This document shows positions 1 to 57,418 of a DNA stretch of 57,418 bases, in pieces. Made by a program: the position numbers and the translations under genes. Position 1 is the stretch's first letter. Each line of letters begins with the position of its first letter. The DNA comes from Candidatus Edwardsbacteria bacterium. Its GTDB lineage: Bacteria; Edwardsbacteria; AC1; EtOH8. A model generated the notes under the pieces. The model was not told the origin of the DNA. It saw only the letters and a program-made list of their open reading frames with translations, and made no database searches. The stretch covers positions 1 through 57,418 of the forward strand of contig JAHJLF010000081.1 in assembly GCA_018821925.1 (NCBI GenBank), in the 5' to 3' direction.

Positions 1-38
1 TGCTTGTATTTATAGAACGAAATATATTACTATTGACC

Positions 39-1574
39 ATGTTTTATAAAAGCAACATATATCGCACAACAAACGCCCCCTTGTATATTTTATCCTCATT
101 TTCAGTAATTGGAGTATTTGTTATTCTTTGGCTTACTAGGTGGGGCATTGCTATCAATAACGACTCCACGGTATATATTGCTTCGGCCCTTAACTTTTCC
201 CGTGGCATCGGTCTGAGTGAATGGGCCGCCAGCGGCCATCTGAAGCCTATGACCCATTTCCCCCCCTTATACCCGCTGCTGCTGGCTTTTACAGATAAGC
301 TGGGGTTTGATATACTACCAGCAGCCAGATTTTTGAACGCTTTTCTTTTTGGGGCTAACATCTTTTTAGTCGGCTTGCTGTCGTTAAGGCTAACAGCATG
401 GCGCCACGCGCCGATTGCCGCCGGTTTTTTATTTTTATTTGCCACTCACCTTTTGCTTATTCACATGACGGCCGTCTCCGAGCCTCTTTTTATTTTTCTG
501 GCCCTGCTCGGAATACGGTCTTTTGTCGCCTATATTGACCATGGCGCATTCCCGAAATTGATCATGGCTGGTTTATTCTGGGGTCTGGCTTCGCTTTGCC
601 GTTATATAGGGATTGCCTTTATTTTGGCTGGAATCTTATATCTTATATTCTTCACAAAAACGGTAAAAAAAATAAAAATCGTTCAGGCTTTGACAATGTT
701 TGCCGTCTCTTTTTCCGGAATATTTTTCTGGGTATTACGAAATCTATCTTTCACCGGATCAGCAGCCGACAGATCATTCAATATTTATCAGATCAGCAAT
801 ACAGCCATTCTTAAGGGCTTTCAAACCATCCTGTGGTGGTTGATGTTTGAAAGATATATGACTTCCCTAGGATATATCAGATTATTTACATTTATATTGA
901 TCTTGTTCCTTTTGTTAAAATATTGGGGCCCTCAAATAACGGTCTTATCCCGGAAACGATTATTACCGGAATTTACAAAATCATCCCTTTTTATTCTTTT
1001 ATGCTTGGCTTCATACATTGCATCCCTGTTTTTCTCTATCCTTTTTTTCGATCCGGCCATCATGCTTGACTATCGGATACTTTCTCCGGTTTATATACTT
1101 TTGCTTCTGTTGTTTCCTGTGATCTTAAAACCAGTTAAATTAAATCGGGGGTTAACATCTCTCTTTGTAATTTGGGCGGTATCCGCCGCCGCCTATGGTA
1201 TCTGGTGGGGATTGGACCGGACCAATTCCGTTAAATGGGATGCTTATCAGCGTTTCAACTGGCGCAAAATTGGATCGCTCACCTTGTTGGATCGCCTGCC
1301 GAATGATGCTGCTTATCTTACAAACGACCCAGAGCTTTTATATGCCTTATCAGGGAAAGTCCCAAACCTTTTGAACAGGGATAAGCTTTTTACTCTGATG
1401 AATCCTGAAGTCCCAACCCCTTTGGCCGAAAGCAGGCCGGATACTTATCTGGTCTTTTTCAAACAGAAGGTATCCAAGCCATTCTTGCCCAGCCTTGAAG
1501 ATATCCGGGATATTCCCGGCCTGAATGTTATATTCGATTCCCCCCAAATATATATTTGTCGTATCAATTCATAA
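39..1574 (+). CDS. GT-C type membrane glycosyltransferase (ArnT/PMT-like)
   Basis: A 511-residue polytopic membrane protein that probably transfers a sugar from a polyprenyl-phosphate donor on the outer face of the inner membrane. A first membrane segment lies at about residues 15-37. It is followed by a loop with the acidic motif NNDSTVYI (Asp42) and then HFPPLYPLLLA near residue 73; this arrangement is typical of the GT-39/GT-C fold. About ten more hydrophobic segments follow, and a short hydrophilic tail. I chose the ATG at 39; a TTG lies two codons upstream, the frame is open to the window's left edge, and there is no clear ribosome-binding site, so the true start could lie outside. Acceptor and donor cannot be read from sequence. 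It converges on mnmA across a shared hairpin. Confidence 0.7.
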   Translation: MFYKSNIYRTTNAPLYILSSFSVIGVFVILWLTRWGIAINNDSTVYIASALNFSRGIGLSEWAASGHLKPMTHFPPLYPLLLAFTDKLGFDILPAARFLNAFLFGANIFLVGLLSLRLTAWRHAPIAAGFLFLFATHLLLIHMTAVSEPLFIFLALLGIRSFVAYIDHGAFPKLIMAGLFWGLASLCRYIGIAFILAGILYLIFFTKTVKKIKIVQALTMFAVSFSGIFFWVLRNLSFTGSAADRSFNIYQISNTAILKGFQTILWWLMFERYMTSLGYIRLFTFILILFLLLKYWGPQITVLSRKRLLPEFTKSSLFILLCLASYIASLFFSILFFDPAIMLDYRILSPVYILLLLLFPVILKPVKLNRGLTSLFVIWAVSAAAYGIWWGLDRTNSVKWDAYQRFNWRKIGSLTLLDRLPNDAAYLTNDPELLYALSGKVPNLLNRDKLFTLMNPEVPTPLAESRPDTYLVFFKQKVSKPFLPSLEDIRDIPGLNVIFDSPQIYICRINS

Positions 1575-1670
1575 CATTTATTTTGATTCAAGCATGACTA
1601 TTGTTTTAGACTGAAAATATAACCCTATTCAAGGGAATGGTTCCCGGAGAAGAATAATCGGGAATATTCA

Positions 1671-1701
1671 AAGAGGTCCGGTCATTATGACCGAACCTCT
1701 T
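1671..1701. terminator. bidirectional terminator hairpin
   Basis: Near-perfect inverted repeat (arms AAGAGGTCCGGTCAT and ATGACCGAACCTCTT, one mismatch) followed by T-rich sequence on the + strand. It sits between two convergent genes and its right arm overlaps the mnmA stop codon, so it probably ends both transcripts. Confidence 0.7.
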
Positions 1702-2767
1702 ATTTTATCAATCCGCCTCCCAGAACCAGATCCCCTCGATAAAATACTGCGGACTGACCAGGGCTGATGGCCCTTTGGCTTTGTGTAAATCTTATTTGAA
1801 CTGATTGCTCCCCTGTGGGCTTGATAAACGCAGGCGAACCCTTATGTTGGTTCCGAATTTTTACACCAGCCTTTATCTGACGGCTGGGAACTTTGATAAA
1901 CCAGTTCACATCGGCAACATTCAGGATATTCTTATACAAAAGCTGATCGTCCCCTACGATTACCCGATTCTTTGAGGAATCAATGCCTATCACATATTGC
2001 GGTTTTCCCAATGCAATTCCCAATCCCTCCCGTTGACCTATGGTATAGTTGATTATCCCCCGGTGCTGCCCCAGAATTTTTCCATTGACATCAATTATCT
2101 CGCCACTTATGGAATTCGTGATATTATTCATATACTCACTATAATGCCCCTTGGGAATGAAGCATATTTCCTGACTTTCCGGCTTGTTCGCCGCTTCAAG
2201 ATCAAGAGATACGGCCATTTTCCTGATCTGTTGTTTTTCATAATGGCCTAAAGGAAAAGCTATGGATTTTAATTGTTTCTGGCTCAGCATCCACAAAAAA
2301 TATGACTGATCCTTCTGCTTATCCTTTGCTTTGGTCAAAATATATCTTCCCTGTCTTTGGCTAATCCGAGCATAATGGCCAGTCGCCAGATGGGTGCAGC
2401 CCATAGCCAGTGCTTTCTCCATCAATAGACCGAACTTGATGCTTTTATTGCAAACTACGCAGGGATTTGGCGTCCGGGCATTGGCGTATTCATTGAGAAA
2501 ATTACTTATCACTCTTTCTTTAAATTCATTCCGGCAATCTATTACCCGATGCTCGATACACAGCGTTGATGCCGCCCTTTCGGCAGACTCTATTGCTTCA
2601 TCGGCGCAGCAATTGGTTGACGAATGCGCTTCGGATGAAGAAAAAAGCTTCATGGTCAGTCCGATGACCCTGAAGCCCTTTTTTATCAGCAGGGCTGCTG
2701 CCACGCTGCTGTCCACCCCACCGGACATAGCCACCGCCACTTTTATATGTCTGTTATTATTTAACAT
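1700..2767 (-). CDS. mnmA: tRNA-specific 2-thiouridylase MnmA
   Basis: Adds sulfur to the wobble uridine (s2U34) of tRNAs for Lys, Glu and Gln, using ATP and a persulfide relay. The 355 residues match the family length. The PP-loop SGGVDSS is at residues 15-21. The first catalytic Cys is Cys103 in NPCVVCN and the second is Cys202 in SQEICF. GHYARI and KDQSYFLW are further family motifs. The start overlaps the 3' end of the HIT gene by 11 bp, so the two are translated from one message. Gln tRNA is a substrate of this enzyme, and tRNA-Gln genes lie 9 kb away. Confidence 0.95.
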   Translation of the reverse strand: MLNNNRHIKVAVAMSGGVDSSVAAALLIKKGFRVIGLTMKLFSSSEAHSSTNCCADEAIESAERAASTLCIEHRVIDCRNEFKERVISNFLNEYANARTPNPCVVCNKSIKFGLLMEKALAMGCTHLATGHYARISQRQGRYILTKAKDKQKDQSYFLWMLSQKQLKSIAFPLGHYEKQQIRKMAVSLDLEAANKPESQEICFIPKGHYSEYMNNITNSISGEIIDVNGKILGQHRGIINYTIGQREGLGIALGKPQYVIGIDSSKNRVIVGDDQLLYKNILNVADVNWFIKVPSRQIKAGVKIRNQHKGSPAFIKPTGEQSVQIRFTQSQRAISPGQSAVFYRGDLVLGGGLIK

Positions 2768-3323
2768 CGGGCAGAGCTATTTTATCCTTCTTGTTCTTTT
2801 TCCCGTGAGTTGCCGCCCCTTTTTCCATTCTAAAATAACCATTCAGTGCTTTTTTCAACTTTTTAAAGGTATCCTCCAAAGCTTCCGAGACCACCTTGGT
2901 ATCCGCCAACACCGGCATGAAATTGGTATCGCCGTTCCAGCGCGGCACCAGGTGCAGATGAACATGGTCCTCTATTCCGGCTCCCGCCACCCGGCCCAGG
3001 TTGAATCCCAGATTGTAGCCTTGCGGCTTCATCACCGCCGCCATGGCCTTCTGGCAAGCCTGGGCCAACTGCATGATCTCAAGAAGCTCCGCATCGTTCA
3101 GGGCGGTAAAATCTCCCACATGACGGTAGGGCGCAACCATCAGATGCCCGTTGTTGTAGGGAAAAATATTCATCATAACGAACGCCTTATTGCCGCGGTG
3201 CAGGATGTAATTATTCTGATCGGCTTTGCTTTTGGGTTTTTTGCAGAAAATGCAGCCTGATTGGTTTTTATCAGCGGCGCCGGTGATATATTTCATCCGC
3301 CAGGGGGCCCACAATTTTTTCAT
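2757..3323 (-). CDS. HIT-family nucleotide hydrolase/phosphorylase
   Basis: A 188-residue histidine-triad protein. The triad HVHLHLVP is at residues 120-127 (His120, His122, His124), and CIFC at residues 24-27 is the usual zinc-binding pair. The N-terminal signature WAPWRMKYI is common in the Ap4A phosphorylase-like HIT subgroup, so a dinucleoside polyphosphate is the likely substrate. After the HIT domain comes a Lys-rich tail of about 40 residues. Its start codon overlaps the upstream stop (ATGA at 3320-3323) and AGGAGG lies 8 nt upstream of the ATG. It belongs to the leftward operon with the HAD hydrolase and mnmA. Confidence 0.85.
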   Translation of the reverse strand: MKKLWAPWRMKYITGAADKNQSGCIFCKKPKSKADQNNYILHRGNKAFVMMNIFPYNNGHLMVAPYRHVGDFTALNDAELLEIMQLAQACQKAMAAVMKPQGYNLGFNLGRVAGAGIEDHVHLHLVPRWNGDTNFMPVLADTKVVSEALEDTFKKLKKALNGYFRMEKGAATHGKKNKKDKIALPDVK

Positions 3324-4114
3324 CCGGCCACCTCCTGCCCAGCCAATATTGATTCAATTGCCCGGGGAAGCTCCTCCAGGTTTTTTATGACGGCATCCGG
3401 TTCATAGCCCGACCCCTCATATGACTGATCTATCCCAGTTATCCGCAGATAGCTTTCGATATAAAGTTTTTCATAATTATCTGCCGGTTGGTAATCCATC
3501 TGGCGAAAATCCATATTCAGCCATAGGGCCCTCATCCCGGTAATTTTTGCCGGACGGACGTCATTGTCTATCCTATCCCCGACCATCAGGCACTGGTCCG
3601 GCTTTGCCCCGACCAAGTCAACGGCATGCCGGAATATTTGGGGATCCGGTTTGTGATAGCCCACCACATCGCTGATTATGATATGCTTGAAATAACCTTC
3701 CAGCCGGTGTTTCTTGAGTTCATCCATGGCCAGTGACGGCTGATTGGCAATTATCCCCAAGTTATATTTTCCATGGAGGCTTTTTAACACATCCTTGATG
3801 CCGGCCACCGGATAGTTTGAGCCCGGATAGACCTGCTGCCATTGATTGACCGCCCGGTCCACTATTTCCCGGTCGATATGCCCGGCAAATTTATCGGCGA
3901 TCATCTTCCTGGGATTCATCTCCGGGGAATTGCTTTCCAGCAGCTTCTCCCTTTCCCGGAGCACCTCCTCGAATGACAGCCTGAGCCCGCCATCTTTCAA
4001 TGTCAGGTAAAAATATTTCCATATCCTGGCCAAAAGGGGCAGGTCGTAAAATATCACATTCCCCACATCAAGGAACACCCATTTTTCACGGTTGCTGTTT
4101 CCCAAGACATCCAT
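3320..4114 (-). CDS. HAD-superfamily hydrolase (phosphatase-like)
   Basis: A 264-residue haloacid-dehalogenase-like hydrolase. Motif I is FLDVGNV with the nucleophile Asp16. The second acidic position is Gly18, as in the YihX-like subgroup (DLGNV), so this need not mean loss of function. The motif III Lys lies in GYHKPDP (about Lys155) and motif IV is MVGDRIDNDV. The substrate is probably a small phosphorylated metabolite but cannot be named. I prefer the ATG at 4114 over a TTG one codon upstream. The ATG forms TGATG with the endonuclease Q stop codon and has GGAG 8 nt upstream, which indicates translational coupling. Confidence 0.8.
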   Translation of the reverse strand: MDVLGNSNREKWVFLDVGNVIFYDLPLLARIWKYFYLTLKDGGLRLSFEEVLREREKLLESNSPEMNPRKMIADKFAGHIDREIVDRAVNQWQQVYPGSNYPVAGIKDVLKSLHGKYNLGIIANQPSLAMDELKKHRLEGYFKHIIISDVVGYHKPDPQIFRHAVDLVGAKPDQCLMVGDRIDNDVRPAKITGMRALWLNMDFRQMDYQPADNYEKLYIESYLRITGIDQSYEGSGYEPDAVIKNLEELPRAIESILAGQEVAG

Positions 4115-5364
4115 CAAAATATCTCCAGTTGTTCTTCCGGTTCATTGGTCTTATGGGGCTGGCGGCGGTCTCCGTCAAATATGCTCAACTTCCCTAATTC
4201 CCCGTCGTAACCGGGTATGATATTGACCTTTCCCTGCCGCACTCTGACGATCCCATCGGCCACTTTGTTGTTGGTCACTTCGTTCAGCTCGGACTTGGTG
4301 GCCTCCAGCAAAACGGTGAATTCGTTGCCGAAGCCTTTTACCAGCTTATGGTATTCATGTAGCACCGTTTGGGTCCCGGTTCCCAGGCCGAAGGACATGG
4401 CTATTATCTCCTCCAACGGGACCAAATGTCTGAATGGAATGGCATTGGCCGGCTTTACCCCCGACGGCCTATCGGACAACTCTTCGATCCGGTGCATTAC
4501 TCCGATGGTCAGCTTTTTCCCGCAAACCGGACAAATATTATCAACTTCCCTAGCTTCTTTGGGAGTCAGGCGGCAAAGGCACTTGCGGTGGCCGTCATGG
4601 AAGTATTTTCCCTCTTCGGGGATATATTCAAGGGTGTATAAGAAACGGGAAATATCCTGTCTCTTTAAAGCCTGGCAGATGGTCTTATAATCCATGTCGC
4701 AGTCGAAAACGTTGGCCTCCCGCCCCAGTTTTGAAGGGCTGTGGGCATCGGAATTTGATATCAGGGAATGCTTATCCAAACCTGTCAGCCGCCAGTTCAT
4801 GAAAGGGTCGGAGGAAAGCCCCGTCTCCAGCACATGGATGTTCTCGGTCTGATCCTCGTAGCATTCCTCCAGACTGTCAAAACCGAAATTTGCCCCAAAC
4901 AGCGAGTAATGCGGAGTCCAGATATGGGCCGGGATCATCAGGCAATCTGGGGAGATGCCCATCACCAATTCCACTAAACGGGAGGCATACAGATTGACTA
5001 TGGGCCGTCCGTCCATGGACAGGTCGGCATGGCGCTTAAGCTGGCGGTTGATCTGCTCCACCACTTCGAATGACGGGGCGAAGATCATGTTGTGTATTTT
5101 GCGGCTCTTTCCGTTCTTGGTAAATATGTTGCATACCTCGGCGGTCAGCATGAAGTCAACCCCCCGATAATGGTAGATGCCGTTATCCCTGGATTCCAGT
5201 TTGAATTTCAATTCCTTGAGCCAGTCGGGATGGGTGAAATCGCCGCTGCCCAAAAGCCCCAGACCCTTATATTGGGCCCATTCGGTTATGTGTTCCAGGT
5301 CCATATCCGGGCTAGTGGCCCGGCTGTACTTGGAATGGATATGAAGGTCGGCGATGAAACGCAT
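4114..5364 (-). CDS. endonuclease Q-like PHP-domain DNA repair nuclease
   Basis: A 416-residue member of the EndoQ family, which cleaves DNA 5' to deaminated bases (uracil, hypoxanthine, xanthine) and abasic sites. The PHP metal-site motifs are visible: DLHIH (residues 6-10), the GSGDFTHP region (His45) and SDAH (205-208). A four-cysteine zinc site (Cys262, Cys264, Cys278, Cys281) is followed by the family hallmark HRIEELSDR. The chain ends in EEQLEIF (residues 410-416), which fits the bacterial beta-clamp-binding pentapeptide QLxLF. The gene starts 1 nt after a methyltransferase stop and is coupled to the HAD gene. Family assignment is strong; clamp binding is inferred. Confidence 0.85.
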   Translation of the reverse strand: MRFIADLHIHSKYSRATSPDMDLEHITEWAQYKGLGLLGSGDFTHPDWLKELKFKLESRDNGIYHYRGVDFMLTAEVCNIFTKNGKSRKIHNMIFAPSFEVVEQINRQLKRHADLSMDGRPIVNLYASRLVELVMGISPDCLMIPAHIWTPHYSLFGANFGFDSLEECYEDQTENIHVLETGLSSDPFMNWRLTGLDKHSLISNSDAHSPSKLGREANVFDCDMDYKTICQALKRQDISRFLYTLEYIPEEGKYFHDGHRKCLCRLTPKEAREVDNICPVCGKKLTIGVMHRIEELSDRPSGVKPANAIPFRHLVPLEEIIAMSFGLGTGTQTVLHEYHKLVKGFGNEFTVLLEATKSELNEVTNNKVADGIVRVRQGKVNIIPGYDGELGKLSIFDGDRRQPHKTNEPEEQLEIF

Positions 5365-5365
5365 A

Positions 5366-6112
5366 TTATTTCTTATAGGCGATTATGGTGGCTCGGACGG
5401 TGTTGGGGTGGGGTGGCTCCAGGGTCAAATGCCTGAATATCTCTATTTTCCCAAAACCTGCTTTTTTAAGCATTGACTTCACATCATCCAAGGGAAAAGC
5501 CTTCTCTTGGTGGAATTCGTCTATCCTCTTATAGCCCTTTCCCCGTGGGATGAACAATGTCAGGGATAAATTGGCATAATGGCTTACGAAGTCGTAGCTG
5601 TTCCGCCAAATGGAGAGCATTCCTTCGGCCTCTTTCACCTCCAGCCGCTGATCCCAATATTTGGTGAGGGCAAAAATGGTGTTAACATCAAATATGAATA
5701 CCCCTGGCCCGGACAAGGCCCCCTGGGCACATTTGCAGGCGCTAAGGAAATCTTCCTCTTTAAGCAGGTAATTCATGCTGTCGAAAAGGCAGGTAATTAT
5801 TGAATACTTCTCTTTGGTGGGGAAATTCCGAATATCGCCTGGGTGGAATTTTATTTTAACTCCGGATTTTTTTGCCTTGGCCTGGGCGACACTCAGCATC
5901 CCTTGGGATAAATCCATCCCGCGTACCTTATATCCCGCTTTGGCAAAGAATAGGGACGATGTCCCGGTGCCGCAGGCCATGTCCAGCAGGGCGCTGCCTT
6001 TGGATATACCCGCCCGCTGAATCAAATGTATTATATAATCTGCCCACTCCTGATAATCCACATCCTGCATCAGCAGGTCATAATAGGAAGATATATCGGT
6101 AAAAGGTTTCAC
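5366..6112 (-). CDS. class I SAM-dependent methyltransferase
   Basis: A 248-residue Rossmann-fold methyltransferase. SAM-binding motif I is LLDMACGTGTSS (about residues 42-53). A later acidic position in VRGMDLS binds the ribose, and PGDIRNF corresponds to motif III. Overall it resembles the methyltransferase 11/25 group that acts on small molecules; the substrate is unknown. The start is GTG at 6112, and iorB ends 14 nt upstream. It lies just before endonuclease Q in the same leftward run. Confidence 0.85.
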   Translation of the reverse strand: MKPFTDISSYYDLLMQDVDYQEWADYIIHLIQRAGISKGSALLDMACGTGTSSLFFAKAGYKVRGMDLSQGMLSVAQAKAKKSGVKIKFHPGDIRNFPTKEKYSIITCLFDSMNYLLKEEDFLSACKCAQGALSGPGVFIFDVNTIFALTKYWDQRLEVKEAEGMLSIWRNSYDFVSHYANLSLTLFIPRGKGYKRIDEFHQEKAFPLDDVKSMLKKAGFGKIEIFRHLTLEPPHPNTVRATIIAYKK

Positions 6113-6126
6113 GATTTTCTTCTATA

Positions 6127-6702
6127 TTACTGCTGGCTATAGCCCAACTCAAAAGCCTTTTTGTTCAGTTCCACCGTCTTCGCCGGGACCCTCCGGGAGA
6201 TGACCTCGTGCCATTTATCGGGAGCCAGCTCCAGTTTTTTGGCCAGAGCCCCCAAAAGAACCGTATTGACCGCCTTGGCGCTCCCGGCCTTTTCGGCCAG
6301 TTCCATGCCGGGGCACAGCACCACGTTCTTTACCTGCTGTTTTATCTTTTCGACAATGTCGATCGGATATTCCGCCTGTCCGGTGGCTACCGACATGGGT
6401 ATTATCTGCTGCTGGTTGATGATCAGGCAGCCCTCGGTTTTCAGGAACTGCAGGTATCGAGCGGTCTCCATCTCCTCGAAAGATAAAATGACATCGGCCT
6501 CACCTTCTCTGATCAGCGGGGAGTTGACCTTCTGGCCGAATCGGACATGGCTGACCACGCTGCCGCCCCGCTGGGCCATGCCGTGGACCTCGCTCTTCTT
6601 AGCGTCAAACCCACTGGCAATGGCGGTCTCGGCGATGATGTCCCCGGCCAGCAGCACCCCCTGTCCGCCCACGCCGCAGATTAGTATATTTACAGTTTTC
6701 AT
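6127..6702 (-). CDS. iorB: indolepyruvate:ferredoxin oxidoreductase, beta subunit
   Basis: Beta (gamma-domain) subunit of the enzyme that oxidatively decarboxylates aryl-pyruvates from aromatic amino-acid transamination to aryl-acetyl-CoA, reducing ferredoxin. The start of the protein reads NILICGVGGQGVLLAG, the nucleotide-binding-like glycine signature of the 2-oxoacid oxidoreductase gamma domain. EVHGMAQRGGSV is a second family motif. I start it at the second of two adjacent ATGs (6702), because AAGGAG lies 5 nt upstream; a longer reading into iorA adds 19 unconvincing residues. The stop of iorA is 14 nt upstream, so the two subunits are made together. Confidence 0.9.
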   Translation of the reverse strand: MKTVNILICGVGGQGVLLAGDIIAETAIASGFDAKKSEVHGMAQRGGSVVSHVRFGQKVNSPLIREGEADVILSFEEMETARYLQFLKTEGCLIINQQQIIPMSVATGQAEYPIDIVEKIKQQVKNVVLCPGMELAEKAGSAKAVNTVLLGALAKKLELAPDKWHEVISRRVPAKTVELNKKAFELGYSQQ

Positions 6703-6716
6703 CATTGCTCCTTTCG

Positions 6717-8474
6717 TTATTTGTGACCAATGGCCTGCTTGGGGCACAGTGAAGCACAAACCTCGCAGCCTATGCAGAACATGGGATCTATCCGTGATTT
6801 TTTCTTGGCCTTGTCAAATGATATCGCCGGGCAGCCCAGTTTCAGGCAGATCTTGCAGCCGATGCATTTGTCTTCGTCTACTTTTAAGGCCGGCTTGAAT
6901 TTCTTCTCTATCAAAATGCAGGGCGATTTGGCAATGATCACCGAGACCCCGGGATTGTTGATTGCTTCTTTGATGGCCGCTTCGGTCTGCTTCAGGTTCA
7001 GGGGATCTATCATTTGGACATGCTTCACTCCGCAAGACCTGACCAGCGGCTCCAGTTCGACTATCGGCGCATCCTGTCCCTGCAGGGTTTTGCCGGTGCC
7101 GGGATTCTCCTGGTGTCCGGTCATGGCGGTGATCCGGTTGTCCAGAATGATCACCGTGCCTTTAGAATTGTTATAGACCATGTCCACCAGCCCGGTGATG
7201 CCGGAATGGAAAAAGGTGGAATCGCCGATCACTGCCACCGTCTTTTTGGCCATCTCCGGCCCCAGGGCTTTTTCCAGCCCCATGGCTGCGGTAACGCTGC
7301 CGCCCATGCAGATCACGGTGTCCATGGCATTCAGCGGATCCATCATGCCCAGGGTGTAGCAGCCGATGTCCCCTGTGACCGTCAATTTGAGCCTATTTAG
7401 CGCATAAAAGACTCCGCGATGCGGGCATCCCGGGCACAGCACCGGAGGACGGGCCGGCAGTTCCAGCGGTTTGTAAGGAGATTCTTTCTGCAGGCCGAAG
7501 GCCCTGGCCAGCACTGTGGGATCCAGCTCGCCGACGATGGGTATTTTTGCCTTTCCGGTGATCTCCTTTTCATAGGCGCAGCTGCCGGAGACCTTATACC
7601 CCAGGGCTTTAATCTGTTCCTCCATGAAAGTGTCGTTCTCTTCGATAACATATATCTCGTCGACCGAGTTGATGAAGTCGGAGATTTTTTTTGCCGGCAG
7701 GGGAAAAGTCAATGCCAGCTTTAAATATGAGGCACTGGGGAAAACATCCTTGGCATACTGGTAGGAAATGCCGCTGGTGATGATCCCCAAATTCTTGTCC
7801 CCTTTTTCCACCCGGTTATAGGAAAAGCTTTCGCCGTATTCGGCCAGCTTCTTTAGGCGCTCCTCCACCTTGACATGCATCTTTCGGGCATGGGCCGGAA
7901 TGGTGATGTTCTTGGCGATGTTCTTGACATAGCCGGTGGGTTTATGCTCCTTCCTTTCGCCCGCTTCCACCACTCCCTTGGAGTGGGAGATGCGGGTGGT
8001 CAGCCGCAACAACACCGGAGTATCGAATTTCTCGGAAAAGTCGAAAGCCAATTTGGTCATCTCCAGACATTCCTGGCTGTCCGACGGTTCCAGGCAGGGG
8101 ATCTTGGCCATCTTGGCGTAATAGCGATTGTCCTGCTCGTTCTGCGACGAATGCATGCCGGGGTCATCGGCACTTACCACCACGAACCCGCCCTTGGCAC
8201 CGATATAGGCCATGGAGAACAGCGGATCGGCGGCCACGTTCAATCCCACATGTTTCATACAGGTCAGGGCCCGGGCTCCGGCAAAGGAGGCCCCAGCCGC
8301 CACTTCTAGCCCCACCTTTTCGTTGGTAGCCAGCTCGGCATATATCTCCTTGTATTTTCCCAGGTTTTCCAGGATCTCGGTGGATGGCGTGCCGGGATAG
8401 GCCGACACCACATTGACCCCTGCCTCCCAAGCGCCCCTGGCCACCGCCTCGTTTCCCGATAGGAACATTTTCAT
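6717..8474 (-). CDS. iorA: indolepyruvate:ferredoxin oxidoreductase, alpha subunit
   Basis: The 585-residue catalytic subunit, partner of IorB. The N-terminal pyrimidine-binding domain has SAYPGTPSTEI (residues 24-34). The thiamine-diphosphate site is in the second half: GDIGCYTLG, then GDSTFFHSGI with downstream Asn. The C-terminus carries two [4Fe-4S] ferredoxin clusters (Cys537/540/543/548 and Cys567/570/573/577). Together with the two aminotransferase genes upstream it suggests fermentation or anaerobic use of amino acids. Start ATG at 8474 with GGAG 6 nt upstream. Confidence 0.95.
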   Translation of the reverse strand: MKMFLSGNEAVARGAWEAGVNVVSAYPGTPSTEILENLGKYKEIYAELATNEKVGLEVAAGASFAGARALTCMKHVGLNVAADPLFSMAYIGAKGGFVVVSADDPGMHSSQNEQDNRYYAKMAKIPCLEPSDSQECLEMTKLAFDFSEKFDTPVLLRLTTRISHSKGVVEAGERKEHKPTGYVKNIAKNITIPAHARKMHVKVEERLKKLAEYGESFSYNRVEKGDKNLGIITSGISYQYAKDVFPSASYLKLALTFPLPAKKISDFINSVDEIYVIEENDTFMEEQIKALGYKVSGSCAYEKEITGKAKIPIVGELDPTVLARAFGLQKESPYKPLELPARPPVLCPGCPHRGVFYALNRLKLTVTGDIGCYTLGMMDPLNAMDTVICMGGSVTAAMGLEKALGPEMAKKTVAVIGDSTFFHSGITGLVDMVYNNSKGTVIILDNRITAMTGHQENPGTGKTLQGQDAPIVELEPLVRSCGVKHVQMIDPLNLKQTEAAIKEAINNPGVSVIIAKSPCILIEKKFKPALKVDEDKCIGCKICLKLGCPAISFDKAKKKSRIDPMFCIGCEVCASLCPKQAIGHK

Positions 8475-8518
8475 AAAAATCTCCGCAATGCTAAATAAGT
8501 TTTATGTGCTTTAATCAC

Positions 8519-8546
8519 GCAGTCCAGGCAGTAGCCTGGGCTGCAC
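8519..8546. other. hairpin between rocD and iorA
   Basis: Inverted repeat with arms GCAGTCCAGGC and GCCTGGGCTGC and a 4-nt loop. It has no T-run on the transcribed (minus) strand, so an mRNA-processing or stability hairpin is more likely than a full terminator. Confidence 0.35.
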
Positions 8547-8552
8547 TGGATA

Positions 8553-9755
8553 TCAGCCATCCAGGGCCTTGGCGATCAGTTTAACGGCCCAGTCCACTTC
8601 CTTTTTGGTTATCACCAGCGGTGGTGCAAAGCGGATGGTCTGCTCGTGGGTATCCTTGGCCAGCATTCCCATCTCCTTCATTTTCAGACAATAGGGCCGG
8701 GCTTTCCCGGCCGAGATATGCAATTCCATACCGGTCAGCAGTCCCTTGCCCCTGATGTCCTTGATCTTTTTAGTTTTGATCTTGCCTAGCTGGGAACGGA
8801 AATAATCGCCCAATTGCTGTGATTTTACATCTAATTTCTCTTTGGCCAGAACATCCAGGGCCGCGGAGCCGACGGCGCAGGCCAGAGGATTGCCCCCGAA
8901 GGTGCTGCCGTGCTGGCCGGGCTTGATGACCTTCATGATGTTCCATGAGCTAAGAATAGCGGAGACCGGATACACTCCCCCACCCAGGGCCTTGCCGACG
9001 ACCATGATATCCGGCTTGGCATTGTCGTGTTGCCAGCAGAACCACTTTCCGGTGCGGCAGAAGCCGGTCTGTACCTCGTCGGCTATGAACAGGACATTAT
9101 GCTTCTTACATATCTGTTTGACCTTGGTCAGATACCCCTTGGCCGGAACCTTGACCCCGGCCTCTCCCTGAATAGGCTCCACCATAAATCCCACGGTGTT
9201 TTTGGTTATGGCCCTCTCCAGCGCCTTGGTATCATTGTAGGGAATGATTTTGAACCCCGGCATGGCCGGTCCGAATCCGCTGTAGGCGTCGGGATCGGTG
9301 GAGAAACTCACGATGGTGGAGGTGCGTCCGTGAAAATTCTCGGCGCAGACGATGATCTCGGCCTTGTTCTTGGGCACCCGCTTGACCTCATAGCCCCACT
9401 TACGGGCCAGCTTGATGGCCGTCTCCACCGCCTCGGCTCCGGTATTCATCGGCAGGGCAACCTCCATCTGCGATACTTTGCAAAGCTTCTGCAGGAAGGG
9501 TCCCAACTTGTCATTATGAAAAGCCCGGCTGGTAAGGGTTACTCTTTCCAGCTGATCCTTCAGGGCTTTCAGCACTGCCGGATGGCGGTGCCCCTGGTTG
9601 ACCGCCGAATAGGCCGAAAGCATGTCCAGGTATTTTTTGCCCTCCACATCCCACATCCAGATGCCCTTGGCTTTGGATATCACCACCGGCAGGGGATGAT
9701 AATTATGGGCCCCGTATTTCTCGGTGATCCTGATCAGCTCTTTGCTGCTGGCCAT
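8553..9755 (-). CDS. rocD: ornithine--oxo-acid aminotransferase
   Basis: A 400-residue class III PLP aminotransferase converting ornithine and 2-oxoglutarate to glutamate semialdehyde and glutamate. The PLP lysine is Lys255 in VVGKALGGG, and Asp226 in IADEVQTG contacts the pyridine nitrogen. SAYSAVNQGHRHP near residue 48 is characteristic of ornithine aminotransferases rather than ArgD. AGGAG lies 6 nt upstream of the ATG. It precedes iorAB on the same strand, suggesting a role in amino-acid catabolism. Confidence 0.88.
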   Translation of the reverse strand: MASSKELIRITEKYGAHNYHPLPVVISKAKGIWMWDVEGKKYLDMLSAYSAVNQGHRHPAVLKALKDQLERVTLTSRAFHNDKLGPFLQKLCKVSQMEVALPMNTGAEAVETAIKLARKWGYEVKRVPKNKAEIIVCAENFHGRTSTIVSFSTDPDAYSGFGPAMPGFKIIPYNDTKALERAITKNTVGFMVEPIQGEAGVKVPAKGYLTKVKQICKKHNVLFIADEVQTGFCRTGKWFCWQHDNAKPDIMVVGKALGGGVYPVSAILSSWNIMKVIKPGQHGSTFGGNPLACAVGSAALDVLAKEKLDVKSQQLGDYFRSQLGKIKTKKIKDIRGKGLLTGMELHISAGKARPYCLKMKEMGMLAKDTHEQTIRFAPPLVITKKEVDWAVKLIAKALDG

Positions 9756-9843
9756 TTCTCTCTCCTATAATAGATGTTTTAATTTAATATTGTTTGATCT
9801 TTATAATAGCCCAACACCCCGGCGACGCTCAGATTAGAACGAA

Positions 9844-9880
9844 GGGCAGAGTCCATCTATATTATAACGGCACTCTGCCC
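9844..9880 (-). terminator. hairpin after the second aminotransferase gene
   Basis: Nine-bp stem (GGGCAGAGT / ACTCTGCCC) with a 19-nt loop, between two leftward aminotransferase genes and followed by moderately T-rich sequence on the minus strand. It may partly separate rocD from the upstream gene. Confidence 0.4.
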
Positions 9881-9910
9881 CCGAGGGTGGGTAATTTATT
9901 GTATCGGCCG

Positions 9911-11251
9911 TTATTTCTTCTTAGCGACCTTTTTCAGCACCTGATCCAGGATATCCAGGCCCACCTTGGCCTCTTCCTTGGTGATGATCAGCGGCGGGCA
10001 GATCCTGAGGGTGTTGGTGCCGCAGCCCAGCATCAGCAGGCCGCGCTTGAATGCCTCCTGGACGACCGCTTCCATCAGGTCGTGGTCCTTCTCGCGGGTC
10101 TTGCGGTCCTTGACCAGCTCCACCCCGATCATCAGCCCCTTGCCGCGGATGTCGCCGATGGCCGGATGCTTCTTCTGCATCTTCTTCAGCTCGGCCATTA
10201 TATAGTTGCCTACCACGGTCGAATTCTTCATCAGGTCTTTCTTGACCAAATCGTAGGTGGCGATACCAGCCGCGCAGCACACCGGGTTTCCGCTGAAGGT
10301 ATTGCCGTGGGCGCCTGGTTTCCAGCTCATGACCTTGGATGACGCTATGATGGCGCCCATCGGCATGCCCGAGGCCAGGCCCTTGGCCATGGTTATGATG
10401 TCGGGTTTCACCCCGAAATGATCTATGCCGAACCACTTGCCGGTCCGGCCCATGCCGGCCTGGATCTCATCGGAGATTAGCAGCATGCCGTGCTTGTCGG
10501 CTAGCTTGCGCAGGGCCACCACCGCCTCCTTGGGGGGCACCACATATCCGCCCTCGCCCTGGATGGGCTCGAACACTATGGCCGCCACCTCCTCCGGCGG
10601 CAGGATGGTCTTCAGGACCACCTCTTCGATGTATTTGATGCATTCCAGTTTGCAACCGGGATAGGTTTTATTGAAGACGCAATGATAACAGTTGGGATAC
10701 GGAACATGGGTCACTCCCGGCATAGTGGGAAAGAACCCCTTTTTCTGGGTGGTTTTGGAGCCGGTACAGGATACCGCCCCCAGGGTTCGGCCGTGGAAGG
10801 CCCCGATAAAAGCTATGAACTGGGGACGTTTGGTGTAATATCTAGCCAATTTCAAAGCCCCTTCGACCGCCTCGGCCCCGGAGTTGCAGAAGAAAACCCG
10901 GTTGTCCTTGCCGGTGGGGGAGATGGCCTTTAGCCGCTCGGCCAACTCAACCTCCGGGGCATAGTAGAAATCGGTGCCTGAATAGTGAAGGAATTTATTG
11001 GCCTGTTCGGTAATGGCCTTTACCACCTGGGGGTGACAGTGTCCGGTGGCGTTCACCGCAATACCGGCGCAGAAGTCCAACAGCACGTTGCCATCCACAT
11101 CGGTCATCCAGACCCCCTGGGCCTTTTCGATGACCGCCGGATAGGAGCGGGTGTACGAAGGAGACAATGATTTATGGTCGCGTTCCACGATGGCCCTGGC
11201 CTTGGGCCCGGGGAAGGCGCCCCTTAAGATCGGTTTTTTCAATACTTTCAT
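9911..11251 (-). CDS. class III PLP aminotransferase (acetylornithine/GABA aminotransferase family)
   Basis: A 446-residue paralogue of the neighbouring RocD. The PLP lysine is Lys290 in TMAKGLASG, Asp261 lies in ISDEIQAG, and FEPIQGEGG and NTFSGNP are conserved. The N-terminus GAFPGPKARAIVERD resembles an archaeal and bacterial subgroup that includes amino-acid racemases as well as 4-aminobutyrate aminotransferases, so the exact reaction is open. A longer reading adds 13 residues, but the ATG at 11251 has AGGG 8 nt upstream. Its own strong promoter lies about 50 bp upstream. A cysteine-rich insertion sits at residues 188-204. Confidence 0.8.
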   Translation of the reverse strand: MKVLKKPILRGAFPGPKARAIVERDHKSLSPSYTRSYPAVIEKAQGVWMTDVDGNVLLDFCAGIAVNATGHCHPQVVKAITEQANKFLHYSGTDFYYAPEVELAERLKAISPTGKDNRVFFCNSGAEAVEGALKLARYYTKRPQFIAFIGAFHGRTLGAVSCTGSKTTQKKGFFPTMPGVTHVPYPNCYHCVFNKTYPGCKLECIKYIEEVVLKTILPPEEVAAIVFEPIQGEGGYVVPPKEAVVALRKLADKHGMLLISDEIQAGMGRTGKWFGIDHFGVKPDIITMAKGLASGMPMGAIIASSKVMSWKPGAHGNTFSGNPVCCAAGIATYDLVKKDLMKNSTVVGNYIMAELKKMQKKHPAIGDIRGKGLMIGVELVKDRKTREKDHDLMEAVVQEAFKRGLLMLGCGTNTLRICPPLIITKEEAKVGLDILDQVLKKVAKKK

Positions 11252-11301
11252 GGCAAAATCCCTTCTATATGATATTGTAAATTTACTCACTAAAGCATTA
11301 T

Positions 11302-11330
11302 ATTCTAACAGAATTACCGGTTAGTGTCAA
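11302..11330 (-). promoter_or_regulatory. sigma70-type promoter of the aminotransferase gene
   Basis: On the minus strand TTGACA (11330-11325), a 17-bp spacer and TAGAAT (11307-11302) face the aminotransferase gene starting at 11251. Confidence 0.65.
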
Positions 11331-11376
11331 CCCACCAAATTTAACATCCGGAGGTTGTTGTTCTTAATTTTCCCAA

Positions 11377-11405
11377 TTGACAAGAACCTTGATTTGATAT
11401 ATAAT
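11377..11405 (+). promoter_or_regulatory. perfect-consensus promoter of the tRNA-Gln/GIY-YIG unit
   Basis: TTGACA, exactly 17 bp, TATAAT: a full match to the sigma70 consensus, as expected for stable RNA genes. The first tRNA-like sequence begins 24 bp after the -10 box, so the interrupted tRNA, the GIY-YIG gene and tRNA-Gln(CUG) are probably one transcript, ending at the terminator at 11899. Confidence 0.75.
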
Positions 11406-11429
11406 TACATCTCTTGATTATTCATACAC

Positions 11430-11582
11430 TAGGGGATCGTCCAACGGTAGGACATTAAGGCTTGAGGACCATGGTATCGGGGTTCTCCGCCTGATGTTCG
11501 GCAGGAAAGCCCGGCGGCGGCGGACCCGCCGCACTAAATGGTTTTTATTATCACCGAGGCGGGGAATCCCCACCCTATGCCA
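11430..11582 (+). pseudogene. tRNA-Gln-like gene interrupted in the T-loop by a 78-bp insert
   Basis: The first 56 nt (11430-11485) match tRNA-Gln from acceptor through D-arm to GGGGTTC of the T-arm. The sequence resumes at GAATCCC after a 78-bp insert (11486-11563). The copy looks decayed. The anticodon stem has a mismatch and an 8-nt loop (CTTGAGGA), so the anticodon cannot be read with confidence. The 3' half has two bases too few for T-stem plus acceptor, followed by an extra base before CCA. The final ATGCCA doubles as the start of the GIY-YIG gene. A specialised tRNA-like RNA is the alternative to a pseudogene. Confidence 0.6.
11486..11563 (+). mobile_element. T-loop insertion element, copy 1 (78 bp)
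   Basis: Begins TCCGCCT and ends AGGCGGG, near-perfect 7-bp terminal inverted repeats. It lies precisely between TTC and GAAT of the tRNA T-loop. Internally it has a 7-bp hairpin (GCGGCGG, loop CGGAC, CCGCCGC). Copy 2 at 11978-12056 shares both ends and the hairpin core, while the arms between are unrelated. The flanking tRNA bases extend the inverted repeat into the T-stem, so an RNA copy would form one long T-arm. No known element class was recognised. Confidence 0.6.
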
Positions 11583-11819
11583 TATTACGTATATATAATA
11601 AAAAGCATTAGCAAGGGCATTCAGTATGTTGGCTCTACTTCTGATGTGCACAAGAGTGTGGCCGACCATAACGCCGGACGAAGTAGTTTTACCAAGGGAC
11701 ATCGCCCCTGGATGTTAATGCACCAAGAATCATTTACAACTAAGGCCGAAGCCTTGCAAAGAGAAAGATATTTAAAATCAGGCAAAGGCCGGGAAATACT
11801 CAAGAAAACAATTAAATAG
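11577..11819 (+). CDS. GIY-YIG nuclease-family protein, catalytic Arg absent
   Basis: An 80-residue single-domain GIY-YIG protein of the UPF0213-like group. It reads YYVYIIKS for the GIY strand and QYVGSTSD for YIG, then DHN (His31), TKGHRPW, and a Glu-containing KAEALQRERYLKSGKGRE helix. The catalytic Arg usually found about four residues after the YIG aspartate is Ser27 here, so cleavage activity is doubtful. The ATG at 11577 overlaps the 3' CCA of the interrupted tRNA. A longer reading from 11538 would cross the T-loop insert and is unlikely. The stop is 3 bp before tRNA-Gln(CUG). The product may be a remnant of a homing-type endonuclease linked to the tRNA inserts. Confidence 0.75.
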   Translation: MPYYVYIIKSISKGIQYVGSTSDVHKSVADHNAGRSSFTKGHRPWMLMHQESFTTKAEALQRERYLKSGKGREILKKTIK

Positions 11820-11822
11820 CAC

Positions 11823-11896
11823 TGGGGGATCGTCCAACGGCAGGACACATGGCTCTGGACCATGGTATCGGGGTTCGAATCCCTGTCCCCCAGCCA
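11823..11896 (+). tRNA. tRNA-Gln (anticodon CUG)
   Basis: A full cloverleaf with encoded CCA: acceptor TGGGGGA/TCCCCCA, D-stem GTCC/GGAC, anticodon stem CATGG/CCATG with loop CTCTGGA (anticodon at 11855-11857), and T-stem CGGGG/CCCTG with the standard loop TTCGAAT. This is the uninterrupted version of the copies on either side. A CUG anticodon reads CAG codons only, so a UUG-reading tRNA-Gln must exist elsewhere or be the interrupted copy. Confidence 0.95.
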
Positions 11897-11898
11897 TA

Positions 11899-11930
11899 AA
11901 AAAGACTGCGGCTAAAACCGCAGTCTTTTT
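11899..11930 (+). terminator. terminator after tRNA-Gln
   Basis: Stem AAAAAGACTGCGG / CCGCAGTCTTTTT with a 6-nt loop; the right arm ends in five T. It follows the CCA of tRNA-Gln by 2 nt. Confidence 0.85.
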
Positions 11931-11944
11931 GCTTTGCACTAAAA

Positions 11945-12076
11945 GAACCCCGATACCATTTTATAATGGTGGGGTTCTCCGCCTGTCGAATAATTAAAGA
12001 AGCTTAGCGGCGGCGGATCCACCGCATATTATCCCTAATAACATTACTTAGGCGGAGAATCCCTGTCCCCCAGCCA
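11945..12076 (+). repeat. orphan tRNA-Gln 3' half with inverted copy and T-loop insert
   Basis: Three parts in order. (1) Bases 11945-11959 are the exact reverse complement of tRNA-Gln 11862-11876; this 15-nt match stops exactly at the TTC insertion point. (2) Bases 11966-11977 are a direct copy of the same segment lacking ATC. (3) The 79-bp insert copy 2 is followed by 12057-12076, an exact copy of the last 20 nt of tRNA-Gln including CCA. There is no acceptor, D-arm or anticodon arm on the 5' side, so this is not a functional tRNA. Confidence 0.7.
11978..12056 (+). mobile_element. T-loop insertion element, copy 2 (79 bp)
   Basis: Starts TCCGCCT and ends AGGCGGA (perfect 7-bp terminal inverted repeat, 10 bp with flanking TTC/GAA). 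The core GCGGCGGCGGA is shared with copy 1; the remaining sequence is diverged and AT-rich. It sits at the same TTC/GAAT junction as copy 1. Confidence 0.6.
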
Positions 12077-12086
12077 TGACTTTTAC

Positions 12087-12123
12087 AAAGCAAGACATTT
12101 TAATAAGTTGCCTTGCTTTTTTT
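12087..12123 (+). terminator. intrinsic terminator downstream of the tRNA array
   Basis: Stem AAAGCAAG / CTTGCTTT with a 17-nt loop followed by a T-run. It lies 10 bp after the last CCA and may be the original terminator of the tRNA unit. Confidence 0.65.
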
Positions 12124-12160
12124 ATTGTATTTATGCTGTTGGCGAACCAGTAAAATAATT

Positions 12161-12190
12161 AAGCCCAAAGGCACTACGCCAATGGGCTTT
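12161..12190 (-). terminator. terminator of the pst operon (minus strand)
   Basis: Stem AAGCCCA / TGGGCTT with a T/A-rich tail on the minus strand, downstream of the last leftward gene of the phosphate operon. Confidence 0.5.
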
Positions 12191-12233
12191 CTCGTTAGAA
12201 GGCACATAGTAGACCAGGTTAGAAGGTTTAAAC

Positions 12234-12398
12234 CTAGTCGGAAACCATTTTATCGCAGATATCTATTACCACCTCTGCCTTTTTCAGCAGGCTTTTGCGA
12301 GCTGTTTCATCTTTTTCCAATATTGCCAGCTTCTGTTCATCCTTAAAGCCGTCTGTCTCCAGCTCCAGTAATTTGAAAATTATTTCACGCGCTTTCAT
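12234..12398 (-). CDS. small hypothetical protein at the end of the pst operon
   Basis: A 54-residue acidic/basic helical protein ([14 protein letters not shown]... KMVSD) with no recognised domain. The ATG at 12398 has a strong GGGAGG site 7 nt upstream and overlaps the end of arsC by 14 nt, so it is co-translated with the phosphate operon. A reading 19 residues longer lacks a site. The sequence is largely amphipathic helix, which would suit a small regulatory or binding partner, but no function can be assigned. Confidence 0.55.
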
Positions 12399-12858
12399 TT
12401 TGGATTCCTCCCTTTTCACGATGGTTTGGTTTATTGACCGGTTTGATGAAATCACCTACGGCTTTTTTTATGCTGTCCCTGACCTCAACGGTCTTTTTCA
12501 ATTTTTCCTGATCACTCCCGGTAAATGACGAAGGATCCGGAAAGCTCCAGTGCAGCCTCCGGGCTATACCGGGAAAGACCGGGCATTTATCTTCTTCTTT
12601 GATATCACACACTGTTATTACAAAATTATACAGTTCCCCCTTAAGGTATAGATCAAAAACGCTTTGTGATTTTTTCTCTGATATATCTATTCCCATTTCG
12701 GCCATGGCCCTTACAGCATAGGGATTCAGTTCCCCCGGTTCCAAACCGGCGCTCTCGGCCTGAAATCTGTTACCGGCCAGGTGGTTTAATAAGGCCTCGG
12801 CCATCTGGCTGCGGGCCGCATTATGGCGGCAGATGAACAGGACTTTTATCTTTTCCAT
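12385..12858 (-). CDS. arsC: arsenate reductase / low-MW protein phosphatase-like ArsC
   Basis: A 157-residue protein of the thioredoxin-coupled ArsC type, reducing arsenate to arsenite. The P-loop CRHNAAR has Cys10 and Arg16. [16 protein letters not shown] carries the second and third redox cysteines expected in this family, and SFPDPSSF contains the general-acid aspartate. It begins 1 nt after phoU and ends inside the next small gene. Arsenate enters cells through Pst, so joint expression would protect cells when phosphate uptake is induced. A phosphotyrosine phosphatase role is the alternative, but the extra cysteines favour ArsC. Confidence 0.8.
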
Positions 12859-12859
12859 T

Positions 12860-13525
12860 TTATTTTTCCTGATGGTGTTTTATGACTTTGGCCTCGGAAA
12901 TATAAATAACCTCTTCACTGATGTTAGTTGATAGGTCGGCTATCCGCTCCAAATTGCGGCTGATCAATATCAGACCCATGGCCCGGCTGATCGCTTCCGG
13001 CTTTTCGTACATATAGGTCATCAATTCCCTTAATGTTTGATCCTTCAGCTGGTCCACCTGGCTGTCAGTAGCGCATACCTGACGGGCCTTTTCTGCATCC
13101 TCATGGACAAAGCTATCCAAACTGTCCTTTAGCATCGAGGTAGCCAAATGGGCCATCCTGGGGATATCTATCAGCGGCTTCAAGGGAGGCTCCTGCCCCA
13201 GCTTCAGCGTGCATTGGGCGATATTCACCCCATGGTCGCCGATGCGCTCGATATCGCTGTTAATTTTGATGATACCGACAAGAAGCCGCAGATCCTTGGC
13301 GGCCGGCTGGTGACGAGCGATCAACGAAATGGCCTCGTTCTCTATCTCTATCTCCAATTTGTCGATCTCCTGGTCCGAGGCCATGATCTGTTCTGCTTTG
13401 ACCAGATCCCTTTGCAAAAGCGATTCCACCGCCTGGCTGATGATATGCTCGGCCTTGGAAGCCATCAAAAGCAGTTTTTCCTTTATCTGTTCCAGCTCAC
13501 GGTCGATGTGCCTGGATTGTTCCAT
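12860..13525 (-). CDS. phoU: phosphate signalling protein PhoU
   Basis: A 221-residue all-helical protein made of two PhoU repeats, each with the metal-binding E/D-x3-D pattern region ([19 protein letters not shown]; then [11 protein letters not shown] in the second half). PhoU links PstB to the PhoR kinase and keeps the Pho response off when phosphate is plentiful. AGGAGG precedes the ATG. The gene sits in the usual place after pstB. Confidence 0.93.
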
Positions 13526-13558
13526 AATGCCCCTCCTTTTTCTTTTATTTATTGAATA

Positions 13559-14326
13559 TCATCCGAATCTTCCGGTGATATATTCTTCGGTCAGCTTACT
13601 ACCGGGATTGGTCATTATCTTCTCTGTAGGGCCGAATTCCACCAGTTTGCCCAGCATCAAAAAGGCGGTGAAATCGGACACCCTGGCGGCCTGTTGCATG
13701 TTATGGGTGACGATGACGATGGTATATTTTTCTTTGAGGCGGAATATAAGTTCTTCGATCTTGGCGGTCGCAATAGGGTCCAGGGCCGAGGCCGGCTCAT
13801 CCATCAGGATGACCTCCGGCTCAACCGCCAAGGCGCGGGCTATGCATATCCGTTGTTGCTGTCCGCCGGAAAGCTCCATGGCCGAACGGTGCAACCGGTC
13901 CTTTACCTCGTCCCAGATGGCAGCCTCCTTTAATGATCGCTCTACCACTTCTTCCAATTTTTGCTTGGCCGGTACGTTATCGCCCATTCTCACCCCGAAG
14001 GCCACATTCTCGAAAATGGATTTAGGGAACGGGTTGGGGCGCTGAAACACCATGCCCACCTTCCGTCTCAGCTCCACCACGTCTATATCCTGTTGATAAA
14101 TGTCCTCCCCATCCAGCAGGACCTGCCCCTCTACCGTCACGCCGTCAATCATTTCGTTCATTCGGTTTATTGACCGCAATAGGGTCGACTTTCCGCAGCC
14201 CGAGGGCCCGATGATGGCGGTAACCTTTTTCTCGGGGATCATCATCGAGATGTCCTCCAGGGCCTTGGTGCGGTGATAGTAAAGATTGAAATCCTTTATG
14301 TCCAAACGGTTGATTCCGGTCTGCAT
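13559..14326 (-). CDS. pstB: phosphate ABC transporter ATP-binding protein PstB
   Basis: A 255-residue ABC ATPase. Walker A GPSGCGKS is at residues 40-47, signature LSGGQQQR from 152, and Walker [14 protein letters not shown] from 172. The phosphate-subfamily motifs [15 protein letters not shown] and [12 protein letters not shown] are present, so the assignment to PstB is secure. It follows pstA with a 1-nt gap and precedes phoU. Confidence 0.97.
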
Positions 14327-14327
14327 A

Positions 14328-15242
14328 TTATCTTCCCTTTCTAAGCTGGCTTCTGGTGCGGGATCTTATGATTATGGCAATGATATTGAGCGAAAAGGTA
14401 AGGGCCAATAGTACCAGAGTGGCTCCCATGGCTATCGGCATCGTGGCGTCAATATCCGGCGATTGGGTGGTCATCACAAAGATGTGGTAACCCAGGGTCA
14501 TGAATTGGTCGGTGGGCAGCTTGGGCAGGTACGGCAGGTAATATGCCGCTCCGGTGAACATAATTGGAGCCACCTCTCCGGCTCCCCGGCTGATGACCAG
14601 CACTACTCCGGTCAGGATACCTGGAATGGCCTGGGGAAGCACCACATGCCTTATCGATTGCCACTTGGTGGCACCCAGGGCCAAGGCTCCGGCCCGTTCC
14701 GCCTGGGGAATGGCCCGTAAAGCCTCTTCGGTGGCCACTATTATCATCGGCAGGTTCATCAGGGCCAGGGTCAGCGAGGCCCAAAGTATACAGGGCTGTC
14801 CGAACAGGCCGGTCTGTCCCAGCGAGCGATCAAGCCCCCCTCCGATGAACTGGATGAAGAAACCCAGCCCGAACAGACCGAAGACGATGGAGGGCACGCC
14901 GGCCAGGTTGTTGACCGCCCCCCGGATCAACTTGGTCAGAATGAAACCGGGCCGGGCATACTCATGCAAATAGACTGCAGTGGCCACGCCGATCGGCACC
15001 ACCGCGATCAGCATCAGGAGCAGGGAGAACACCATTCCGAATATGGCCGGAAATATCCCGCCCTTGGTCATGCCTTCGGTGGGCGCTTGGGTTAAAAATT
15101 CCCAACTAATGCTTTTATACCCGCCGATAATAACCGTGCCCAGTATGATCACCAGAATGGCCAGGATCAGCAGCACCGCCGATCCGGTCAGGCCAATTTT
15201 GAGTTTATCTTTGATATTTCTTAGGTTCATTTTATTTGTCAT
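14328..15242 (-). CDS. pstA: phosphate ABC transporter permease PstA
   Basis: A 304-residue inner-membrane permease with six predicted segments, the first at about residues 18-40. The coupling-helix region [24 protein letters not shown] is the EAA motif that contacts Pst[21 protein letters not shown] is typical of PstA. The ATG at 15242 starts 6 nt after the pstC stop; an alternative ATG lies four codons in. Confidence 0.95.
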
Positions 15243-15248
15243 ATATAT

Positions 15249-16175
15249 CTACTTCTTGGCCCCGTAAAGTTTGCTCATCAGGCCGTCGAACAGTGCCCAA
15301 GAGGTCATGTTGATCACAAAAGTGACCAGGAACAGGACCAACCCGATGAAGAACAGGGCGTGGTAGTGCCCGCTGCCGAAAACCACCTCTCCCAGCTCGG
15401 CCGCAATGGTGGCAGTCATGGTCCGGGTGGAATTAAGGGGGTTGAATGAGAATAGCGGTGCATTCCCGGCCGCCATCAGCACCACCATGGTCTCGCCCAC
15501 CGCCCGGCCCATGCCGAACAATACCGCTGCCGACACCCCGGGCAGGGCAGCCGGCAGAACCACTTTTACGGCCGTCTGCCAAGGAGAGGCTCCCAGCCCC
15601 AGGGCCGCCTCTCGGAACGATCTGGGTACTGCATTGATGGCATCCTCGGCCAGTGAATAGATGGACGGAATGACGGCAAAGCCTAAAGCGATCCCGGCAT
15701 TGACCGCATTGAGCCGGATCTCCCAGCCGAATATGTTTTTCAAAAAGGAGGCCATCACCATCAGAGCAAAAAAGCCCAGCACTACCGAAGGGATCCCGGC
15801 CAGCAGCTCCACTGCCGGCTTGATGAATTCCTTTAAGCGGCGTCCGGCGAACTCCGAGCTATAAAGAGCAGCGCTGATCGCCACCGGAACGGCGAATAAC
15901 AATGCGATCAGGGTCACCTTTAAGCTGCCCAGAATTATCGGCCACAGAGAGAACCGGGGATTATCCGACACCGGTCGCCAATCGATCCCTTTGAAAAATT
16001 GTCCAAAGGTAATCTCCTGCCGCACCTCGCCATTGAAGAATATGGGCAACGATTCCCGCATGATGAATATGAATATCAGGAACACCACCACGATGGCGAA
16101 GGTGGCGGTGATCTTTATGTTACCCTCTATCAGAGATTCTCCGAGGTATTTGAATCTCCTTTTCTTAAGACTCAT
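15249..16175 (-). CDS. pstC: phosphate ABC transporter permease PstC
   Basis: A 308-residue permease partner of PstA. The membrane segment at residues 23-43 is followed by a periplasmic loop containing the PstC-type phrase GVDWRPVSDNP-like FKGIDWRPVSDNPRF. The EAA motif lies in FREAALGLGASPWQ, and ELLAGIPSVVLGFFAL is conserved. AAGGA lies 8 nt upstream of the ATG. A hairpin in the 86-bp gap after pstS probably sets the ratio of binding protein to permease. Confidence 0.95.
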   Translation of the reverse strand: MSLKKRRFKYLGESLIEGNIKITATFAIVVVFLIFIFIMRESLPIFFNGEVRQEITFGQFFKGIDWRPVSDNPRFSLWPIILGSLKVTLIALLFAVPVAISAALYSSEFAGRRLKEFIKPAVELLAGIPSVVLGFFALMVMASFLKNIFGWEIRLNAVNAGIALGFAVIPSIYSLAEDAINAVPRSFREAALGLGASPWQTAVKVVLPAALPGVSAAVLFGMGRAVGETMVVLMAAGNAPLFSFNPLNSTRTMTATIAAELGEVVFGSGHYHALFFIGLVLFLVTFVINMTSWALFDGLMSKLYGAKK

Positions 16176-16201
16176 GTTCTTGGTTCCTTTGATAACGGGA
16201 A

Positions 16202-16239
16202 ATCCAAGGGGTCTGTTTTAGCCTAAAAACCCCCTGGAT
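16202..16239 (-). promoter_or_regulatory. pstS-pstC intercistronic hairpin
   Basis: Ten-bp stem with one mismatch (ATCCAAGGGG / CCCCCTGGAT) right after pstS. On the minus strand the loop and tail hold short T-runs. Such hairpins in binding-protein operons stabilise or partly terminate the message so that the binding protein is made in excess. Confidence 0.5.
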
Positions 16240-16261
16240 CTTGCCCGAAATTCAAAATTAT

Positions 16262-17095
16262 TTATTTTACGGTAAAGTATCCTACCTTTTGCACCACTTC
16301 CTGGCCCTCGGGAGAAAGCACCCAATCGACAATCTTCTTGATCTCACCGCTGGGCTTGCCCTGCAGGTACCAGTAAAGATTCCTAGCCAGGGGATACTGG
16401 CCGCTCTTGACGGTTTCGGTGTTAGGCTTGAAAGACCCCTTGGCTGTCTTTATGGCCAATTCCTTAACCCCCTTGGCGTAGGCTGCGCCGCCGTATCCGA
16501 TCCCGAACTTATCCTTTGCCACGGCGTTGACCACAGCCGCGGTGCCCGGCAGAGACTGCATGCTGGATGTATAGTCGGCGTTATTCATGGCCTTTTCCCG
16601 GAAGAACACATAGGTGCCGGAGCTGTTCTCACGGCCGTAGACGATGATCTTGGCATCCGGCCCGCCTACCTGCGACCAGTTGGTGGTCTTGCCGGTGTAG
16701 ATACCGCTGATCTGGTCCAGGGTCAGTTCATTAACCGGGTTGTTCTCGTTGATATACAATGTCACCCCGTCCTTGGCCACTGCAATTTCGTAACCGCTGC
16801 TGAAATAACGGTCGCGCAGTTTCTTCTTTTCGGAATCTTTCATGCTGCGGGAGGCCTGGCAGATGTCGGTGGAGCCGTTGATCAGCGCCGCAATGCCCAC
16901 ACCCGAACCGCCTCCGGTGACCTGAAGGACCACCCCCGGGTTCTTCTGCATGTACAGTTCGGCCCATCTCTGGCCCAGCATCAACAGGGTATCGGAGCCC
17001 TTGAGGGTGATGGCTTTCCCGGCCATGACAAAAGTACAGGTAAGGATGACCACCAGCGCCAGTGACGCCCAAAATACTATGGTCTTGAATTTCAT
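16262..17095 (-). CDS. pstS: periplasmic phosphate-binding protein PstS
   Basis: A 277-residue substrate-binding protein. A signal peptide spans residues 1 to about 26 (cleavage near VMAG/KA). The phosphate-binding loops are recognisable: LKGSDT near the mature N-terminus, TGGGSGVGIAALINGSTDIC, and RENSSGTYVFFREK. It delivers phosphate to PstCA. There is no lipobox cysteine, so it is probably soluble in the periplasm, which fits a cell with an outer membrane. It follows the porin gene by 28 bp. Confidence 0.93.
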   Translation of the reverse strand: MKFKTIVFWASLALVVILTCTFVMAGKAITLKGSDTLLMLGQRWAELYMQKNPGVVLQVTGGGSGVGIAALINGSTDICQASRSMKDSEKKKLRDRYFSSGYEIAVAKDGVTLYINENNPVNELTLDQISGIYTGKTTNWSQVGGPDAKIIVYGRENSSGTYVFFREKAMNNADYTSSMQSLPGTAAVVNAVAKDKFGIGYGGAAYAKGVKELAIKTAKGSFKPNTETVKSGQYPLARNLYWYLQGKPSGEIKKIVDWVLSPEGQEVVQKVGYFTVK

Positions 17096-17123
17096 CTAAA
17101 TATCTCCTTTAATTAAATATTGC

Positions 17124-18434
17124 TTAGAATTTGATCTGCATCTGCATGGTGATTTTGTCATCCTGGTAGGTGTTGTACTTGGGATGCAGTCCCAGGGCCA
17201 TGTCGGTATGATATAGGGTGCGGTCCAAAGCCAGGGTCAGCCGGACGGCATCGTCCCACCAGTAGTTCACCGCCGCCGAGAGGTTGGAGGTCTGGTCAAA
17301 GGTGAGGTCGTTGGCGGTGCAGACATACTTGGTGGTGTCGGAGGAGGTATTGGGATCATAGCTGTCGACCCTCAATGCCACGCCCAGTTTATTGCCGATG
17401 TTCTGGACCAGCATGGCGTAATATCCCAGAACTTCCTTTGTCTGGGAGACGCCCTTGATGGCCTCGGCCAACACTGCCGTGCCTCCAATGGGCAGGAACT
17501 GGTTGTACAGCTCGAAGGAGCCGCCCATCCGGTTCTTGTAGAAGTTATCCGAGGCGGCCGAGGTCTTTTCGAATCCCTCGTAATAGGAGCCGGTCAGGGC
17601 CACCATGCCGAAATCGTACTTGACCCGGCCGATGAAATCCTTGGGCTTGGTGGGATCGTTCCAGGTAAAGACCGAGTTGTCTATGCCATAGCCATTGTAG
17701 ACGCCCAGATCAACGCTCATGTTCTTGATAGGAGCAAAATTGAGTTTGACCCCGCGGTCCCGCTCGCCCTTGAACAGCTTGTTGGACATGACGCTTCTCT
17801 CAGGCACCTCGCGCACCGAGGAGGACCTTTCGATCTCCACCCCGAACGGCCAGTTCATCTGGCCCATGGTCAGACTGAAGCCCATAGGAGACCAGGGCTC
17901 TTTTAGAGTGATCCAGGCTTCTTTGAGAGAAACCGTATTCTTGGAAAAGTCGGGATAGATGCAATACTGCGAAGTGGATGTTGGAGTATAGACGAATTTT
18001 ATCCGGCCGCGGCGAACGTAGAACCAGCTGGAATCGGCCCCTTTATCCAGCGAATTAGCGGCGCTATCGATCTTGTCGTGGTTGATATACTCGAACCGGG
18101 TCTGGATATAGCCGGATATTTTGAGTTTCTTAAGTCCGCCGATATCGCTTTCGGCGGTCAGCATTCTCTCCTCCATTCCGGCCAGCTTGTCGTGGGCAGC
18201 CGAGACCTTTTCCTCGACAGCCTGAACCGGGGTTTGTTCCTGTTTGTTAAGTTGATCCTTGGCGGCATTTAATTCCTGGCCCAGCAAATTTACCTGCGAT
18301 GTCAGGGCCTCCATTTTCTGCTGAAGGTTTACTACTGCAGTGTCTGGCTTCGCGGTTCTCGATCTCTGGGCAAATGCTGTCTGGCAGACCATCACTATTG
18401 CCAGACTGGTTACAATTACCTTTACCTTGCTCAT
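17124..18434 (-). CDS. outer-membrane porin, phosphate-selective (OprP/OprO) type
   Basis: A 436-residue beta-barrel protein with a Sec signal ending AFA/Q at residue 22. A coiled-coil stretch spans about residues 35-95, and a barrel ends in MQMQIKF with the C-terminal aromatic residue needed for BAM assembly. Features such as WFYVRRGRIKF, KEAWITL and GQMNWPFGVEIERSS match the Porin_O_P family. As first gene of the pst operon, behind a Pho-box promoter, it probably lets phosphate cross the outer membrane. AAGGAG lies 6 nt upstream of the ATG. The N-terminal coiled coil may bind peptidoglycan or trimerise. Confidence 0.85.
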   Translation of the reverse strand: MSKVKVIVTSLAIVMVCQTAFAQRSRTAKPDTAVVNLQQKMEALTSQVNLLGQELNAAKDQLNKQEQTPVQAVEEKVSAAHDKLAGMEERMLTAESDIGGLKKLKISGYIQTRFEYINHDKIDSAANSLDKGADSSWFYVRRGRIKFVYTPTSTSQYCIYPDFSKNTVSLKEAWITLKEPWSPMGFSLTMGQMNWPFGVEIERSSSVREVPERSVMSNKLFKGERDRGVKLNFAPIKNMSVDLGVYNGYGIDNSVFTWNDPTKPKDFIGRVKYDFGMVALTGSYYEGFEKTSAASDNFYKNRMGGSFELYNQFLPIGGTAVLAEAIKGVSQTKEVLGYYAMLVQNIGNKLGVALRVDSYDPNTSSDTTKYVCTANDLTFDQTSNLSAAVNYWWDDAVRLTLALDRTLYHTDMALGLHPKYNTYQDDKITMQMQIKF

Positions 18435-18471
18435 TTCTACTCCTTGTGTTTATTTAATTTTGATTTTTGCA

Positions 18472-18525
18472 ATTATACATTTCGGGCGTTACGAATAAAT
18501 TGCGTCAAAATTAAAAATGTGTTAA
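18472..18525 (-). promoter_or_regulatory. Pho-box array and promoter of the porin-pst operon
   Basis: On the minus strand four repeat units, TTAAC, TTAAT, GCAAT and GTAAC, start exactly 11 bp apart (+-strand positions 18521, 18510, 18499, 18488). After the last unit there are 10 bp and then TATAAT (18477-18472). No -35 box is needed because the array occupies that place, the classic layout of PhoB/PhoP-activated promoters. The first unit overlaps the stop codon of the PHP gene. Confidence 0.75.
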
Positions 18526-19232
18526 CTTGCCGCCATCTGATCGATCGCCCCTCCTTTAGGTCCGTACAGGGCCATTTTGCCCCACAGGTATTTCATAAGA
18601 AAGTCCCATAATGCCTTGCCGGCCGATCTGCCGCTTTTGGCCTGCACCGCCTTGTTCCTGATGGCTGAATACAGCATGGCTGATCCTCTTCCCGGGAAAA
18701 CCGTATATCCCTGGCCGATGGCTTCCGGAGTGTGAGCATCGGAACCTCCCACACCTGCCAGCCTGAGCTTGGTGTTGAGTTTTTGCGTGAAGGCATTGCT
18801 AAAACCTTCAGTGGGGGAGCCGTTAACCGTCTCTATGGCGTCAAACTGTAGGCTTTCCACCAGAGATCCCACCCCGCCGCACTTGAACAGCTTAAGCCAT
18901 ACTGAAAAGGGATGAACCGCCACCGCCAGGCCTCCTTGCCGGTGTATCTCATCTACCGTGGCCTCGGCGGTTAATAGCGGCCGGATCCTGTCTTTTAAAA
19001 ACAGGCCCACCACATGGCCGTCCGAAGTGGTTATTTCCTCCCCTATTATCACGTCAATATTAAGCCCCCATCTTCCCGCCAGCTCTTGGGCTTTAACGGC
19101 TCCCTCTATTTCGTTATGATCGGTAATAGCAATAGTACCCAACCCTGCGGAGATTGACTTTCGCAGCACCTCTTCAACGGTTCCTGAGCCATCCGAATAG
19201 ACTGTATGGATATGTAAATCTGCTTTGCCCAT
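18522..19232 (-). CDS. PHP-domain phosphoesterase
   Basis: A 236-residue protein of the PHP family, which uses a trinuclear metal site to hydrolyse phosphoesters. The motifs appear in order: DLHIHT (residues 5-10), TDHN (38-41), GEEITTSDGH near 65-74, AVHPF and GSDAH. The last 40 residues form a separate helical tail. Substrate may be a nucleotide or small phosphate ester. It lies between the two Pho-controlled promoters, divergent from phoB, so phosphate scavenging is a reasonable guess. Confidence 0.8.
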   Translation of the reverse strand: MGKADLHIHTVYSDGSGTVEEVLRKSISAGLGTIAITDHNEIEGAVKAQELAGRWGLNIDVIIGEEITTSDGHVVGLFLKDRIRPLLTAEATVDEIHRQGGLAVAVHPFSVWLKLFKCGGVGSLVESLQFDAIETVNGSPTEGFSNAFTQKLNTKLRLAGVGGSDAHTPEAIGQGYTVFPGRGSAMLYSAIRNKAVQAKSGRSAGKALWDFLMKYLWGKMALYGPKGGAIDQMAAS

Positions 19233-19295
19233 ATACTCTTTTTTAAATTCTGTCTAAATATAACCTTCTGCAGTTATGAAATGATTACAGTAATG

Positions 19296-19371
19296 TTAAA
19301 TTCATATTAAATATGATTTAACCCGGAATTAACAATTTCTTAACCCTTTTTCTCTTTACTTTATATATAAT
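19296..19371 (+). promoter_or_regulatory. Pho-box array and promoter of phoB-phoR
   Basis: Five direct repeats TTAAA, TTAAA, TTAAC, TTAAC, TTAAC start at 19296, 19307, 19318, 19329 and 19340, an exact 11-bp period. A TATAAT -10 box lies at 19366-19371, with no good -35. The array is a strong candidate for autoregulation by the response regulator that begins at 19413. Confidence 0.75.
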
Positions 19372-19412
19372 TTCAACTATTATCTAATTGAATATATGGA
19401 GATACTGAAGAT

Positions 19413-20099
19413 ATGCCCAAGAAGATATATATTGTGGAAGACGAAAAGGATATAGCCGATATCATCAGGCATTATCTAAAGAATGCCGGATACACAATGG
19501 AAGAATTCGATGACGGAGAAAAGGCTCTGCGCCGTATACATGTTTCGGTCCCGGATCTTTTGCTGCTGGACCTGATGCTGCCTGGCATGGATGGCTTGGA
19601 GCTTTGCCGCCTGCTGAGATCGGAACCGGCCACTAAAAAACTGCCCATCATAATGCTTACGGCCAAGGGCGAGGAGACCGACAAGATCGTCGGCCTGGAG
19701 ATGGGCGCCGATGATTATATAACCAAGCCATTCAGTCCTAAGGAACTGGTGGCCCGGGTCAAGGCTCTTTTCCGCCGCAACCAGCCGGATGTGGAAGCGG
19801 CAAAGAACATTCAATACGGTAAGCTTTTCCTTGATGTCGAGACCCATACCGTATCCATCAATAACAAAGAACTGACGCTTACCGCCAAGGAGTTTGCCCT
19901 GCTGGAATATCTGCTGAAACGTAAGGGCAAGCTGGTGTCGCGTGACAACATACTCGATGCGGTTTGGGGCATGGACTATTACGGTGGTAACCGCACCATT
20001 GACGTCCACATCCGCCATCTGCGGGAAAAGATACCCCTTTTAAAGACCTCCCTGGTCACCGTAAAATCATTCGGTTATAAATTGAAGGACGAAAAATAA
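19413..20099 (+). CDS. phoB: phosphate-regulon response regulator PhoB/PhoP type
   Basis: A 228-residue OmpR-family regulator. The receiver domain has the acidic pair ED at residues 9-10, phospho-acceptor Asp53, Thr83 and Lys105 (ITKPFSP). The C-terminal winged helix includes ELTLTAKEFALLEYLL and GNRTIDVHIRHLREK. It is assigned to phosphate control from its place beside the pst operon and the 11-bp repeat arrays at both promoters. Its stop overlaps the kinase start by 1 nt (TAATG). Confidence 0.9.
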   Translation: MPKKIYIVEDEKDIADIIRHYLKNAGYTMEEFDDGEKALRRIHVSVPDLLLLDLMLPGMDGLELCRLLRSEPATKKLPIIMLTAKGEETDKIVGLEMGADDYITKPFSPKELVARVKALFRRNQPDVEAAKNIQYGKLFLDVETHTVSINNKELTLTAKEFALLEYLLKRKGKLVSRDNILDAVWGMDYYGGNRTIDVHIRHLREKIPLLKTSLVTVKSFGYKLKDEK

Positions 20100-21847
20100 T
20101 GGCCAAAAGCCTTAAATCCAGGCTGCTTTCTATCACCCTGCTGACCATCATCTGCATGATAGGCTTGCTGAGTATTTATCTTTCAGCGGTCAGCCGCCAT
20201 TACCTGCTTAACATAACCATCAAGGGAATGGAACCTCTGGCCAGACTGACTGCGGAGAACATCTCCAAATCAATGACCGGTCCGTCCCCTGTTCATCTGG
20301 ATTCGCTGGCCGACGGTTTTTCTAAAATCATAGGTTATCGCATAACCATCATAGATGCTACCGGCAAGGTCTGGGGAGACTCCGACGAAGACGGTGCGAA
20401 CCTGGCCGCAATGGACAATCACCTGGGCCGCCCTGAAATACGAAACGCTTCCCGAACCGGAAGCGGACATTCATTGCGCTACAGCCAAACGCTTAAAAAG
20501 GAACTGATCTATCTGGCGGTACCAGTCATTGTCCGGGGTATTCCTTGGGGTTATTGCCGCATTGCCTGGCCGTTCACCGATTTCGCCGCCTACCGCTGGC
20601 ACCTGTTCTTTTCATTGATAACCGGGTTCCTCATGGCCGCCGCCCTTTTGATCTTCATTTATAACGCCTACTGGAACGCCGTCATCAAATCGATAAAAAA
20701 ACTGGAAGAGGCTGTGGCCCGGATAAGCGGCGGGGATCTTTCCGCCCGGGCTCCTACCAACCAGAGCAGCGCGGAATTGAATTCTATCGCCGACTCGCTA
20801 AATAAATTGGCCCAATCATGGGAGCAGACTCTGTCCGACCGTGACGGACAAAGACTCCGCCTTTCAACGGTCATGCAAAGCATGTCCGAGGGAGTGCTGG
20901 TGATTGACAATCGCCAGAGGATAACGATGATAAACACTCCGGCCTGCCGTATGTTCGATTTAGAACATTCCGGTTGCCCGGGCAAACTTCTCATTGAGGT
21001 CATTCGCCATCCGGAAATAGAAGAATGGTCTCGAAATTGTTCCTCGGGCCTCGAATTTACGGTCGGCAATAAGAGCTACCTGGCTCATGGATCACCCTTA
21101 GAAAACGGAAAGAAAGAATCGGACATAGTTATCGTCATTACCGATATCACGGATTACAAAAGACTAGAGAACGTCCGTAAGGATTTTGTGGCCAATGTTT
21201 CCCACGAACTGAAAACACCGCTGTCGGCCATAATTGGTTACAGCCAAGCTCTCCATGAAGGCAATTACCAGAATACGGAACAAATGAATGATTTCCTGGA
21301 AAGGATACACCGGCAGTCGGAACGCATGAACCGGATAGTAAACGACCTTTTGGCCCTGTCGGCGTTGGAAACCGGAAGTTACCAGATCAACCTCAGGCCG
21401 GTTCCGCTGAGGGAACTGTTACAACGAGCAGTAGAAAACATCCAACAGCAGGCCGACCAGAAGGAACAGGTCATGTCAGTAAAGAATATCCCCGATATTC
21501 TTCAAATAAAGGCAGACGAAGTCAAAATGGTACAGGCACTGACCAACCTATTGGACAATGCTTCAAAATATACACCCGAGAAAGGAAGAATTGAGATCTC
21601 GGTCGAATCCAGCGAAAACAGCATTAGGATAAAGATATCAGACAACGGAAGCGGTATATCCTCCGAGCACCTCCCCCGCATTTTCGAAAGATTTTACAGA
21701 GTTGATAAGGGGCGATCCCGCGAATTAGGGGGAACCGGTTTGGGATTGGCTATCGTCAAACATATCGCAGAAATGCACGGAGGGAAGATGGGGGTAGAAA
21801 GTGTTTTGGGGAAAGGAAGTACGTTCTGGATGGAATTGCCGGTATAA
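20099..21847 (+). CDS. phoR: phosphate-regulon sensor histidine kinase PhoR type
   Basis: A 582-residue membrane kinase. Membrane segments lie at about residues 10-32 and 168-190, enclosing a 135-residue periplasmic sensor domain. A HAMP linker (about 190-245) and a PAS domain (about 255-350) come next. The HisKA domain has His369 in VSHELKTP, and the ATPase boxes are NLLDNASKYTP, DNGSGIS and GGTGLGLAIVKH. The larger extracytoplasmic domain makes it like Gram-positive PhoR rather than the short E. coli form. It would phosphorylate the upstream regulator when phosphate is low. Confidence 0.9.
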   Translation: MAKSLKSRLLSITLLTIICMIGLLSIYLSAVSRHYLLNITIKGMEPLARLTAENISKSMTGPSPVHLDSLADGFSKIIGYRITIIDATGKVWGDSDEDGANLAAMDNHLGRPEIRNASRTGSGHSLRYSQTLKKELIYLAVPVIVRGIPWGYCRIAWPFTDFAAYRWHLFFSLITGFLMAAALLIFIYNAYWNAVIKSIKKLEEAVARISGGDLSARAPTNQSSAELNSIADSLNKLAQSWEQTLSDRDGQRLRLSTVMQSMSEGVLVIDNRQRITMINTPACRMFDLEHSGCPGKLLIEVIRHPEIEEWSRNCSSGLEFTVGNKSYLAHGSPLENGKKESDIVIVITDITDYKRLENVRKDFVANVSHELKTPLSAIIGYSQALHEGNYQNTEQMNDFLERIHRQSERMNRIVNDLLALSALETGSYQINLRPVPLRELLQRAVENIQQQADQKEQVMSVKNIPDILQIKADEVKMVQALTNLLDNASKYTPEKGRIEISVESSENSIRIKISDNGSGISSEHLPRIFERFYRVDKGRSRELGGTGLGLAIVKHIAEMHGGKMGVESVLGKGSTFWMELPV

Positions 21848-21880
21848 TAAAGAATATTTGGAAGAACCATGAAAACTAAA

Positions 21881-21912
21881 ACAGCCCCACCTCCTTTAAG
21901 AGATGGGGCTGT
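21881..21912 (-). terminator. terminator hairpin, T-run on the minus strand
   Basis: Arms ACAGCCCCA and TGGGGCTGT, followed on the minus strand by TTTTAGTTTTC. It is placed to end a leftward transcript that no longer has an intact gene. It may also slow transcription coming out of phoR. Confidence 0.5.
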
Positions 21913-21933
21913 GAGCAGGGGAGTGGGGTAAAC

Positions 21934-22029
21934 TTAGTTTTCCGTTAATTGAATAATACTCCGTTGCCGAAGGTCTGGAATGTAGATATATCCTTGGTAT
22001 TCATAGATCGCGGTTCGGACTTTGTCCAC
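21934..22029 (-). pseudogene. possible leftover 3' end of a gene
   Basis: A 31-codon open stretch beginning with GTG translates to a protein-like sequence (DKVRTAIYEYQGYIYIPDL, RQRSIIQLTEN). A stop lies just upstream in frame, and there is no ribosome-binding site. It sits between two terminators. It looks like the remaining tail of a deleted or decayed gene, perhaps a beta-propeller-like protein. The call rests on amino-acid composition alone. Confidence 0.25.
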
Positions 22030-22064
22030 TACGGTCAGTCAGTATACTAAGTCCTAACCGAATG

Positions 22065-22095
22065 AAAAGAGGTAACCTTTAAGGTTACCTCTTTT
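22065..22095. terminator. terminator of the MFS gene
   Basis: Perfect 13-bp inverted repeat AAAAGAGGTAACC / GGTTACCTCTTTT with a 5-nt loop; T-rich ends on both strands. It lies 33 bp after the leftward MFS stop. Confidence 0.8.
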
Positions 22096-22127
22096 CTATT
22101 GGATCACCGTGTTTAATATAACTGAAT

Positions 22128-23339
22128 TTAAACACTTTTCAGGTCGCGGCCGAATGCCCAGAAGTACAATGTCCCCAGCAGGCCAAACCCGGTTGCCGTC
22201 AGCAGATTGGCAGCCGGGGATATTTGCCAAAGGAACGCCCCGCCGAAGGCCGCCAGGGACACGATCACATCCCGCACCAGATAGTATAACCCGAACATCC
22301 CGGCCTTCTTGTCCTCGGGCGCCAGGTCCATGATCAGTGCTTTCCGGGTGGGCTCTCCGAACTCCTTAAGGCCCCGGATGACGAACGCCAGCACCATCAT
22401 CGGGAATGAGTGCGAAAACAGCAGGAACAGTGGAAACACCGTGAAATTGAAAAAAGTGATCAATACAAAGGGCTTCTTGGTGGACTTGTCGGCCAGATAG
22501 GCCACTGGAATATATACCAGCATGGCGACCACCATTTCGATGGCCGTCAGCATTCCGAACTGGAAGGCAGAAATAGTGTTGTTCTTAAGGCACCAAACCA
22601 CCACGAAGGCGTAGGGTATCTGCTCGGCGTAACGGATCAGGATGTCCGAAACCAGCAACCGTTTAAGGTCCGCGCCCATGAACCGCCACAGTTTGAACGG
22701 GTTTTTCTCGGCTGACCCCTGGATGGGTTTATCATCATCTATCATCACCTGCTGAACAAATAATGACACCAGACCCAACACAAATGCGGCCACGAATGCC
22801 ATCCGCACGCCGGTCTTTTCGCCATAGATGCCTATCAAAGCTCCGCCGATCAATGGCCCCAGCGCCATCGGTATCCTCCGCACCAACGAATGCATGGAAA
22901 CGCCCATGGTACGTTTGTTCTGGGGCAATGCCTTGGAGACCAGGCCCATGATCGCCGGAAGTGAAATGGCGGTCCAGGACAGGAAGAATACCGCACCCGC
23001 GAAAACTGCCGGCCAATAAGGGAATATGATGACGATGGCGTAGCCGAACAGGGCGATCAGGTTGAATACCAGAAGGGCTTTCTTATGTCCCAGCCGGTCC
23101 GACAAATACCCGCCGGGGAAAGAGTATAACGCCGAAAACAGATTGTCCATTCCGTTGAGAAAGCCCACCGACAGGAATCCGCCGCCCAGCGCCAGCAGAT
23201 AGATCGGCAGGAAGCGCTCGGCCATCTTCTCCCCCAGTCCCACTAAGATCACCATGGACATAAGGGCCACCATCGACTTCTTCAGGCCCAGGAACTCGAT
23301 GGCTTTATTACGCCACGAATTTTCCTTGGAATTGGTCAT
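22128..23339 (-). CDS. MFS transporter
   Basis: A 403-residue major-facilitator protein with about twelve hydrophobic segments. The loop 2-3 signature appears as GGYLSDRLGHKKAL, and a matching half signature AYLADKSTKKP sits in the second half. GLKEFGEPTRKALIMDLAPEDKKAGMFG resembles drug/metal efflux subfamilies. Its start overlaps the upstream ChrB-domain gene by 4 nt (ATGA). The pairing suggests export related to chromate or another oxyanion, but the substrate is not shown by sequence. Confidence 0.85.
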   Translation of the reverse strand: MTNSKENSWRNKAIEFLGLKKSMVALMSMVILVGLGEKMAERFLPIYLLALGGGFLSVGFLNGMDNLFSALYSFPGGYLSDRLGHKKALLVFNLIALFGYAIVIIFPYWPAVFAGAVFFLSWTAISLPAIMGLVSKALPQNKRTMGVSMHSLVRRIPMALGPLIGGALIGIYGEKTGVRMAFVAAFVLGLVSLFVQQVMIDDDKPIQGSAEKNPFKLWRFMGADLKRLLVSDILIRYAEQIPYAFVVVWCLKNNTISAFQFGMLTAIEMVVAMLVYIPVAYLADKSTKKPFVLITFFNFTVFPLFLLFSHSFPMMVLAFVIRGLKEFGEPTRKALIMDLAPEDKKAGMFGLYYLVRDVIVSLAAFGGAFLWQISPAANLLTATGFGLLGTLYFWAFGRDLKSV

Positions 23340-23764
23340 TTCGGGGCCTGCAGACGGAAATAGTTATAGAGCGCATCATAAACTTGGAACTGTTGTTCGA
23401 TATTCTTATGGTCATCGGAATACAATAATGAATACCCCTGAGCAATGGCTTCCAGTCCAGAGGCGAAAGGATTCTTGTCCATGGCACCGGTATCGGCGGC
23501 GTTGACCACGTCCGCCAGTTTCAAAAGAGCCGGATCCTTGAGGTTGTATTTATTTACTATCGACACGAAACTGCAATGACCGTCCTGATGTCCCAACTCG
23601 ACGCCCGGCGCATCGAACGGTATGGCATTAAGCCGTTTGGCCTCTGCGTCAACCAAGTCCTTGGCGACGAAAACGAACTCCGCCCCGGCATCTACGAACC
23701 GCTTGATAAGCCAGGGGCAGGCCACGCGGTCAACATGAACATGGGCACGGGTTATCCATTTCAT
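23336..23764 (-). CDS. ChrB C-terminal-domain (chromate resistance) protein
   Basis: A 142-residue stand-alone Chrome_Resist domain. It begins MKWITRAHVHVDRVACPWLI and continues FDAPGVELGHQDGHCSF, both family hallmarks. In ChrB this domain accompanies an N-terminal regulator domain, which is missing here. The ATG at 23764 has AAGGAG 7 nt upstream; a longer reading of 12 residues lacks one. It is coupled to an MFS transporter rather than to ChrA. Whether it senses chromate is unknown. Confidence 0.8.
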   Translation of the reverse strand: MKWITRAHVHVDRVACPWLIKRFVDAGAEFVFVAKDLVDAEAKRLNAIPFDAPGVELGHQDGHCSFVSIVNKYNLKDPALLKLADVVNAADTGAMDKNPFASGLEAIAQGYSLLYSDDHKNIEQQFQVYDALYNYFRLQAPK

Positions 23765-23898
23765 ACTAAACTCCTTATTGTTTAAATTACTCGTGGGCAA
23801 ATTGTAAGCGATAATGAAAGCAATTACAAGTAGGCTCTACAAGTGTTGATAGAGTATTAGGATTTTAATTCAGCCCGTATATAATGTACGTACTGAAT

Positions 23899-23936
23899 AA
23901 AAGAGAGGCAACCTCAAAGGTTACCTCTCTTTTTTA
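23899..23936 (-). terminator. catalase terminator
   Basis: Inverted repeat AAAGAGAGGCAACCT / AGGTTACCTCTCTTT with one mismatch and T-rich flanks, 14 bp downstream of the catalase stop. Its core is much like the hairpin at 22065. Confidence 0.75.
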
Positions 23937-23949
23937 ACAACGAGTTTTC

Positions 23950-25380
23950 CTACTTGCCACCCAATGCTTTTCGCACCCCCTCGGCATACGCCGGATCAGC
24001 TTTCTGGAAATGCCCCAGTTGCCGTTCAATGATCTCCTTGGGAACATCCTTTATTGACCCGGCGATCGCCGCATGCAGCCGGTTTCGCTCGGCCTGCGGC
24101 ATCAGCCGGTAGAGGTTGCCTGCCTGGGTGTAGTCGTCGTTGCCGACATGATGGTCATATCGGTCGGCATCCCCGCTGATGCGCAGCGGCGGTTCTTTGA
24201 ACCGGGGATCCTCGATCGGACCGCCGAAGCTATTGGGTTCGTAGTTGACCGCGCCGCCGCTGTTGCCGTCGAACCGCATCCGGCCGTCCCGGTAATAGTT
24301 GTTGACCTGGTTTCTGGGCTTGTTGACGGAAAGGCTCTCGTAGTTGACCCCTATCCGGTATCGCTGGGCATCGGCGTAGGATAAGATCCGCATCTGCAAC
24401 ACCTTGTCCGGACTATGACCGATGCCCGGCACCACGTTTTTAGGCCCGAATGCCGCCTGCTCAACCTCGGCGAAATAATTCTCCGGGTTCCTGTTCAGCT
24501 CCATGATGCCGACGTCGATCATCGGATATTCCTTATGGGGCCAAACCTTGGTGAGATCGAAAGGATTGTACGACGTTTTTTCGGCGTCGGTCTCGGGCAT
24601 GATCTGGACCTGCATCTTCCAGCGGGGAAATTCACCCCTGGCGATCGATTCGAACAGATCCCGCTGGTTGCTTTCCCGGTCCTCGCCTACCAACTTGGCG
24701 GCCTGCTCGTCGGTAAGGCACTGGATGCCCTGCATCGTCTTGAAATGGAACTTCACCCAAAACCGCTCGCCCTTGTCATTGAACAGACTGAACGTGTGAC
24801 AGCCGTAACCATTCATGTGCCGAAAGCTTTTCGGGATGCCGCGGTCCGAGAAGAGGATGGTCACCTGGTGCACCGACTCCGGTGACAGCGCCCAGAAATC
24901 CCAGGCGGCGGTGGCGCTGCGGAGATTGGTCTTAGGATCGCGCTTCTGGGTATGGATAAAGTCCGGGAACTTGTAGGGATCGCGGATGAAGAATACCGGA
25001 GTGTTGTTTCCCACCAGATCCCAGTTTCCCTCCTCGGTGTAGAATTTCAGTGCGAACCCCCGGACGTCGCGCTCGGCATCGGCCGCCCCACGCTCTCCGG
25101 CCACCGTAGAGAACCGCTGAAAATACTCTGTTTTGACGCCGGGCTTGAAGACGGCGGCCTTGGTGTATTTGGTGATGTCGCCGGTTATGGTCAAGGTGCC
25201 ATAGGCGCCCGAACCCTTGGCGTGAACCACCCGTTCCGGAATGCGCTCCCGGTTGAAGTGGGCGTGTTTCTCGAACAGTTGCCAGTCCTGCACCAGCAGC
25301 GGGCCGCGCGGTCCAGCGGTCAACGAGTTTTGATTATCGCTGACAGATATCCCGGCGTCGGTGGTAAGTTTTTTCTTCAT
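23950..25380 (-). CDS. katA: monofunctional heme catalase (small-subunit, clade 3 type)
   Basis: A 476-residue catalase that breaks hydrogen peroxide into water and oxygen. The distal His is His53 in [12 protein letters not shown] and the distal Asn is in VGNNTPVFF (about residue 126). The heme-ligand Tyr is in [14 protein letters not shown] near residue 335. The C-terminal catalase immune-responsive region (GNLYRLM... IKDVPKEI) is present. The ATG at 25380 has AAGGAG close upstream; a 22-residue upstream extension lacks support. It implies exposure to oxygen despite ferredoxin-dependent enzymes elsewhere in the window. Confidence 0.95.
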
Positions 25381-25456
25381 TGGCCCCTCCTTGACTGTTT
25401 TGTTTGATGGTACTAACTTTTTTACCCCGGAATGTCTTTGCCCCATTAGAAATAAG

Positions 25457-25495
25457 CCGTATTAGTACGGTATCACTATATTATCAATTTGTCAA
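25457..25495 (-). promoter_or_regulatory. catalase promoter with palindromic operator candidate
   Basis: On the minus strand TTGACA (25495-25490) is followed by weak -10 candidates and then a perfect inverted repeat CCGTA-CTAA-TACGG (25470-25457). A repressor there would block transcription start. The site does not look like a PerR or Fur box; an Rrf2-type regulator is one possibility. Confidence 0.45.
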
Positions 25496-25645
25496 GTATC
25501 GCCTGAAAATATAGACGTTGTTCGGTACTTCAAGAATATGCCGACGGTTAAAAATGAGTTCCGGGTTGGATGTAGCACCGATGCTTATATTAACCGAGAT
25601 ACGCGATTCGCGGTTTATGTGGATCTCCGGTGAAATAATTTCCAC
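25484..25645 (-). CDS. possible small or decayed protein gene
   Basis: A 53-codon minus-strand reading from GTG (VEIISPEIHINRESRIS... NNVYIFRRYLTN). The composition is protein-like, with alternating hydrophobic residues suggesting beta strands. No good ribosome-binding site is seen and the end runs into the catalase promoter. It could be a small unannotated gene or the remnant of a larger one. Only coding appearance supports it. Confidence 0.25.
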   Translation of the reverse strand: MEIISPEIHINRESRISVNISIGATSNPELIFNRRHILEVPNNVYIFRRYLTN

Positions 25646-25664
25646 CCTACCCGACTATAAGGGA

Positions 25665-25688
25665 AGGGCTGAAGCATGCTTCAGCCCT
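25665..25688 (-). terminator. palindromic hairpin after the zinc-ribbon gene
   Basis: A perfect 24-bp palindrome (arm AGGGCTGAAGCA) 20 bp downstream of the zinc-ribbon gene stop; TTCCCTTAT follows on the minus strand. Confidence 0.6.
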
Positions 25689-25707
25689 CACTTTGGATCT
25701 CCCGGAC

Positions 25708-26124
25708 CTATTCGCCCTCCAGGGCCCGCAGGATCTTATCCAGCTTGATATTTATCTTATCCAGTTCCTTTTGCACCTGGTCTCCGCCGCCCGGGCTGGA
25801 ATGCTCCCGGGGGGCGAACCGGTCGGGTCTGGAAAACCGTGGGCGCTCGGGCCGGTCAAAGCGCCGGGGTGCTTCCGAGCCCTCCATTTTCCTGAAGCAG
25901 TCACGGCAGTAGATGGGCTTGCCTCCGGTGGGCTTGAAGGGGACCTCGCAGCTTGTCCCGCAGCTGTCGCAGGTTGCCGGGTGCATCTGCTTGTCAAAGC
26001 TGCCCTTGCCGAAATCATTCCCCCCGCGGGGGCCGAACTTTTTGGGGCCCCGGCTAGGAGGCCTACCGGAACCCTTTTTTTCAAATTTGCTATCGCGCTC
26101 GAACTTTTTCATTTTTGCTTTCAT
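25708..26124 (-). CDS. CxxC-x17-CxxC zinc-ribbon protein
   Basis: A 138-residue basic protein. The N-terminal 45 residues are rich in Arg, Gly, Lys and Pro. The zinc ribbon CDSC, exactly 17 residues, CRDC (residues about 52-76) is the named CxxC-x17-CxxC domain. A second RPERPRFSRPDRF-type basic stretch and a C-terminal amphipathic helix (QKELDKINIKLDKILRALEGE region) follow. Proteins with this domain are common in uncultivated phyla and probably bind nucleic acid; the function is not established. Confidence 0.75.
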   Translation of the reverse strand: MKAKMKKFERDSKFEKKGSGRPPSRGPKKFGPRGGNDFGKGSFDKQMHPATCDSCGTSCEVPFKPTGGKPIYCRDCFRKMEGSEAPRRFDRPERPRFSRPDRFAPREHSSPGGGDQVQKELDKINIKLDKILRALEGE

Positions 26125-26225
26125 TATTTATAATTTACTAAAGGTCAGGGCCATCAATACCGGCTGTTCCCTTTTAGTTAAGTATACACGGATTGGCCGT
26201 CAATTACAAGATGAAAGAAAGGGTT

Positions 26226-26253
26226 GCTGATATGTCCTTTATATCAGCTTTTT
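26226..26253 (+). terminator. rightward terminator with no rightward gene upstream
   Basis: Stem GCTGATAT / ATATCAGC, 7-nt loop, then TTTTT on the + strand. All genes for 4 kb upstream are on the minus strand, so a short untranslated RNA may end here, or the hairpin is a remnant. Confidence 0.5.
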
Positions 26254-26293
26254 GCCAAAAGCACGCCTACAAAACCCCCAATTCTTTTATCTA

Positions 26294-26322
26294 TTGACTT
26301 TTTAGGGATAATATTATAAAAT
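26294..26322 (+). promoter_or_regulatory. promoter of tRNA-Glu
   Basis: TTGACT, 17-bp spacer, TAAAAT, with the tRNA beginning 66 bp after the -10 box. Confidence 0.6.
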
Positions 26323-26388
26323 ACATATAAGTTCAGTTAGGATAATGACTGAACATCGTTCGTAAAAGGGGTACAGATCGCATAATAC

Positions 26389-26464
26389 GGCGCTATCGTC
26401 TAGTGGCCTAGGACGGATGGTTCTCAGCCATCAAACCGGGGTTCGATTCCCCGTAGCGCTACCA
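26389..26464 (+). tRNA. tRNA-Glu (anticodon CUC)
   Basis: Cloverleaf with acceptor GGCGCTA/TAGCGCT (one G-T pair at the end), anticodon stem GATGG/CCATC and loop TTCTCAG (anticodon at 26423-26425), T-arm CGGGG TTCGATT CCCCG and encoded CCA. The T-loop is uninterrupted, unlike the tRNA-Gln copies at 11.4 and 12.0 kb. Confidence 0.95.
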
Positions 26465-26467
26465 TAT

Positions 26468-26495
26468 AAGGGATGCCTCTTGCGGCATCCCTTTA
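26468..26495 (+). terminator. terminator after tRNA-Glu
   Basis: Stem AAGGGATGCC / GGCATCCCTT followed by TTATT, 3 bp after CCA. Confidence 0.75.
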
Positions 26496-26623
26496 TTATA
26501 AATAATGATTTTGCCGGCTATTTACATTTACAGTTTTCACCCTTATAATGATAAGGTAAGTTATTGGCTGGATTGTCACACATCCATAATAGATATATTT
26601 TAACCATAGATAAGGATAATATC

Positions 26624-26989
26624 ATGAATACTTTCATAAGGCTGTTGGGAGACCGAGTTCGCAAACTGAGAAAGGCCCAAGGCCTTTCTCAGGAAAAATT
26701 GGGGGAGAAGGCCGGTTTTGATTACCGCTATATCGGTTTCATTGAGCAAGCCAGGGTCAATCCCACCATCAAGACCCTGGAGAAGGTTGCCAATGCCCTC
26801 AATGTATACCTTTGTGACCTCTGTCCCAGCCAGGAGGATCTCAACAAGAACAAGAAGGGCGTTCCTGCCCAGATCACCGAACGGGAAAAGATCCTGTCCA
26901 AGATCATGCGCCATTTGAACAAGATAGACAACAACAAGCTGAAGAACATAGAACGCATCATCAAGATCACCGTCGAGAACGATAATTAG
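26624..26989 (+). CDS. XRE-family helix-turn-helix regulator
   Basis: A 121-residue DNA-binding protein. The N-terminal HTH_3 domain reads LGDRVRKLRKAQGLSQEKLG followed by AGFDYRYIGFIEQARVNPTI (about residues 9-50). The C-terminal half is a charged helix that may dimerise. The ATG at 26624 has AAGGA 7 nt upstream; a 20-residue extension is possible but unsupported. It stands alone between tRNA-Glu and a terminator, so its targets are unknown. Confidence 0.85.
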   Translation: MNTFIRLLGDRVRKLRKAQGLSQEKLGEKAGFDYRYIGFIEQARVNPTIKTLEKVANALNVYLCDLCPSQEDLNKNKKGVPAQITEREKILSKIMRHLNKIDNNKLKNIERIIKITVENDN

Positions 26990-27005
26990 TCAGCACGGCT
27001 TAACG

Positions 27006-27037
27006 AAAAAGACCGGCATTTTATGCCGGTCTTTTTT
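27006..27037 (+). terminator. terminator of the XRE regulator gene
   Basis: Stem AAAAAGACCGGCAT / ATGCCGGTCTTTTTT, 17 bp after the stop codon. Confidence 0.85.
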
Positions 27038-27103
27038 AATTATTAACGACGTATTTATAAGCCGTTTATTCATCTGATCCTGTTTCATTTTTCAAATTGA
27101 AAA

Positions 27104-27126
27104 ACAGGGCGTCTCAAACGCCCTGT
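27104..27126 (-). terminator. terminator of the tsaC-fusion gene
   Basis: Stem ACAGGGCG / CGCCCTGT with T-run on the minus strand; the right arm touches the stop codon of the fusion gene. Confidence 0.7.
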
Positions 27127-28226
27127 CAGTCCAGCTTCTCTTTTATCAACTCCAGAACATCCGGCATCTCGGCCTTGATGAGATCCAGGGTCTTTAAGTA
27201 ATCCCCCAGGGTTCCCCCGATGGGATCGGGAACTCCGTCAGGAGATAGCAGATTCACTTCGTTTTCGGGAGCCAGTTTTTTAACGTCCTGGCGGTGTTTT
27301 TCCTCCAGGGCTATTATCAGATCCGACTGCCGGACCCTGTCTTTGGTGCAGGCCGAGGATTGGTGCTGGCTGATGTCAAAGCCGTTCTGGGCGGCCGCCT
27401 GCTGTGAGTTCCCCATGGCGGGCATTCCCGGCATGGCTCCGGTTCCGCATGACCTTACGACAACCCTATCCTTCCATATCTTGGGAAGGATATGCCTCAG
27501 GTACCCTTCGGCCATCGGGCTACGGCAGGTATTGCCGGTGCATACGAACAGCACCTGGATCTTTTTGAGTTTCACCGGGATCCCGATCTCCTGCCGGATA
27601 CGGTTTAGGGTGATGGCCCCCTTCCGGAGGATCACCGGATGATCTGCCGAAATATCCAGCACGGTTGACGGATTATTCCTGGCTATCTCCCCCCCGTCCA
27701 GCATCAAATCCACCGGACCCGGCAATGAAGCCATAACCTCCTGGGCGGAAAACGACTCTCCGAACCCGCTTCGGTTGGCGCTGGTGGTAGCCAGCGGCAG
27801 GCCAGCGCGGTTGATGATATCCTGCAATAGTGAAGAATCGGGAATTCGCAGGCCGATGGTCCCATCCTTGTCAAGCCCCCATTGTTTTACCGTCGGGGAT
27901 GCCTTTACCACCAGGGTCAACGGGCCGGGCCAGAAGGCCCGGATCAGCTTGCCGGCATAGGCTGGAAGATCCTGGGAATATTGGCCCAGCTCCTCCGTTT
28001 TTCCCAGAAACAATATCAGGGGGTTTTTAAAATCCCGTCCTTTTAACTTATATATGGATTTAACCGCCTTGGCCGAATCGGGCCGGCACCCTAAGCCGTA
28101 GACGGTATCGGTGGGAAAGGCTATGATTCCCTGTTCATCCAATACCTGGGCCGCCCGGGCAACGGCAAAAGAGTCCGGCTGCCCGGACTCAACCCTTATT
28201 ATCAATCCTTTTTTCCGTCTGAACAT
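27126..28226 (-). CDS. TsaC (Sua5/YrdC) fused to low-MW protein (arginine) phosphatase
   Basis: A 366-residue two-domain protein. Residues about 9-215 are a YrdC/Sua5 threonylcarbamoyl-AMP synthase, which makes the precursor of t6A37 in tRNA; the motifs are AFPTDTVYGLG, KGRDFKNPL and TTSANRSG. Residues about 222-366 are a low-molecular-weight phosphatase with P-loop CTGNTCRS (Cys229, Arg235) and general acid Asp334 in PDPIG. Thr233 occupies the place that in YwlE-type enzymes is linked to phospho-arginine specificity. In Bacillus ywlC and ywlE are separate neighbours; here they are one chain. The arginine-phosphatase reading is inferred from that residue. It begins 10 nt after def stops. Confidence 0.85.
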   Translation of the reverse strand: MFRRKKGLIIRVESGQPDSFAVARAAQVLDEQGIIAFPTDTVYGLGCRPDSAKAVKSIYKLKGRDFKNPLILFLGKTEELGQYSQDLPAYAGKLIRAFWPGPLTLVVKASPTVKQWGLDKDGTIGLRIPDSSLLQDIINRAGLPLATTSANRSGFGESFSAQEVMASLPGPVDLMLDGGEIARNNPSTVLDISADHPVILRKGAITLNRIRQEIGIPVKLKKIQVLFVCTGNTCRSPMAEGYLRHILPKIWKDRVVVRSCGTGAMPGMPAMGNSQQAAAQNGFDISQHQSSACTKDRVRQSDLIIALEEKHRQDVKKLAPENEVNLLSPDGVPDPIGGTLGDYLKTLDLIKAEMPDVLELIKEKLD

Positions 28227-28236
28227 AACCTTGAAA

Positions 28237-28734
28237 CTATTCTTGTTTCAATTTTTTCAATTTGTTTTTTAATAGCTGTCTTTTGATGGTGCTCAAATGA
28301 TCTATCAGCAACACGCCGTTAAGATGGTCCGTCTCATGCAGGAACACCCTGGCCAGGATATCGCCGGCCTCATATTCCATTTCGTTGCCGTCAAGATCCA
28401 GTCCCGTCAGAGCTATTTTTTGGGGCCGTTTCACATCGACATAGATACCGGGAAAGCTCAGGCATCCCTCCTCGTAATTAACCTCGCCCTCCCGCAGATG
28501 GATCTTCGGGTTGATCAGCACCAGCGGCTGTTTGATCTTCTCATTCATCAAAGGCAGATTTATGATGCAAAGCGATTTGGAGTGTCCCACCTGCGGGGCC
28601 GCCAGCCCCAGGCCCCTGGCCTGGTTGAGGGATTCCATCATCCTCTTGGCCAGCTGGTCTATCGAACCATCTATGTTTTCGATGGTTTGGGCCTTTTTTC
28701 GCAGAATCGGGTCGCCGAAGATCCTGATGGGCAT
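28237..28734 (-). CDS. def: peptide deformylase
   Basis: A 165-residue metalloenzyme removing the N-formyl group from new proteins. The three motifs are GLGLAAPQVG (residues 41-50), EEGCLSFPG with metal ligand Cys91, and HETDHLNG with His133, Glu134 and His137. The ATG at 28734 has AGGA 7 nt upstream; an upstream GTG adding eight residues is weaker. It follows yajC by 34 bp. Confidence 0.95.
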   Translation of the reverse strand: MPIRIFGDPILRKKAQTIENIDGSIDQLAKRMMESLNQARGLGLAAPQVGHSKSLCIINLPLMNEKIKQPLVLINPKIHLREGEVNYEEGCLSFPGIYVDVKRPQKIALTGLDLDGNEMEYEAGDILARVFLHETDHLNGVLLIDHLSTIKRQLLKNKLKKLKQE

Positions 28735-28768
28735 TATTTTATTTTCCTGGCCGGTCACTGGAAGATAC

Positions 28769-29095
28769 CTATTTGTTTTCGATCTTGGAGGCCACGGTTG
28801 ATTTCTGAACCTCTATCTTGACGTTCTCGTCTATCTTCAGCACCACGATATTCCTCTGTTCGTCGACCCCGACGATGGTGCCGTGGATGCCCCCGGCCGC
28901 CACCACCTTATCGCCCTTCTGCAGGGTGTTCAGCATCTCCTTGTGCTTCTTCTGCTGTTTCTGCTGGGGAAGTATCAGCAGCAGATAAATGATCACGAAC
29001 ATGATGATAATGGGCAGCAGCCCCATCAGCCCCCCGCCCGAGCTTCCCCCGGACGGCAGTCCGCCCTGTCCCAATGCAAATGCTATTCCGAACAA
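28769..29095 (-). CDS. yajC: preprotein translocase accessory subunit YajC
   Basis: A 108-residue single-pass membrane protein that associates with SecDF. The hydrophobic segment is at about residues 23-42, followed by the family pattern LPQQKQQKKHKEML and LQKGDKVVAAGGIHGTIVGVD. The start codon is TTG at 29095, chosen because GGAGG lies 8 nt upstream. secD and secF are not in the window on this side. Confidence 0.9.
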   Translation of the reverse strand: MFGIAFALGQGGLPSGGSSGGGLMGLLPIIIMFVIIYLLLILPQQKQQKKHKEMLNTLQKGDKVVAAGGIHGTIVGVDEQRNIVVLKIDENVKIEVQKSTVASKIENK

Positions 29096-29116
29096 TTTGG
29101 TTTCCTCCTTTTATAT

Positions 29117-29524
29117 TTATTTTAGTGATTTTGGCCCAAAGGCAAACGGTAATAATTTCTTCAGGGTCGTTTTGATGGTCCTCTTCTTGCCCGGCATGAT
29201 GACCGATATATCCGGGGCGAATTCGTTCAGCACCTGGCGGCAGGCCCCGCAGGGGGCGGTCGGCTCCGGGCTGTCGGACACGATGGCGATGGCCCGGAAT
29301 TCCCTTTCCCCTTCGGAGAGGGCCTTGAACACCGCATTCCTTTCGGCGCAGCAGGCCAGCCCGTAGGAGACGTTCTCCACATTACAGCCGGTGAATATCC
29401 TGCCGCTTTTGCCCAGCAGGGCGGCTCCCACCTTGAACTTGGAATAAGGAGCATAGGCCGCTTTTTGTGCCATTTTGGCCGAGGCGATTAAGTCTTTGGT
29501 GCTTGGCATGCAGGATCCTGTCAT
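29117..29524 (-). CDS. cdd: cytidine deaminase
   Basis: A 135-residue zinc enzyme that deaminates cytidine and deoxycytidine. The active site is CAERNA (zinc Cys59, proton shuttle Glu61) and PCGACRQ (Cys92, Cys95); NVENVSYG binds the ribose. Several ATGs lie near the start. The one at 29524 has GGAG 6 nt upstream, and a later one at 29509 is also possible. With deoB upstream it forms a nucleoside salvage pair. Confidence 0.92.
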   Translation of the reverse strand: MTGSCMPSTKDLIASAKMAQKAAYAPYSKFKVGAALLGKSGRIFTGCNVENVSYGLACCAERNAVFKALSEGEREFRAIAIVSDSPEPTAPCGACRQVLNEFAPDISVIMPGKKRTIKTTLKKLLPFAFGPKSLK

Positions 29525-29579
29525 TTCCATCTCCAGTCAAGCTAAAAATGTAATATATCTTCTTGGCGGCCTTGGCGTC

Positions 29580-30755
29580 TTAGCGGTTAATTAAGCCCAG
29601 AAAGCTCTGCCCGTGCTCCAGTCCTTTTATCCCGAACATCTCCGCCAGGGTGGCGGCTATATCGGAAAAACTTTCCCTGATGCCCAGATTGATGCCGCTT
29701 TTTATCCCCGGCCCGTAGACCAACAGCGGCACGTATTCCCGGGAATGATCGGTGGATGATGTGGTGGGGTCGTTTCCATGGTCGGCGGTGATGATCAGGA
29801 TATCATCGCCTGTCATTTTATCGAGCAGACCGGGCAGCCAGGCATCGAAATCCCGCAGGCCCTGATAAAAGCCCGGCGCATCGTTACGATGCCCCCAGGT
29901 CATGTCGAATTCCACCAGGTTGGCCATCAGCAGGCCCTGGGATAGCATTGGCCAGGCGTCAAGGATCTTGGCCATGCCGTCAGGGTTGTCGTCGCTGTGG
30001 AGGCTCTGGGTCAGCCCCTGGCCGGCATAAAGGTCGTGGATCTTGCCCACCCCCACCACCTCCAGCCCGGCTTTTTTAAAAAGATCCAAAATGGTGGGCT
30101 TGGGCGGCTTAAGCGAGAAATCCTGCCGGTGCCCGCCCACCCTTTGGTAACTGCCGGAGGTTCCCATAAAGGGCCGGGCGATGATCCTCCCCACCGCATG
30201 CTCCCCGGCCAAAATATTCCGGGCTATCCGGCACCAGTCGTAGAGCTGTTCCAGCGGGACCACCTCTTCGTGACAGGCAATCTGAAATACGCTGTCGGCC
30301 GAGGTATAGATTATCGGATAGCCGGTCCTGACATGTTGATCGCCCAGTTCCTTGATGATCTCCGTCCCCGAGGCGGTCTTGTTGGCCAGGATATCCCGGC
30401 CGATGGCCTTTTTAAAAGGCTCTATGATCTCCGGGGGAAAGCCTTGGGGATAGGTGGGAAAGGGTTTTTCGGTTATCAGCCCGGCCATCTCCCAGTGCCC
30501 GTCGGTGGAGTCCTTGCCCGGCGATTTTTCGGCCATCTTGCCGTAACTGCCCGAGGGCTTTGAATCCGGCTCCATCCCGGCCAGGGGAATGATATTCCCC
30601 AGCCCCAGTTTTTGCAGGTTGGACAGCTTAAATCCCCCCGGTATCGCCCGGGAGATGTTGCCCAGGGTATTACTGCCACTATCCCCGTATTTTGCCGCAT
30701 CGGGCAGTTCGCCCACCCCGCAGCCGTCCAGCACTATTAAAATAGCCCTGTTCAT
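29580..30755 (-). CDS. deoB: phosphopentomutase
   Basis: A 391-residue alkaline-phosphatase-fold mutase interconverting (deoxy)ribose 1- and 5-phosphates. Family motifs include the N-terminal [26 protein letters not shown], and the metal site [10 protein letters not shown] followed by [11 protein letters not shown]. It feeds sugars from nucleosides into central metabolism together with cdd. The stop codon lies at the edge of a short fragment of a dispersed repeat (29558-29588). Confidence 0.95.
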
Positions 30756-30845
30756 AAGTATTTGATATGATAGTGAAAATTTGACAGGAGTGCCTTCGCT
30801 AAAGCTGCTGCACTTAAAGAAGACCGAAAGGTAGCGTAAGCGAAT

Positions 30846-30904
30846 TTACAGGATTTTTATGATTTTAGGATAAGGATAATCCGATTAATCTTGTCAATCC
30901 TGTC
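30846..30904. repeat. ACAGGATT...AATCCTGT intergenic repeat
   Basis: Inverted repeat ACAGGATT / AATCCTGT with further ATTTTAGGAT / ATCCGATT repeats inside, of the type scattered in intergenic DNA of many bacteria. It lies in the 255-bp gap between deoB and the lipoprotein gene; no gene is seen there. Confidence 0.45.
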
Positions 30905-30965
30905 TTGACCAAAGGCATAATGTAACGGTTTCAATTATCTCACATTTTTTTAAGATTGTAAATAG

Positions 30966-30997
30966 CAAAAGCCCCCCGCCCAAAGCGGGGGGCTTTA
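30966..30997 (-). terminator. terminator of the lipoprotein operon
   Basis: Stem AAAGCCCCCCGC / GCGGGGGGCTTT with T-run on the minus strand, 14 bp after the lipoprotein stop codon. Confidence 0.85.
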
Positions 30998-31010
30998 TGT
31001 TGGATTTTTC

Positions 31011-32816
31011 TTAGTAAACTACCAAGCGAATGTTGTCGATATAAAAGCCTTCCGACGGCCAAACGTTGCCCACGGCATCGGTGTCAAAGGCCAGAGCCAA
31101 ACGCACCCTGGCGCCCAGATAACCATTAAGGCTCATACTCGTGCTAAGCCAGGCGGCAGAAGTACCCGACCAGGTTATTACTGTGCTCCAATTTGCACCA
31201 TTGTCGGTGGAGGCGATCAGGCGGCAGGCGTCGGCCCCGCCATCGGTCTGATACCATCGATCATACCGTATGCGGCAGTTGCTGTAAATGTTGTAGGCGG
31301 TAAGGTCTATCTCCGGCATCATCAGGGTGTCGTGCACCGCGGTGGGTCCCGCCACCAGATAACTGGAGTCGGCATCCACCCCGCAATGCCAGGCATATAG
31401 CCCGCCATTATTAGTATTTGCAGATACACTTCGGGTGCTGCGATGCCATAGCTGCGGGGTCGTGCCACGAGTTGACCAACCTACGTTTCCATCCTCTGCC
31501 ATATCATTGAATAGGATCATCTCCAGGCCGGAATTATAGGCGATGGAGGCAAACAGATCGTCCGATGTCTGATAGGTGCCCTCATTGGTGGTATAGGCGG
31601 CCTCGCCGGAGATACCATTGTTGTTCTGATCCAGATAGAATCCGGCGGTATCCCTCACCAGACGGCTGACCCACAGGTAGCCCGATCCGTCGTAGTTCTC
31701 CAGGGAGTAGCGCACACCCATGGTGTCGGGAAGTATGCTGATGCTGCCCGGGATGTACTCGGTGTAATTGGAGTTGTTATAGATCTTGATGTTCGATGTA
31801 TTGAGGGTGGCCGGGTTCATCTTGCGGGTGAACCGGATCACCAGGCCCCGGTTGGCATCAACATAGGCGGTTGACAGCACCCGCAGGTTGGTGGCCTGGG
31901 CGGGAATGCCTCCGTTGCGGGGATCGTAAGTGCGGAACTTGATCCGCTCCCGATCCAGGAACTCGTTCTCGGCATCTCCATTGCTGTTCCCGTCAAGCAT
32001 GTTGCCCTTCATGTCCTTGATGGAGGTCTTTACGGTGAAGAAATAATCGTTGGAATCCACCAGGACCGTGGCCAAAGGACGGAAACGAACGATATACAGG
32101 CTCGGTGCGAAACTTTCCTCAACATACATGGCCGGAAGGGTGACCACCTGGCCGTTGGCCTTGGTCAGCACAAAGGCATCCTGGGTGATGCTGGCCCGGT
32201 CAACGCTGTCGTTATCCGTGATCCATATCTCAATGGAATCGGTGGTGCTGAAATAGATAGCGTCGTTGGTGGGATTGATCATGCCCACCAGGGGAGGCGT
32301 AACGTCGTAGGCAGCGGTGGTTGTGGTAAAGCCCGTGAATTGCTCCCGATAAAAATCCTGCGGGTCCACCCAGTCGTTGCCGTTGCCGTCCAGGGCATGC
32401 CCGTGGATGTCCCTGACACCGGTGGTGACCGTCACCAGGTACCTGGCGTCATCATCCCAGCCATTGGTGGCTTTGATGATGGCCTTTTTGGAGGTCTTGT
32501 CGTAGGACACTGTGTACTGCTGGGGGGTGGATAGATGCTCCACCTCCTGAAGCAGGATGGTGCTGGTGGTGACGGTGGCCGGGTTGATGTCGGCGTCGAA
32601 CAGCACTATGATCTCATCGTAGGTCGGCGACTCATAAAGGGCATTGTTGCCGTCCCGGGTGTTGATGCTCAGCACGGTCGGGCCCTGGGATTCCATGGCG
32701 GTGGTCGGCAGGAATGAACTGGTGATCGGTTCGAACGGATTTTCCTTCTTGCCGCATCCCACGATGACGGCCCCGATCAAAAGGACAACAGTCAGAGTAT
32801 ATAAGGCTTTTTTCAT
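31011..32816 (-). CDS. surface lipoprotein with Ig-like (Big_5) domains
   Basis: A 601-residue lipoprotein with signal peptide and lipobox VIVGC (Cys21). From about residue 45 there are three successive Ig-like Big_5/SwmB-type repeats. They are recognisable by LSINTRDG... VLFDADINPATV, the next domain beginning DVTPPLVGMINP, and VIRFTRKMNPATL. The last 170 residues resemble a jelly-roll (MAM or carbohydrate-binding-like) domain ending GFYIDNIRLVVY. It lies 18 bp after an outer-membrane protein gene, so both are probably partners at the cell surface. No enzymatic motif is seen. Confidence 0.75.
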   Translation of the reverse strand: MKKALYTLTVVLLIGAVIVGCGKKENPFEPITSSFLPTTAMESQGPTVLSINTRDGNNALYESPTYDEIIVLFDADINPATVTTSTILLQEVEHLSTPQQYTVSYDKTSKKAIIKATNGWDDDARYLVTVTTGVRDIHGHALDGNGNDWVDPQDFYREQFTGFTTTTAAYDVTPPLVGMINPTNDAIYFSTTDSIEIWITDNDSVDRASITQDAFVLTKANGQVVTLPAMYVEESFAPSLYIVRFRPLATVLVDSNDYFFTVKTSIKDMKGNMLDGNSNGDAENEFLDRERIKFRTYDPRNGGIPAQATNLRVLSTAYVDANRGLVIRFTRKMNPATLNTSNIKIYNNSNYTEYIPGSISILPDTMGVRYSLENYDGSGYLWVSRLVRDTAGFYLDQNNNGISGEAAYTTNEGTYQTSDDLFASIAYNSGLEMILFNDMAEDGNVGWSTRGTTPQLWHRSTRSVSANTNNGGLYAWHCGVDADSSYLVAGPTAVHDTLMMPEIDLTAYNIYSNCRIRYDRWYQTDGGADACRLIASTDNGANWSTVITWSGTSAAWLSTSMSLNGYLGARVRLALAFDTDAVGNVWPSEGFYIDNIRLVVY

Positions 32817-32834
32817 CTCTTTTGTTCCTCTCTT

Positions 32835-34478
32835 TTAGAATTTAAATACGGCTGAAAGCTTCCAATTGGTCAGGTCGTTCAACTGGGCAAAGCCCATGAA
32901 ATCCAACTGCAGGTTGGGGGTGACCTTCCATCCGGCGCCGTAGGTATAGTTGGTGTAGCTGTAAGCCTCTTTGTAGGTCTGGGATACTCCGGTCACATCA
33001 TCCAGCGGATTGGGGGTATAGGTGGTGGTGGTGGAGCCGTCGCCCATGCGGGTGACGGTGGTCTCCATCTCGCTGCCGCCGGTCAGGGTCTCGTTGTCGG
33101 TGAAGTCAAAATTGCTGATCTGATGATCGGCTCCCAGCCGGAAGACTATATTATCGGTCAGATTGAACTCCACTCCCACCGGCAGTGAAAGCAGGTATCC
33201 GGCTTCGGTGACCTTGTATTCCCAGGTCTCCCCCCGGGTGGTGGTCGCCACATAGCTGGTGGGCAGGGAGGTGTTGTTCATAAAGCGATACTCGGATACT
33301 GTCCGATCTGCCCGGTCACTGGTTCCGGTCATCTCCGTGCCGCTGGTGGTGAAGCCCAGCCCGATGGCGAATACGGCCTTCTCCAGCTTGGCGGTGTTGA
33401 CCATCCGGAAATCTATCTGGTTCTGGGTATATTCCCCGGTAACCGCTTCGGTATAGCTGTCGGTGTAATAATCCGAGCTTATACTCACGCTTTGCTCATG
33501 ATAGGCTCCCTCAAAGGTCGCATCCTCCGCGGTGTAACCCATATGTGTGAACTGCAGGTCAAAGCGGGTATTGACGTCATCGGTCCACTTGTAGACATAG
33601 GCACCGCCGCCGGAAAAAGCGGTCCCGGAGTATGTGATGTCGCGAGTCTCGGTCTCGGTCTCGCCGTAGCTGTCGCCGCCGGGGACGGCCTCATTGTAAA
33701 TATAATCATATTCTTCCAACATATCAATACCGCCCATGCCGATGGCCAGCCGCAGGCTGAGGTCCATCTTGTCATTCATCGGCTTCCAGACCGAGGCGCC
33801 GATCCAGTTCTCGGAGCTGATCTCGGCAAAGCTGCCGGTATCGCTGCCGGCCTCGGTATAGATGGTCTGCCCGGTTATGATGTTCTGCTCCAAGAGGTCC
33901 CAGGTTGCGAAACCATCCTCTTTGTAGGACTCTACGGTGCGTTTGAAAGCCAGGCCCAGTCTCATGTCGTTTACCTGTCGGGCGTATCCCAGGAAATAAT
34001 CGGTCTTGCCTTCCTGGCCCTGCCACTGGTCTTCTTCCTTGGTGGTCTCCCTGTAATCGTATCCGGGGTTGGTCCCGGGATCGATGTCGGTCAGGGTCAC
34101 ATTTTCAACGACCTGGCTGTCGGCCTCCATTATATAGTTGCGGGAATACAGCAGACCCAGCTTGCCATAGCCGAAGATATCCGAGGTTCCGCCCACCACA
34201 TAGGTGCCGGCATCGGAGGGGTTGAACTGTTCTTCGTTCTTGTTGTAGATGTTGGCCAGGTTGGTGTAGAGGTACTTGCCGTCGATCAGGTCGATCCGGG
34301 CCGGATCCAAAAATCCCCAGCGGCCCAGCATCAGGTCCAGGTTATCCTCCAATAACCCGGCGGTCGACTGGTTGCGGAACGAATTGTACCAGGGATAGGT
34401 TTGCTCCACTGGCGCCTGGGCCAAAGCTGCTGACGCCATCACTAGCAAAACCAGGACGGTCAAAACTTTTGCTCTCAT
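32835..34478 (-). CDS. outer-membrane beta-barrel protein
   Basis: A 547-residue protein with Sec signal (cleavage near ALA/QA, residue 20) and many alternating amphipathic strands rich in Tyr, Thr and Gly. It ends LSAVFKF with the C-terminal Phe typical of barrels. No named family was recognised. The architecture (DUF-like long barrel with paired lipoprotein) resembles transport or adhesion barrels of FCB-type bacteria. GGAGG precedes the ATG and a good promoter lies 120 bp upstream. Confidence 0.7.
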   Translation of the reverse strand: MRAKVLTVLVLLVMASAALAQAPVEQTYPWYNSFRNQSTAGLLEDNLDLMLGRWGFLDPARIDLIDGKYLYTNLANIYNKNEEQFNPSDAGTYVVGGTSDIFGYGKLGLLYSRNYIMEADSQVVENVTLTDIDPGTNPGYDYRETTKEEDQWQGQEGKTDYFLGYARQVNDMRLGLAFKRTVESYKEDGFATWDLLEQNIITGQTIYTEAGSDTGSFAEISSENWIGASVWKPMNDKMDLSLRLAIGMGGIDMLEEYDYIYNEAVPGGDSYGETETETRDITYSGTAFSGGGAYVYKWTDDVNTRFDLQFTHMGYTAEDATFEGAYHEQSVSISSDYYTDSYTEAVTGEYTQNQIDFRMVNTAKLEKAVFAIGLGFTTSGTEMTGTSDRADRTVSEYRFMNNTSLPTSYVATTTRGETWEYKVTEAGYLLSLPVGVEFNLTDNIVFRLGADHQISNFDFTDNETLTGGSEMETTVTRMGDGSTTTTYTPNPLDDVTGVSQTYKEAYSYTNYTYGAGWKVTPNLQLDFMGFAQLNDLTNWKLSAVFKF

Positions 34479-34595
34479 TTTTCCTCCAATTATTAGTTTA
34501 GCTTTAGGTTGATGATATTAATGTAAGTTTTATTATTCCCTAACCTAAAATTACGGTGAACTGGAATCTCACCCCCTTTCGTACTTAATGTTGTA

Positions 34596-34624
34596 ATAAT
34601 ACAATTAGATAACATTTATGTCAA
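34596..34624 (-). promoter_or_regulatory. promoter of the barrel-lipoprotein operon
   Basis: On the minus strand TTGACA (34624-34619), 17-bp spacer, TATTAT (34601-34596). The leader to the start codon is about 110 nt. Confidence 0.65.
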
Positions 34625-34643
34625 GCATTAATTTATAAAATTA

Positions 34644-34671
34644 TTGACTATTTTTGCCGAGATGGTATAAT
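34644..34671 (+). promoter_or_regulatory. promoter of the transglutaminase-ABC operon
   Basis: TTGACT, 16-bp spacer, TATAAT on the + strand, back to back with the leftward promoter. The leader then runs through dispersed-repeat copy A before the start codon at 34847. Confidence 0.65.
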
Positions 34672-34700
34672 AACAGTTCAAACGGACATTTAGTTACATT

Positions 34701-34848
34701 ATTACTTCGGCAAATAAATAGCGCAATGTGTCATTCCTGCGAAGGCAGGAATCCAGGCCTGGATGCCCGTTTTCACGGGCATGACAAAAAGGACGTTCAA
34801 AAAACGGGTAAGGATTATTCACCTATTTAATTGCCGGAGTAATAATAT
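34701..34848 (+). repeat. dispersed intergenic repeat, copy A
   Basis: About 148 bp beginning ATTACTTCGG and ending AATAATAT. It is about 85-90% like 45872-46041, apart from a different central hairpin. It contains GTGTCATTCCTGC / GCAGGAATCC and GCCCGT / ACGGGC hairpins. Its right end provides the GGAG and the first bases of the downstream transglutaminase gene start. Confidence 0.65.
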
Positions 34849-36298
34849 GAAGAAAATTTTGCCTCTGGTTATCTTCGGATTCCTGTGGGTTGTTTCCCTG
34901 GGATGGTTCGGATACCAAAAGGCCGGATGTCAGAAACCGGTCGTCACCCTGCAGGGCGACACCACCGCCTACAAGGAGACCTGGCATGGCATCTATTTCT
35001 CCGGGCAGAAGGCCGGCTATTCGGTGACCGTCTCTCAAAGCCTGGATGGCGGCGGCCGCCAGGTCAGCAACCGGGCTTTTTTAAGGATCAACATGATGGA
35101 CACCCCCCAGCAGATCAAGACCGTCACCAGCTACCAGCTGGATAGGAACTTTTACCTGCAGGATTTCGATTTCGTGATGGAGGGGGCCGCCGAGATAAAT
35201 GTCCACGGCCGGGTGAACGGCCAGCAATTGGATATCGACGTAACCACCGGCGGGCAGAAACAGCGGCAGACCATTAAATTAGACGGCCCGGTCTACCTGC
35301 CGGACGCCATCGAGCCGATGATCGCCAACAAAAGCATAAAAAAGGGCAGTAAATACAATTTCTCCACCTTCGACCCCACCTCCCTGTCGCTCCAGCCGGC
35401 GGTGATCGAGGTTATGGAGCAGGAAAGTCTTAAGATCGCTGACCGGTCCCACTGGGCCACCAAACTGAGCCTGGAGATGGCCGGCACCACCAGCACCATC
35501 TGGGTGGACTCGGCCGGAAATACCTTAAAAGAGAACGGTCCGCTGGGCATAACCCTGATCTGGGAGCCCAAGGAGACCGCCCTGCGGATACCTCCTGATG
35601 ATAACGGGATAGACCTGCTGACCCAGCTTTCGGTCCCGGCCACCGGATCGAGCTTGGATAAACCCCGGGACATTGAGCATCTTAAGATCAAAATATCCGG
35701 CCTTAATATAAGCCAGATGGACATTGCCGGAGGCCGGCAGCAGATCACGGATGCCGATCAACAGATAGTTATCATCACCCAGGAGCGGATGGACGGATTG
35801 AACGACATTCTGCCCGACAGCTTGAAAAAGTACCTGGAGCCCACCGCTTTGATTCAATCGGAGGACAGCCGGATAAAAGATACCGCCCGGAAGATAGTCG
35901 CTGGAAAGAAGTCCTCCTGGGAAACGGTCCTGGCCATCAGCCAATGGGTCAATAAGAATCTGGACAAGCAGATGACCGTCAGCCTGCCCTCGGCAGTGGA
36001 GGTGCTGTTGTCCCGGCGGGGCGATTGCAACGAGCACGCCACCCTGTTTGCCGCACTGGCCCGGGCCTCCGGCATTCCCGCCAAGCTGTGCCTGGGGGTT
36101 GTTTTTATGGACGGACGTTTTTATTACCATGCCTGGAACGCCGTCTACTGCGGAAGATGGATCGAGTTGGATCCCACCTTCGGCCTGAACCCGGCCGATG
36201 CCGCCCGGCTGCGGATCATCGAGGGCGATCTGTCCCAGCAGAACCGGCTGCTGCCGGCGCTGGGGAATTTAAAGATAGAGATATTGGAGTCCCGATGA
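34847..36298 (+). CDS. transglutaminase-like cysteine protease domain protein
   Basis: A 483-residue protein anchored by an N-terminal hydrophobic segment (residues 4-22). A beta-rich middle is followed by a C-terminal transglutaminase core with the triad Cys394 (RRGDCNEH), His428 (YYHAWNAV) and Asp442 (ELDPTFG). Such domains act as peptidases or amidases on peptides or cell wall. The ATG at 34847 has GGAG 7 nt upstream; a longer reading would be coded by the dispersed repeat and is rejected. The stop overlaps the ABC ATPase start (ATGA), so the function is tied to that transporter. Confidence 0.8.
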   Translation: MKKILPLVIFGFLWVVSLGWFGYQKAGCQKPVVTLQGDTTAYKETWHGIYFSGQKAGYSVTVSQSLDGGGRQVSNRAFLRINMMDTPQQIKTVTSYQLDRNFYLQDFDFVMEGAAEINVHGRVNGQQLDIDVTTGGQKQRQTIKLDGPVYLPDAIEPMIANKSIKKGSKYNFSTFDPTSLSLQPAVIEVMEQESLKIADRSHWATKLSLEMAGTTSTIWVDSAGNTLKENGPLGITLIWEPKETALRIPPDDNGIDLLTQLSVPATGSSLDKPRDIEHLKIKISGLNISQMDIAGGRQQITDADQQIVIITQERMDGLNDILPDSLKKYLEPTALIQSEDSRIKDTARKIVAGKKSSWETVLAISQWVNKNLDKQMTVSLPSAVEVLLSRRGDCNEHATLFAALARASGIPAKLCLGVVFMDGRFYYHAWNAVYCGRWIELDPTFGLNPADAARLRIIEGDLSQQNRLLPALGNLKIEILESR

Positions 36299-37023
36299 AG
36301 GCCGGAATAGAGTTGACCCGGGCCGTAAAAAGATTCGGCGACAAGACTGCGGTGGACGGCCTCAGCATCAGCGTGAAGCCGGGCGAGATCTTCGGGCTTT
36401 TAGGCCCCAACGGGGCCGGCAAGACCACCTCCTTGAAGATGCTGGCCGGTTTGATGAAGCCCGACAGCGGCAGCGCCTCCATCTGCGGGATGGATATACA
36501 TAAAGAGCCGGAGAAGGCCAAGATGCAGCTGGGCTACATCCCCGACGACTCCTTCATCTACGACCTGCTGACCGGCCGGGAGTTTTTACGGCTGGTGGGC
36601 CATATTTATAAGATCCCCAAGGAGGACATCGAGCCCCGGATCAACCGTTTGGCCGAGGAGTTTGATGCCGTGGCTTGGCTGGACCAGCGCACCGAGGGCT
36701 ATTCCCACGGCATGCGCCAGAAAGTGGTGATTGCCGCGGCCATGCTGCACGACCCTTTGGTCTATCTGATCGACGAGCCGATGGTAGGCCTGGACCCGGC
36801 CAGCATGATCACGGTGCGCAACATCTTCAAGCGGGAGGCTGCCAAAGGCAAGGCCTTGCTGATCTCCACCCACACCCTGTCGCTGGCCCAGGCGGTCTGC
36901 CACCGGATTGGGATCATTGCCAACGGCAAGCTGGTGGCTTTGGGAACATTGGACGAACTGCGCAGCCTTTCCCGGAAACAGCACAAGGACCTGGAGGACC
37001 TTTACCTGGAGTTCACGGTATAA
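36295..37023 (+). CDS. ABC transporter ATP-binding protein
   Basis: A 242-residue ABC ATPase of the ABC-2/ABCA-like exporter type. Walker A GPNGAGKT is at residues 37-44, the signature is YSHGMRQKV (136-144, a variant of LSGGQ), Walker B is LVYLIDEP, and the switch His is in STHTLS. The final part ends in LEDLYLEFTV, like natural exporters with membrane-subunit contacts. Its partner permease is probably the gene at 38879, one gene further on. Confidence 0.9.
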   Translation: MKAGIELTRAVKRFGDKTAVDGLSISVKPGEIFGLLGPNGAGKTTSLKMLAGLMKPDSGSASICGMDIHKEPEKAKMQLGYIPDDSFIYDLLTGREFLRLVGHIYKIPKEDIEPRINRLAEEFDAVAWLDQRTEGYSHGMRQKVVIAAAMLHDPLVYLIDEPMVGLDPASMITVRNIFKREAAKGKALLISTHTLSLAQAVCHRIGIIANGKLVALGTLDELRSLSRKQHKDLEDLYLEFTV

Positions 37024-37046
37024 TTTTTCTTTGTATTAAGTCGCTC

Positions 37047-37133
37047 GTGTCATTCCCGTGCAGACGGGAATCCAGCGAGAATATGGATTCCTGCTGGAGT
37101 TTACACTGAATTAACTGAAGTGCAGGAATGACA
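37047..37133. repeat. GTGTCATTCCCG-type palindromic repeat (D)
   Basis: Starts GTGTCATTCCCG and ends in GGAATGAC, with nested hairpins (CCCGTGCAGACGGG; GGATTCCTGC). It shares the TCATTCC...GGAATCC core with copies A, B and C. Confidence 0.5.
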
Positions 37134-37158
37134 AGACCGATATAAAACCTAATGATAT

Positions 37159-37251
37159 CGTCATCCTGAGCAAAGCCCCCTGATTGACTATCCGAAGGAT
37201 CTGACGGGATTCTTCGACTTGCCGGGCAACAAGCCAGGCTCAGAATGACGG
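37159..37251. repeat. GTCATCCTGAG...CTCAGAATGAC repeat (E)
   Basis: Ends GTCATCCTGAG and CTCAGAATGAC are nearly inverted copies. The inner CCGAAGGATCT and GATTCTTCGAC also pair. Sequences of this form are found in intergenic DNA of many phyla. With repeat D it fills the 276-bp gap between the ABC ATPase and the DUF4388 gene. Confidence 0.55.
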
Positions 37252-37299
37252 AATACATGACCCCTAAAATCTAACATCTAAAATCACTAATCTAAAACT

Positions 37300-38877
37300 A
37301 TGGCTCTTGAAGGAAACATATCGGAATTCAGCCTGCCTGAGATACTGCAATTGTTATCCAGCCAGCGCAAGACCGGGGTCCTCCAGCTGGAGCAGGAAGG
37401 CGACACCGCCGCCTTTGATTTCGACGAAGGAAGGATCACCGGCGGGTTCTACCGCAAGAAAGACCGCCAGGAATTCCTGGGCGGCTACCTGTTCAAGACC
37501 GGGCTGATAACCGAGAGCGCCCTGGCCCTGGCCGAAGCCGAGCAGGAACGGCTGAACATTCCCCTGGAGGAGGTGCTGATAGAGAAGGGCTTCATCTCCG
37601 GGGAGGACTTCACCGAGGTCATCCGCTTCAAGATCCAGGAGATCATGGACGAGGTCATCATCTGGGTGGAGGGGCATTATACCTTCGACCTGAAGACCCG
37701 GCTCTATACCCAGAGCAAATATCCGGTCAAGCTGGAAACCGACGGTTTTCTGCTGGAGGGCATGCGCCGGCTGGACGAATGGCTCAGGATAAGGATCCTG
37801 ATACCCTCGTCGGAGACGGTGGTCCATCTTAAGCCGGGATTCCAGCCGGAGGGGCTAACCCCCGAGCAGGAAAAGATCGCGGAATTCCTGGGCACCAGGC
37901 ATCTCTCGGCCGGCAAGCTGGTGGAAATAAGCGGCCTGGGCAAGTTCATCACCTGCCAGGCCATTGCCGAGCTGGCCGAAATGGGCGCCATCAAAATCAC
38001 CCAGACCCAACCGGAGCAGGCCAAAGCAGAGGCCCCGGGATTCAGTGCCGCCGCCCAAGCCAGCGTCATCAGCTTGATGCTGAAACATCTGGGCTCACTG
38101 ATCCGCCGCCTGTCCATCTATCCATTCAACAATCCCCGGGTGCTGTCGGCCCTGGAGGAGTTCTTCTACCTGTTCAACGGGCTGGGGCTGGCCGAGGAGG
38201 GACTGTCCATCGTTCCCGGCCTGGATGGCGCCAAAATAAACGGCCAGACCATCGACCCCCGGCACGAGCTGATAACCCACTTCGGCCTGTATTTGAGCCA
38301 GCGCCAGATAGAGAAGCTGGAATTCCTGCCCCAGCTGAAAAGCGACGAACTCCGGACCTTCGCCTACCTGCTGGCCATGCCCTCCGACCTGGTGCAGATG
38401 CTGGACGGGCTGGCATCGCTGATAAAAGGGCATCCTTTGCCTCACATCCGGATCGAGCATTCCCGGCAGCGCCTGGAGCGCCTGATGCAGAGCGAGCGAA
38501 TATTCGTGATCCCCAGCCGCTTCATGGAGCTGCTGGACGACCAGGATGACGAGGCCATCAGGCAGAAGAACAGCCAACATCTTTTTGAAAGCCTCAAGCA
38601 GGTGATAAAACTCCCGGCCCCGCCCCTGACCCCGGAGGATAACCTGAAGCTGGTGGAGGCCGAAAACTCATCCGAAAGGGCTTTCGGGGTCTATGGCCGC
38701 GGCGGCCGGGATAAGTATATCGAGAAGACCGTCCAGGTGCTGATGCGCCTGCCGCCCGCCGCCCGCCTGGCCTTCTTGAAACGCAAGGTCAACGATGTCC
38801 GCTGGCTGTTCCAGCTGGACAACGTGGCGGCCATCTCCAGGGACCAGTTCGACCGCATCTTTACCGCCCCGAAATAA
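37300..38877 (+). CDS. DUF4388-domain protein
   Basis: A 525-residue cytoplasmic protein. The N-terminal DUF4388 (PATAN-like) domain reads LEGNISEFSLPEILQLLSSQ followed by KTGVLQLEQ (residues 3-33). About 100 residues of related beta-alpha sequence follow. A central helix-turn-helix-like stretch (HLSAGKLVEISGLGKFITCQAI) and a helical C-terminal half complete it. DUF4388 proteins are adaptors in two-component and motility signalling. The ribosome-binding site is weak. The gene ends one base before the permease start codon. Confidence 0.7.
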   Translation: MALEGNISEFSLPEILQLLSSQRKTGVLQLEQEGDTAAFDFDEGRITGGFYRKKDRQEFLGGYLFKTGLITESALALAEAEQERLNIPLEEVLIEKGFISGEDFTEVIRFKIQEIMDEVIIWVEGHYTFDLKTRLYTQSKYPVKLETDGFLLEGMRRLDEWLRIRILIPSSETVVHLKPGFQPEGLTPEQEKIAEFLGTRHLSAGKLVEISGLGKFITCQAIAELAEMGAIKITQTQPEQAKAEAPGFSAAAQASVISLMLKHLGSLIRRLSIYPFNNPRVLSALEEFFYLFNGLGLAEEGLSIVPGLDGAKINGQTIDPRHELITHFGLYLSQRQIEKLEFLPQLKSDELRTFAYLLAMPSDLVQMLDGLASLIKGHPLPHIRIEHSRQRLERLMQSERIFVIPSRFMELLDDQDDEAIRQKNSQHLFESLKQVIKLPAPPLTPEDNLKLVEAENSSERAFGVYGRGGRDKYIEKTVQVLMRLPPAARLAFLKRKVNDVRWLFQLDNVAAISRDQFDRIFTAPK

Positions 38878-38878
38878 A

Positions 38879-40543
38879 ATGAACCTGCCGCTTTACATCA
38901 ACCGGCAGAACTTCAAGGCCTCCTTTGGGAAACTGCTGGAGCCCCGGCCGGGGAGAATGCTCCAGCTGGCCTCCTATCTCTTCGCTATGACCCTGTTCCT
39001 GGCCGGAGGCTACCTGCTGTTCCACCGCCTGTTCGCCTACCTGCTGGCCCTGGAGGGCATCGGACAGTCCCTGCTGTTCCGCCTGCTGTCCTCGTCGTTT
39101 CTGACCTTCTTCATCATGCTTTTCTTGAGCAATCTGATAACCTCGCTCTCCACCCTGTTCCGCTCCCGGGAGGTGGATTTTTTGCTGTCCACCCCTCTGC
39201 CGTCCCAGGCCTTGTTTGAATACAGCTTTTACAAGACCTTCTTCTACAGCTCTTGGGCTACATTGATCCTGGGTCTCCCGCTGACCGTGGCCCTGCTGGT
39301 GACCCTTAAAGCCGATCTCTGGGGCATCCTGCTGGGCCTGGCCCTGCTGCCGCCCTTCGTGGCCATCCCGTCCGCCCTGGCGGTCTCGCTGCTGCTGATA
39401 GCGGTAAAGGTCTTTCCCCGATTGAGCCTGCGGCATCTGCTGGCCGGGCTGCTGGCCTTTCTGGCCATCGCCTCCTGGGCATTCTTCGCCTTCGCCCGGC
39501 CCCAGGGAATGTCCATCGCCCATATAAACACCATGCCCGAGCTGGAGAGTTATATGTCGTCCCTGGCGGTGGTCAATTCGCCCCTGCTGCCCAGCACCTG
39601 GATCACCGAGGGGCTGATGGCCGGAGTACGGGGCGGCATCGCCACGGCCCTGGGCCGGCTGTGGCTGCTGGCCATCACCGCCCTGTTTTTGACCTCGCTG
39701 TGCTATTACCTGAGCCAAAGGTTCTATCTTAACAGCCTGACCACCCGGGTGACCAGCTCCCCGATGGAGAGCTACGGCTCCAACCGCCGGCTGACCTCCT
39801 GGTGGGCCCGAAAGTTCCCCATCGCCGCCAAGGACAGTCTGCTGTTCCTGCGCGACCCCACCCAGTGGGCCCAGGGGTTGATCTTCGTCTCCCTGCTGAT
39901 TATCTACCTGGGCAGCCTGCACCGCTACCCCATGTTCTTCACCTTTCCCATGTGGAAGGTGGTGATCACCTTCATCAACTTCGCCTTCGCCGGGTATATC
40001 CTGGCCACCCTTTCGGTGCGCTTCGTCTTCCCGGTGATCAGCCTGGAGGGGCCCACCCTGTGGTTCATCAAATCCTCCCCCATCAAGGGGTATAGATTGT
40101 TCGCCGAGAAGGCTTTCGTCAGCATCATCGTGGCCCTGGTGCTGACCGAGACGTTGAGTTTGATATCCAACCAGCTGCTGCACACCATGCCGGGATTGAA
40201 GGTCATCAGCCATATCAGCCTGGGGCTGATGTGCTTAGTGCTGACCAGCCTGACCCTGGGGCTGGGGGCAATGATACCGGATTTCAAGGAGCGCAACCCC
40301 AGCAAGATCGCCTCCGGGCTGGGCGGCCTGCTGGCGGCCTTGGCGGGGCTGGCCTACGTGGCCATTTCGATTGTGGTGCTGGCCTGGCCGGCCTACCTGT
40401 ATGCCATGAACCAATGGAGAAGCCGGGTGAACTACGGCCAGGCGTTGGTAATATCCTTTGGGATATTTTTATTGCTGTCGGGAATAGCCATGTATCTGCC
40501 GTTGAGGTTCGGGCTGAAGAAGATAAAAGAGATGCAGGTGTAG
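38879..40543 (+). CDS. ABC-2-like exporter permease
   Basis: A 554-residue inner-membrane protein with about twelve hydrophobic segments, beginning MNLPLYINRQNFKASFGKLL. It has no ATPase motif and is most like large ABC-2 exporter permeases. I start it at the ATG at 38879, one base after the DUF4388 stop; an earlier in-frame start lies inside that gene. With the ATPase at 36295 it probably forms an exporter; the substrate is unknown. Confidence 0.75.
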   Translation: MNLPLYINRQNFKASFGKLLEPRPGRMLQLASYLFAMTLFLAGGYLLFHRLFAYLLALEGIGQSLLFRLLSSSFLTFFIMLFLSNLITSLSTLFRSREVDFLLSTPLPSQALFEYSFYKTFFYSSWATLILGLPLTVALLVTLKADLWGILLGLALLPPFVAIPSALAVSLLLIAVKVFPRLSLRHLLAGLLAFLAIASWAFFAFARPQGMSIAHINTMPELESYMSSLAVVNSPLLPSTWITEGLMAGVRGGIATALGRLWLLAITALFLTSLCYYLSQRFYLNSLTTRVTSSPMESYGSNRRLTSWWARKFPIAAKDSLLFLRDPTQWAQGLIFVSLLIIYLGSLHRYPMFFTFPMWKVVITFINFAFAGYILATLSVRFVFPVISLEGPTLWFIKSSPIKGYRLFAEKAFVSIIVALVLTETLSLISNQLLHTMPGLKVISHISLGLMCLVLTSLTLGLGAMIPDFKERNPSKIASGLGGLLAALAGLAYVAISIVVLAWPAYLYAMNQWRSRVNYGQALVISFGIFLLLSGIAMYLPLRFGLKKIKEMQV

Positions 40544-40558
40544 GAAATTTGGAAAACA

Positions 40559-40593
40559 AACAAAGCGGCTGGAGAAACTCCAGCCGCTTTGTT
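40559..40593. terminator. strong hairpin terminator of the ABC operon
   Basis: Sixteen-bp perfect stem AACAAAGCGGCTGGAG / CTCCAGCCGCTTTGTT, loop of 3 nt; usable in both directions. Confidence 0.85.
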
Positions 40594-40622
40594 ATTAACC
40601 AGGCGGGTGCGAGGAAATAAAG

Positions 40623-40643
40623 AAGCCCCCCGGAGGGGGGCTT
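40623..40643 (-). terminator. terminator of the TPR gene
   Basis: Stem AAGCCCCCC / GGGGGGCTT with T-rich tail on the minus strand, 17 bp after the TPR gene stop. Confidence 0.7.
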
Positions 40644-40659
40644 AATAAAATAATATATT

Positions 40660-42048
40660 TCACCTGCGTTTTGCCTTACGTTCTTCATCACGTTTTGCAT
40701 CATTATAACCCCACCTCCATAAACATGCTTTTATATTATTTTCACTAATTTTAACAATCTCATTATGCTTATATTTTTGCCCTATCCTTAATGCCTTATT
40801 GCAGTACTTTAAAGCTTTTGATGATTTTTCTAATTTATCGTATACAAGGCCAATAGATATAAGACTATACGCTTCACCTTCAATATCACCAACCATTTTA
40901 TACATATCCATAGCTTTCAATATATATTCTAAAGCTTTTGACGTATCACCCAATTCACGGTATAAATTTCCTAAATTCTTTAATACATTCGCTTCACTTC
41001 CTTTTACGCCTGAATTTTTATATAAAGTTAAAGCTTGCATATAATATTCTAAAGCCTTTGTCGTATCCCCTTTTCCCTTATATATAACGCCCATATTGCC
41101 AAGGGCATTTGCTTCACCCTCTTTATTGCCCATCTCCTTTTCTATTGTTAAAGCATTTTGATAATATTCTAAAGCTTTTGAAGTATCACCTAGTTTATCG
41201 TATATAACCCCCATGTTACCTATATCGCTAGCCATACCAGCTCTATTTCCAATTTCTTTATTTATCTCAAAAGCCTTTTGTAAATTCTCCAAAGCTTTTG
41301 GTAAATCACCTAACATTTGATATATAAAATTCATATGTCCCAAAGCTATAGCTATACCTAGTTTGTTGCCGGCTACGTTATCTATTTCAAAAGCATTTTG
41401 ATAATATTCTAAAGCCTTAGGTATATCACCTAATATTTGATATACAATACCCATATTACCCAAAACATAAGAATTACCTACTTTATTATCCATTTCTTTA
41501 TTTATTTCAAAGGCCTTTTGCAAGTATTCTAAAGCCATTGGCAAATCACCCAACACACGATACAAGTTACCAATATTGTTATAACAAATCGAGGTACCTC
41601 TTTTATCTTGTGCCTTAATATACAATAATAAAGCCTTTTTATATTCCCCTAAGGCAATTTCATTATTACCCTTTTTCTTTTGGCAAATTGCAATTTCAAA
41701 ATAAAATGCAGCTTTATCCGTTTCAGAGGCACAAGCCAATGCTTTTTCAAATATTGCTATAGCATCGTCCCACTTGTAATTAACCATAGCCCTTAAGCCA
41801 TCTCTTAATAATAGCTGCTTTTTTATGTCAGCCCGTTCCGGAAGTCCATCAAGATATATCAAACCTTTTGAAATATACTCCACTTGTTTTTGTAATTTTC
41901 TTATCTCAGCTATGTTTTCTTCGTTACTTGCCCTTATTTCTTCAGTATCTTCCTTAATCTCCTTAGCATCTTTTTTTGAGGCACTACGTTTATAAAAGAG
42001 TACCGCAATTAAAAAAGAAATAGCTATTGCAGCATAAAATAAATTCAT
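40660..42048 (-). CDS. membrane-anchored tetratricopeptide-repeat protein
   Basis: A 462-residue protein with an N-terminal membrane segment (residues 4-20), a charged coiled coil (about 22-62) and at least eight TPR units of about 40 residues. Each unit is built like GNMGIVYDKLGDTSKALEYY. They spread over residues 90-430 and are nearly identical to each other, so they arose by internal duplication. The gene is clearly more AT-rich than its neighbours and uses A/T-ending codons, which points to horizontal transfer. The repeats bind proteins; no partner is visible in the neighbourhood. Confidence 0.8.
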   Translation of the reverse strand: MNLFYAAIAISFLIAVLFYKRSASKKDAKEIKEDTEEIRASNEENIAEIRKLQKQVEYISKGLIYLDGLPERADIKKQLLLRDGLRAMVNYKWDDAIAIFEKALACASETDKAAFYFEIAICQKKKGNNEIALGEYKKALLLYIKAQDKRGTSICYNNIGNLYRVLGDLPMALEYLQKAFEINKEMDNKVGNSYVLGNMGIVYQILGDIPKALEYYQNAFEIDNVAGNKLGIAIALGHMNFIYQMLGDLPKALENLQKAFEINKEIGNRAGMASDIGNMGVIYDKLGDTSKALEYYQNALTIEKEMGNKEGEANALGNMGVIYKGKGDTTKALEYYMQALTLYKNSGVKGSEANVLKNLGNLYRELGDTSKALEYILKAMDMYKMVGDIEGEAYSLISIGLVYDKLEKSSKALKYCNKALRIGQKYKHNEIVKISENNIKACLWRWGYNDAKRDEERKAKRR

Positions 42049-42515
42049 TTTATAAATCGCTTCTTTTCATTTACATTTATGAATAATACATCCAAACCCT
42101 AATAAAAGTCAACGCGGAATCTTGGTTTTGTTGCTATTTTATTTTGGGCCCGGTTTCCGCCGCGCAGGTGGAACGAACCCAACCCCTACCCCTTCCCGCT
42201 ACGGGAAGGGGTATAAAAGTTCCCTCTCCGTTGCGGGGAGGGATCAAGGGAGGGGTCGCCCCGCCGGGGGCGGTCAAACCTGCCGGGCATGCATGTAGGG
42301 ACACGGCATACCGTGTCCCTACGGTATTAGGCCAGGCACGGGCCTGGATTCCTGTTCCCCGCCTTCGCGAGGACAAGCTTCGCAGGAATGACACATTAGT
42401 CGGGCATGTGGGTCAGGGCGAACGGCCGTTCGCCCCTACGATATATGGCCAACAAAAAGCCCCTTCCCTCATGGGGAAGGGGCTGGGGTTAGGTCGCCCC
42501 GTCAGGGGCGGTCTC
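42049..42515. repeat. 467-bp gap filled with several palindromic repeat families
   Basis: No gene seen. Successive palindromes: CCCCTTCCCG/CGGGAAGGGG (42188-42211); GTAGGGACACGG/CCGTGTCCCTAC (42295-42322); an inverted copy C of the GTGTCATTCC repeat (about 42339-42397); GGGCGAACGG/CCGTTCGCCC (42416-42435); and AGCCCCTTCCC/GGGGAAGGGGCT (about 42459-42484). Fragments GGTCGCCCCG... recur at 42255 and 42493. It looks like repeated insertion of small palindromic elements next to each other. Confidence 0.6.
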
Positions 42516-43835
42516 TTATTTCCCCGCTATATTCACATCCTTGAACATCACCGCCGGAGTGACAAAACTCCCCCGCGACACCACCATCTCCTGGTCGTCG
42601 GACAGCTCCACCACCTGGTCCTTTAGCATGTTATACACATTGCCCGATATCATCACATCCTTCACCCGGCCGACGATCTTCCCGTTCTCTATCTTGTAGC
42701 CCAAAGCTATATTGGCCGAAAAATCCCCAGCTAAAAGGTTGCTCTGCCCGGCCCCCAGAAAATCGTAGACGATGACGCCGGACTTTATGCTCTTTACCAT
42801 CTCCGCCTGTTTGGCTGTTCCGGGCTTTATCACCAGATTGCTGACGCCCGGCGACGGCAGGCTGTTGAAATCCCGCTGGGCGTGGCCGGTAGACTTCTCT
42901 CCCATGATCCCGGCGGTCTGCAGGTCGTAGATGAAGCTTTTCAGCACCCCCTGGTCGAACAGCTTCATTTTGGCGGTGCACACCCCTTCGTCGTCGTATG
43001 GCGAGGAGCCCACGGCATATTCATAGCCCGGATCGTCGGTGATGGTTATCTTCTTGCTCAGGATATTCTGGCCGATCTTGCCGGTCAACGGCGAGGCCTT
43101 CTTCTGCACCTGCTTGCCGTTGACCCCCATCCCTATGGCCATCCACAGCAGATAGGCGGCGTCGGTGGTGAAGATTACCGGCATCTTGCCGGTGGAAACC
43201 GCCGCCGGCTTTTGGGCAGCTTTGTAAAGTTTTACGATCTTACCGGTTATTTTTGAGCCCTCCCGGGCCAGCTGACAGCCGCTTCTACTGTCGCCCACAT
43301 ACAGCAGGCCGTTGGGGGTGACTGCCATCCCGGAGATGCTGTGGGAGAAGACGCTCTTTTGGTAGGAGACATCAAGCCCCTTACTGTTGGCAATGTAGAC
43401 CTCGGTCAGGCCCTTGCGCAGGGTGACGTCCATCTTCAGCTTGGGAGCTTTCTCCTTTAGGGTGGCGATGTTCTTCTTCCCCTCGGCGATGGCCTGATCG
43501 GAAGTATATTTCTCCAGTTTGGGATCGTAAATATTGGCCCGGCGGACGGCGCACTTGCCCGGAAATTCGAAGAAGGCCTTCTGCCCGAACCCGGCGCTGG
43601 CCACCGCATTTTCCACCAGCTGGTCCAGCTTGTTCAGGTCGGTGGTGGAGGAGAAGCCTATCCGGCCTTCTTTTATGACCCGCAGGCCCAGCCCGGTGCT
43701 CTCCTTGTGCTCCACCGAATGCAGCTTGCCGGTCCTGAACTCCACCGGCATCGACTGCCCGTGAAAGGCTATCACCTCGGCCGACTGAACCCTGCCCCGG
43801 CATTTGGACAGGACTGTATCTATGAAATTCTTCAT
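42516..43835 (-). CDS. pmbA: TldE/PmbA family protein
   Basis: A 439-residue TldE (PmbA) protein, partner of TldD in a heterodimeric metalloprotease that degrades unfolded or modified peptides (microcin B17 maturation, CcdA breakdown in E. coli). The family lacks the metal-site helix found in TldD. Conserved stretches include STGLGLRVIKEGRIGFSST near residue 46 and GDFSANIALGYKIENG with VKDVMISGNVYNML near the C-terminus. It follows tldD with no gap. Confidence 0.9.
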   Translation of the reverse strand: MKNFIDTVLSKCRGRVQSAEVIAFHGQSMPVEFRTGKLHSVEHKESTGLGLRVIKEGRIGFSSTTDLNKLDQLVENAVASAGFGQKAFFEFPGKCAVRRANIYDPKLEKYTSDQAIAEGKKNIATLKEKAPKLKMDVTLRKGLTEVYIANSKGLDVSYQKSVFSHSISGMAVTPNGLLYVGDSRSGCQLAREGSKITGKIVKLYKAAQKPAAVSTGKMPVIFTTDAAYLLWMAIGMGVNGKQVQKKASPLTGKIGQNILSKKITITDDPGYEYAVGSSPYDDEGVCTAKMKLFDQGVLKSFIYDLQTAGIMGEKSTGHAQRDFNSLPSPGVSNLVIKPGTAKQAEMVKSIKSGVIVYDFLGAGQSNLLAGDFSANIALGYKIENGKIVGRVKDVMISGNVYNMLKDQVVELSDDQEMVVSRGSFVTPAVMFKDVNIAGK

Positions 43836-45197
43836 CTATTTGCCTCCGATCACAACGTCTTTTATTCTGATATGCGGCCCGCCGTCCGACACCGGCAGGG
43901 GCATCTGCCCGCCCTTGCCGCAGCCCCCCAGTCCCCCGTACAGCTGCAGGTCGTTGCCGATGGCGTCAATATTCTTGAGGGTGGTAAAGACATTCCCGGT
44001 CAGGATGACGTCCCGCACCATCGGGCCGATCTTGCCCTTTTTGATCCGGTAGGCCTTCATGGCCGAGAAGGTGAACATCTCGGTCTCGGTCATTCCCCCC
44101 AGGGCCGACACCACGTACAGCCCGTCGTCTATCTCGCCGATCATTTGCTCGAACTTATAATTGCGCGGCTCGATATAGGTGCAGCCCATCCGGATGATGG
44201 GCTTGAATTGGTAGCTGATGGCCCGGGAGCTTCCGGTGGGCTTCTCGCCCATTATCCCGGCGGTCTCCCGGGAGTGCAGCCGCCCCACCAGCAGGCCGTC
44301 CTTCACCAGGTAGTTCTTCCCGGAGGGCACCCCCTCCTCGTCGTAGGCATAGAAACCGCGCTCGCCCAGCAGGGTGGCGTCGTCCAGAATGGTCAGGTCG
44401 TTATTGCCGAAACGGGTGCCCAGCTTCATCAGCTTCTGCAGTTCCTTGTTTTGGTAGATCTCGTCGGCCTCGGACAGGTGCCCGAAGGCCTCGTGGGCGA
44501 ACACCCCGCACATAATGGGGTCTATCACTACGGTGTATTTGCCCGAGGAGACCTTTTCCGCCTTGACCAGGTCCCGGGCGTCGCGCACCGCCTGCTCGGC
44601 TTTGTGCTCCTGGCCCAGGGCCGTATTATATCCCCTGGTGTCTCCCACCGAGGCATGGGCCCGCTGGACATTGGCCCCCTCCTTGGCCACCGCGGCAAAG
44701 GCCGCCCCGCAGTAGATCCGCTCCTGGGTGATCAAGCTGCCCTCGCTGTTGGCGTAGGTCTGCTTTTTAAAGACATCCTCGTACCTGGTGTTGGAGCTGA
44801 TGACGCCCGGCGAGTCCATGATCAGGTTATTGTACCGCTCGGTCAGTTCTTTTTTCTGGGCCAGTGATATTTTGCGGGGATCGTCCTTTAAGCTGACCCG
44901 GACATGGTCCCGCACCGGCTTGACCTTGGCCAGCTGGGACCGGCCCTTGCCCACCTGTTTGGCCGCCTTACAGGCCTGGGCCACCTTTTGGTCCAGCTGT
45001 TCCAGGGAATTGAACGAGGAGAATCCCCAGCCGCCCTTGTGCAGGGCCCGGACATTCCCGCCAAAGGAGTTGTTGACCCCGATGTTCTCCAGTTCGCGCC
45101 CCACGTAGTTGACCGAAGTGACGGCCTTCTCCTCCAGCCGTATCTCCAGGTAGTCCACCGTCCCCAGCTCCAGGGCTTTTTTTAAGACATCCTCCAT
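43836..45197 (-). CDS. tldD: metalloprotease TldD
   Basis: The 453-residue catalytic partner of TldE. The metal-binding helix is FAHEAFGHLSEAD with His235, Glu236 and His240. The glycine-rich end LGGCGKGGQMPLPVSDGGP is a TldD mark. Additional conserved blocks are RTLHKGGWGF-like VRALHKGGWGFSSF near residue 50 and RETAGIMGEKPTGSSRA. Both genes together give a complete TldD/TldE protease. Confidence 0.93.
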   Translation of the reverse strand: MEDVLKKALELGTVDYLEIRLEEKAVTSVNYVGRELENIGVNNSFGGNVRALHKGGWGFSSFNSLEQLDQKVAQACKAAKQVGKGRSQLAKVKPVRDHVRVSLKDDPRKISLAQKKELTERYNNLIMDSPGVISSNTRYEDVFKKQTYANSEGSLITQERIYCGAAFAAVAKEGANVQRAHASVGDTRGYNTALGQEHKAEQAVRDARDLVKAEKVSSGKYTVVIDPIMCGVFAHEAFGHLSEADEIYQNKELQKLMKLGTRFGNNDLTILDDATLLGERGFYAYDEEGVPSGKNYLVKDGLLVGRLHSRETAGIMGEKPTGSSRAISYQFKPIIRMGCTYIEPRNYKFEQMIGEIDDGLYVVSALGGMTETEMFTFSAMKAYRIKKGKIGPMVRDVILTGNVFTTLKNIDAIGNDLQLYGGLGGCGKGGQMPLPVSDGGPHIRIKDVVIGGK

Positions 45198-45240
45198 TTA
45201 GAACACCTCTTATAATATATTTTTATAATTTATTCTTTTT

Positions 45241-45320
45241 AACCACCAAGTCACCAAGACACTAATTTAACAAAACCGAAAACAGAAAATCGTTTTGTGC
45301 CTTTGTGTCTTTGTGGTTTT
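45241..45320. repeat. ACCACCAAG...CTTTGTGGT dispersed repeat (F)
   Basis: Starts AACCACCAAGTCACCAAGAC and ends TTTGTGCCTTTGTGTCTTTG plus TGG; the ends are inverted, imperfect copies. It lies in the 134-bp gap between cobO and tldD. A fragment of the same type lies at about 29558-29588 beside deoB. Confidence 0.5.
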
Positions 45321-45331
45321 GCCTAAAAAAA

Positions 45332-45850
45332 TTAAAACTCAATTCCCCTCCGAGCCGGCACCCCCTGCTGGTAATAATGCTTGATCTCCTTGACCTCCGA
45401 TACCAGGTCGGCCAGCTTGATGACCTTGGGATGGGCATAGCGCCCGGTGATCACCAGTTCCAGCTTCTGGGGTTTGCTGGAGATCAGGGCCAGTGCCTCA
45501 TCCAATGGAATTAGATTGAAGTCCATGGCCACGTTCAGCTCATCCAGGATGACGATGTCGTATTTGCCGGAGTCGATGGCCTTGGCCGCAAATGCCAGCC
45601 CCTCCCGGGCTCCTTTGATGTCGGCCGGGGCCGGGTTCTTTTTGTCCACAAAGGACGGTCGGCCGAATTGTTTGATGGTGAAGCCCGGCAGTTTTTTAGC
45701 GGATTTCAGTTCCCCGTAGTTGACCTTGCCCTTCATGAACTGGATCATCAGGATCTTTTTCTTCTGCCCGGAGGCCCGGCAGGCCAGCCCTAAAGCCGCG
45801 GTGGTCTTGCCCTTTCCGTTGCCGGTGTAAACCAGTACCATGCCCTTCAT
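45332..45850 (-). CDS. cobO: cob(I)yrinic acid a,c-diamide adenosyltransferase
   Basis: A 172-residue CobO/CobA/BtuR-type enzyme attaching the 5'-deoxyadenosyl group to cobalamin or its precursors. The P-loop is GNGKGKTTAALG (residues 10-21); ILMIQFMKG and DIVILDELNVAMDFNLI are conserved, and TGRYAHP is close to the usual TGR motif. Its ending ARRGIEF is typical. No other cobalamin gene is near, and it may serve salvage. The start may be residue 1 or the Met at residue 4. Confidence 0.92.
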   Translation of the reverse strand: MKGMVLVYTGNGKGKTTAALGLACRASGQKKKILMIQFMKGKVNYGELKSAKKLPGFTIKQFGRPSFVDKKNPAPADIKGAREGLAFAAKAIDSGKYDIVILDELNVAMDFNLIPLDEALALISSKPQKLELVITGRYAHPKVIKLADLVSEVKEIKHYYQQGVPARRGIEF

Positions 45851-45871
45851 TTGAAAATATCCTTTGTTAAT

Positions 45872-46041
45872 ATTACTTCGGTAAATAAATAGCGCAATGT
45901 GTCATTCCCGCACTTCATTGCATTCAGCATAAACTCCAGCGGGAATCCAGGCCTGGGTGCCCGTTTTCATGGGCATGACAACAAGGACATTCAACAACGG
46001 GTAAGGATTATTAATCTATTTAGTAGCCAGAGTAATAATAT
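45872..46041 (+). repeat. dispersed intergenic repeat, copy B
   Basis: A second copy of the repeat at 34701-34848: same ends (ATTACTTCGG, AATAATAT), the same CAATGTGTCATTCC and GGAATCCAGGCCTGG blocks. The central hairpin is about 20 bp longer (CCCGC... GCGGG). It fills most of the gap between cobO and the lamin-tail gene, and no gene is seen in it. Confidence 0.65.
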
Positions 46042-47780
46042 CATAATTTGCCGGCTACTGCCACCGTGGCTTTTGCCTTGATGGTGCCGGTGCCAGAATA
46101 CTCCCCGGCTTCCAGCAGGATTATGTAGATCCCCATGGGGCATTTTCTCCGGGCTTCGTCCCGTCCGTCCCAAGCGTAACAACCTTCCTTGGCCGAACGA
46201 TAATTGTTCAACAGGTTCCTTACCCGGCGGCCCAGCCGGTCGTAGATGCTGATATTTACTACCGCATCATCCCAGGGCAGTTTATAATTAAGGATGGTAT
46301 GATCCTCAAGGCCGTCATCATCCGGGGAGAAGGGATTTGGCCCGACGGAGATGCTGGTACTGACGGAAAGATTTTCTTCATATATGCTGTTCCGCTTGCC
46401 GGGGGTGGAGCCGAAAGGATCCTTTGACAGGCCCCAGCTGGAGTAGACATTGGACACCAGAAACGGATTTATTTTTTCTAAAGTTTTCCCTTTGCTCTTC
46501 CCCCAATCGCTGGTGTACTGAACCATATCCTCCTGACAGCTTCGAAGATCCCGAAGCCTGACCAGATCGCCGTAGTCATTCAGTGACGGCCAGCCGCCAC
46601 TAGGCTTTATCCGTAAACATTCGGCCAGCGGTTGATTGTCAATAGAAGTCAGTATCAAGTAGCTCCGGGGCACCATTATCCGGCTGAAGGATGTGATCAG
46701 GTGGGGTGTTCCCAGATTATCCTCCACCGACCAGCCTTTGATATCCACCGGCCCGGCGGAACGGTTGTAAAGTTCCACCCACTCGGCCAGGCCGCTATTG
46801 GGATAATACATGATCTCGTTGATGACCACCGGGCTGCCTATGGTCAACAAAATACTGCGAAAATTATTTGCCGTGTAATTCTCGCTGCTGCAGCTGACCG
46901 AGACCGCCAGATTATATTGCCCCTCCTCCAATCCGTATATCTGGGCAACGGCAGTCCTTTGATCGCTTAAAAAATCCCAGGAAATGGTGGCATGCCTTTT
47001 TTCCCCGGCATCCCAGACTGAGTCATAATCGGAGTCCTCGAATACTTCGATGACCGGCAGGTAGGCCGTATCCAGTCCCATGTTGTTTATCACGGCATTA
47101 AGGGTGATGGTTCGGCCGGGCCGGAGGGTGTCGGGGGAGACGCTGATGCCGGAGACAGCGATATCCACCGGGTAGGGCTGGTTGGTATAGCCCGGAGTGG
47201 GACGGACCAGTTCCCTCCAGTCGCTTTTCCGGTTGGAATCCAGGCCATCATAGGTCAGACCCAGCGAGTTGCCGCAAAAGGCGGTATCCAGAAAATCCCC
47301 CCGGGTCCAGATGCCGGCAGTGGCGGCGGTTGCCTCGTAGGTCATGCTGTCGTCGCCGTACTCAACAAAATCAACGATGCTGTCCTTGTTGCTGTTGGTG
47401 AAAAGGGCGATGGATCCCTTGGTATTTGGCATGTTGCTGGTGGGCGCGGTACCCTCATAGAGGTCAGAGACGGTATTGACGCCAGCCAGCCGGAGATGCA
47501 AGACTGCAAAAGATTTTCCTGCCAGCACAAAGCCCTGGGGCACTATGTAATGCGGGGTGCTGGCGCGGCCGCAGTAAATATCGTAACCGGATAAATCCTG
47601 CTCGGTTGAATCGGCATTGTAAAGTTCTATCCACTCCAATCCGGTGTCGCCGCGGGGGTCGGCATAATAGCAGAATTCGTTGACCACCACGGCGGCCAGG
47701 GAAGGAGTGATGGAAGCTGTAAATACGATAAGTGCGCCGCTCAAAATTACAGAGACCTTATGCAGATTGGTGATTCTCAT
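46041..47780 (-). CDS. secreted protein with lamin-tail, CARDB and FlgD-like domains
   Basis: About 579 residues with a Sec signal at the N-terminus (cleavage near SLAA/VVV). The first lamin-tail domain begins VVVNEFCYYADP and includes EWIELYN. A CARDB-like domain follows (PGRTITLNAVINNMG). The second lamin-tail domain begins VVINEIMYYP and includes EWVELYN. The C-terminal FlgD Ig-like module has VGPNPFSPDDDGLEDHT and ISIYDRLGRRVRNL. Such C-terminal modules sort proteins to the surface in FCB-type bacteria. I start it at 47780 because its ATG overlaps the upstream TGA (ATGA); 47795 is possible. Confidence 0.75.
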   Translation of the reverse strand: MRITNLHKVSVILSGALIVFTASITPSLAAVVVNEFCYYADPRGDTGLEWIELYNADSTEQDLSGYDIYCGRASTPHYIVPQGFVLAGKSFAVLHLRLAGVNTVSDLYEGTAPTSNMPNTKGSIALFTNSNKDSIVDFVEYGDDSMTYEATAATAGIWTRGDFLDTAFCGNSLGLTYDGLDSNRKSDWRELVRPTPGYTNQPYPVDIAVSGISVSPDTLRPGRTITLNAVINNMGLDTAYLPVIEVFEDSDYDSVWDAGEKRHATISWDFLSDQRTAVAQIYGLEEGQYNLAVSVSCSSENYTANNFRSILLTIGSPVVINEIMYYPNSGLAEWVELYNRSAGPVDIKGWSVEDNLGTPHLITSFSRIMVPRSYLILTSIDNQPLAECLRIKPSGGWPSLNDYGDLVRLRDLRSCQEDMVQYTSDWGKSKGKTLEKINPFLVSNVYSSWGLSKDPFGSTPGKRNSIYEENLSVSTSISVGPNPFSPDDDGLEDHTILNYKLPWDDAVVNISIYDRLGRRVRNLLNNYRSAKEGCYAWDGRDEARRKCPMGIYIILLEAGEYSGTGTIKAKATVAVAGKL

Positions 47781-49804
47781 TTGGTCGTTTGGCATTTTTT
47801 AATGAAGTTTTTCCGTACCCGATCGGCTTTTTGATGCTGGCCCATTTGCCGGTAGATATGGCAGATATTCTCGTTCAACACTTCATTATCTGGAAAAATT
47901 TTCCTCCCTCGGTTCAAGACCTGCAAAGCTTTGCGGTATTGTTTCATATTATAATATATCAACCCCAGACTGTTTATAGCCGCCAGATGAAAGGGATCCC
48001 TGTTTATTATTTCCCGGTAGATCGGAATCGCACTCTCATAATTTCCGGTCTTCAGAAACCCCTGGGCCCTTTCAAACGGTGTTTGTGGAATATCTTCGTA
48101 CCGCACCAGATCCCCGGTGCGCTCGTATTCATTTTTTACCAGTTGACTGGCAGCATCAGCCGGAGATTTTGTTCCCCTTAATTCCTTCACCTTTTCCAAT
48201 TCCCTGATTGCGCCGGAGTAATAGCCCTGGTAGGCATAGGCTCTGGCTAGATGGAAATGCCCCGGGGCCCTCCAAGGATCGAAAGGCTGGGAGGCCTCCA
48301 GGGCCCATTTAAGACCCTCTATTGCCTGCCGGTTGTCGCTTCCTCCGGGATCCTTTTGGGCCATGGCCTTTTCCAGATGGGCCCGGGACACCTCTATCCT
48401 GTCCGAACTGTAGGTGAACTTTAGGATCGGCCAGTTTACAAATAGGATCATCGTTATGATGGTAATAAGTTTTGCTGTCAAAACAGGATATTGCTTTAAC
48501 CTGAAATTGGTGGCTAGCCTGATTAAGGAATCCCAGGCAAAGACAATCATCACCGGCACTATCGGCAGGCGGTAACGGTCGGCTATAAAAAAAGGCAGCA
48601 GGGAGATCAGGTATATGATTAAAAACGATAGATATAATCTCCCGGTCCCGCTGATCCCGTCCTTGATAAGCCAAAATATTCCGGCCAGAGCCAATGGGCC
48701 TACGAACCAAAATCCCAGGAAGGCGATATTCAGAATCGGGGCGTATTCCCTTTTAATGAAATAAAAATTAAGATGATTTGGTATCTCGTAAGCGTTGAAG
48801 AACAGCCCGATCTTTTTGAGCATCAGCCGGGCTTCCGCCAGCGGCTGAGAGATGATGAATTCCAGGCCCCGGCCGAGCCAGTAGCGGGAGACCTCTGGCG
48901 GTTTCAGCTCCCGGCCCGCCTCCTTTTCGGCAATCGCCTTGGAGCTTTGATACAGGTTGGAATTCTCCAGGCCGGAGCTCTCCGGCAACATGAAAACCCC
49001 CGGAGCCTCAGGATTATTGCCGATATAAAAATTTATTCCCATGTTCGACCCGGTCAGGGATAGGTCCTTATTATGCAGGGAATTACTTATGGTTACCGGC
49101 AGGGCTACTGCCAGCAAGGCGGTTAAAAAGGCTGCGATCAGCCCCAGACTGATCTTTACCGACTGCCGTTTAGAGTATAGGTAAAAAGCTCCGGCCGGGA
49201 TGAATAGTATCAGGTTAGCCCGGTCCAGGCAGGCCAGTCCCAACAGCAAGCCCGAGGCCATTGCCCATCTGGTTTTCTGCTCCTCCCGGGCCTTGACTAA
49301 GAACAGCAATCCGCCGGCCACAGACATTACTGTGATCGATATCATCAGCAGATCGGCATCCAGAAAAACCAAAGGTCCGTAAAAAGCCGCCGTCAATCCT
49401 GACAGCAGGGCCGCCGTCCTGTTTTTTGATAATTTCCAGGAGAGATGCCAGACCAAACAGCAGGCCAGGCTGCCGAATATTATCTGGATCAGAGATACGA
49501 AAAATAGGCTTTGGTTGGAAACAAGCAGGACGGCCGACATGAAATAGGGATAGAATACCGATCCCAGAAATGGAACTTCAGGGTTAATGATTTTTCCCGA
49601 TAATATTTCCAAGGCTCTTTGATAATATACCGCAGAATCTCCCAAAGGAAAAATATAAAAAGGCTGGTCCTTAATTTTAAAAAGGTATCCTAGCCGGATG
49701 GCAAAAGCCGCCGAAAAAATGACCAGAAAAGGATATTGATCCTTAACTATTTTTTTTATCTTTATTGAAATCATGCTTTTATTTGTAACCACCGCATTGG
49801 ACAT
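47777..49804 (-). CDS. GT-C (family 39-like) glycosyltransferase with C-terminal TPR
   Basis: About 675 residues. A polytopic membrane part (first segment about residues 24-42) has the loop motif PLGDSAVYYQRALEIL after it, characteristic of PMT/ArnT-like transferases. The soluble C-terminal 190 residues contain TPR-like units (GHFHLARAYAYQGYYSGAI, GNYESAIPIYREI, NSLGLIYYNMKQYRKALQVL). Lipid-linked sugar would be moved to a periplasmic or surface acceptor. The C-terminal TPR may hold the acceptor, such as the surface protein encoded next. Start at 49804 is tentative; other in-frame ATGs exist. Confidence 0.7.
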   Translation of the reverse strand: MSNAVVTNKSMISIKIKKIVKDQYPFLVIFSAAFAIRLGYLFKIKDQPFYIFPLGDSAVYYQRALEILSGKIINPEVPFLGSVFYPYFMSAVLLVSNQSLFFVSLIQIIFGSLACCLVWHLSWKLSKNRTAALLSGLTAAFYGPLVFLDADLLMISITVMSVAGGLLFLVKAREEQKTRWAMASGLLLGLACLDRANLILFIPAGAFYLYSKRQSVKISLGLIAAFLTALLAVALPVTISNSLHNKDLSLTGSNMGINFYIGNNPEAPGVFMLPESSGLENSNLYQSSKAIAEKEAGRELKPPEVSRYWLGRGLEFIISQPLAEARLMLKKIGLFFNAYEIPNHLNFYFIKREYAPILNIAFLGFWFVGPLALAGIFWLIKDGISGTGRLYLSFLIIYLISLLPFFIADRYRLPIVPVMIVFAWDSLIRLATNFRLKQYPVLTAKLITIITMILFVNWPILKFTYSSDRIEVSRAHLEKAMAQKDPGGSDNRQAIEGLKWALEASQPFDPWRAPGHFHLARAYAYQGYYSGAIRELEKVKELRGTKSPADAASQLVKNEYERTGDLVRYEDIPQTPFERAQGFLKTGNYESAIPIYREIINRDPFHLAAINSLGLIYYNMKQYRKALQVLNRGRKIFPDNEVLNENICHIYRQMGQHQKADRVRKNFIKKCQTTK

Positions 49805-49813
49805 TATTGAAAA

Positions 49814-49840
49814 TCCGGGGTGTATGCCCCGGACTTTTTG
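49814..49840 (-). terminator. hairpin between the kinase and glycosyltransferase genes
   Basis: Stem TCCGGGG / CCCCGGA with a T-run on either side, just after the kinase stop on the minus strand. It may limit read-through into the glycosyltransferase gene. Confidence 0.55.
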
Positions 49841-49857
49841 CGTGCTTGTTTTTTCCC

Positions 49858-51186
49858 TTAGTCGGACATCGGCAGGCTTACCGAGAAATGGCTGCCCTTG
49901 TCGACGATGCTTTCCACGGCGATGCTGCCGCCGTTGGTCTCGATGATCTCCTTGCAAAGAGACAGCCCGATGCCCGTGCCATGAAGGGTGTGGACCTTTT
50001 GGTCGGTGCGGTAGAATTTATCAAAAATATGGGGCAGGTCCTGGGCCGAGATGCCCACTCCGTTATCGATAAAGTTTATCTCCATCTTCCAGAGGCCTTC
50101 CTCCAGCCGCCAGCCGCCGGTTTCAACGGTCACGGTGCCGCCCTCATTGGTGAATTTAACGGCATTGTCTAATATCTGGCTGAAGGCAAACCTTAAAGCG
50201 TTGATGTCTCCCTTGGCCGGAGAAACGCTCTCCGGGAATTTTTTTATAATTTTAATTTTTTTTTTCTGGGCCTTATGGCTGAGGTCGTTGACCACCATGT
50301 TCAGTAGATGCAGGACATCAACCTTTTCCTTCCTCAAGCCTATCTGCCCCGAGCTGGCATAGCGGAAATTCAAAATCGAATCAAGGATGCTTGCCAGTCG
50401 TTCGCTCTCGTCCAGCACCACCTTTATAAGCTCGGCATTCTGCTGGTCGGTCTTTTTCGCCTCGTCATACAAAATCTCCGAATAGCCCTTTATCACCGTC
50501 AGCGGGGTTCTCAACTCGTGGGATATGTTGGTGACGAACTCGTCCCTTAACTTATTGAAATCCACCGCCGGGCTGGTGGGCATGAAAACCCAGCCCAGGT
50601 TCTTTCCCGAATCGTATTTCCAGAGCCGGGAATTAACGGTGATGTCCTTGCCGTCCTTGGCCACGATCGTTTCCTGTTCCCTTTCGGCCTTGTCCTGATC
50701 AGCCAGACAGGACTCTATCTTGGCAGATATATCATTCCCGGAGTTCTTGAACACTTTATTCCAGTCTTTGCCCAATATATCCTTGACCGTCCACCCGGTA
50801 ATATTTTCCATGCCGGAATTGGCAAACAGAATCTTGCCTTCGTAGTCCGCCAGTATCAGGCCTATCGGTTGTTCGTTCAATACCTTCTCGAATTTGCCGG
50901 CTTCCTCCAGTTGTTTCTTTGACGATCCGATGATCTCTTTTAGTTTAGACACCTCCTGCCCGCTGATGCGCTGCTGGTTTTGGTTATTCTCCTTAAGAGC
51001 GGCGCATTCCCTTTGCGCCTGTTGCAAAGCATAGAGCTGTTTCTTTTGCCTGTAAAATAAGGCCAGGCCCCACCCGCCCAGCAGAGCTGCCGCGATAAGG
51101 GCTGATGTTTTCAGGAACAGGCTGCCCGGCAGAAAAATCGTCACTGCCGCAAAGGGCAGGGATAAAAGCCATAGAAGATGCAACAT
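49858..51186 (-). CDS. membrane sensor histidine kinase with PAS domain
   Basis: A 442-residue kinase. Two hydrophobic segments lie at about residues 3-44 with almost no periplasmic loop. A coiled coil (about 50-95), a PAS domain (about 97-205) and a HisKA domain with His in ISHELRTPLTVIKGY follow. The ATPase has QILDNAVKFTNEGG, DNGVGIS and GTGIGLSLCKEI. The start at 51186 lies 2 nt after the receiver gene; the longer reading through that gene is out of its frame and is rejected. It probably phosphorylates the adjacent CheY-like receiver. Confidence 0.85.
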   Translation of the reverse strand: MLHLLWLLSLPFAAVTIFLPGSLFLKTSALIAAALLGGWGLALFYRQKKQLYALQQAQRECAALKENNQNQQRISGQEVSKLKEIIGSSKKQLEEAGKFEKVLNEQPIGLILADYEGKILFANSGMENITGWTVKDILGKDWNKVFKNSGNDISAKIESCLADQDKAEREQETIVAKDGKDITVNSRLWKYDSGKNLGWVFMPTSPAVDFNKLRDEFVTNISHELRTPLTVIKGYSEILYDEAKKTDQQNAELIKVVLDESERLASILDSILNFRYASSGQIGLRKEKVDVLHLLNMVVNDLSHKAQKKKIKIIKKFPESVSPAKGDINALRFAFSQILDNAVKFTNEGGTVTVETGGWRLEEGLWKMEINFIDNGVGISAQDLPHIFDKFYRTDQKVHTLHGTGIGLSLCKEIIETNGGSIAVESIVDKGSHFSVSLPMSD

Positions 51187-51188
51187 TA

Positions 51189-51563
51189 TTACTTGGCGTC
51201 CCCTATCATGCTTTTCACCAGCTCCAGAAGCCGGTTGGGGCTGAACGGTTTGGTGATATAGTCGCTGGCCCCCATCGTCAACCCCTGCTCCCGGTCGCGT
51301 TCCTGTCCCTTGGCGGTCAGGATCACCACGGGAATACCGGCCAGCTCGGCGTCCTCTCTGATCTTCTGGCATACCTCATAACCGGAAAGCCCGGGCATCA
51401 TTACATCCAACAAAACCATGTCCGGCTTCTCTTCCTTGATCTTCTGCAGACCGCTCTGGCCGTCATTGGCTGAAATGACGGTATACCCCTCCTGCTCTAA
51501 TTTAAATTTGATCACCCTGGCAATGTAGGGTTCATCATCCACCACCATGATTTTTTTGGCCAT
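51189..51563 (-). CDS. CheY-like response regulator
   Basis: A 124-residue stand-alone receiver. Acidic pair DD at residues 9-10, phospho-acceptor Asp53 in LLDVMMPG, Thr83, and Lys105 in YITKPFSP. It has no output domain, so it acts by binding another protein. It sits between two histidine kinases. Confidence 0.92.
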   Translation of the reverse strand: MAKKIMVVDDEPYIARVIKFKLEQEGYTVISANDGQSGLQKIKEEKPDMVLLDVMMPGLSGYEVCQKIREDAELAGIPVVILTAKGQERDREQGLTMGASDYITKPFSPNRLLELVKSMIGDAK

Positions 51564-51608
51564 AATCGCACCTCTCGAGCTTTTATTTAGAAATTTTACG
51601 CTTGGTTC

Positions 51609-54600
51609 TTATCGGGGCAGACTGAAAATAAATCTGCTGCCCTTCCCCGCCTGGCTTTCCACCCATATTTTCCCGCCGTGGGCCTCAACCAGTTTTTTGC
51701 ACAGTGGCAGCCCCAGGCCGGTGCCGGTCTTCCGTCCGTGCCGGCGTTTCTCAACCTGGTAGAATTTTTCAAACACCTTATCCTTGTCCTCGGCTGAAAT
51801 ACCTTCTCCGGTATCGCTCAGGGCGATCTCGACGCTGCTGGCACGTTCAGAGCCCGTTAGAATGATAGTTCCTCCCCGGGGGGTAAATTTCAGCGCATTG
51901 GAAAGCAGGTTTGATATTACCCGGGCCAGTTTCCCTTCGTCCCCGGTAATTAAAATATTGGGGGGCATCTCCTGCAGAAGTTCGATGTTCCGCTCTCTGG
52001 CCAGAGGGGAGAAATCGGCCACCAGCCGGGCTATCAGCTGGGCGATATCAAAATTTATTTTTTCCAGTTTGATCTCGATGGCATCGTATTTATAGCCGTC
52101 CAGAAAATCATTAAGCATTTCCAGCATCCGCCTGCTGTCGTTCATGGCATTGCCTAAAAACTGGCTCTGATTTTCGTTCAACTCTCCCAGGCTTCCGTCC
52201 AGGGCCAGCTCCAAGGTGGCAATTATGGCGGCCAGCGGATTTCGCAGATCATGGGACAACATGCCCACGAACTCCTGCCTCAGTTCGGCGATCTGGTGTT
52301 CGGTGGTTATGTCCTGGCACAGTATCACCAAGCCGGTCCGAGGCCGGTCCAGCTCCTCCACCGGGAAGGAGCTGATCTTGAGATGTTTGCCGTCCTTAAG
52401 CTCCAATTCCACCGGAATAACCACCCCGGTGGTTGAAACGGCGCAATCCTGGAAAAAATCTATCAGGGCCTTGGGGTTTGCCAGATTGTTTGTCAACAAA
52501 GATAAAATCCCCTCCTGCAGGCCGGATCCCGGCCTGATGGTCTGCTTCAACCCCCATAGGCCCTCAAATCCCTCATTACTCATGATCACTTTGAAATGAG
52601 AGTCCACCATCAGCAAACCCTCGGGCATGGAGTTTATGATAGCCCCCACCCGGCTGCCTTCCCGGCGGATCTCCTCGTAAAGAACGGCGCTCCTCAGGGC
52701 AAAAGTGACCAGGGGGGAGAGCTCCTGGAGAAGGGTCAGATCTTCATGCCCGAAATAGCTGGTCTGCTTGGACAGGGCGCTGATTGCACCTATCGGCTTA
52801 TCCTTCAGTTTGAGCGGCAGCCATAGCCCGGACCCCAGGCCGTTGTAATGGCCGGCTGAAAGAAAACGGGGATCCGTTTTAAGGTCCGGAACTATTTCCG
52901 GCTCTCCCCGGGCTATGACTGTGGCGGTGATCTCCTTGATCTCCGACAAACGCTCGTAATCCAGTTTTATCCCCGAGCTCTTCATCAGTTCCAGAAAACC
53001 GCCGTTTTTGCCGGTGGACTGTATGGCTTTGCCGTTCCATTCCCCCAAGACTTCGTCGAAAAAATAAATGCCCATCTCGTCGATCTTAAGCTCTTTAGCG
53101 ATGGTCCTGATCATCAGGTTCAGCAAACTGCCGACCTGAAGCACCGAGCCCGAAGCAAAGCCTATTTCGTACAGCTTGGTTCGCAGGGCATTTTCCTGTT
53201 TAAGCTTGCCGGCTACGCCTATCTGCCATAATATTTTAGATAGCCCGGTGCTTAGCTCATCTATCATGGCCACATTGGTTTCGGGGTAGGCTGCCGGGTC
53301 CTTTTTGGAAAGGATCATCAATCCGGTGTTATGGCCCTTGAATATCAACGGGGTTACCAGCACCGAGCGGGCTCCGGCCAGGGGTTTTTCCATCCCCGAA
53401 ATTCCCAGCCCCTCTGCCAGGGATCCCTCTTTTCCCGCCAAGCTCAGGGTGCGTCCCTCGTTGATGGCGGCTTCGGCCAGCCCGGTAACCAGATGAAAAG
53501 CTGTGTCCGGGTCATGGTCGATCATCGCCCCCTGGCTGGCCAAAAACCTGAAGCTGTCACCCCGTTCCCGAAATAATATCGAGCCGGCATCGAAATCCAC
53601 AAAATGCCTTACCGCTTTTAAAAGTATCTGGGGAAGCAGCTCCACATCCTCCAGGGCCGCCACCATCCCGGTCAGTTCTTTGAAATATTCCAGCCCTTCC
53701 AGCTTAAGGCTGTGGATTTTAATGATCGAACCGGTATATTTTTTTTTCTCAAAAAATCCTTTTATCCCGATAGAGCAATAACTGTCCTTGATGATTATTT
53801 TTTTTTCTGCCTCTCTGGTTGCCCCGTTTGAGATATCATCCAGGGTCGCAGAAAGCCATTCTTTATCGCTTCGAATAAGGGGAAGTTTATCGATGACGCC
53901 CTGCCGCAAATCCGTCAGCTGTTGGGCGGAGGTATTGGCAAAAACTATTCGTTTTACCGAGTCAACTATCAGGATAGCATCTTCGATATTCTTGATATAG
54001 GCCTCCAGCACCTCTTTGCTCGAGGTCCACTCGCCTATGGACCGTACCCGGTGCAGGGTCAGGGCGATCTGGGTGGCCATCATCCCTAGGAAATCGGCGG
54101 TGGGGCGATCCATCTCCCCGGAATTGAGGCTGGTGACGGTCAAAACGCCCAGGGCTTCTTTTTCCACCTCCAGGGGCCAGCCCATTTTTATCACTGCCGG
54201 TTTTTCCGGATGGACCGTTATCAGCTCGGTCTGGGGCCCCTGCTCTGCCACCCGGCCCAGCCAGGCGCTGTCATCCGAGGTCAATCCGTCCATCTGCTTC
54301 CCGTCCCTCAGCACCAGGGGATGGACATAATAACTGCCCTCCTGATTGGCTATCGAAACCGCCAGTTCATAACCCTTGAGGGCCGGCCCGATATTCTCGG
54401 CTATGGTCTTCCAGAATTGCCCGGGGTCGCTGATCTTTTCCAGCTTCTCAACGGTTTGGATCAATATCCGGTTGAAATTGCTGTTTTCCTCCCTTTGCAG
54501 ATACAGCAGCCCTCTCTCCATGGCGCAGCCGGCTAATTGGGAAAAATACGAAAGGTACCTAACCTGATCCGGGTCCGCTTCAGCATCCTTCACCACAATT

Positions 54601-55052
54601 GTTATCAGTCCGATCATGGCACTGGCCGATCTGAAAATCGGGATCAGTATCACATCCCCGCTGCCGTTCAGTATTTTCTCCCCCAGGCCCGGCAGGTAAC
54701 GGGAGGCTTTCATTCCCTCCCAGACCGGATGATCGGCTTTGATGATATAGCTTCCCGACTGAAGGAAATCTTTTATTAAAAGTTGAGTTCTGATCAGGGG
54801 ATTGGGGCTGGTTAAAAGTTCAGCGCTTTTATCCGGGTCCACCGATTCCATCCAAAGGGGCTTGAATGCCCCGAGGTCATTGTCGTAAACGCTTAAGACT
54901 ATCACCTTGTATCCCAGAGCATCCTTGATGGATTGTCCTATTTCCTGCAATATCTTGGCCGGCCCGGGTTCCCCGGACAGAGCCTGTGACAGCCTCAAGG
55001 ATTCGCTTAAAACCTTGTTCTGCAGAGTTGCAGGACCTTGTGTCTCAATCAT
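51609..55052 (-). CDS. large multi-GAF/PAS sensor histidine kinase
   Basis: A 1147-residue soluble kinase with no membrane segment. Approximate order: GAF (30-180), GAF (200-340), PAS (345-440), GAF (460-620), GAF (630-790), PAS (800-920), HisKA with [12 protein letters not shown], and an ATPase with [21 protein letters not shown] and [12 protein letters not shown]. The several GAF units suggest that more than one small ligand or partner is sensed. I start at the ATG at 55052; a TTG one codon earlier is also possible with GGAG. It overlaps the HD-GYP gene end. Confidence 0.85.
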
Positions 55053-56343
55053 CAAGCGTGATCTCCGTCTTTTTTATATTAGCTATGAACACCTTCACCA
55101 GCTGCGGATCGAATTGGCTGCCCGAATTCTGGCTGAGCTCTTTTAAAGCCTTGTCCAGCGAAAAACGGGTGCGGTAGGTGCGGTTCATGGTCATGGCATC
55201 GAAGGAATCGGCCACCGCGATGATCCGGGCAAACAGGGTGATATTCTCCCCGTCGATGCCGTTGGGATAGCCCTGTCCGTCGAACCTCTCATGATGCTGG
55301 CCGATAGCCGGCAGGATGGATTTCAGCTGGGCCACGTGCGACAGGATGGAGACCCCTATCTCGGGATGCATCCGGACTAATTCCCACTGGTTCTCGGACA
55401 GGTACTCCTTTTCGTTGTTGAGGATGATGTCCGGCAGGCCAATCTTTCCCACGTCATGCAGCAAGGCCGCCAGCTCCAGGCTTTTCAGTTTCTCGGGATC
55501 GAAATCCAGGCCCTGACCTATGATACGGGAGTACCGCCGCACCCTCTCGGAATGGCCCCTGGTGCTGGGATCCTTGGCATCGACCGCCTCGATCATGCTC
55601 TTGATGGTGCTGAAGAACAGTGACTCCAGGTCCTCGTAAAGCCGGCCGCTCTCCAAAAGCAGGGAAGCATAGGCTCCCAGCGTGGTCAGAATCTTTATGT
55701 CGCCCGAGCGATAGACGGCTTTTGATTTGGGGCCCAGCACCAGGGAGCCGATTATATTTCCCCGGCTGACCCTGAGCAGCAGGGCGCAATGCCTGTTTTC
55801 CTCGACAAAATGTTTTTTTTGTTCTATGGTCTCTACCGCCAGCTGGGCCAGCTTTTCGGATTCCACCTTCTCCCGGTTGACCCAACACCAGTGTTCCTGG
55901 CTGTTTTTCATCAACAAGCAGCCACCGGCCGCACCCACCGCATCTATGGCGGTCTCCAGAATGGCCTTCATCCTGCTCTGGTTATCCCTGGCCACCCCCA
56001 GACGGTCGCTCATCTCGAACAACAGCGACAGCTGCTCATACCTTTCCACTATCTCCTCGGTCAGGGAGATGCTCTCCAGTTCCTGTTCGGAGATGATGTC
56101 CGCCAGCTTGCCGATGGCATCATTCATACGGTCCATCAGCTCGGCCGGACCGGATAGTGCTATCCTCTGCCTGAAATTATCCAGTTCGATAACCCGGGTG
56201 TTTTTGGCCAGCGATCGTTTATCTTGGCTCTCTCCGGCATCAAGAAAGACTATCTCAAAGCCCCAGCTGTTTGCCATGGTGCCCAGTATTTTTCGCAGCC
56301 GGTCGGCCGGAAGGATGATGTTGTCTTTTATCGGCTTTCCCAT
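55045..56343 (-). CDS. GAF-HD-GYP cyclic-di-GMP phosphodiesterase
   Basis: A 432-residue protein. The first 110 residues are a coiled, partly unknown region. A GAF domain spans about 115-225, and the HD-GYP domain about 250-425. The key motifs are complete: [23 protein letters not shown] and [11 protein letters not shown] with NG, so it should hydrolyse c-di-GMP. It starts the leftward signalling operon and is divergent from pilT, which it may influence through c-di-GMP. No ribosome-binding site is seen and the promoter suggests a leaderless transcript. Confidence 0.9.
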
Positions 56344-56379
56344 ATTTGGTAACTATACCAAATTTGTGCTAAAAGTCAA
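56344..56379 (-). promoter_or_regulatory. promoter and palindromic operator of the HD-GYP gene
   Basis: On the minus strand TTGACT (56379-56374), 16-bp spacer and TATAGT (56357-56352). The -10 lies inside a perfect 8-bp inverted repeat ATTTGGTA-N4-TACCAAAT (56344-56363) that touches the start codon. Only 8 bp separate the -10 box and ATG, so transcription probably begins at or beside the A of ATG. Confidence 0.65.
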
Positions 56380-56389
56380 TAAGTTTTTC

Positions 56390-56418
56390 TTGACTTTGCC
56401 AAAACAGTCTGTTAAACT
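56390..56418 (+). promoter_or_regulatory. promoter of pilT
   Basis: TTGACT, 17-bp spacer, TAAACT on the + strand, about 66 bp before the pilT start. Confidence 0.55.
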
Positions 56419-56484
56419 AAACCTGCTTTGACATCTTGATCGCTGGCTCGGGGGTTTTCAGCCGATAATTTACTATGCGAGAAC

Positions 56485-57418
56485 ATGCCCAAAATAGATG
56501 AATTGTTGAGATTGTTGGTCACGCAGCAGGGTTCGGACCTACATATAAAATCCGGGGAGCCGCCGGTCTACCGGATCCACGGCCAGTTGGTCCGTTCCAG
56601 CCTCCCGGTGATGACCCCCGACGACACCCAGGAACTGCTTTACGAGATCATGAACCAGGAACGCCGGGAGCGTTTCGAAAAGACCCACCAGCTTGACATG
56701 TCCTACTCCATCCCCGGCGTCTCCCGTTTTCGGGTCAACGTCTTCCGCCAGAAACAGGCTCTGGGCTCGGTTCTCCGGGTCATCCCCCTCCTGATAAAGA
56801 GCATCGACGACCTGGGGCTTCCCCAGAACATGAAGAAGATCTGCATGCTGCCACGGGGACTGATCCTGGTGACCGGGCCCACCGGCAGCGGTAAATCCAC
56901 CAGCCTGGCGGCCATGATAGATTACATCAACGAAAGCCGTTCCTGCCACATCATGACGGTAGAGGATCCCATCGAGTTCCTGCATCGCGACAAAAAGGCC
57001 TGCATCAACCAGCGGGAGGTGGGCATCGACACCCACTCCTTTGCCAACGCCCTCAAGCACGTGATGCGGCAGAACCCGGACATCATTCTGGTGGGCGAGA
57101 TGCGGGACCTGGAGACCATCTCTCTGGCCATTACCGCGGCCGAGACCGGCCATCTGGTGATGGCCACTTTGCATACCGCCGACGCCGCCCAGACCATCGA
57201 CCGGATCATCGACGTCTTCCCGCCGGGCCAGCAGCAGCAGGTACGGCTGCAACTATCAACCACCCTCCAGGCCATCTATTCCCAGACACTGCTGCCCCGG
57301 ATGGACGGCACCGGCCGGATAGTAGCCTATGAAGTGCTGGTCTGCGTGCCGGCCATCCGCAGTATCATCCGGGAGGGCAAGACCCACCAGATATTCAGCG
57401 TCCTCCAGAGCGGCGGAA
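56485..57418 (+). CDS. pilT: type IV pilus retraction ATPase PilT (truncated by the window edge)
   Basis: The first 311 codons of a hexameric secretion ATPase that powers pilus retraction. The protein begins MPKIDELLRLLVTQQGSDLH. Walker A GPTGSGKST, the Asp box VEDPIEF, Walker B ILVGEMRD and the His box GHLVMATLHT appear in order. The family is usually about 345-370 residues, so about 40-60 are missing beyond 57418. Pili are made elsewhere; the neighbouring HD-GYP protein suggests c-di-GMP control of motility. Frame continues unbroken to the edge. Confidence 0.93.
   Translation, partial: MPKIDELLRLLVTQQGSDLHIKSGEPPVYRIHGQLVRSSLPVMTPDDTQELLYEIMNQERRERFEKTHQLDMSYSIPGVSRFRVNVFRQKQALGSVLRVIPLLIKSIDDLGLPQNMKKICMLPRGLILVTGPTGSGKSTSLAAMIDYINESRSCHIMTVEDPIEFLHRDKKACINQREVGIDTHSFANALKHVMRQNPDIILVGEMRDLETISLAITAAETGHLVMATLHTADAAQTIDRIIDVFPPGQQQQVRLQLSTTLQAIYSQTLLPRMDGTGRIVAYEVLVCVPAIRSIIREGKTHQIFSVLQSGG

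Follow-up and report, generated by a model that had tools for sequence, protein, structure and literature searches.

We have found that a tRNA-Gln(CTG) gene of a Candidatus Edwardsbacteria bacterium is interrupted, exactly between TTC and GAAT of its T-loop, by one insertion of 571 bp (positions 11486-12056), which contains a GIY-YIG nuclease gene, a complete replacement tRNA-Gln and a double-hairpin module at either end. The window, i.e. the whole stretch of 57,418 nt that has been analysed, covers positions 1 to 57,418 of the forward strand of contig JAHJLF010000081.1 (assembly GCA_018821925.1, a genome of 2.4 Mb, labelled G000). The insertion probably represents a homing-type mobile element of tRNA genes, whose nuclease would cut tRNA loops, with the subsequent repair duplicating the tRNA in such a way that its function survives.

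Empty and occupied alleles of the tRNA-Gln locus

The features of the locus are listed in Table 1. The first-pass annotation had described two inserts of 78 bp and 79 bp with shared ends and a GC-rich core at the same TTC/GAAT junction, as well as a GIY-YIG gene and an intact tRNA-Gln between them; all of these, including the boundaries of the inserts, are confirmed here, the gene by its Pfam match and the tRNA by ARAGORN and Rfam. Its description of two small elements within tRNA-Gln copies holds for the two inserts and for their T-loop junction, but the flanking sequences are not whole tRNAs: they represent the halves of a single tRNA that has been split, with a decayed 5' fragment on the left and 12 nt of T-arm followed by the intact 20-nt 3' half on the right. 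When the outer flanks are joined (11485+12057) and aligned with the empty tRNA-Gln site of G002, 169 of 201 positions are identical, the terminator included, and the alignment is gapless at the joint; the joined flanks thus recreate the empty locus, so that the two inserts are the two ends of a single insertion.

Table 1. Features of the split tRNA-Gln locus and of the empty tRNA-Glu site in the window.
Feature	Position	Strand	Evidence
Native promoter of the split tRNA-Gln	11377..11405	+	TTGACA 11377-11382, TATAAT 11400-11405, 17-bp spacer; sequence reading
Decayed 5' fragment of the original tRNA-Gln, ends at TTC of the T-loop	11430..11485	+	aligns with tRNA positions 3-54, 48/54
Left hairpin module (78 bp, TCCGCCT...AGGCGGG)	11486..11563	+	sequence; family alignment; covariation
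Left module, hairpin B (TCCGCC..GGCGGA)	11486-11524	+	
Left module, hairpin C (CCCGCC..GGCGGG)	11525-11563	+	
GAATCCCC, remnant of a tRNA 3' half, 5' of the GIY-YIG start codon	11564..11571	+	identical sequence in L055
GIY-YIG nuclease gene, 80 aa	11577..11819	+	Pfam PF01541, 4.7e-15
Intact tRNA-Gln(CTG)	11823..11896	+	ARAGORN; Rfam RF00005, 57.6 bits
Intrinsic terminator-like hairpin and T-run, 3' of the intact tRNA-Gln	11900..11931	+	sequence reading
Hairpin A (GAACCCCGATACCAT / ATGGTGGGGTTC): 5' strand of the T-arm as inverted and direct copy, ends at TTC	11945..11977	+	inverted match to tRNA positions 40-54, 15/15
Right hairpin module (79 bp, TCCGCCT...AGGCGGA)	11978..12056	+	sequence; family alignment; covariation
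Right module, hairpin B	11978-12017	+	
Right module, hairpin C	12018-12056	+	
Displaced 3' half of the original tRNA-Gln (GAATCCCTGTCCCCCAGCCA)	12057..12076	+	20/20 identical to the intact copy
Native tRNA-Gln terminator (AAAGCAAG...CTTGCTTT)	12087..12123	+	orthologous to the terminator behind the intact tRNA in G002 (alignment)
tRNA-Glu(CTC), empty site	26389..26464	+	G003 orthologue with two tandem 135-bp hairpin-module units

Empty and occupied orthologous sites occur at three loci. At the locus of the window, which is located next to an aminotransferase gene, the same-genus genomes G001 and G002 carry a single intact tRNA-Gln, preceded by TTGACA and TATAAT as in the window, and no GIY-YIG gene, while in a third genome of the genus, G003 (locus L055/L151), the site is occupied too, with a 5' fragment that is 54/54 identical. 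The tRNA-Gln(TTG) gene upstream of prs is occupied by hairpins and a GIY-YIG gene in G000, G002 and G005, is followed by hairpins and a displaced 3' half without the nuclease gene in G003, and is empty in G001, G004 and G007. The tRNA-Glu(CTC) site, empty in the window, is followed in G003 (L204) by two nearly identical tandem units of 135 bp, with matching flanks on both sides. At the tRNA-Gln alleles, the nuclease gene lies beside its presumed target and is absent from the empty alleles, an arrangement that characterises free-standing homing endonucleases. The duplicated DNA at the insertions is a part of the tRNA, 20 or 54 nt in length; a MITE or insertion sequence has been rejected, the palindromic ends notwithstanding, as no short target-site duplication is present at TTC|GAA.

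The nuclease domain of the window (PF01541) is also matched by the protein of locus L002 (2.7e-17), and the nearest relatives of solved structure in a profile search are the small GIY-YIG proteins of UPF0213 (PDB 1zg2, 2.6e-15; PDB 1ywl, 8.9e-13), which are of similar size, and for which the search returned no function and the searched literature no link to tRNA. Among 21 relatives, Glu63 is invariant and Arg27 is present in at least 90%; the G003 nuclease (L055) keeps this arginine, while the window copy has Ser27 at this near-invariant position and, judging from its sequence, is probably inactive. Since the catalytic arginine has been lost and the 5' fragment has decayed, the element of the window is probably a dying copy.

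Structure and spread of the hairpin modules

Each insert consists of two tandem hairpins, B and C, as is supported by compensatory changes: with B and C paired as two separate hairpins in 13 long modules, 98.1% of the pairs are standard and there are 9 double-changed cells (0/500 shuffles), while slid versions of the pairing reach at most 58%. Wobble pairs also occur in the stems. The proposal of the first-pass annotation that insert and flanks form one extended T-arm, which would be tolerated or spliced, has been abandoned: pairing of the outer ends yields no double change, and splicing is not needed because an intact tRNA is kept beside the broken copy. In the window and in 10 module loci, the modules have no Rfam match, and a group I intron in a tRNA gene, or another known RNA, has been rejected on the same search, which gave no intron match. 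At tRNA-Glu, hairpin B occurs in the reversed orientation, matching the reverse complement of hairpin C at 22 of 27 positions (0/2000 shuffles), which argues for movement as DNA.

The pattern TTCTCCGCC-N15-45-GGCGGA matches the 2.4-Mb genome at 12 places, each of them within a few hundred bp of tRNA genes; the reversed control matches once. Across the bacterial family, the double hairpin occupies the TTC|RA point of about a dozen tRNA isoacceptors, mostly without a GIY-YIG gene, and the usual layout is as follows: an intact tRNA, a short spacer, hairpin B (38-40 bp), hairpin C (15 or 38-39 bp) and a displaced 20-nt tRNA 3' half, which is of the same isotype as the adjoining intact tRNA and usually 20/20 identical to it. 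The spacer is often a hairpin derived from the T-arm (GAACCC..GGGTTC), so that hairpin A of the window has counterparts at many other tRNA loci. This layout has been found for Ser, Ala, Gln, Tyr, Gly, Glu, Val and Met isoacceptors, and Arg and Ile show variants of it; in the genome of the window, a displaced tail is located downstream of 8 of the 39 tRNA genes and upstream of none of the 39. Detection relied on patterns and tails, and decayed modules are therefore undercounted.

Inserts with such ends are present at TTC|GAA in other genomes as well, and the pair in the window is not one local duplication that has drifted; together with the empty and occupied sites, the dispersed modules bear out the earlier suggestion of a mobile element that targets tRNA T-arms, with a linked GIY-YIG gene. 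In a search of 290 relatives, the module sequence rises above background in this bacterial family alone. The enrichment concerns the longer module at TTC, unlike the short TCCGCC..GGCGGA palindromes, which were considered as a genome-wide REP family and rejected, since their 16 sites, of which 4 belong to a single tRNA-Asn locus, show no overall enrichment over the 12 of the control. We see a fair chance that the hairpin family deserves a class of its own.

Three further observations concern individual module loci. Behind tRNA-Gln(TTG) in G006 and G008 (L168:1175-1520 and L169:1060-1520, reverse strand of the loci), repeated tRNA 3' ends occur, with TCCGCC..GGCGGA inserts in the T-stem, not in the T-loop, i.e. 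at a different break point. A cobalamin riboswitch (L218:716-912, 119.7 bits) is located a short distance downstream of the hairpin module of tRNA-Ser(CGA), and in L209 (G005:C58) a masked run of N lies within one tRNA-Ser hairpin module.

Small GIY-YIG genes and tRNA genes across phyla

A scan that was blind to tRNA genes returned 54 GIY-YIG relatives from many phyla, 42 of them with enough flanking sequence. A tRNA gene is located at most 200 bp from 34 of these 42 genes, the nearest tRNA within 500 bp is on the same strand as the GIY-YIG gene in a ratio of 44:0, and the tRNA density is 1.10 per kb near the GIY-YIG genes versus 0.0097 farther out in the same loci; these statistics pool related loci, such as the tRNA-Pro group of the Flavobacteriaceae. 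A partial copy of the adjoining tRNA (score 34 or more) is present at 78% of the loci, compared with 2.9% for the tRNA of another isotype, and at most loci the gene adjoins an intact tRNA as well as such a partial copy; across phyla, it is situated in sense between the tRNA pieces. The genomes are mostly draft metagenome assemblies, in which tRNA duplicates may be wrongly assembled, but these layouts are found repeatedly in independent genomes, isolates included (Winogradskyella, Pedobacter).

Breakpoints occur in the T and anticodon regions as well as in the D and variable ones; a strict palindrome is found at the edge of the breakpoint in 28% of cases versus 1.6% at random places; the strict test has been used, as a looser version had a high null rate. 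In six flavobacterial genomes, the palindrome GTCACGC..GCGTGAC is located at tRNA loci at 14 of its 15 sites, with 0 for the reversed control. The unity across phyla resides in the architecture and the nuclease, the module sequence itself being restricted to this bacterial family. In a tree of the proteins, which is poorly resolved because the protein is short, the genes without a tRNA (L005-L007, L090, L101) group together and most tRNA-linked ones are located elsewhere.

At three loci (L066:3001-3320, L084:3001-3316 and L100:3001-3306), the GIY-YIG frame enters the intact tRNA, with its stop codon being a TAG or TGA in the tRNA 5' end; at L003 and L004, the frame terminates within the broken tRNA copy. 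Tandem arrays of a tRNA fragment and a GIY-YIG gene occur in the flavobacterial genome G295 (L257/L261, with a unit of 343 bp) and also at L061, L081 and L163; they resemble the segmental amplification reported for phage SegB.

Explanations of the element and its relation to known systems

In the homing-type reading that we favour, the GIY-YIG enzyme, through a putative cutting activity, would break tRNA genes at the T-loop, while relatives with other specificities are predicted to break them at the anticodon loop, the variable loop or the D loop. The break would then be repaired by homologous recombination from a sister or occupied copy, by which hairpin units would be inserted, either with the nuclease gene or on their own, and a part of the tRNA would be duplicated. 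Most of these tRNAs are essential and present as single copies, so that survivors would be expected only where an intact tRNA has been kept or rebuilt, leading to the recurrent pattern of an intact and a split tRNA. The hairpins would serve as mobile ends, the broken copy would be left uncuttable, the nuclease gene, co-oriented with the tRNA, could be expressed from the tRNA promoter, and the fold-back repeats of the T-arm next to the break resemble products of repair. Several points count against this reading: a GIY-YIG gene is absent from the vicinity of many modules, the module sequence does not extend beyond this bacterial family, the intact tRNA retains the presumed target, so that self-cutting must be avoided somehow, and the tRNA-Ser(TGA) modules are retained across species and genera with 3' halves that are 20/20 identical, a persistence that could reflect a retained function rather than mobility.

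The same persistence, together with the covarying stems and their wobble pairs, is what would be expected if the modules were functional RNA parts of tRNA operons (for 3' processing, stability or as sponge RNA) maintained by selection, with the GIY-YIG gene as a passenger; covariation is, however, equally expected if hairpins of single-stranded DNA matter, the modules are patchily present among close relatives, their units are tandemly repeated and can be inverted, and they match no Rfam family, and we regard this explanation as unlikely. Slightly less unlikely, in our judgement, is that the modules are mobile at T-loops by means of another enzyme, and that GIY-YIG genes merely gather in the same tRNA hot spots: a GIY-YIG gene is missing next to most modules, and G001, in spite of its modules, lacks a close GIY-YIG gene of the tRNA-linked type. 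On the other hand, at all four tRNA-linked GIY-YIG loci of the genome of the window the tRNA concerned is also present as broken copies with hairpins, the gene lies in sense between tRNA pieces with palindromes at the break across phyla, and no other recombinase gene has been seen in the short inserts.

The use of the tRNA 3' half as an attachment site by a tyrosine recombinase would explain the intact tRNA and the displaced 3' half, and the T-loop boundary with its 20-nt direct repeat resembles attL/attR of tRNA-integrated islands; such tiny integrative elements are nevertheless very improbable, given that in many cases it is the 5' part that has been rebuilt (54-nt repeat), that breaks also occur in the anticodon, D and variable loops, that each isotype has its own tail, and that the inserts lack an integrase gene, the linked gene being a GIY-YIG gene. 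Local tandem duplication of the tRNA array followed by random decay, with the hairpins arising by chance, would fit the decayed left copy (48/54), but it is contradicted by the empty sites and the exact common junction, and the hairpin family in about a dozen isoacceptors, the covariation and the low null rates leave it practically no weight.

The first-pass annotation knew of no described element of this kind. In the open-access literature that was searched, which leaves subscription papers and preprints aside, we have likewise found no description of chromosomal elements that combine GIY-YIG genes, tRNAs and palindromes, and nothing that connects chromosomal genes for small GIY-YIG proteins with tRNA genes or with REP sequences; a clear functional relative does exist, however, in SegB of phages T4 and T6, a homing endonuclease of the GIY-YIG family that is free-standing and belongs to the tRNA cluster of the phage (PMC13096335). 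According to that report, the cleavage motif of SegB, RAWTSGAAC, is the reverse complement of the T-loop sequence GTTCSAWTY, and its nuclease activity is required for the recombination-dependent tandem amplification of tRNA-Tyr and segB (PMC13096335). The sequence GTTCGAATC of tRNA-Gln(CTG) matches this motif exactly, and the insertion point agrees with the motif as published there. The two systems share a GIY-YIG gene adjoining tRNA genes, the T-loop motif, tandem repeats of tRNA and nuclease, and many isotypes; they differ in that the present elements are located on bacterial chromosomes, encode a single-domain protein of 80 aa, have a split tRNA beside an intact copy, and carry at the break palindromic hairpin units, which spread in the absence of the nuclease gene as well; the available text describes none of these features for SegB (PMC13096335). 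By analogy, the element would work like a free-standing homing endonuclease element, with putative cleavage at the T-loop. A viral reservoir has been rejected: viral contigs gave no matches, and a tblastn search of phages gave only weak ones, none of them named SegB.

A new class of elements may be involved, a proposal that we make with some reserve and hold to be somewhat less probable than its contrary: GIY-YIG-driven, palindrome-bounded elements within essential tRNA genes that carry or rebuild an intact copy (“cleave and rescue”), accompanied by hairpin units that lack the nuclease and are spread in trans among the tRNA genes, with both occurring in many phyla. The enzyme and its tRNA loci in many phyla suggest a little-known way for selfish DNA to inhabit essential genes, in which mostly single-copy tRNA genes are repeatedly broken and the selfish DNA survives by restoring the intact copy. 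If this is true, small GIY-YIG proteins of many phyla gain a likely role as tRNA-gene nucleases, the work on tRNA amplification by phage SegB extends to bacterial chromosomes, and a further source is added of tRNA gene duplications, pseudo-tRNAs and downstream hairpins that annotation pipelines miss. The idea can be put to a direct test, since both the insertion site, i.e. the presumed cut site, and the alleles with and without the insert have been defined.

Other known systems share parts of this architecture. Genomic islands and phages that integrate into tRNA genes through tyrosine integrases also insert at the T-loop, rebuild the tRNA and leave a displaced 3' half; in the present elements, by contrast, the 5' part can be rebuilt instead, the inserts measure about 95-570 bp and there is no integrase, and a tRNA-integrated island has been rejected for the window, as the 571-bp insert holds only the GIY-YIG gene and the tRNA. 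At E. coli tyrT (rtT RNA), 178-bp repeats behind the tRNA gene each contain the last 19-20 nt of tRNA-Tyr, similar to the displaced 3' halves described here; these repeats are not known to contain a GIY-YIG gene or a T-loop double hairpin. REP/RAYT systems combine short, dispersed, gene-less palindromes with a single-domain nuclease that is encoded elsewhere in the genome, as is the case here, but their enzyme is an HUH/Y1 transposase and their palindromes are generally intergenic, whereas the present ones are located within tRNA copies; this assignment has been rejected, the linked gene being a GIY-YIG gene and no Y1/HUH transposase being present among the ORFs listed in the insert.

The genome of the window has two further small GIY-YIG genes, which belong to another clade and are not linked to tRNA genes (L005:1440-1850 and L007:1370-1830; G000:C37 and C57). 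Palindromic repeats (attgcgag..cgaagcaatc; attcctgcgaaggcaggaat) flank each of them, which suggests a wider partnership between GIY-YIG genes and palindromes.
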